26,099 nt of DNA from a virus. Where the stretch lies: positions 1-26,099 of IMG/VR virus record IMGVR_UViG_3300023179_000451, one strand, 5' to 3'. Below, one piece after another: positions 1 through 26,099 of the stretch. The translations under genes were made by a program, and so were the position numbers. Positions within the stretch are counted from its first letter, which is position 1, and every line of letters begins with the position of its first letter. The notes beneath the pieces are model-generated. The model worked only from the letters and a program-made list of their open reading frames with translations, was not told the DNA's origin and made no database searches.

Positions 1-536
1 CTACTTTTAGGATTCCAACTTCTTGCGATATAATAGTTAAGTTCACCTTTGGTGTTATAAGATGGAATTACAATACGACCTGAATGGTCACCTTTATCAC
101 AAAATCCAATACCATACCTTTCGATCATATCATCTGTAACACCACGATTTTTTAAATAATTCATGGCTTGTTTTCTAACGGGATATACCGGACTTGAGTC
201 TTTGAATAATGTAAATCCGTTTGGAAGTTTAAGTGTTTTTTTTGGTCTTTCTCTTTTAACAACTGTTTCTGGTTTAAAAACATTGTAGAGTTTTTTTTGT
301 TTTTTGTTTCCAAACTTATCAATTAATTTTCCCAAAGGTCCATGTGTTCCTTCACTATCTCCACAGGACCAACACTTGAAGACGTTGTCTATGTAATTAA
401 CTTCTAAATTATGTTTGTTTCTATCATCATCACAAACAGGGCAATTGAAGGATATTTGACCTCGATTAGGATAGTGAAGTCCGTGATCTCCAAGAATTTC
501 TTCTAATAACTCAACTAACCCTTCGTTTTCATCCAT
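1..536 (-). CDS. DNA primase, DnaG/T7 gp4-type zinc-finger primase (C-terminus outside window)
   Basis: This gene would make RNA primers for phage DNA replication. The 178 visible residues begin at ATG 534-536 and run off the left edge. A four-cysteine zinc-binding module is present (Cys32-x2-Cys35, Cys55-x2-Cys58), the arrangement of T7 gp4 rather than the Cys-x2-His form of cellular DnaG. Residues about 125-172 (NYLKNRGVTDDMIERYGIG, then GRIVIPSYNTKGEL) match the segment that precedes the TOPRIM catalytic core in DnaG-like primases. The catalytic core lies beyond the window, so whether a helicase domain is fused cannot be told. The start overlaps the stop of the upstream 84-residue gene by one base (TAATG), implying translational coupling. 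The primase call is strong; the subfamily is less certain. Confidence 0.88.
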   Translation of the reverse strand, partial: MDENEGLVELLEEILGDHGLHYPNRGQISFNCPVCDDDRNKHNLEVNYIDNVFKCWSCGDSEGTHGPLGKLIDKFGNKKQKKLYNVFKPETVVKRERPKKTLKLPNGFTLFKDSSPVYPVRKQAMNYLKNRGVTDDMIERYGIGFCDKGDHSGRIVIPSYNTKGELNYYIARSWNPKS

Positions 537-790
537 TATGGTTTAACAATATGTTTTTCAAATATACTAATCAAGCCCTGAACATCACCAAACTCGGTAA
601 ATCTAATATGGGGATCTGTGTTGAATATATCAACATACCACTCTTCATCTTCTTTTACCTCATCGTTAGCACAACTGATAAATTCAAATCCGTCAACAAT
701 TTTGTATACGTAATAATAAAAAGGTTTATCAAACCCTTTACCGGACTCTTCTTTTTGAAAACCTAGTAGTTGTATTTCTTTTTCTATCAT
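536..790 (-). CDS. Hypothetical small acidic protein, 84 aa, upstream of primase
   Basis: I do not recognise a family for this protein. It is short, acidic and rich in aromatic residues (FYYYVYKIVDGFEFISCAND), with no signal peptide or membrane segment, so a small cytoplasmic protein is expected. It is the first gene of a leftward unit with the primase, to which it is coupled by a one-base overlap. A replication-associated or accessory role is possible from position only. Its leader carries a T-rich motif shared with the glycosyltransferase gene at 8240 and not with the virion genes. An antisense frame at 551-766 is its shadow. Existence as a gene is well supported by packing and overlap; function is unknown. 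Confidence 0.72.
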   Translation of the reverse strand: MIEKEIQLLGFQKEESGKGFDKPFYYYVYKIVDGFEFISCANDEVKEDEEWYVDIFNTDPHIRFTEFGDVQGLISIFEKHIVKP

Positions 791-791
791 A

Positions 792-807
792 TAAAAAATA
801 TAAAAAA
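792..807 (-). promoter_or_regulatory. T-rich start-proximal motif shared with the 8240 gene
   Basis: Read on the minus strand this is TTTTTTATATTTTTTA, ending one base before the ATG. The identical 16-mer precedes the glycosyltransferase gene at 8243-8258. It may be an early or middle promoter element or an A/T-rich translation leader. Low complexity makes chance identity possible in so AT-rich a genome. Confidence 0.25.
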
Positions 808-850
808 CATCTTTTAAGTAATCAACTACACAAACTTTTTTCTTTTTTTA

Positions 851-860
851 TATTTATAAA
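851..860 (+). promoter_or_regulatory. TATTTATAAA element before the 865 gene (candidate late signal)
   Basis: TATTTATAAA lies 4 nt (TGAT) before the ATG at 865, in the 74-bp gap between two divergent genes. The same core occurs before the virion genes starting at 7248, 14403, 23519 and 25900, and the TGAT spacer recurs before the 25900 start. No Shine-Dalgarno sequence is present. It could be a promoter core or a translation-initiation context. Confidence 0.35.
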
Positions 861-864
861 TGAT

Positions 865-1083
865 ATGCCAACGCAAATTGAAATATATAATTTAACAGGT
901 CAACCAAACTTTGATATATGGTTATGTGATAGCTCATTAAATACATGTGTGTATATTGATACAATATCCTCATCTCCATACATTTTTGATGTTTTACCAA
1001 TATTTAATGGTAACACATCACTTTCTGTAAAAGTAATTGATTCTTTAAATTGTGAATTAATAATAAATGTAACAATTCCATAA
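865..1083 (+). CDS. Small virion/tail-type protein, 72 aa
   Basis: This is a short beta-rich protein (MPTQIEIYNLTGQPNFDIWLCD...) with three cysteines and no charged catalytic-looking residues. No family is recognised with certainty. The composition (Asn, Thr, Ile, Cys, paired short strands) matches the neighbouring fibre-like proteins, so a small tail or fibre component, or a free-standing copy of one fibre domain, is the likeliest reading. It starts the rightward fibre unit and its stop overlaps the next ATG (TAATG at 1081-1085). A TATTTATAAA element precedes it. Gene call good, function inferred from context. Confidence 0.65.
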   Translation: MPTQIEIYNLTGQPNFDIWLCDSSLNTCVYIDTISSSPYIFDVLPIFNGNTSLSVKVIDSLNCELIINVTIP

Positions 1084-2660
1084 TGTGTAATTTTTTAGGT
1101 TATTTTTCTGTTAATGCGGATCCAAATTTGAGTTGTTATAATAATCTTATAACACCATTATATGGAAATGATTTACTTTTTGGTACTATAATTTATCAAA
1201 ACAATTCATGTAGTCTACCGTTAAATTCTACAAATTTTTCTGATGGTTTTGTTTTATATGAAACAAATGGTTTAGGTATAATTTCAAGTATAACACCTTG
1301 CCCATGTGCTCAATTTTATTGCATATCTAACACTGGAACCTTTGATGATGAATATGAATACTCGGGTTCTTATCATGGTTATAATTCCTATTCTGGAATA
1401 TCAAATGGATATTATATATTCTTTTCAACAGGAGATACAAGATGGTGTTTATCTAATTCATTAGGCGGACCTTGTAATTTATTTGGTCCTAGTCCTTGTA
1501 ATTCAAGTTGTCCTGATTTGTGTGATTCTTTGTTTTCATCAGGACATTGTTATACCACAACAACTACAACCAATTTTTTTTGTAATGTAAACTTTGTAGA
1601 TTTATTTACTTGTAACATTCCAGCAACACCTACGCCAACACCTACGCCAACACCTACGCCGACCCCAACTTTAACTCCAACTCCAACAAACCCTTGTGGT
1701 GTTTTAACTTTTCAATTGGATGTTATGACCATAACAAATACTCCAACAAACACGCCAACTAATACTCCAACACCATCAAAACAAATATCAAGACCTTGTA
1801 ATTACAACGGAAAAGTCACTTTTAACACCATAGACGATGAAATTAAATGTGCCGTTAGTAAACAATTTAGAGATTGTTATACTGGTGAATTATATTTTAC
1901 AACAAATGTCACAAAACAATTAAATGGTTCTAACCCAAGAGAAGGTTTTGTTTATGAATCTATAATCAACGACATACCAACTTGTGTTGTTTTTGAAGGA
2001 TTAAAAACAAACATAAGTGGTATTGACGATATTAAATTATTAAATCAAATTGGTCTTGAAAATGAAGGAGCATGTTTAAGTTGTTCAACTACTCCAATAC
2101 CAACATCATCTCCAGTTCCCACAACAACTACTACTACAACAATTTGCTATGACTGTTTTAAAACTGAGACGCTACCACAATTGGGGTCATCTATAACAAC
2201 AAAAGGATTAACTTTAAATGCCACTGGTGCAGGAGCCGTTGATTTAAATTTAACCCCTCAAAAATTAAATAATTGTATATTTGGTCCTGATCCTAAATTT
2301 GCATCTCTTAGATTAGGATTTGGTATTAATCCAACTAACCCATATACTTATAGGTTAAATTTTAATACCCCTGTTAATAACATTGCTTTAAGATTTATAG
2401 ATTATCAATATATTTCTCAATCTTTACAAGAAGTTTTAATTTTTACAACAGATTCTAATGATTTAATGATTAATTCTTGTAGTAATTGTTGCGCTACGAT
2501 ATTAAATAATACAATTACTGCAGACCCTTGTTTTGGTGATTTACAACCAGGAGCTGGCATATTTACTTTTAGTTCTTCTAGACCATATAATTATTTAATT
2601 ATACAAGGTTTAGGAGTTTCAGCAATAACTGTAGACATATGTTTAGATTCTATCAAATAA
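1083..2660 (+). CDS. Cys-rich tail fibre/adhesin-like protein with Pro-Thr linkers, 525 aa
   Basis: This is a modular, secreted-looking virion protein without enzyme motifs. It holds about 29 cysteines. An N-terminal part (about 1-155) contains a Gly/Tyr-rich stretch at about 95-140 (GSYHGYNSYSGISNGYYIFF, then a Trp). A first poly-Thr linker follows at about 157, a Pro-Thr linker at about 181-202, and NTPTNTPTNTPTP at about 219-231. A central domain ends in Cys-x2-Cys (GACLSC), then a second poly-Thr linker near 350 leads into a C-terminal beta domain of about 170 residues. Linkers separating folded modules suggest an extended fibre or receptor-binding protein. It is coupled to the 72-residue gene upstream, and the 832-residue gene follows after 26 bp. 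No database family is recognised; the virion role is inferred from architecture and neighbours. Confidence 0.72.
   Translation: MCNFLGYFSVNADPNLSCYNNLITPLYGNDLLFGTIIYQNNSCSLPLNSTNFSDGFVLYETNGLGIISSITPCPCAQFYCISNTGTFDDEYEYSGSYHGYNSYSGISNGYYIFFSTGDTRWCLSNSLGGPCNLFGPSPCNSSCPDLCDSLFSSGHCYTTTTTTNFFCNVNFVDLFTCNIPATPTPTPTPTPTPTPTLTPTPTNPCGVLTFQLDVMTITNTPTNTPTNTPTPSKQISRPCNYNGKVTFNTIDDEIKCAVSKQFRDCYTGELYFTTNVTKQLNGSNPREGFVYESIINDIPTCVVFEGLKTNISGIDDIKLLNQIGLENEGACLSCSTTPIPTSSPVPTTTTTTTICYDCFKTETLPQLGSSITTKGLTLNATGAGAVDLNLTPQKLNNCIFGPDPKFASLRLGFGINPTNPYTYRLNFNTPVNNIALRFIDYQYISQSLQEVLIFTTDSNDLMINSCSNCCATILNNTITADPCFGDLQPGAGIFTFSSSRPYNYLIIQGLGVSAITVDICLDSIK
1624..1689 (+). repeat. 12-bp tandem repeat encoding Pro-Thr linker
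   Basis: The unit ACACCTACGCCA occurs three times in a row (1626-1661, last copy one base different). It degrades into further CCAACT/CCAACA triplet pairs up to about 1689. In frame it encodes alternating Pro and Thr in the 525-residue protein. Near-identical low-complexity coding stretches occur at 3257-3422 and, on the other strand, at 6328-6450. Confidence 0.8.
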
Positions 2661-2674
2661 TTTTATTAAATGAA

Positions 2675-2684
2675 TATTTATTTT
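2675..2684 (+). promoter_or_regulatory. TATTTATTTT, variant of the start-proximal element
   Basis: This lies two bases before the ATG at 2687 in a 26-bp intergenic gap and matches 7 of the first 8 bases of the TATTTATA element seen before other virion genes. It is the weakest member of the set. Confidence 0.22.
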
Positions 2685-2686
2685 AA

Positions 2687-5185
2687 ATGGCTTATATATT
2701 AAAAAACACATCAGGTTTAATAAATACAAGAGTAACCGATACTGGAAGACAAAAAATGTCTGAAGGTAATTTTAAAATTACATATTTTCAAATAGGAGAT
2801 AGTGAAGTTTCATACAATAAACTTTTAAATACGTATAATCAATATAATTCTTTTATATTTGAGCCAAACTTTAACTCTCAAAATTCGAGTGGTGTCCCTG
2901 AGTCAAACAAACAGAATATTAAATATCCTTATTATGTCAGTGGTCAAACTGGTTCAACATATGGTATTCCAACAGCGGATCCACAAATAAATGCGGTTTA
3001 CAACAGTGCGCCTTTAAGAGGATTTTTTACTGGAAATACAACAGCAAGTACAATTTTATTTAGTGCTTTAACAAACTCAGATTATGTTATTAGTGCAAAT
3101 TACATTATTGATATGGGTCTTTTGAATGGTTCGAATCAAATTGATTTAATTTATAATGGTGTTGACTACACAAACGAAAGAAAGTTTGAAATAGGAGATA
3201 TTATAACAATATATTATGATGGTAATGGATTGTTTGATTGTCAATGTAATAACTTACCAACTCCAACTCCTACACCAACTCCATCAATGAGTTCTTCAAG
3301 TGGTATAAAAACAACAACTTCATCAAACCCATGTGAAACACCAACAGCAACTCCAACACCTACAAAAACACCATGTTTGACTCCGACTCCAAGCAAATTA
3401 TGTCCACCACCATCACCTCCAAATTGTAAAGTAGATGTAAGATCTTGTTTTCAAATATTAACTTATAAAATTATTGATGTTTGTTTAAACACTTTGACAT
3501 TAGATAGACCAACCCCTGACTTTTTTGGGATTGTAAACAACTGTTATGCAAAAGTTTTGATTTATCCTCAAAACATGCAAAAAATATATGATAGTTTAAC
3601 CCCAAATCCTCATTGGGGTGAACAAGTAATTGATTTTGAATCTATTTGTGATACTGATCAATTTGATGTAAAAATTTGGAATATGAATATCCCTTGGACT
3701 GAAAGTCCTGCTGGGTTAATAGAATCAGTTTATGAAGGTTATAATTTTTTTGGTTCAATTGATTATGTTGGTTCGAAAGAATATTTAGGTTATAATTCTA
3801 ATTCTGGTCAAACAGATACCGGTTTGGTTTACTATCGAAATTCATTTGATGAAATTGTTTTAGTAAGTCCCGAAGAACAAAAATCTATTGCTATAATTCA
3901 TTACACAAATCAAACCATAGATTTCTTTTATGGTGAAAAATTTGCTTTGGAACCTTTTAATTCTTTAGAAATTGATAACACTAATGGTCAAGCAAGAAAT
4001 TTTAAACTTCATATTCCTTGGTTAATGTGGCATAAAAATCCTGAATGTTGTTTTGGTCAAACTTTTTGGGTAGATCCTCCAGGATTTGATGACTTATTTT
4101 TATTTCAACCTTATTATATTCAATCTAAAAAAAATATAGATATGAATTTACCTGGACTTAGATATTACAATCTTTGGGATACTAATCCAAATAATGATGG
4201 TGTGCCAAATAGAGTTGGTAAAGTTTTTCCTGATCAAAAAATAATTGTAATTGACGACGAAGAAATTATTGCGGCAATGTCTTATAAATCCAATAGAAAT
4301 TGGACTTTACCTGCCCCCCAACTTTCTTTGATTACTCCTAACACTTGCGGAACATCTTCAGAAAATTCTATTGGTTTATTAACGGGAGATAATCAAACAT
4401 TATATGTAACATATAGATTCACAAACGATTATAATTTTACCAATTCACTTCATTGTAATTACTACCCAAAAATTAGTGGTAACAATCCTATTTGTAATCC
4501 AACAATTTCTCAAAATGTTTCAGTAAGATTCGGTAATGAATTTAATTGTTTATCACAAGGGGAGTATCCAATAACAACAACTACTACGATATATCCAATA
4601 ACAACAACTACTACAATATATCCATACACAACCACCACCACAACTTGTCCCACAGCCTGTTCTGTACCTAATGGTTTTTTTGGAGAAAGGTTTGAAATTA
4701 TTTGTCAACTTGTTAAAACAGGAGAAAGACCTAAGTCCTCAGATTGGAAAATAATTGACTATACTGAATTGCTTTTATCAACTACTGTAAACGGATATCT
4801 AACTCAATCTGGTATTACAAACACAACTTTTGTAATAACTTCAGAGCTTTATGAATCTGCACCATTTTATAACTTAAATAATTATATACCATTAACTACT
4901 TTAGGGACTACAACTCCAAATTTAAATTTTGGAGATGAGTTTTATTTTTATGGTAGTTTTGAAACGGACATACAAGCAACAATATATGAAATGAGATACA
5001 AAATAAATTTAGGTTACAATCAATTTGTAAATTCATCCAATCCTAGTTGGTCTGCTGGAACTAAATCATATGTTACAGAAATTGCCTTATTAGATGAAAA
5101 AGAAGACATTTTAGTAATTTCTAAATTACAATCACCATTAGTAAGACAAGGTATACAACAATACTTAGTTAAGTTGGATTTTTAA
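2687..5185 (+). CDS. Large tail/fibre structural protein with internal Pro-Thr and poly-Thr linkers, 832 aa
   Basis: This is a virion protein with no enzyme motifs. Residues about 8-45 (SGLINTRVTDTGRQKMSEG, then FQIGDSEVSY) form a compact N-terminal module of a type I associate with phage tail and fibre proteins; this is recollection, not a search result. A beta domain at about 160-290 is interrupted by a low-complexity insert (about 191-245: TPTPTPTP, poly-Ser, poly-Thr, more Pro-Thr). The middle (about 290-620) is rich in Trp, Tyr and Asn. Three tandem poly-Thr units (YPITTTTTI type) at about 628-655 lead into a C-terminal domain ending about 765-832 (FYFYGSFETDIQATIYEMRY, then TEIALLD). 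Ordered ends with flexible inserts fit a distal or connecting tail component. Its place in the particle is unknown. Confidence 0.72.
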   Translation: MAYILKNTSGLINTRVTDTGRQKMSEGNFKITYFQIGDSEVSYNKLLNTYNQYNSFIFEPNFNSQNSSGVPESNKQNIKYPYYVSGQTGSTYGIPTADPQINAVYNSAPLRGFFTGNTTASTILFSALTNSDYVISANYIIDMGLLNGSNQIDLIYNGVDYTNERKFEIGDIITIYYDGNGLFDCQCNNLPTPTPTPTPSMSSSSGIKTTTSSNPCETPTATPTPTKTPCLTPTPSKLCPPPSPPNCKVDVRSCFQILTYKIIDVCLNTLTLDRPTPDFFGIVNNCYAKVLIYPQNMQKIYDSLTPNPHWGEQVIDFESICDTDQFDVKIWNMNIPWTESPAGLIESVYEGYNFFGSIDYVGSKEYLGYNSNSGQTDTGLVYYRNSFDEIVLVSPEEQKSIAIIHYTNQTIDFFYGEKFALEPFNSLEIDNTNGQARNFKLHIPWLMWHKNPECCFGQTFWVDPPGFDDLFLFQPYYIQSKKNIDMNLPGLRYYNLWDTNPNNDGVPNRVGKVFPDQKIIVIDDEEIIAAMSYKSNRNWTLPAPQLSLITPNTCGTSSENSIGLLTGDNQTLYVTYRFTNDYNFTNSLHCNYYPKISGNNPICNPTISQNVSVRFGNEFNCLSQGEYPITTTTTIYPITTTTTIYPYTTTTTTCPTACSVPNGFFGERFEIICQLVKTGERPKSSDWKIIDYTELLLSTTVNGYLTQSGITNTTFVITSELYESAPFYNLNNYIPLTTLGTTTPNLNFGDEFYFYGSFETDIQATIYEMRYKINLGYNQFVNSSNPSWSAGTKSYVTEIALLDEKEDILVISKLQSPLVRQGIQQYLVKLDF
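3257..3422 (+). repeat. Low-complexity Pro/Thr/Ser-coding stretch
   Basis: Degenerate CCAACT, CCTACA and CCATCA triplet pairs (densest at 3257-3286 and 3338-3420) encode Pro-Thr, poly-Ser and Pro-rich segments inside the 832-residue protein. The codon pattern matches the linkers at 1624-1689 and 6328-6450. Confidence 0.75.
4571..4651 (+). repeat. Three tandem 27-bp units encoding poly-Thr linker
   Basis: Units 4571-4597 and 4598-4624 differ at one position (ACGATA versus ACAATA). The third, 4625-4651, is diverged but keeps phase and length. Each encodes a nine-residue unit with five or six Thr and a Tyr-Pro or Cys-Pro junction. Two nearly identical adjacent copies suggest recent slippage or unequal recombination. 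Confidence 0.85.
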
Positions 5186-5228
5186 AAACTTTATTTTTTA
5201 AAAAAAAAAATTATAATTAAAACAAAAA

Positions 5229-5828
5229 ATGTCAAAAATAAAAAATTCTCCTAAAGTTTTAGGTCTAGACATTTCTACTAAAACAATTGGTTGGGCTCTT
5301 TTTGAAATTCAAAGTTCTCAATTATTGGAATTAACTCACATTTCACCAAAAATAAAACCCAAAGAAGATGATGCTTTAAAAGAACTTTTATTGAAGTGTA
5401 ATGTTTTTAAAGAAAAATTATTACAATACCAAAATTTAGGATTGGTAAAAGTTATAATTGAAGAGCCCTTAATTAACTCGAACAATGTATATACAATTCA
5501 AACATTGTTAAGGTTTAATAGTTTTATTTTTAAAGAAATATATGAAACTTTAGGCATAGTTCCAGATTTCATTTCAACATATAACGCTAGAAAATATGCG
5601 TTTCCAGAACTTATCCAAGTTAACGATAAAGGAAAATATGTTTTATTTGGTGGTCTACCGAAAGACATAGATAAAAAAATGTTAATTTGGGAAAAAGTTG
5701 CAAAAAAAGAACCTCAAATTATTTGGCAATATACAAAAAACAATATTTTAAAAAAAGAAAATTTTGATCAAAGTGATGCCTATACTTGTGTTTTAGGTTA
5801 CATGAAACACAAAGAAATTTGGAAATAA
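5229..5828 (+). CDS. RuvC-like Holliday junction resolvase (RNase H fold)
   Basis: This is probably a structure-selective nuclease that resolves branched replication and recombination DNA before packaging, the job done in T4 by the unrelated gp49. The fold is recognisable: Asp14 in VLGLDISTKTIGWA (strand 1), Glu78/Glu79 in VKVIIEEPL, and Asp180-x2-Asp183-Ala in NFDQSDAYTCVLGY give the RuvC-type D-E-D-D acidic set. At 199 residues it is slightly longer than cellular RuvC (about 170). The start is the first ATG, 43 bp after the preceding stop; the leader is A-rich without a Shine-Dalgarno sequence and without the TATTTATA element. It lies between two fibre-gene groups and converges on the 468-residue gene, 13 bp apart. 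A CRISPR-associated or transposon RuvC is unlikely at this size. Confidence 0.85.
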   Translation: MSKIKNSPKVLGLDISTKTIGWALFEIQSSQLLELTHISPKIKPKEDDALKELLLKCNVFKEKLLQYQNLGLVKVIIEEPLINSNNVYTIQTLLRFNSFIFKEIYETLGIVPDFISTYNARKYAFPELIQVNDKGKYVLFGGLPKDIDKKMLIWEKVAKKEPQIIWQYTKNNILKKENFDQSDAYTCVLGYMKHKEIWK

Positions 5829-5841
5829 TTTTTATTTGTTT

Positions 5842-7248
5842 TTAAGGGCAGGTTCCGTTTAACTGATTTATTACAACATTTGAATTAGAAACCACAGGAG
5901 CATTAAATGAACAAAGGTTTATTAGTTGGAATGGTAAAATTGGTTGCCCAGATATAGTTATATTTGTCTTGCAATCAACATAAGAATATGTTTGTTGTAC
6001 TTTTGTTTCATTAAACAATGTAAATGGTGTGCAAATTTTTGGTGCCGGTTCAATACTATTTTCACACTCTGTACAATTTTTAAATGTTCTTATTAAACTG
6101 TTGCTTTGATTAGACTGATTATTAATAAAATAGTTTGTCTGCGATATAACAACATTATAATTAGGTGGGAAATTAGGAATTTGTGGAGATACATTTAGGA
6201 AAACATAACAAGATCCATTATTTATAAAATATGTTGATGTTGACATATATGGTCCTGGCACTGCTTGTACAATAACTGTAGGTGGTTCATATAAATTACC
6301 ACACTTACTATATATAAACCATGCTTTTGGTTTTGTTGGTGTTGGTGTTGGGGTACTTGTTGGTGTTTCGCCAGGTGTTGGTGATGGTGTTGGTGATGGT
6401 GTTTGTGTTGGTGTTGGTGTTGGTGTAAGTGTTGGTGTTGGTGTTGGTGTAAAATTTGCACCTAATGAACATACTAGTTCAACCACAAAATCACCATAAA
6501 AATCAGTAATTTTGACTGGATAATTTCCATACCCTAAATTGGAAATTGCAGAACTTTTGTTACCATTTTTCCATTCAATTTTATATGGTGGAGTCCCCCC
6601 TGTAATTCCAACACCAACACTACCGTCATAACTTTCATTATTTGATGGTTCTACGCTAAAACATTGTGCTGACATCGGAAATAATGTTATTACATCGCAT
6701 TCGTTTCTTGGTTGTATTGAAGGGTTGTAAATTTCATGAGATGGTGTTGGTTTTGGGTATGGGTTATCACAAGGATTATCTGTTAAACAAAAATCACAAT
6801 CTTGTGAAGTATATATTAATGGAGATTCAATTACAGTATAATAATAATTTATATCTAATATTGGTAGAAGCGAATAATCAAATTTTTCAAAAATTTGATA
6901 ACATCCATTCTTTATTTCTGGATTTATTGTTGATGTGTAACTATTTGAATAAATTGTGTCTTGAATTTGAAAATCATCAAAATTATCAGGAACTCCGATG
7001 TACATTTTATCATTATTGCAACACCCTAAAGCGGTAAGAACATATTCAACTTGTCCTAAATTAATAATATTAAAAGAATTTCCTGTATATGTTGAAATAG
7101 AGCAGTAATTAATATAATAATCTAAATCTGGAGAGATCGATAAAGATTGAAAATTGCTATTGCAGTCATAAAATTCAAAGTTTTGAATTGTTGTTCCTGT
7201 ATTTACAACTAACAATAATTCACAATTGGTAGAAGGGCATAAACTCAT
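5842..7248 (-). CDS. Fibre/adhesin-like protein with one SprB-type repeat and long Pro-Thr linker, 468 aa
   Basis: This is a modular virion-type protein. Residues about 1-95 form an N-terminal beta domain; about 75-165 is a Cys-delimited module ending in SQDCDFCLTDNPC. About 195-262 is a single SprB-like repeat (DGSVGVGITGGTPPYKIEW, then GNYPVKITD). A low-complexity Pro-Thr/Ser linker covers about 265-307. About 310-400 is a second Cys-delimited module (YSKCGN... ending FKNCTECEN), followed by a C-terminal domain of about 65 residues. The glycosyltransferase gene lies immediately upstream with a 2-bp gap, so the two are very likely co-expressed, making this protein the prime candidate substrate. 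The SprB repeat links it to the 740-residue adhesin. The role is inferred from architecture. Confidence 0.7.
   Translation of the reverse strand: MSLCPSTNCELLLVVNTGTTIQNFEFYDCNSNFQSLSISPDLDYYINYCSISTYTGNSFNIINLGQVEYVLTALGCCNNDKMYIGVPDNFDDFQIQDTIYSNSYTSTINPEIKNGCYQIFEKFDYSLLPILDINYYYTVIESPLIYTSQDCDFCLTDNPCDNPYPKPTPSHEIYNPSIQPRNECDVITLFPMSAQCFSVEPSNNESYDGSVGVGITGGTPPYKIEWKNGNKSSAISNLGYGNYPVKITDFYGDFVVELVCSLGANFTPTPTPTLTPTPTPTQTPSPTPSPTPGETPTSTPTPTPTKPKAWFIYSKCGNLYEPPTVIVQAVPGPYMSTSTYFINNGSCYVFLNVSPQIPNFPPNYNVVISQTNYFINNQSNQSNSLIRTFKNCTECENSIEPAPKICTPFTLFNETKVQQTYSYVDCKTNITISGQPILPFQLINLCSFNAPVVSNSNVVINQLNGTCP
6328..6450 (-). repeat. Low-complexity Pro-Thr-coding stretch, about 120 bp
   Basis: On the plus strand this reads as runs of GGTGTT units with GGTGAT and GGGGTA variants. 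On the minus strand it encodes alternating Pro-Thr/Ser in the 468-residue protein. It is inverted relative to the similar stretches at 1624-1689 and 3257-3422. An apparent His-Gln-rich frame at 6222-6461 is an out-of-frame shadow of this repeat. Confidence 0.8.
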
Positions 7249-7249
7249 G

Positions 7250-7259
7250 TTTATAAATA
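7250..7259 (-). promoter_or_regulatory. TATTTATAAA element before the 7248 gene
   Basis: On the minus strand TATTTATAAA sits one base before the ATG and overlaps the last codons and stop of the glycosyltransferase gene (Tyr-Leu-stop). Because it is also coding here, the match may partly be chance. Confidence 0.25.
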
Positions 7260-8240
7260 ACTTACTTTTTGTTTTTGTATTAATGATTTTATAACTTCAA
7301 TATATTTATTTGTACTACTATCTTTTTCAATATAATCAAAGTGGTTAAAATTTTTTTCTATTTTTTTTATTGGGCATTGATTTATATAATCTCCTTTATA
7401 AAATTTAGTATTTTTCAAGTTATCAGTAACTCCTGCCATATGTAAAATTGGATTCTTTTCGTAAACTTCTAAAGAATCTGTTGCCCATGAAAAATCCAAA
7501 TCTTTAGTTATTTCTGTTTTTTTATTTATTAACCACAAATTCCATAAAAGCGACCACATTTCTGCGGTCCAAAATTGTATTTGTCCCGACTTTATTGGGT
7601 ATCTTTTGTCATAATCCAACATTTGATGATACATTTTTGTTGAATCTTCACTTATTTTTTTCCATAATTGATAATCAGTTTTTTTTATAATATATTGACC
7701 ACCACCAGATTCTTTTTGTTTTTCTTTTATAGTTTCTAAATCAATACCAACAACTTGTGCCATTTCTGAAATTAGTTGATTTTTTTTGGATGTTGGGTGT
7801 TGTAGTTCGTATCTTTTACAACAATCAATTATATAGTTATATCCGATATATCCTATTGTGTTTGATAAATATATAATATCATTTGATATTAAATTTTCAA
7901 AATTTGGTAAAATTCTAAAAATAATGTCAGCATCGTGTAAAAAAAATAAATCACCTCTTGTTTCTTCTTCTTCGATCCATTTATAAATTAAAAATGGTTT
8001 TATACTAGGTATATATGTTTTTATTTTTCTTTCATCTTTATAAAAATGTAAATTTATTCCCATTTTTTTTAATTCTAATGCCCCTTTTGATGGCTTGTCA
8101 TTAGGATTAACTAATGAAAATATAACATGTATATTTTTGGGATTTATACCATTTTCAATAAAATTATGTATATATATCTTACATTGCCAATGAAAATAAC
8201 TTACATCAGGTTGTGCGGTAACAAACAAAAGATTTTTCAT
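7251..8240 (-). CDS. Glycosyltransferase with DxD motif, resembling hydroxyproline O-arabinosyltransferases
   Basis: This is a probable cytoplasmic sugar-nucleotide-dependent glycosyltransferase of 329 residues, without signal peptide or membrane anchor. The N-terminus (LLFVTAQPDVSYFHWQCKIY) has a Trp-Gln-Cys motif. The DxD metal/nucleotide site is LHDADII at about 101-107, preceded by PFLIYKWIEEEE and followed by ILPNF. A Gly-rich segment (ESGGGQYIIKK, about 177-187), an acidic-aromatic motif (FWTAEMWSLLW, about 223-233) and His267 follow. As I recall the plant HPAT (CAZy GT95) and serine galactosyltransferase (GT96) families, they have the same motif order: WQC, a DxD-like site before NPLPN, a Gly/Pro/Ile segment, and W-x-EMY. 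The match is by eye only. Its neighbours are proteins with long Pro-Thr and poly-Thr linkers. Glycosyltransferase: good confidence; the HPAT-like subfamily is a hypothesis. Confidence 0.75.
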   Translation of the reverse strand: MKNLLFVTAQPDVSYFHWQCKIYIHNFIENGINPKNIHVIFSLVNPNDKPSKGALELKKMGINLHFYKDERKIKTYIPSIKPFLIYKWIEEEETRGDLFFLHDADIIFRILPNFENLISNDIIYLSNTIGYIGYNYIIDCCKRYELQHPTSKKNQLISEMAQVVGIDLETIKEKQKESGGGQYIIKKTDYQLWKKISEDSTKMYHQMLDYDKRYPIKSGQIQFWTAEMWSLLWNLWLINKKTEITKDLDFSWATDSLEVYEKNPILHMAGVTDNLKNTKFYKGDYINQCPIKKIEKNFNHFDYIEKDSSTNKYIEVIKSLIQKQKVSYL

Positions 8241-8242
8241 AT

Positions 8243-8258
8243 TAAAAAATATAAAAAA
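8243..8258 (-). promoter_or_regulatory. T-rich start-proximal motif shared with the 790 gene
   Basis: On the minus strand this is TTTTTTATATTTTTTA, two bases before the ATG of the glycosyltransferase gene and identical over 16 bases to 792-807. It lies in the 39-bp gap after the adhesin gene and may give this gene its own expression timing. Confidence 0.25.
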
Positions 8259-8279
8259 ATTATATAAATTATAAACACA

Positions 8280-10502
8280 TTATATAGATAAGGTTGTAGT
8301 TGTTGTTATTGAACAAGAAACACAACTAACATCATAATTAATTTCAAGATTAACCAATAAATTTTGATCAGTCAATATATTGTAATCAACTTGAATGCAA
8401 TCCTTTTGTTTTGATGAACATTTACTTTTTGCCAATATTGAATTAGTTGCTAGATTAAAATCAACGTCACCAAATCCACTGTATTGTAATATTAAACTTT
8501 TTAAAGTTTTTAACCATAAATCGTCGGTTGGTGCATCAAATAAACTATTTGTAACATAAAAAGTTTCTTCTTTAATTTCTCCTTCTAAATTTACAATTGC
8601 TGTAAAACTTGCTGAATTTAAAATACAATTTACATCACCATATGTTAAATCATAAAAACCTTCGTTCAACATTTGAGACATTCCTCTTTTTCCAACTGTT
8701 TTACTATCAATAAAATTATCAACACAAACAGTAAAACTACTAGAATTATTATAATAAGAAGTTCCTAATAATTGTATTGAATCTGTTTTTGTACACCCAA
8801 ATTCATCTGTTACCGTTACTGTATACGTTCCTGCGGACAAACCAACTAAATGAACCCCACTTTGCACTCCAACATTTGGGCTCCATGTAATATTAAATAA
8901 AGGTACTCCAGAAATAATATTTAAATAAATTTCACCATCGTTTCCTAAAATTGGGTTTACAACTGAAAAATTAAAATTTACAGGTTGTGAAGAAGGTACA
9001 ATTGCTGTAGTGTTTTGTACACATCCTGCGGCATCTGTAGTTGTTATGTTGTATATACCTGAAGATAAATTTGTAAAAAGAGAACTTTGTTGGATTGAGT
9101 TAATATTTGGTGTTCCTCCATTGATATTATAAGTCATTGGTAATGTTGGAGTTCCTGATATTGATATAATCAAAGACCCATTATTTTGTCCGCAAGTTGT
9201 TCCAGTCACAGTGACTGATGGTAAATAACTATTTGTATTTGTAACATTTAATGTTGTAGAAAAAATACAACCCGATGTGTTTGGAAAATTTTCAATAGTT
9301 AATGTATATGTTCCTGTTGGAACATTAGTAAAATTACATACGCCATTTGTGTATTGGTCTTGAGTAATAGGTCCATTTATAGAATATTTTAGTGTACTTG
9401 CGTATATACCATTATTTATTAATATCGATATGGATCCATTATTATTATTACATGTTGAGTTTATTGTACTTATAGTGGTTATATTAAATCCATTTGGTGA
9501 AACCAAACTTGTTGTGCCGCTTGCAACACACAATCCGGCGTCAAAAACGTTTACTAAAAAAGTTCCTCCTGGTAAATTTGTAAATGTGTATTGTGTATCA
9601 AAAACAACATCAACAACACCATTAGATCCAGAAAAACAATATGGTCCAGTACCACCACTTATAAAAACAGTTAATTCTCCGTTGTTATCAAAACAAGTTG
9701 GTTGTACTGCGGCAAATGTGACAATACCAAGAGGATTCACAACATTCACAGTTGCGGTATCTGTAATTGTACATCCTGCACCATCTGTAATAGTCATTAC
9801 ATAGGTACCAGCGGTTAATCCTGTTATTGGACATCCTGTTTGACCGCCAGCATTTTGACTCCAAGTAATTGTATAAGGAGCCGTTCCAGTGATACCTGTC
9901 ACATATATTTTACCACTACCAGTATTACTAATACATGATGAATCATTCACAACATAAAACCCATATCCTATTGTGGTTGATGATTTAATCAAACAACTTT
10001 CTGAAAACCCACTACATCCGCCAGGATCTAAACTTTCAACATAATATATACCAGAAGATAAATTAGAAAAAACGTTATTAAATGAGTCTCCACTGTTTAT
10101 ATATCCATTTGTTGTCTCATACAAGAAATATATATTATTACCAAAACTATTAATTGTTGTTGCTGTTAACGATCCATTATTTAATCCACAAGTTGTATTA
10201 TTAACGTCAATAGTTACGCAAGTGCCAGTTGAAATGAAAATATCAAAATAAGTTGTTTGTGGAGTTGGGTTAGTACATGCGTCAGTTATACCTATGGTAT
10301 ATGTGCCTCCTGTTAAATGATTTGTAGTATATGCTGTAGTTGATGCGGATGTTGGAAAAAGTCCTGTTGATGTTAGTTCAAATACGGTGTATCCAGATGT
10401 TGTAAACCCACCTAATATTTGAAAATACACAGCACCATTTCCTGTATTACTGCAGTCTCCAGTAACTGAATAGCTATCTAATATAATTGGTGAACAACTC
10501 AT
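8280..10502 (-). CDS. SprB-repeat adhesin / receptor-binding tail protein, 740 aa
   Basis: By eye the first ~573 residues are seven tandem domains of about 75-90 residues. Each has the form C-x-x-NNG-S-(I/L) ... SGG/ISG ... PY-x-(I/Y)-x-W/N ... L-x-x-GTY-x-(V/I)-x-(I/V)-TD-x-x-GC, the signature of the SprB repeat first described in the gliding adhesin of Flavobacterium. The remaining ~165 residues are a separate domain ending in a poly-Thr tail (SITTTTTLSI). That domain resembles the C-terminus of the 998-residue baseplate protein encoded just upstream, with which this gene overlaps by 4 bp (ATGA). The likely role is a baseplate-attached adhesin that binds the host surface. No signal peptide is present, consistent with assembly into the virion. 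The repeat assignment is firm; the receptor and exact place are unknown. Confidence 0.78.
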   Translation of the reverse strand: MSCSPIILDSYSVTGDCSNTGNGAVYFQILGGFTTSGYTVFELTSTGLFPTSASTTAYTTNHLTGGTYTIGITDACTNPTPQTTYFDIFISTGTCVTIDVNNTTCGLNNGSLTATTINSFGNNIYFLYETTNGYINSGDSFNNVFSNLSSGIYYVESLDPGGCSGFSESCLIKSSTTIGYGFYVVNDSSCISNTGSGKIYVTGITGTAPYTITWSQNAGGQTGCPITGLTAGTYVMTITDGAGCTITDTATVNVVNPLGIVTFAAVQPTCFDNNGELTVFISGGTGPYCFSGSNGVVDVVFDTQYTFTNLPGGTFLVNVFDAGLCVASGTTSLVSPNGFNITTISTINSTCNNNNGSISILINNGIYASTLKYSINGPITQDQYTNGVCNFTNVPTGTYTLTIENFPNTSGCIFSTTLNVTNTNSYLPSVTVTGTTCGQNNGSLIISISGTPTLPMTYNINGGTPNINSIQQSSLFTNLSSGIYNITTTDAAGCVQNTTAIVPSSQPVNFNFSVVNPILGNDGEIYLNIISGVPLFNITWSPNVGVQSGVHLVGLSAGTYTVTVTDEFGCTKTDSIQLLGTSYYNNSSSFTVCVDNFIDSKTVGKRGMSQMLNEGFYDLTYGDVNCILNSASFTAIVNLEGEIKEETFYVTNSLFDAPTDDLWLKTLKSLILQYSGFGDVDFNLATNSILAKSKCSSKQKDCIQVDYNILTDQNLLVNLEINYDVSCVSCSITTTTTLSI

Positions 10503-13495
10503 ATGTTATTACATAAAATAGTATAATTTATTCCAACTTTTATTTCTAAATTTTGTGATACATTTAAAGGAACACAATTATTATTATAAATTGTAACAGT
10601 TTCGTCTGTTTCATTTATATAATAACTTAAACCTTCATTTTGTAAATTATTTAAAGAAGAAATGACACTATTATAATATTGGGTTTGTGTTGGTACATCA
10701 TAATATCCACTACCATAGAAAAAAATATTTTTTTCTATTTCAGATCCGTTCAAAAATATTTGAATTGACCAAGTAGTTTTTAGAGTATTAAAATTACATT
10801 GTGGTTGTATAATTCCATCTTGATTTAATATAAAACCTAATAAAGAACCCATAGATGTCACTAATGGATTTGATTGCCATGGGTATATATAACAAGTTAA
10901 TTCTTGTATAGGACAATCGAATACATATAGATGTGAATCTAATTGACAAGGAACACATGGCACTGGTACTAATTGACAACCTTTTTGTCTTCTCCAAATA
11001 AATTTTTGTTTATGAAAAATTGAATTTTCAAGTCTTACGCCGCTTTGTAATAAAGTAGTTGCTGGAACCATTTGTGTTACAAATTTTATCCAATAATCAC
11101 CTAAATTATTTACATAATCTATCATGGTTTGATAGGTAAAATTATTATTAGGTATATTTACAGCAGTTCCAGATTCCAAATATCTCCAAAAAATAGATTG
11201 TAGTGTTGGGTAACCTCCAGTCTTTCCATCTGTTATAAATTGTCTATTTCTTACATTTATTGTATTTAACCAAAAAGTTTGTGCAAATTCAAAAAAAGTT
11301 TTTTCTTGAGGTTTAGGGTTAATTTTTGTCCAATCAATTCCTTCTGGATTAGGATAAGGTCCATTTGGATTTGGGTTACAATAAGTTGGTTCTACATAAT
11401 CTAATCCTTGTTTTGGAATTGGGTAATTAAATTGATTTGACATTGTCCATACATCATATAAAATTCCTTGTGATGGATTTAAAAAAATGTCGACATTTTT
11501 AACGTTTAAAACATATCTTTCATCAAAAACTTCATAATTAGCATTAAAATTAACTTCATTATATTTTCTATATCCTACACTATCAAATGGCCAAGATTTT
11601 TTATTATCAATAGTCTTTTCTAATTTATAACCCAAATTCATATATGGAAAATTTCTGTATTTGTCTAAATAAACTTCTCCATAGTTAAATGGTAACAATA
11701 CTGTTTGATAATTTGGGTTTGCTCCTGTAAATTCTATGTTTGTGTTCACTGTGGTTTCAGGCATTCTATGTTGTGTTGTTGACTCAAACCATCCCCCTCC
11801 TATTTGAAAAAAGTAATTTTCGTTTGGTATTACCATTTCTGGATAACCTTCTTCATCCATTGGATAGTCATTTCTTGTTGTTAATACAGGTAATATTGTT
11901 GTTGATAAAGTAAACCCGGTATATTTAACTCCTTGAATAGTGAAAATATTATTTGGGTCTATAACTGGTATTGTTTGAACATCTAAACCTCCTGATATAT
12001 TAACAAATTCTTCATTAAATTGTTCTATGTTAATTTTTTGATCCGCTAAATAAACAAACTCATTAAACTCTACTAAACTTTCAGGGGCACCAATTAATCT
12101 AAATAATATTTCAATCGATCTTCGAGTTCCTTTTGACTTGAATAAATACGCGGCATTTAATATTAAATTTTTATAAAATTGATAATTTAGTTCATCTGGT
12201 GTCAATGGTCTTGATAAACCGCTGAATTCGCTTTTTGTTGTTGTTCCAAATATTGATTGTAACAATTTTGTATTTGTTATTGGCGAAATATTTGTTGACC
12301 ATCCCAATGTTTGAGCAAAATTTTTCAATAATTGTGATGGAATGTCATTACCTGTATTATAATGAACCGAATTCATATTAGCAAGTCCAATTATATATTT
12401 TCTTATTTCATCAAAACTTCTACCATATATTTGTAAAGTTTTTTCAATTTTTCTATCTGAAGTATCAAACTCTTTGAAAGATTCTGTTACAAAAAAACGC
12501 GATATTAAATTACTTTGATAAGAATCTAAATTATTTGTTATTTCATATAGATTGTTTAGATAAAATTCATAATCACTGGTTCTTATATCCAAATTCCAAC
12601 TACCGTCTAACGGCCAAGTTAAATTAATATTACTAGTCGAATATGTTCCATCATCATTTTCTATTGGATAAGTAAAATTTGAAGTATAAATTGGGGTTAC
12701 TAATCTATTTAATAAAAACTTTTCAACCTCATCAAAATTTTCTGAAAAAGAATTTTCAGTATAAAAAGTATTTGGTCTAATTGTTAAGGTATTGTATGTC
12801 AAAGAATCAATACCAAAGGGATTACCACTAACTATAATATTTAAACTATCACTTATTTCTGTTGTTGGTTCCAAATCTACTAAAACATATTCTTTGTCGT
12901 TAACAAATAATGAATATTTTTTAAATTCTTCTGTTAAATTTCTTAATGAAGATACTTCAACTTCATTTAATGCTAGATTTCTAGTTGAATTTACATTATA
13001 ATCAATTCCAAAAGGATTTTGTATCCAATTTAAAGGTATTTTTAATGAAGTTTCATTATATATTTGGTTAAAAGAAATGTCGTAAGCAGTAATTCCTGTT
13101 TGGAAAAAATTATTTATTGAGTTTATTTCTAATCCTGCTGGAAAATATTTAATGATTTTTTGAACTGATGTTGATATTCTTTTAGACAATGATCCATATA
13201 AATTAAAATTTGAAACTTGACTTAGATCGAAATTTGGAAATACTTCTAAATTTTTTGCAATTAATTTTTTTGACTCTTCTATATTTGATATGTTTAAATC
13301 TTTTAAACTTATTGGTTCTGAAAAAGCACCTATATTAAAAGTTCTATTAATTTTTTCTACTAAGTTTGTAGAAAATTCAAAATTAGCATTGGTTAATCCT
13401 CCACCTGATATAAGTTGTAACCCAACAATTTCATTAGAAAAAGTTGCAGATCCAATATCTCCTTGTTTGGGGCATTTATATTTTACTACTGTCAT
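10499..13495 (-). CDS. Large baseplate protein with Tail_P2_I-like segment, 998 aa
   Basis: This is probably a baseplate wedge or periphery protein in the functional position of T4 gp7 / P2 gpI. Around residues 430-475 the segment NAAYLFKSKGTRRSIEIL, followed by FRLIGAP, is the characteristic helix of P2 gpI-like tail proteins (the K-GT-x-x-S-I-E motif). It is preceded by DELNYQFYKNLI and a Trp-rich stretch (QTLGWSTN). The N-terminal 400 residues and the Trp/Tyr/Pro-rich middle are unassigned. The C-terminal ~120 residues, after a Cys cluster (CVPCQLDS), resemble the C-terminal domain of the 740-residue adhesin. The gene overlaps the 302-residue gene by one base (TAATG) and the adhesin by four, so stoichiometric co-translation is expected. 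The gpI-like call is from motif recognition, not a search. Confidence 0.68.
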   Translation of the reverse strand: MTVVKYKCPKQGDIGSATFSNEIVGLQLISGGGLTNANFEFSTNLVEKINRTFNIGAFSEPISLKDLNISNIEESKKLIAKNLEVFPNFDLSQVSNFNLYGSLSKRISTSVQKIIKYFPAGLEINSINNFFQTGITAYDISFNQIYNETSLKIPLNWIQNPFGIDYNVNSTRNLALNEVEVSSLRNLTEEFKKYSLFVNDKEYVLVDLEPTTEISDSLNIIVSGNPFGIDSLTYNTLTIRPNTFYTENSFSENFDEVEKFLLNRLVTPIYTSNFTYPIENDDGTYSTSNINLTWPLDGSWNLDIRTSDYEFYLNNLYEITNNLDSYQSNLISRFFVTESFKEFDTSDRKIEKTLQIYGRSFDEIRKYIIGLANMNSVHYNTGNDIPSQLLKNFAQTLGWSTNISPITNTKLLQSIFGTTTKSEFSGLSRPLTPDELNYQFYKNLILNAAYLFKSKGTRRSIEILFRLIGAPESLVEFNEFVYLADQKINIEQFNEEFVNISGGLDVQTIPVIDPNNIFTIQGVKYTGFTLSTTILPVLTTRNDYPMDEEGYPEMVIPNENYFFQIGGGWFESTTQHRMPETTVNTNIEFTGANPNYQTVLLPFNYGEVYLDKYRNFPYMNLGYKLEKTIDNKKSWPFDSVGYRKYNEVNFNANYEVFDERYVLNVKNVDIFLNPSQGILYDVWTMSNQFNYPIPKQGLDYVEPTYCNPNPNGPYPNPEGIDWTKINPKPQEKTFFEFAQTFWLNTINVRNRQFITDGKTGGYPTLQSIFWRYLESGTAVNIPNNNFTYQTMIDYVNNLGDYWIKFVTQMVPATTLLQSGVRLENSIFHKQKFIWRRQKGCQLVPVPCVPCQLDSHLYVFDCPIQELTCYIYPWQSNPLVTSMGSLLGFILNQDGIIQPQCNFNTLKTTWSIQIFLNGSEIEKNIFFYGSGYYDVPTQTQYYNSVISSLNNLQNEGLSYYINETDETVTIYNNNCVPLNVSQNLEIKVGINYTILCNNI

Positions 13496-14403
13496 TATCT
13501 TGTTATGTTTGCAAAGTTTTTACTAAAATCAATATTATTATTTCGATCTTGTCTTACTTCATACAATAATTGATTATATTGATCTCTAATCTCATAAAGA
13601 TTATATTGTTTATAAATGTTATTTGAAGAATCGTACATTGTATAAACACCATCGTTGATAGATTTTGTTTGATTACCAAATAAACCAATTGCTAATGTCG
13701 ATATGTCATGTTCGACCATTTCAATTTCTAATGTTAATGGATTAAAAAAAGTATTTGTAATAATTATATTTTGATCTGGTTGTCCAATAAATGGAGTTGC
13801 ATTAGGTTTAACAGATGGAGAAGAAGACGGTGATAAAGTACAAAAAATCAAATTAGTTACTCCATTTACATATTGATATCTTACAGTGTTTGTAGAAGTA
13901 TTTGTTGTTGTTTGAGTAACAGGTTCACAATAAAAAGATGAAGTTATAATTCTGAAAAAATTTGGTATTTTTGCATTATTGGGTTGTAAATACTCAACCC
14001 TATATCCAACTAAACCTTGATTTACAAATTTATCTCTATATTCTGCAGCAACATTACTTATATCAATTACTATCCCTTTTACATTTGGAAGTGCCGCTAA
14101 TATACCACAATCAGTTATTTTTGTTCTTATTTCTATTGGTCTTATATACAATGTATATATTCCAAGTGCGTTGAATGTGCTTGACGGCAATCTTAAATTA
14201 TACAATCCTCCCAATATTTCAACACCAGCATTTCCGCCAGTTTGTGAATTGTGAAAATAGGGTGTTAATAATGTAAGAGCATTTAATTTTGATAACTGAA
14301 AATTATTTGTAACGTCTCTTGAAGGTGTGTAGTTTACTAAAATTTCTACATCAGCAGGACTAACGTCCGACGGTCTTATTGTTCCATATGTGCCTGTTGC
14401 CAT
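13495..14403 (-). CDS. Virion structural protein of the baseplate cluster, 302 aa
   Basis: No named family is recognised. The N-terminus (GTYGTIRPSDVSPADVEILV) is followed by a central beta-rich region containing IYTLYIRPIEIRTKITDCGI. A Ser/Thr/Pro-rich loop lies at about 190-205 (TLSPSSSPSVKPNATP), and the C-terminal half (LEIEMVEHD... to ANITR) predicts helix and strand. There is no signal peptide or membrane segment. It lies between the 382- and 998-residue genes and overlaps the latter by one base, which places it in the baseplate-assembly unit. Its own leader carries TATTTATAAA 11 nt before the ATG, so transcription may restart here. Structural role inferred from position. Confidence 0.65.
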   Translation of the reverse strand: MATGTYGTIRPSDVSPADVEILVNYTPSRDVTNNFQLSKLNALTLLTPYFHNSQTGGNAGVEILGGLYNLRLPSSTFNALGIYTLYIRPIEIRTKITDCGILAALPNVKGIVIDISNVAAEYRDKFVNQGLVGYRVEYLQPNNAKIPNFFRIITSSFYCEPVTQTTTNTSTNTVRYQYVNGVTNLIFCTLSPSSSPSVKPNATPFIGQPDQNIIITNTFFNPLTLEIEMVEHDISTLAIGLFGNQTKSINDGVYTMYDSSNNIYKQYNLYEIRDQYNQLLYEVRQDRNNNIDFSKNFANITR

Positions 14404-14414
14404 TTTTCTTTTTT

Positions 14415-14424
14415 TTTATAAATA
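14415..14424 (-). promoter_or_regulatory. TATTTATAAA element before the 14403 gene
   Basis: On the minus strand TATTTATAAA precedes the ATG by 11 nt of almost pure A (AAAAAAGAAAA), within a 28-bp intergenic gap. Motif and spacing are the same as before the 23519 start. Confidence 0.4.
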
Positions 14425-14431
14425 CTAATTA

Positions 14432-15580
14432 TTAAGTTTCTACTTTAAAATATCCATATCCATATTTAATTAAATCTTTAAATCCATCAACTTCTCCTAA
14501 TCTTTGCACTGGTTCAAGTGCGGATATTTTACCCCTTTCGATATATATATCGGACCTGACTTCTTGTTCAAAAACAACACCTATCATATATTCTTCTTTT
14601 GTAATTGCCGATAGTATTATATCATTTGATGTTAGACCTGATGATTTATAAAAATAAATCGTTGTTCCTCCGCTTAAATCCCAATAATCAACACCATTGA
14701 TAGTGTATGCAGAATATAACGCATTTGGTGGTGAACCATAATAAACACCAATGCTCCCTGTTGAACCTGTTAATTGTGTTCCTATAGGATATGGTATTGG
14801 TCCATATTGTTGTAATGTTTGTAAATTAGATGAAGTATACCCCGTAACATAAAATGGTGTATTTACATAACTTGATGAAATATAGTCTACAATATTTGTA
14901 TTGCTATCTCCAGTAAATAAATAATCATGACTTATAGGAATACCTGACCAGTTACCTCCTTGTGGATAAAAAACAACCGTACCATTTGGATTTTGTAAAG
15001 ATATATTTTGAAAGGGTAAGTTAATTGTTTTTTTTACTAAAGTAATTCCCCATGGAGTAATTCCACTTACTGTTATTGTATAAGCGCTCGATCCCAATGG
15101 ATAATTATGATTAAGAGATGACGGTGCAAAAATATTTAATTGTTGTGTTTGTGAACCATCTCCCCAATCTATTTCAAAAGTTGATTGGTAGACGCTATTT
15201 GAGGTGTTGTATACATAAACTTGATATGGTGTTCCTGTTGTTGCTGAAAATATAAAATTATTTAAAACTTCTTTTTGCTGTACTGTTCCATCAAAAACAC
15301 TATAGAAACCAAAATCATTAGTTGTTTGTGTTAATAAAATTGGTATTGTCAAACCAGTCAATAAAGAATTACCTTTTGTACCCCCACTTAATATTTGTGT
15401 CATAGATGAATAAACATATGTTATTCCTGTTTCACAATTTTCATATACTACATAATCAACAGGACAACATTCATCAGGAGGTACAAGTACTTCTTCACAA
15501 TTTGCCGAAAAAGATATAGGAAATATTTTATTTTGTATATCACCTAACCCTATTTTTATATATTGTTTTTGTTCTTCCAT
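14432..15580 (-). CDS. Virion structural protein with PKD-like domain, 382 aa
   Basis: Residues about 130-178 contain FEIDWGDGSQTQQLN, then LNHNYPLGSSAYTITVSG, the W-GDGS ... H-Y ... Y-x-(V/I)-x-V pattern of PKD/Ig-like beta sandwiches, common in surface and tail proteins that bind carbohydrate or protein. The N-terminus carries a Cys pair (DECCPVDY). The C-terminal ~50 residues (IYIERGKISALEPVQRLGEV, then KYGYGYFKVET) look like a conserved assembly motif. No enzyme motifs are visible. It is coupled to the 259-residue gene upstream by a one-base overlap. A baseplate or short-fibre component is the best reading. The PKD-like assignment is by pattern only. Confidence 0.66.
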   Translation of the reverse strand: MEEQKQYIKIGLGDIQNKIFPISFSANCEEVLVPPDECCPVDYVVYENCETGITYVYSSMTQILSGGTKGNSLLTGLTIPILLTQTTNDFGFYSVFDGTVQQKEVLNNFIFSATTGTPYQVYVYNTSNSVYQSTFEIDWGDGSQTQQLNIFAPSSLNHNYPLGSSAYTITVSGITPWGITLVKKTINLPFQNISLQNPNGTVVFYPQGGNWSGIPISHDYLFTGDSNTNIVDYISSSYVNTPFYVTGYTSSNLQTLQQYGPIPYPIGTQLTGSTGSIGVYYGSPPNALYSAYTINGVDYWDLSGGTTIYFYKSSGLTSNDIILSAITKEEYMIGVVFEQEVRSDIYIERGKISALEPVQRLGEVDGFKDLIKYGYGYFKVET

Positions 15581-16359
15581 TAAGGGTTTACATATTCATA
15601 CCAGTTTATGGGTGTTATATCCCCAACTCTATTTCCATTTACATCTTCGATTGTATAAGTAAAATCTGTATAATCTAATCTCATTATATAATAAAAATAA
15701 TCGGCTGGATTAAAATTAAATTGGTTAGGTAGTATTAAATTTTGTGGAGTATTGGTCATTGTAACAAAAGTTCCTATTTTAGCGTCCCAAAATTTTGCAG
15801 TCATATAAAATGTAGTTATGTTTAAATAATCTTTTTTTCTTAACCAATAAACAAAAAACCCTTCTTTGTCTCCCAAATAATCCAAAATATAATAAGGTTT
15901 TTTTAATTGTACTGATGGTAAAAATGGAGATATTGAACCGGTTTGAGTTTGTCCTTGTGTTACAGGTAAAATTATTGTTAAATAAATTTTTTGAGTTGTT
16001 GTATCATTTGTGTCGTACAAATCAATTTTAAAAAAACTATTATTAAATGCTGGTCTAAAATAATATATTTCTTCGGAACTAAATCCTTCAATTAGATATG
16101 AATTAACCCATGAATTTGCTGGTTGGTTGAAAAACTCAAAATTATATGTAATTTCTGTTTTATCCGAATTTATATGTTTTTTATGAGTAAATCTACTTAT
16201 TTCAAAATCTTTAGGTAACCCAACAATATCTTCAATTAAAGCATCTTCTATTTGGTCTATAGCATCATCAGCACCATCAAATTCCCAGTTCATTTCTATA
16301 GGTACTTTGATGTTAATATCTTTTTCTTTTTTAATTATTTTAAAACTATTCACACTCAT
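15580..16359 (-). CDS. Hypothetical baseplate-cluster protein, 259 aa
   Basis: I recognise no family. The protein is rich in Tyr, Phe, Asn and Asp, with an acidic N-terminal part (about 23-45, GADDAIDQIEDALIEDIVG) and a beta-rich remainder (YFRPAFNNSFFKIDLYD, then YWLRKKDY). There is no signal peptide or membrane segment. It starts inside the end of the 577-residue gene (14-bp overlap) and its stop overlaps the next start by one base, so it belongs to a tightly coupled baseplate unit. A structural role is inferred from position alone. Confidence 0.6.
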   Translation of the reverse strand: MSVNSFKIIKKEKDINIKVPIEMNWEFDGADDAIDQIEDALIEDIVGLPKDFEISRFTHKKHINSDKTEITYNFEFFNQPANSWVNSYLIEGFSSEEIYYFRPAFNNSFFKIDLYDTNDTTTQKIYLTIILPVTQGQTQTGSISPFLPSVQLKKPYYILDYLGDKEGFFVYWLRKKDYLNITTFYMTAKFWDAKIGTFVTMTNTPQNLILPNQFNFNPADYFYYIMRLDYTDFTYTIEDVNGNRVGDITPINWYEYVNP

Positions 16360-18079
16360 CTGTTGTTGGGTCCGCTATAACATCGGGATAATTTATTTGA
16401 CTTCCGTCTGCGATTAATCTAAAAATTATTTCATTTTTTGGATAATGTGCCCCATTTAAAAAAGGATAATCTACGCCAAATCCTTCGCTATCAATATAAC
16501 CATAGTCATATATATCTCTCCAAACAAAACTATTTGTAAAACTCAAATATGAAGAATAATCAGGTACTGATAAAATATTTGTAAAAGGTTCTTCACTTAG
16601 GGTTCTAGAAAAAACTTTTATTGTTGTAGGAAAATGAGCTCTATAATAATAACCTAATTGATTTGTTAATGCCCCAAATGAATCACCATAAAAATAAGAA
16701 TAATTAAATGTAAATTTGTGATAATTTTCTGAAACTACTCTTTCTATTTGGGTATAATCGTTGAACTCGCAGTAATCGCCAGTTATTTGGTCTCCAACTT
16801 TTAAATTATCCACATAGTAAAATTGTTGTCCATTTACTGTATAATTATTTTTTGTAAAGCTTGAATTAGAAAAAATTGTATTAGTATCCCACCATGAATT
16901 TGGTTTATTATTTATCAACGGCAAATTGAATTTATATCCATCTTTTAATTGTGATATATTTGATAATGTCCATCCCAAATATCCTTTCCAAGCAAAACTT
17001 GTAAATAATTGTGTTACCGGTCTGTTTAAATTGTCCCTAAGACCAGATATATTTATATCAACATTATAAGATAAAGTATAAACATCATTACCTTGTTTTA
17101 CTGAAGGTCTATTTTGATTATTTGGTGTTAAAACAGATTTTTCATATTTAACTTTTTTTCCATAAATATTTTTCTCGAATCCTGCATTTACTAATACAGA
17201 ATCTTCAACTTGTGCTAAAACTTTATGAACTCTGATATAATATTTTGATTCCGTTCCAATCGTGTCTGAAATATTTATTATTCTTTTAAATGTTCCGGTT
17301 GTATTATTAGAAAATGTTGTACCTACAAATCCTATGTTTGTTATATTAAATATATAACTTTCTGAACCAGAATTTTGATTTCCCAAACTTTGTACTTGAA
17401 ACGTATCTTGTCCGTTGTAATTGATGGTTAATTTAACGTATTCTCCTATTTCTAATCCATGATCCATTGGACATCTAAAAGATATGACATTATTACCATA
17501 AAGAGTGTTTGTTTCAATTATAAATGGTATTCCATCATAAGCTTGCCATATAAATTGTGTTCCTGTTTTTTGATCATCTGTAAATAATTTTCTATCTGCA
17601 TTTATTTCTGCATATGTTAGATAATATGACCAATTATATGTATTTGCACTTTTATTTACAAATTGTATTTGAGATCCAGGCCCTTGTGTATATCCATTAA
17701 CATTATTATCAGTTCTAATAAATTGAAATTCTGAATATTGGGGGTATCCTTTCCAAGGATTACTTGGATTCGATTGAAATGTAATTGCGTCTTGTAGTGC
17801 GTTTGTATAATATAAATTATTTTTGAATGGTGTGTACAAACAATTTCCAGAATATACGTTGTCAAACAAAAAAGTAATTTTTGTAATAGGTCTAAATATT
17901 GTTGATTTTTGTCTTTCTTTTTGATATAACTCTGCAAGATTTAAATCTTTAGTTCTATCATATTCAACCGCTTGTTTAAAATCTTGATTAAGACCTATTT
18001 TTAATTCTTGATCTAAATCAGGAGTAACTTTGTTTCTTTTAGAACTTTTTAATAAATTGAACTCATTTATACTTGGCAT
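16346..18079 (-). CDS. Hypothetical large virion protein, 577 aa
   Basis: No known family is recognised. The N-terminal ~55 residues are charged and probably helical (LNLAELYQKERQKSTIF). The rest is beta-rich with many Asn, Tyr, Phe and Trp, such as FRCPMDHGLEIGEYVKLTIN at about 205-225, a Gly-Gln-rich loop, and GYYYRAHFPTTIKVFSRTLS near 490. The C-terminus is acidic (TTDECE). It follows the 1812-residue gene after one base and runs into the 259-residue gene with a 14-bp overlap. Size, composition and position fit a peripheral baseplate protein (in T4 this neighbourhood holds gp7-gp10), but no homology is claimed. Confidence 0.62.
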   Translation of the reverse strand: MPSINEFNLLKSSKRNKVTPDLDQELKIGLNQDFKQAVEYDRTKDLNLAELYQKERQKSTIFRPITKITFLFDNVYSGNCLYTPFKNNLYYTNALQDAITFQSNPSNPWKGYPQYSEFQFIRTDNNVNGYTQGPGSQIQFVNKSANTYNWSYYLTYAEINADRKLFTDDQKTGTQFIWQAYDGIPFIIETNTLYGNNVISFRCPMDHGLEIGEYVKLTINYNGQDTFQVQSLGNQNSGSESYIFNITNIGFVGTTFSNNTTGTFKRIINISDTIGTESKYYIRVHKVLAQVEDSVLVNAGFEKNIYGKKVKYEKSVLTPNNQNRPSVKQGNDVYTLSYNVDINISGLRDNLNRPVTQLFTSFAWKGYLGWTLSNISQLKDGYKFNLPLINNKPNSWWDTNTIFSNSSFTKNNYTVNGQQFYYVDNLKVGDQITGDYCEFNDYTQIERVVSENYHKFTFNYSYFYGDSFGALTNQLGYYYRAHFPTTIKVFSRTLSEEPFTNILSVPDYSSYLSFTNSFVWRDIYDYGYIDSEGFGVDYPFLNGAHYPKNEIIFRLIADGSQINYPDVIADPTTDECE

Positions 18080-18080
18080 T

Positions 18081-21000
18081 TTATTCTAAATTGAGAAACA
18101 TTTTTATAAACTTGTCTATTGCAGTTTTTCCATTATTTAATCCAAAATAAAAATGATAAGGAGCACCAACTAAAACACTATTACTACCAGGTGGTGTAGA
18201 TATAGAACCTGGCTGTATAATAGTTCCTGTTGTTGAGGAATTTGGTGTTGTTGGATATGGAGAAAAATTTGTGATATATCCTAAAGACACTGTTGATGTT
18301 TTGAAATATGGGTCTGAATTAAAATCTAAAGATTGATATTTTTTTGAGAAGAACCCTCCTGAAGATAAAACGTCTGTATCCCAATTATTATCTTCACTTC
18401 CGAATATTGAATTGTCGCTAACAATTGCCCATTTATAATTTGGCACAACTTGTGATTTAGGATATCCATTTAATGTTTGAATCAATGGTTGTAAATTATA
18501 AATATTTGCACCAGGGCTTAACTGTCTTCTATTAATATAATCAGGATTTTTTGTTTCATAAAATAATCCAAAAACAGATGCAGATGGCGAAGTACTTGTA
18601 CCAAAATATATTGATGCGGAATTCGGATAATTTTCATTCAAAAATGGTGTTATTTTCCATTCAGAATTTATAGATAACATTTGAGCCCAATCACCATCTA
18701 TTCTATCTCCTTTTCTATTACTATTAAAAAATTGAATGATCCCTTTACCCTCACTATTACTTCCTCCTGTAGAAATTGGAATCATTCTTTGTCTAAATGT
18801 GTGGTTTGTTATTCTAGATAAAAATCCTAATTGTATTATATCTGAATTATCTTTAAAAGATGTTGCTTTTATTTGATTAATAAAATACGTTTCAAATGAG
18901 CTTGATTGACATATTTCACTTATAAAACTTTCTCTAGAACCCAAATCAGTTATTGTGGTTGGAAATAATATTTGTTTTTTATTGTAAGCAACTCCTGGTA
19001 TATCGTTTACTAATTTTTGTGGCCAATTTGGGTTTATTGGTATTTTTTTTCCAATAAAATTTGACCCGTCCCAAGGAGAACTTCTATAATAAAAAGTATT
19101 AGATAACTCATTAAATACAAGGACATCTTTACAATAATTATATGATGGATTGGTTATTGAATTTGGGGCGTAGGTGTTTGTTTTATTAAATGAAAACATA
19201 TATAATGTTCCATTTATCCAATTATTTTGAAATGTTTGTGCAAATACCCCTCTACATGCCGCCAAAGTAAGTGTAAACCTTGTCTTCCATTCCAAAAATA
19301 ATTTTACATCATCTTTATATTCTTTTAGATATTTTTTATTTAACAAACAATAACATCCATTTTTAACTCTATTTGCTGGAACAGAACAATTTGAGTTTAT
19401 GCCCACATTTTGTCCTGAACCACTATAACATTGTAATGAAATCATCCCTTCACAAGTTAAAGTTGATGTGAGTCCTGATGGTGCATCACTATCATGTTGC
19501 TCTCCATTTGGTATATCAGTATTTATAGTAATTGTTGGAGTTGCTTGTATGCCTTGTGCGTCGTAATATATAAAATTATTATTTTGATGTAATCCATAAC
19601 CAGTTTTTGCATTTGATCCATTTTCAACTTTTGTTGATGTGGGTATTCTATCACTTCTCATTATCATTCTTTGATCATCAGAAAAAGTAATTTGTGGTAA
19701 ACTATTATTATAATATGCTGTTGAGTATAATCCATAAACATAAAATAAATTTGACATTGTTGGGCTATAATATGCTTGTTTTTGACAAGCGTCATTACAT
19801 CCTGATGACGTTACATAACTAAAATGTAATTCTGAATTTGGGTTTGCCGGTGAAATACCCGCTAAAAATGAACCCCCTCCAATATAATCAGTTGATCCTT
19901 TTGGTAAAAAGTTCATAGAAGAACCAACGTTATCTAAATTTACTAAATTTGATCCGACAGTTAACTGTGCTGTTGTTTTAAATGTAGACGCTGGAACTGG
20001 TTTATAATTAACTACTTCATCAGTTGATAAATAATAATATGGTAAATTAGAAGTAAAAGAACTAAACATTAGTGGATCTGCTGAAAACGTATATGATGGA
20101 TGGTACAAATATGGGTTTATATTTGGTGTAAAATGTGATTGTGGTTTAGTTCCTGTAATGACTTTTCGTATTGGGATATTCATGTAATAATCTCCCGTAA
20201 CTGTTACAGTATTTGGTGCTTGTCCAAATATTGTTGATAAATCATATTTTATTTTTTGTTTTGGTGTATTAGCATCGACTCCTCTTACAAATATTAAAAC
20301 CTCATAATTAGTATTATTTGATAAACCAGATAACGCTGGTCCTAAATTTTCAGTATTGTATAAATAGGGTGAAGATTGATCAGTACTACAATTTGGTCTT
20401 CTGTATTTTATTTCGTGTAGTAAATATTCTTTCGGATAAAATCCTGATACTGTTGTATTAGATAAACTCAAAAAATTAGAAACAGTCCACCCTTCTATTA
20501 ACTGAAAGTATTCAATATCATAATTGTATTTTAAAAAAGATGCTTCTCTTCCGTTCACTGGGCTCGACACTCCAGTTTGTTGGGCAACATCAATAAAAAC
20601 ATTTATAGTTGTTTCTGTATTTTGCCCTGTTGCATAAGTTATTGGTACTGTGATTGAGTTTCCTGTTAAACTAGTTCCTGTGATTGCATTGTTCCCAAAC
20701 TGATTTAATGTTGCTCCTGTTAATAAAAAATTAGAAAAAGACATTTTTGGGTCTTGGAAACTTATTAGATTTCCAACACCTATTTGTTCTTTAGTTCCTG
20801 GATTTGCTAAAACCACTAATACTTGATCAAAATAACTTGAATTACCTAATGAAGGATTTACAGTTGTTTCTATTTTATTTACACCAGTAAAAAATTTATC
20901 TCTTGTATTAAAATCATTTAGTTTTTGAGGATACGTTTCTGAATTTGGTATAGACCAAAATCTTTCATCCGCTAATCCAAAACCTATATCATTTATTGCA

Positions 21001-23519
21001 AATAACCAAGGTTGTGGTGCATGATACAAATAATGTTCATCAGAGTATATTTTTATTCCACCTGATGATGATAAAACGTCATAACCAGAAAACATTCTTT
21101 TAAAATCTATTAAAGCTCTAGCAACCACATCGGCGTCTACATCTTGGTCTACCGCACTTGCTAATAAAGATTTAAATTTACTACCAGATCCACAATTAAA
21201 AAATCCTCCATTGTTATCATCAACATCTTCACCAGGTAAATTTTCGTAGTTTGGGTGTGTAATATTATATGAACCTGATAAATTTACAGGTGCTAAAAAT
21301 GACTTTGCGGTTGATAAACTTACTTCAGACGCTGGCGAATCTCCTTGTTGTTGTTCAATTGATTGATTTACACTATTTTTATCAATATCATCGTCAATTT
21401 CTGCATTACCACAATCACAATCACAAGATGTACATTCTGGATAAGCAATCATTGGCATTCCTAATCTTGGAAAATTATTAATGCGTGTTAAAAAAGTTGC
21501 TGTAAAAATTATAAAAGCGATTGATAAAGCAAATCTGAACACAAAGGCCAAACCTTGAGCTGCAATTCTTAAATAAAGACCTATGTTTACAACTGGCCCA
21601 CCCAAAGGAGCAAACGCACCACTTTCAATTCCTGAATTGATCCAATCCACCATGTCTCTAACAGCGTCAAAAGCAAAATAAATTCCTAATACTATCAACA
21701 AATATTTTAACACAGGCCATATCCAAGCAATAAAATGTGCTAAAAACAATATTATTAAAAATGGAAATGTTAAAATATTTATTAAAATATTAAATATGAA
21801 AAAAATTGCATCAAAATTTCTAATGATGTCGTTTACAGGAAATGTATTTACAGTAGACTTACAAGTTCTATTATCAATTTCTTTTATTCCTAAATGTCTA
21901 GCTCTACCTAATCCATTTTTGTATCTATCAAGAAACATTGCCGTAGTATATACTTTATTATAGTGAAACTCATAAAAAGTATCGTCACAATTAATAGCCG
22001 ATTGTATATCAACATAGTCGTCCCAATCTAGAGAAAACGCATAAGATCTTAATACATCAAAATAATACTGAGGATAAAAATTATAACTAACTTGTTGTGG
22101 AGTTGAAAGATCAATTGCTGTTGATGTAAAAGTGATTTGGTCGCCAGCACTAACTGGTATTGATTGAATACTTCCTGTATATACATTACCATTTATTGTT
22201 ATTGTTAATCCTGAAACATTAACAATTTTGGTAATTTCTATTCCACCATTTTGTAAAATTGGGAAATTTGAACTTAGTGTATATGAAACTGTAGATATTG
22301 TTTTACTATTAGGGTCGAATGGATCTACATTAGAATTAGACCACCCATATTCTTTTACATTTGGAACTAAAAAATATCCTCTTTGAAATTCTTTTTCTAG
22401 TCCTCCATCTGTTTCCCATTTGAATTTAAATCTATACTTTCCTTTGGTTGGAATTCCGATTGTAGGGTCATTTGAAATTACTTGATTTCCAAACTCATCG
22501 GTTAATATATATTCTAAATTCATCGGGAGTTGCATAACAAAAGAACCGTCTCCATCAATTATTTTACCCCCTTCTGGTAAATCTGCAATTTCAAGTATTG
22601 GCCTACCGCTCGAGTCATTTTGTACGGTTTGTCTTATTGCTAAAATTTGACCAGGTCCTGATATTAATTCACACAAATTACCTGTATTATTTTTTGGTTT
22701 ACAACTTGTCTTTATTGAATCCTCGTCCGTAGTTGAAATTATTGATCCCATAAAAACGGAAGTTGGTTTTATTGTTAAATTAATTTCTTTAGACAAATCA
22801 AAATCTTGTCTCAAAATTCCTAAAACACAATTTTCTTCATCCCCCCAAAATGGTCGTACATCAATTTGTTTTACTAATGATATAATTTGTGGTAACTCGT
22901 CTAAATTTGTGGAACTTTTAAATTTATTTCCGTTAAATTGACTTTGTGAAGAATAACCCGAATTTATTAAATCTTGTGGTGTCAATGAAAAACATCCGAT
23001 ATCAGACAAGTCTAAATTCAGAATTAATGTTTGTGAGCCTAGTGGTATTCCAAAAATCATAAAATCACCACTTTCATTTGTTGTTACGGTAAATTTGTAA
23101 TAATTATCAAATACCTCGATATAAGATTTGTCCAATAAAGTTTCAGACAATGAAGGAAAAGAACCTGTTGATATATGTCCTGTATATGAAGGATTTTTTG
23201 GTAACAAATTATATCTATATCCATCTTCATTTATATCACTAGGACTTTTATAAGGATATAATTGTGATATTATAGGGTTATTCTCGTCATTACTTGATAT
23301 TGGTATAAAAATAGAAAGTTTTGCATTTTGTAAACCAAATCCTCCGTTTACAAAAACTCTACCAGCAACTACACCATAATCCGCACATTTTCTTACATAA
23401 ACATCTGATTGAGTAAGTTTTAATGACAATAATTCTAAAAAATCAAAATCTTGTTCTAATTTAACATCTAATTGTTTTTCTAAACCTACTTGAGTTCTTA
23501 TTCTATATGATTTTGGCAT
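18081..23519 (-). CDS. Giant virion protein with internal membrane-like block and Cys cluster, 1812 aa
   Basis: This is the largest gene of the window. Residues about 45-190 look like an Ig-like or carboxypeptidase-regulatory-type beta domain (VVAGRVFVNGGFGLQNAKLS, then NESGDFMIFGIPLGSQTL). Two strongly hydrophobic blocks follow at about 569-620 (NILINILTFPFLIILFLAHF onward, Trp-rich) and about 643-677 (AFVFRFALSIAFIIFTATFL). A Cys cluster sits right after them near 693-703 (ECTSCDCDCG), then an acidic Gln-rich stretch. The C-terminal ~1100 residues are beta-rich with a second Cys-rich region at about 1355-1435. It lies between gp6 and further structural genes, so it is very likely part of the baseplate or tail. 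A membrane-spanning-type segment in such a protein is odd and may insert into the host envelope. It is not recognisable as a tape measure protein because it lacks long helical repeats. Confidence 0.72.
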   Translation of the reverse strand: MPKSYRIRTQVGLEKQLDVKLEQDFDFLELLSLKLTQSDVYVRKCADYGVVAGRVFVNGGFGLQNAKLSIFIPISSNDENNPIISQLYPYKSPSDINEDGYRYNLLPKNPSYTGHISTGSFPSLSETLLDKSYIEVFDNYYKFTVTTNESGDFMIFGIPLGSQTLILNLDLSDIGCFSLTPQDLINSGYSSQSQFNGNKFKSSTNLDELPQIISLVKQIDVRPFWGDEENCVLGILRQDFDLSKEINLTIKPTSVFMGSIISTTDEDSIKTSCKPKNNTGNLCELISGPGQILAIRQTVQNDSSGRPILEIADLPEGGKIIDGDGSFVMQLPMNLEYILTDEFGNQVISNDPTIGIPTKGKYRFKFKWETDGGLEKEFQRGYFLVPNVKEYGWSNSNVDPFDPNSKTISTVSYTLSSNFPILQNGGIEITKIVNVSGLTITINGNVYTGSIQSIPVSAGDQITFTSTAIDLSTPQQVSYNFYPQYYFDVLRSYAFSLDWDDYVDIQSAINCDDTFYEFHYNKVYTTAMFLDRYKNGLGRARHLGIKEIDNRTCKSTVNTFPVNDIIRNFDAIFFIFNILINILTFPFLIILFLAHFIAWIWPVLKYLLIVLGIYFAFDAVRDMVDWINSGIESGAFAPLGGPVVNIGLYLRIAAQGLAFVFRFALSIAFIIFTATFLTRINNFPRLGMPMIAYPECTSCDCDCGNAEIDDDIDKNSVNQSIEQQQGDSPASEVSLSTAKSFLAPVNLSGSYNITHPNYENLPGEDVDDNNGGFFNCGSGSKFKSLLASAVDQDVDADVVARALIDFKRMFSGYDVLSSSGGIKIYSDEHYLYHAPQPWLFAINDIGFGLADERFWSIPNSETYPQKLNDFNTRDKFFTGVNKIETTVNPSLGNSSYFDQVLVVLANPGTKEQIGVGNLISFQDPKMSFSNFLLTGATLNQFGNNAITGTSLTGNSITVPITYATGQNTETTINVFIDVAQQTGVSSPVNGREASFLKYNYDIEYFQLIEGWTVSNFLSLSNTTVSGFYPKEYLLHEIKYRRPNCSTDQSSPYLYNTENLGPALSGLSNNTNYEVLIFVRGVDANTPKQKIKYDLSTIFGQAPNTVTVTGDYYMNIPIRKVITGTKPQSHFTPNINPYLYHPSYTFSADPLMFSSFTSNLPYYYLSTDEVVNYKPVPASTFKTTAQLTVGSNLVNLDNVGSSMNFLPKGSTDYIGGGSFLAGISPANPNSELHFSYVTSSGCNDACQKQAYYSPTMSNLFYVYGLYSTAYYNNSLPQITFSDDQRMIMRSDRIPTSTKVENGSNAKTGYGLHQNNNFIYYDAQGIQATPTITINTDIPNGEQHDSDAPSGLTSTLTCEGMISLQCYSGSGQNVGINSNCSVPANRVKNGCYCLLNKKYLKEYKDDVKLFLEWKTRFTLTLAACRGVFAQTFQNNWINGTLYMFSFNKTNTYAPNSITNPSYNYCKDVLVFNELSNTFYYRSSPWDGSNFIGKKIPINPNWPQKLVNDIPGVAYNKKQILFPTTITDLGSRESFISEICQSSSFETYFINQIKATSFKDNSDIIQLGFLSRITNHTFRQRMIPISTGGSNSEGKGIIQFFNSNRKGDRIDGDWAQMLSINSEWKITPFLNENYPNSASIYFGTSTSPSASVFGLFYETKNPDYINRRQLSPGANIYNLQPLIQTLNGYPKSQVVPNYKWAIVSDNSIFGSEDNNWDTDVLSSGGFFSKKYQSLDFNSDPYFKTSTVSLGYITNFSPYPTTPNSSTTGTIIQPGSISTPPGSNSVLVGAPYHFYFGLNNGKTAIDKFIKMFLNLE

Positions 23520-23530
23520 TAAAATATTTT

Positions 23531-23540
23531 TTTATAAATA
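23531..23540 (-). promoter_or_regulatory. TATTTATAAA element before the 23519 gene
   Basis: On the minus strand TATTTATAAA lies 11 nt before the ATG, with an A-rich spacer, in the 74-bp gap after gp6. Motif and spacing are identical to those before the 14403 start. Confidence 0.4.
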
Positions 23541-23594
23541 GTTTATTTCCTATTTTGATTAAAAAATAATACTTTTTAAAAAAAAATAAACTAT
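23538..23594 (-). repeat. 11-bp perfect inverted repeat between gp6 and the giant gene
   Basis: Arms ATAGTTTATTT (23538-23548) and AAATAAACTAT (23584-23594) are exact reverse complements separated by 35 bp of A/T-rich sequence. The right arm touches the gp6 stop and the left arm overlaps the TATTTATAAA element. It could be a weak transcript-end or processing hairpin or a protein-binding palindrome. AT-richness makes chance possible. Confidence 0.4.
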
Positions 23595-25435
23595 CAAGAA
23601 AAAGTTACTGTAGATAGATTATTTACGCTTACCTTAATATCACTTGTAGGAAATCTCACTTGATAAATTTGAGATGGTTGTGCAAATATTGTATCAGCAA
23701 TTAATTGTATTTGTTTTGTATTTATATTTGAATAAGGTTGTGATGTTTCGGATGAAGAATATTGTCCTCCTACTTTATTAAATACTCTAATTTCGGATAT
23801 TGATAATACTCCGTTTTCTCCTTGTATTTGTCTTTTCAACTCTGACAAATTTACATTTTGTCCCATAGACCTATTTAAAGGAGACATAAAATTATTTGTT
23901 AAATCAACTACTTTTGCGATAATAGCACTTTGGCTTTGGGAAGAATCCAAAACAATTTCAATTTCAAAAGCTAAATCTATAGGATTTCCTGATTCTACGG
24001 AAATGTAATCGTTAATCATGCGATAATTTGATAAATAATTTGACACATTTGTTTTTAAAACATTTGGAACTGTTGATGACAACTTGCCTTGTGAATCATA
24101 AGAAAGTAATTTAATTTTTATTTTATTATTTTCTTCAACTATTGAAACTTTTGAAGGTGATCCAAATTGTGATGGCATTGTTTTTAACAATGAATCATAA
24201 TCATTAATAGTAACTGCTCTATTTTGTGCGTTAAAGTTGAATGTAATATAATTTCTTATTTCTTCCAAACTTGGTTGTGCTGCTCCGCCAACAGCGGCAT
24301 ATGGATTATCACAAGTTAAAGAATTTATAACACTTGTATTTGTTGTTTCTGAAGGACCTGTTACAAAAAAGTTAGTTTTTTGAATTTGTTTTATTACTCC
24401 AATTCCAACATTGGTAACTGTTCCACCTCCTACACGATATTGGACAAACATGGTTGTGTTTGCTTTTAATGTACTACCTAATCCTAAATTATTTGAATAT
24501 TTATTAATATTTAGTTGACCGCCTTGGGTTGCAAAGTCTCTCAATTGTTGTTCTGCAGAAATGTTACCACCACCAAATGTAAGTTTAAGAAACCCTTGTG
24601 GTGTAAATTCAGTAATAAATTTATTTGTGACGGATATATATTTTCCTACTTTTATACCTGGAGCGTCTGAAGGTTTAGTAGGATCTTCAACAAAAACTCT
24701 ATCTTCAACTAGTGATTTTACTTCATACCACTTTCCATTGTTAGTTAAAAATTCTTGCGGTGTTGGCACATTAGTATAATTTGTACCATCTTTTATTATA
24801 ACATTAGAAACTCCTAAAACATTTCTTTCTGGTAAAAATAATTCAAAAAATGGTTTTACATCGTTTGCCGTAATTACTCTTTTAAAAACTTTAGTTAATC
24901 CGTTTACAACAACTTCTCTTTTAGTTACAGTATAATTTAAAATATTGCCAGAAGAATCTAAATTTGGTCTAACAATTCTTGAATTTGGTTGTCCTTCTCC
25001 ATTATATTGTGATGAAAAATCAATATCATACACAGTTTCAAATGATTGTCCTGCTCCATTGACTTGAGTTCCTCTTCTTAATATTCCGCAATATCTAATG
25101 TCTTCAGCATCACCATTTACCGGAACAATAATTGAAAAATCTACAAGTGATACAGAAGGTCTTTGTCCTGGTATTTTTAATCCATAAGTTCTCGCTATAT
25201 TATAAAGTGATGTAGATTCTTGAGCATACTGTAATACTGTTTCTTGAATGCTTCTATCAATTTGGTAATTCAAATTATCTGCAACCGCAGCATTAAGATC
25301 CATTAAAACAGAAAATACAGAAGCATCGTTAAAATTTTGTATTAATTCTGGATAATAAGTTTTAACAAAGTTTACTAACTCTAATTTTACTCCAGCAAAA
25401 TCTCTTACAGTATATGATATTTTTTTTTCTGCCAT
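23594..25435 (-). CDS. gp6: Baseplate wedge protein, T4 gp6-like (baseplate J family)
   Basis: In T4, gp6 dimers form the ring of the baseplate inner wedge and clamp the sheath-contacting gp25 and gp53. The N-terminus shows the diagnostic pattern: YTVRDFAGVKLELVNFVKTY, then NDASVFSVLMDLNAAVADNL, then TSLYNIARTYGLKIPGQRPS (residues 8-94). A helical and beta baseplate-J-type middle follows. Residues about 390-420 contain EEIRNYITFNFNAQNRAVTI and NDYDSLLKTMPSQFG, the conserved core of gp6/gpJ proteins, and the rest forms the C-terminal domain. Length (613) is close to T4 gp6 (660). It lies 6 bp after gp25, the usual order in T4-like phages. The start is the only upstream ATG consistent with spacing. 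Confidence 0.92.
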   Translation of the reverse strand: MAEKKISYTVRDFAGVKLELVNFVKTYYPELIQNFNDASVFSVLMDLNAAVADNLNYQIDRSIQETVLQYAQESTSLYNIARTYGLKIPGQRPSVSLVDFSIIVPVNGDAEDIRYCGILRRGTQVNGAGQSFETVYDIDFSSQYNGEGQPNSRIVRPNLDSSGNILNYTVTKREVVVNGLTKVFKRVITANDVKPFFELFLPERNVLGVSNVIIKDGTNYTNVPTPQEFLTNNGKWYEVKSLVEDRVFVEDPTKPSDAPGIKVGKYISVTNKFITEFTPQGFLKLTFGGGNISAEQQLRDFATQGGQLNINKYSNNLGLGSTLKANTTMFVQYRVGGGTVTNVGIGVIKQIQKTNFFVTGPSETTNTSVINSLTCDNPYAAVGGAAQPSLEEIRNYITFNFNAQNRAVTINDYDSLLKTMPSQFGSPSKVSIVEENNKIKIKLLSYDSQGKLSSTVPNVLKTNVSNYLSNYRMINDYISVESGNPIDLAFEIEIVLDSSQSQSAIIAKVVDLTNNFMSPLNRSMGQNVNLSELKRQIQGENGVLSISEIRVFNKVGGQYSSSETSQPYSNINTKQIQLIADTIFAQPSQIYQVRFPTSDIKVSVNNLSTVTFS

Positions 25436-25441
25436 ATAAAA

Positions 25442-25900
25442 TTAAATATTCAAAATAATAAAATCTTGCGTTTCAAAAGCATCTGAAGTTATTCTATAAT
25501 CTATTCTTACTTTTGCGGTATGTTCTAATTCTGATATATTTGTGACCTTAAAAACTTTTTCTCCGTCACTATTTACAAAATTTCCTTTGTCTTCTAAACC
25601 AGAAGAAGCGTCCGTAATGTTTATATTTGTGATTAAAACATTTGGTAAAAATAATTCTACTGATTCTCTGATTTCTGATTCTACTTGTGCAAATGTTGGT
25701 CCATCCAAAGGTTCAAATATGTATTCATAAAGTCTTGTACCAAATTCAGGTAAAAAATATCTACTACCTTTTTTTGTTAATAACAAATGTATTAAATTAC
25801 TTCTTATTTCTTGATTTGCATAATCCGACAAATCTAAAAACTTTCCATTGAACGATTCTCTAAAAGGAAATGTTATACCATATGAAATACCTGTTGACAT
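25442..25900 (-). CDS. gp25: Baseplate wedge protein, T4 gp25-like (GPW/gp25 family)
   Basis: gp25 nucleates the contractile sheath on the inner baseplate; homologues occur in P2 (gpW), type VI secretion (TssE) and R-type tailocins. The family hallmark is clear: an N-terminal fold (SYGITFPFRESFNGKFLDLS), an aliphatic helix, then LLLTKKGSRYFLPEFGTRLY (residues 39-58) and EYIFEPLD, giving the conserved G-R-x-F-x-P-E-F-G-(T/S)-x-L signature. At 152 residues it is near T4 gp25 (132), with a slightly longer C-terminal strand region. It starts the leftward baseplate operon, 6 bp before gp6, and has a TATTTATA element in its leader downstream of a terminator that closes the preceding gene. Confidence 0.95.
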   Translation of the reverse strand: MSTGISYGITFPFRESFNGKFLDLSDYANQEIRSNLIHLLLTKKGSRYFLPEFGTRLYEYIFEPLDGPTFAQVESEIRESVELFLPNVLITNINITDASSGLEDKGNFVNSDGEKVFKVTNISELEHTAKVRIDYRITSDAFETQDFIILNI

Positions 25901-25904
25901 ATCA

Positions 25905-25914
25905 CATATAAATA
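25905..25914 (-). promoter_or_regulatory. TATTTATATG element before gp25 (candidate late signal for the baseplate operon)
   Basis: On the minus strand TATTTATATG is followed by TGAT and the ATG, the same 4-nt spacer as at the 865 start on the other strand. It lies in the only sizeable gap (85 bp) of this part, just after a terminator, which is where a promoter for the baseplate genes would be needed. Confidence 0.4.
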
Positions 25915-25945
25915 TAGTTTATATTTTTTTTAAGTAAAAAATTTA

Positions 25946-25980
25946 TAAAAATAAAAAACCTTCCTTTTTTAAGGAGGGTT
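25946..25980 (-). terminator. Rho-independent terminator after the right-edge gene
   Basis: On the minus strand the arm AACCCTCCTT, a loop AAAA and the arm AAGGAAGGTT form a 10-bp stem with one G-T pair or mismatch, followed at once by TTTTTTATTTTT. It lies 5 bp past the stop of the gene entering from the right edge and 46 bp before the gp25 start, so it separates two transcription units. The plus-strand reading lacks a U tract. Confidence 0.8.
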
Positions 25981-25985
25981 AAAGA

Positions 25986-26099
25986 TTAATATCTTCTTCT
26001 ATATCTTCTATACCTTTCTGATATATTTTCAGAATCATCATCTTTTACTTTTTCTCTTCCTGAAGAAGCCGATAATTCAGCCCCAACAGTTCCACCTAA
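25986..26099 (-). CDS. C-terminal end of an unidentified protein with Arg/Tyr-rich tail (partial)
   Basis: Only the last 37 codons and the TAA stop (25986-25988) are in the window; the gene enters from the right edge. The visible part is a Gly/Ala/Ser stretch (LGGTVGAELSASSGREKVKD), an acidic patch, then an alternating Arg-Tyr tail (ERYRRYRRRY). The open frame reaches the window edge and is followed by a clear terminator, which supports a real gene end. In T4-like gene order a baseplate hub, head-completion or tail gene would be expected upstream of gp25, but nothing here identifies it. A basic-aromatic tail could bind nucleic acid or another virion protein. Confidence 0.6.
   Translation of the reverse strand, partial: LGGTVGAELSASSGREKVKDDDSENISERYRRYRRRY

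Follow-up and report, generated by a model that had tools for sequence, protein, structure and literature searches.

The glycosyltransferase encoded at positions 7251-8240 (minus strand) of the window, the whole 26,099-nucleotide stretch of viral DNA analysed here, very likely O-glycosylates oligo-threonine tags on the phage's own virion proteins. The predicted fold and active site, the position of the gene in a structural operon and the association of its family with the tags all point this way, as read from sequence and structure prediction; the catalytic activity, the sugar, threonine as the acceptor and the benefit to the phage are what we infer. The 329-residue product belongs to phrog_4417 (E 2.2e-68, residues 6-319 against positions 3-290 of the 293-position profile), a family that is listed in PHROG as of unknown function and that also appears as 'prophage pi2 protein 34', with no role or acceptor given in the annotations consulted.

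The operon includes a gp25-like baseplate wedge protein (25442-25900, minus strand; PF04965, E 1.8e-10), so the window represents the baseplate module of a contractile-tailed phage. Capsid and tail-tube genes are absent from it, and the window's own acceptors are for this reason inferred. Six runs of five to seven threonines (T5-T7) occur in the window, against about 0.13 runs of T5 or longer expected from shuffling of 14 proteins, and all of them, which the initial annotation had not described, lie in three proteins flanking the glycosyltransferase, with no T5 or longer run elsewhere in the window. Two are found in a 525-residue protein (1083-2660, plus strand; T6 at 158 and T7 at 347, together with a Pro-Thr linker), and three (T5, T5 and T6; ITTTTTIYPITTTTTIYPYTTTTTTCP, residues 630-653) in an 832-residue virion or fibre-like protein (2687-5185, plus strand) that also carries a Pro-Thr linker and whose orthologue, with Thr runs, lies downstream of the glycosyltransferase in most relatives. 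Both proteins are candidate acceptors. The sixth run is in the 740-residue SprB-repeat virion protein encoded directly upstream of the glycosyltransferase (8280-10502, minus strand; SprB, E 1.1e-9), whose C-terminus reads ...SITTTTTLSI, with the T5 at 733-737, three residues before the end. This run is a candidate C-terminal acceptor tag but is weak on its own, because it is a single run, against 0.09 expected, in a Thr-rich protein. A 468-residue protein that starts 2 nt after the glycosyltransferase stop (5842-7248, minus strand; SprB-like, E 2e-4) contains a Pro-Thr linker at about residues 265-305, and no T5 run was found in it when the window proteins were scanned; it is a possible secondary acceptor. 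The Thr runs of the window are encoded by a mixture of ACA, ACT, ACC and ACG codons, which rules out a simple DNA repeat, or microsatellite, as their origin.

Outside the window, protein searches recovered phrog_4417 relatives in 74 isolate-phage records, with hosts mainly in Lactobacillus, Enterococcus, Staphylococcus and Lactococcus, plus one Chryseobacterium phage. Additionally, relatives are encoded in 207 viral-contig stretches and at 36 bacterial-genome loci, almost all of them from Bacillota. Two Bacteroidota genomes (L252 and L485) have divergent homologues without nearby Thr tags, and the open frame in L485 is 773 residues long. In siphophages the gene is usually found among the head and tail genes, typically right behind the gene for the major tail or the major capsid protein, and in distant isolates, including phiFL1A, SA2, VPE25, 1706, iLp84, bIL285, CHPC836 and others, it also lies among structural genes with tagged virion proteins.

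The tags of the Bacillota phages and prophages comprise 5 to 14 threonines and stand at the C-terminus of both the major capsid and the major tail protein. Examples are the ends of the phiFL1A tail protein (...GTTTTTSTTTTTTSSTTTTTTTQASSK), of a VPE25 virion protein (...DTTTTTTTTTTAGK), of the tail protein of phage 1706 (...TTTTTTTTTTHHD), which also has a protease/capsid protein with TTTTTTTTTHHD, and of a bIL285 virion protein (...TTTTTTTTTRHD), while in iLp84 the capsid and tail proteins both end in ...TTTTTTTSK. Runs of T5 or longer were present at 12 of the 15 isolate-phage loci, and at all 15 when variant Thr-rich repeats are counted, the three variant isolates being 9183 (tail protein ...TTTDPVTTTSTTRQ), LP65 (TETQTQTQ repeats) and SAC12B (TTVKPTTVAP repeats). 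Thr runs were likewise found at 35 of the 36 prophage loci, mostly on capsid and tail proteins both. The tagged proteins belong to at least three capsid families (phrog_10, 29 and 840) and two tail families (phrog_88 and 238). Furthermore, the residues after the last threonine were identical on the capsid and tail proteins of 12 out of 20 genomes, compared to 4 expected when the proteins were re-paired by permutation (maximum of 10 in 2000 permutations). The initial annotation had named threonine among the likelier acceptors, and this remains the best reading, as Thr-rich low-complexity segments of virion proteins co-occur with the gene in relatives.

The presence of the tag follows that of the enzyme. 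Tail-protein homologues were gathered with a tag-free profile and counted only where the flanking DNA was sufficient: 17 had both glycosyltransferase and tag, 62 had neither, and none had one without the other (Fisher 1e-17). Among capsid homologues, 15 had both, 42 had neither, one had the glycosyltransferase without a tag and none had a tag without the glycosyltransferase; in the lone exception (L275) the ending does not resemble the C-termini of other capsid proteins, and the frame may be broken or wrongly chosen. On the tail-protein tree the presence of the glycosyltransferase changes about 15 times, at least five of them on supported branches, which makes it less likely that common descent alone explains the association. 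In most random pairings the tag moved with the enzyme in all five independent pairs (mean 4.8), and it never moved in the opposite direction; restricted to the supported branches, a sign test has five pairs and gives p of about 0.06. At L217 and L220, two apparent mismatches on the tree, the ORFs immediately upstream of the glycosyltransferase are rich in threonine. The reverse test gave the same direction: of 40 viral contigs picked solely for encoding a T7 run in the Thr frame, 9 had the glycosyltransferase, compared to 0 of 39 contigs in which that DNA pattern occurs but no plausible ORF translates it as Thr. The other 31 contigs, many of them short fragments, had no phrog_4417 member, and Thr runs therefore evidently have other uses or enzymes too. 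At loci lacking the glycosyltransferase the slot after the tail gene is occupied by other small ORFs; in three of them (L281, L288 and L307) a collagen-like Gly-X-Y protein can be encoded there, which may decorate the surface in a different way. The PEGA/GGVEG endings common to capsid and tail proteins at loci without the enzyme (L253-L332) were considered as a second tag and rejected, because a Shine-Dalgarno-like sequence serving the following gene lies within their codons.

The window's freshwater lineage shows the same pattern in other proteins. In 57 distinct relatives (60-69% identity), the ORFs up to 8 kb downstream of the glycosyltransferase contained 237 T5 runs, compared to about 7.5 expected. 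A Thr run was present at 53 of these 57 loci and at 4 of 30 loci without the glycosyltransferase, a rough comparison because the latter, defined as contigs that encode a homologous 998-residue protein and extend at least 5 kb downstream, are often truncated. In three relatives (L519, L520 and L521) the Thr runs lie at about residues 290-425 of a protein with a tail-sheath-like N-terminus, which suggests an insertion into a surface loop; no profile matched this protein, and its sheath identity is our reading of that N-terminus.

The initial annotation had pointed to a Pro-Thr-linker protein 2 nt from the glycosyltransferase and to two more such proteins close by, all three of which are there (5842-7248, 1083-2660 and 2687-5185), and had taken these linkers as the segments that are decorated. 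A reading in which the extensin-like Pro-Thr linkers of fibre proteins are the main acceptors and the Thr runs are incidental agrees with the presence of linkers close to the gene at 53 of 63 freshwater-lineage loci, with their place directly next to it in the window and with the TTVKPTTVAP repeats that adjoin the divergent glycosyltransferase copy of SAC12B. We nevertheless consider it unlikely, because no Pro-Thr linker (PT8 or longer) was found at the 15 isolate-phage or the 36 prophage loci with the glycosyltransferase, where Thr runs are near-universal, and because a few relatives of the lineage without the enzyme still keep such linkers. Oligo-Thr runs, by comparison, occur at 59 of the 63 freshwater loci. 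The co-occurrence of gene and linker thus holds in the window's lineage only, so the linkers are not the defining acceptor of the family, and they may be additional acceptors. The broader claim that the phage glycosylates its own structural proteins is upheld by the structural-operon position of the gene and by its co-occurrence with Thr-rich segments.

A target outside the virion is less probable still. Modification of a host surface polysaccharide, leading to receptor alteration or superinfection exclusion, or of phage DNA would correspond to the commonest established roles of phage glycosyltransferases (also discussed in PMC12619734), and two bacterial genomes do have homologues away from Thr-tagged phage genes. 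We regard such a target as very unlikely, because the siphophage genes usually lie between late structural genes and not in lysogenic-conversion or DNA-modification modules, the enzyme is present in virulent phages, and the one-to-one association with capsid and tail tags would be left without a reason.

The identification of the protein as a glycosyltransferase, proposed initially from its motifs, was borne out by the structure prediction run here. An AlphaFold2 model built with 46 window and locus sequences as input had a pLDDT of 95.9 and a pTM of 0.93, and comparison with solved structures (Foldseek, VIA-align) matched it to GT-A enzymes, namely glycogenin (Z 15.9), Skp1 alpha-galactosyltransferase (14.2), UGGT (about 14), LgtC (13.9) and GlyE (13.8), several of which act on proteins. 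In VIA-align, 746 of 1000 aligned chains reached Z of at least 8 and, among the matches listed, all were GT-A enzymes. The DAD motif at residues 103-105 is present as first noted, and D103 and D105 are invariant in a set of 16 family members and then in 46. The WQC, KPF, LPNF, Gly-rich and W-x-AEM-W motifs are also there, with most positions conserved across the family. H267 and K282 are near-invariant in the 46 members and belong to a C-terminal H-x-x-G...K motif. GT8 enzymes have a C-terminal H-x-x-G-x-x-K-P-W motif, which that of phrog_4417 resembles. The DxD and the fold are likewise shared with GT8/GT24 enzymes (glycogenin, Skp1 alpha-galactosyltransferase, Streptococcus pneumoniae GlyE, LgtC and UGGT; Z 13.5-15.9 over about 210-250 aligned residues), whereas sequence identity to them is only 6-12%. 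The nearness is structural only, since the Pfam GT8 model (Glyco_transf_8) matched none of the 46 members at E<=10; in addition, no Pfam or NCBIfam model matched the window protein meaningfully, and neither a single-sequence nor a profile search of PDB sequences gave a match. The GT-A fold match, the invariant DxD and the near-invariant H267 and K282 indicate that the protein is very probably an active glycosyltransferase, predicted to be structurally GT8/GT24-like.

These comparisons also bear on a proposed kinship with plant enzymes. The hydroxyproline O-arabinosyltransferases (HPAT, GT95) and the SGT enzymes (GT96) of plants glycosylate Ser or Hyp in Pro-rich repeat proteins and have a DxD, as phrog_4417 does. 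The order of the motifs, noted by eye in the initial annotation, had suggested that the window protein is related to them, and a common GT-A-type fold class is plausible. However, PF23452 (HPAT) matched neither the window protein nor any of the 46 members at E<=10, which leaves the comparison without sequence support; the nearest solved folds are of GT8/GT24 type, and hydroxyproline, the HPAT acceptor, is not expected in phage proteins. Membership of GT95 or GT96 at the sequence level is therefore highly improbable. A search for a bridging PF23452 sequence found none in 296 Bacteroidota genomes, a result in which the search's own controls were also silent, so that absence in bacteria is not established by it. 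Lastly, that the protein is inert and acts as a chaperone or binding partner of the Thr-tagged proteins, which the association alone would fit too, is the least credible reading, given that neither the DxD nor the active-site residues around it vary, even among members with no more than 23-30% identity.

According to the virion-tag reading, the enzyme would most likely use a nucleotide-sugar as donor, probably a UDP-sugar held through Mn2+ by the DxD and the C-terminal His, and pass the sugar during particle production to the Thr side chains of short exposed oligo-Thr runs. In Bacillota phages the acceptors would be the tags in which the major capsid and major tail proteins end, and in the contractile-tailed lineage of the window they would be in tail-fibre or adhesin-like proteins and, in some relatives, in the sheath-like protein. 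The particle would then be coated with mucin-like O-glycans, which could provide shielding, stability or altered adsorption.

Glycosylation of virions by phage enzymes has been described in mycobacteriophages, in which the C-termini of capsid and tail-tube proteins are modified and the glycans protect the virions against antibodies (Freeman et al. 2023, cited in PMC12619734 and PMC12363180). The Che8 gp108-110 and Corndog gp38 systems, as far as the same texts describe them, resemble our proposal in that the glycosyltransferases are phage-encoded and the targets are capsid and tail-tube C-termini, and the Che8 capsid and tail proteins also have a common short ending (GS). Unlike phrog_4417, the enzymes of Che8 have Pfam matches to GT2 and GT25, and no significant alignment was found between gp108-110 and phrog_4417. 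The Che8 capsid and tail proteins also lack an oligo-Thr tag, the hosts are actinobacteria and the glycosyltransferase genes lie far from the structural genes. The best reading is that the phrog_4417 system would be analogous to, and not homologous with, Che8 glycosylation, with a distinct enzyme family and an oligo-Thr tag. Because the Che8 enzymes are GT2/GT25 proteins unrelated by sequence and their proteins have no Thr runs, this would be a new form of the known phage virion glycosylation.

More generally, it seems probable that phrog_4417 constitutes a widespread and portable phage O-glycosylation system, common to Bacillota and Bacteroidota phages, in which a single glycosyltransferase reads a short oligo-Thr tag on whichever virion protein is exposed at the surface, be it capsid, tail tube, sheath-like protein or fibre. 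Gain and loss would affect enzyme and tag jointly, and a mucin-like coat would be built from a minimal, transplantable sequon. This would give a likely function to a widespread family of 'unknown' phage proteins (more than 200 viral-contig stretches, 74 isolate-phage records and 36 genome contigs) and would account for the fact that many capsid and tail proteins end in poly-threonine. It would also predict which phages have glycosylated particles, with a bearing on stability, adsorption and immune recognition, and offers a candidate one-enzyme, short-tag tool for protein O-glycosylation. The oligo-Thr tagging system appears to be largely undescribed so far: neither oligo-Thr tags nor phrog_4417 were described in the open-licence papers searched, and a study of low-complexity regions in phage proteomes gives alanine, glycine and proline as the most enriched residues (PMC6821194).

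Two further observations concern the arrangement of the genes. In phages SA2 and TPWB06 (L083, 7111-7924, and L095, 5158-5920) the tail protein end, T8P or T9P, overlaps a Thr-rich ORF in another frame, which suggests, from the reading frames, a programmed frameshift adding a longer Thr-rich tail. In the window, the block at 2687-5828, with the 832-residue protein and a RuvC-like 199-residue protein, is inverted relative to the glycosyltransferase in comparison with 19 relatives examined; no clear inverted repeats were found at its breakpoints, and the block could be either a real inversion or an assembly error. In all 19 relatives the genes for the 740-residue protein, the glycosyltransferase, the 468-residue protein and the 832-residue protein follow one another on one strand, together with that for the 199-residue protein where seen, and the gene for the 525-residue protein is on the opposite strand.
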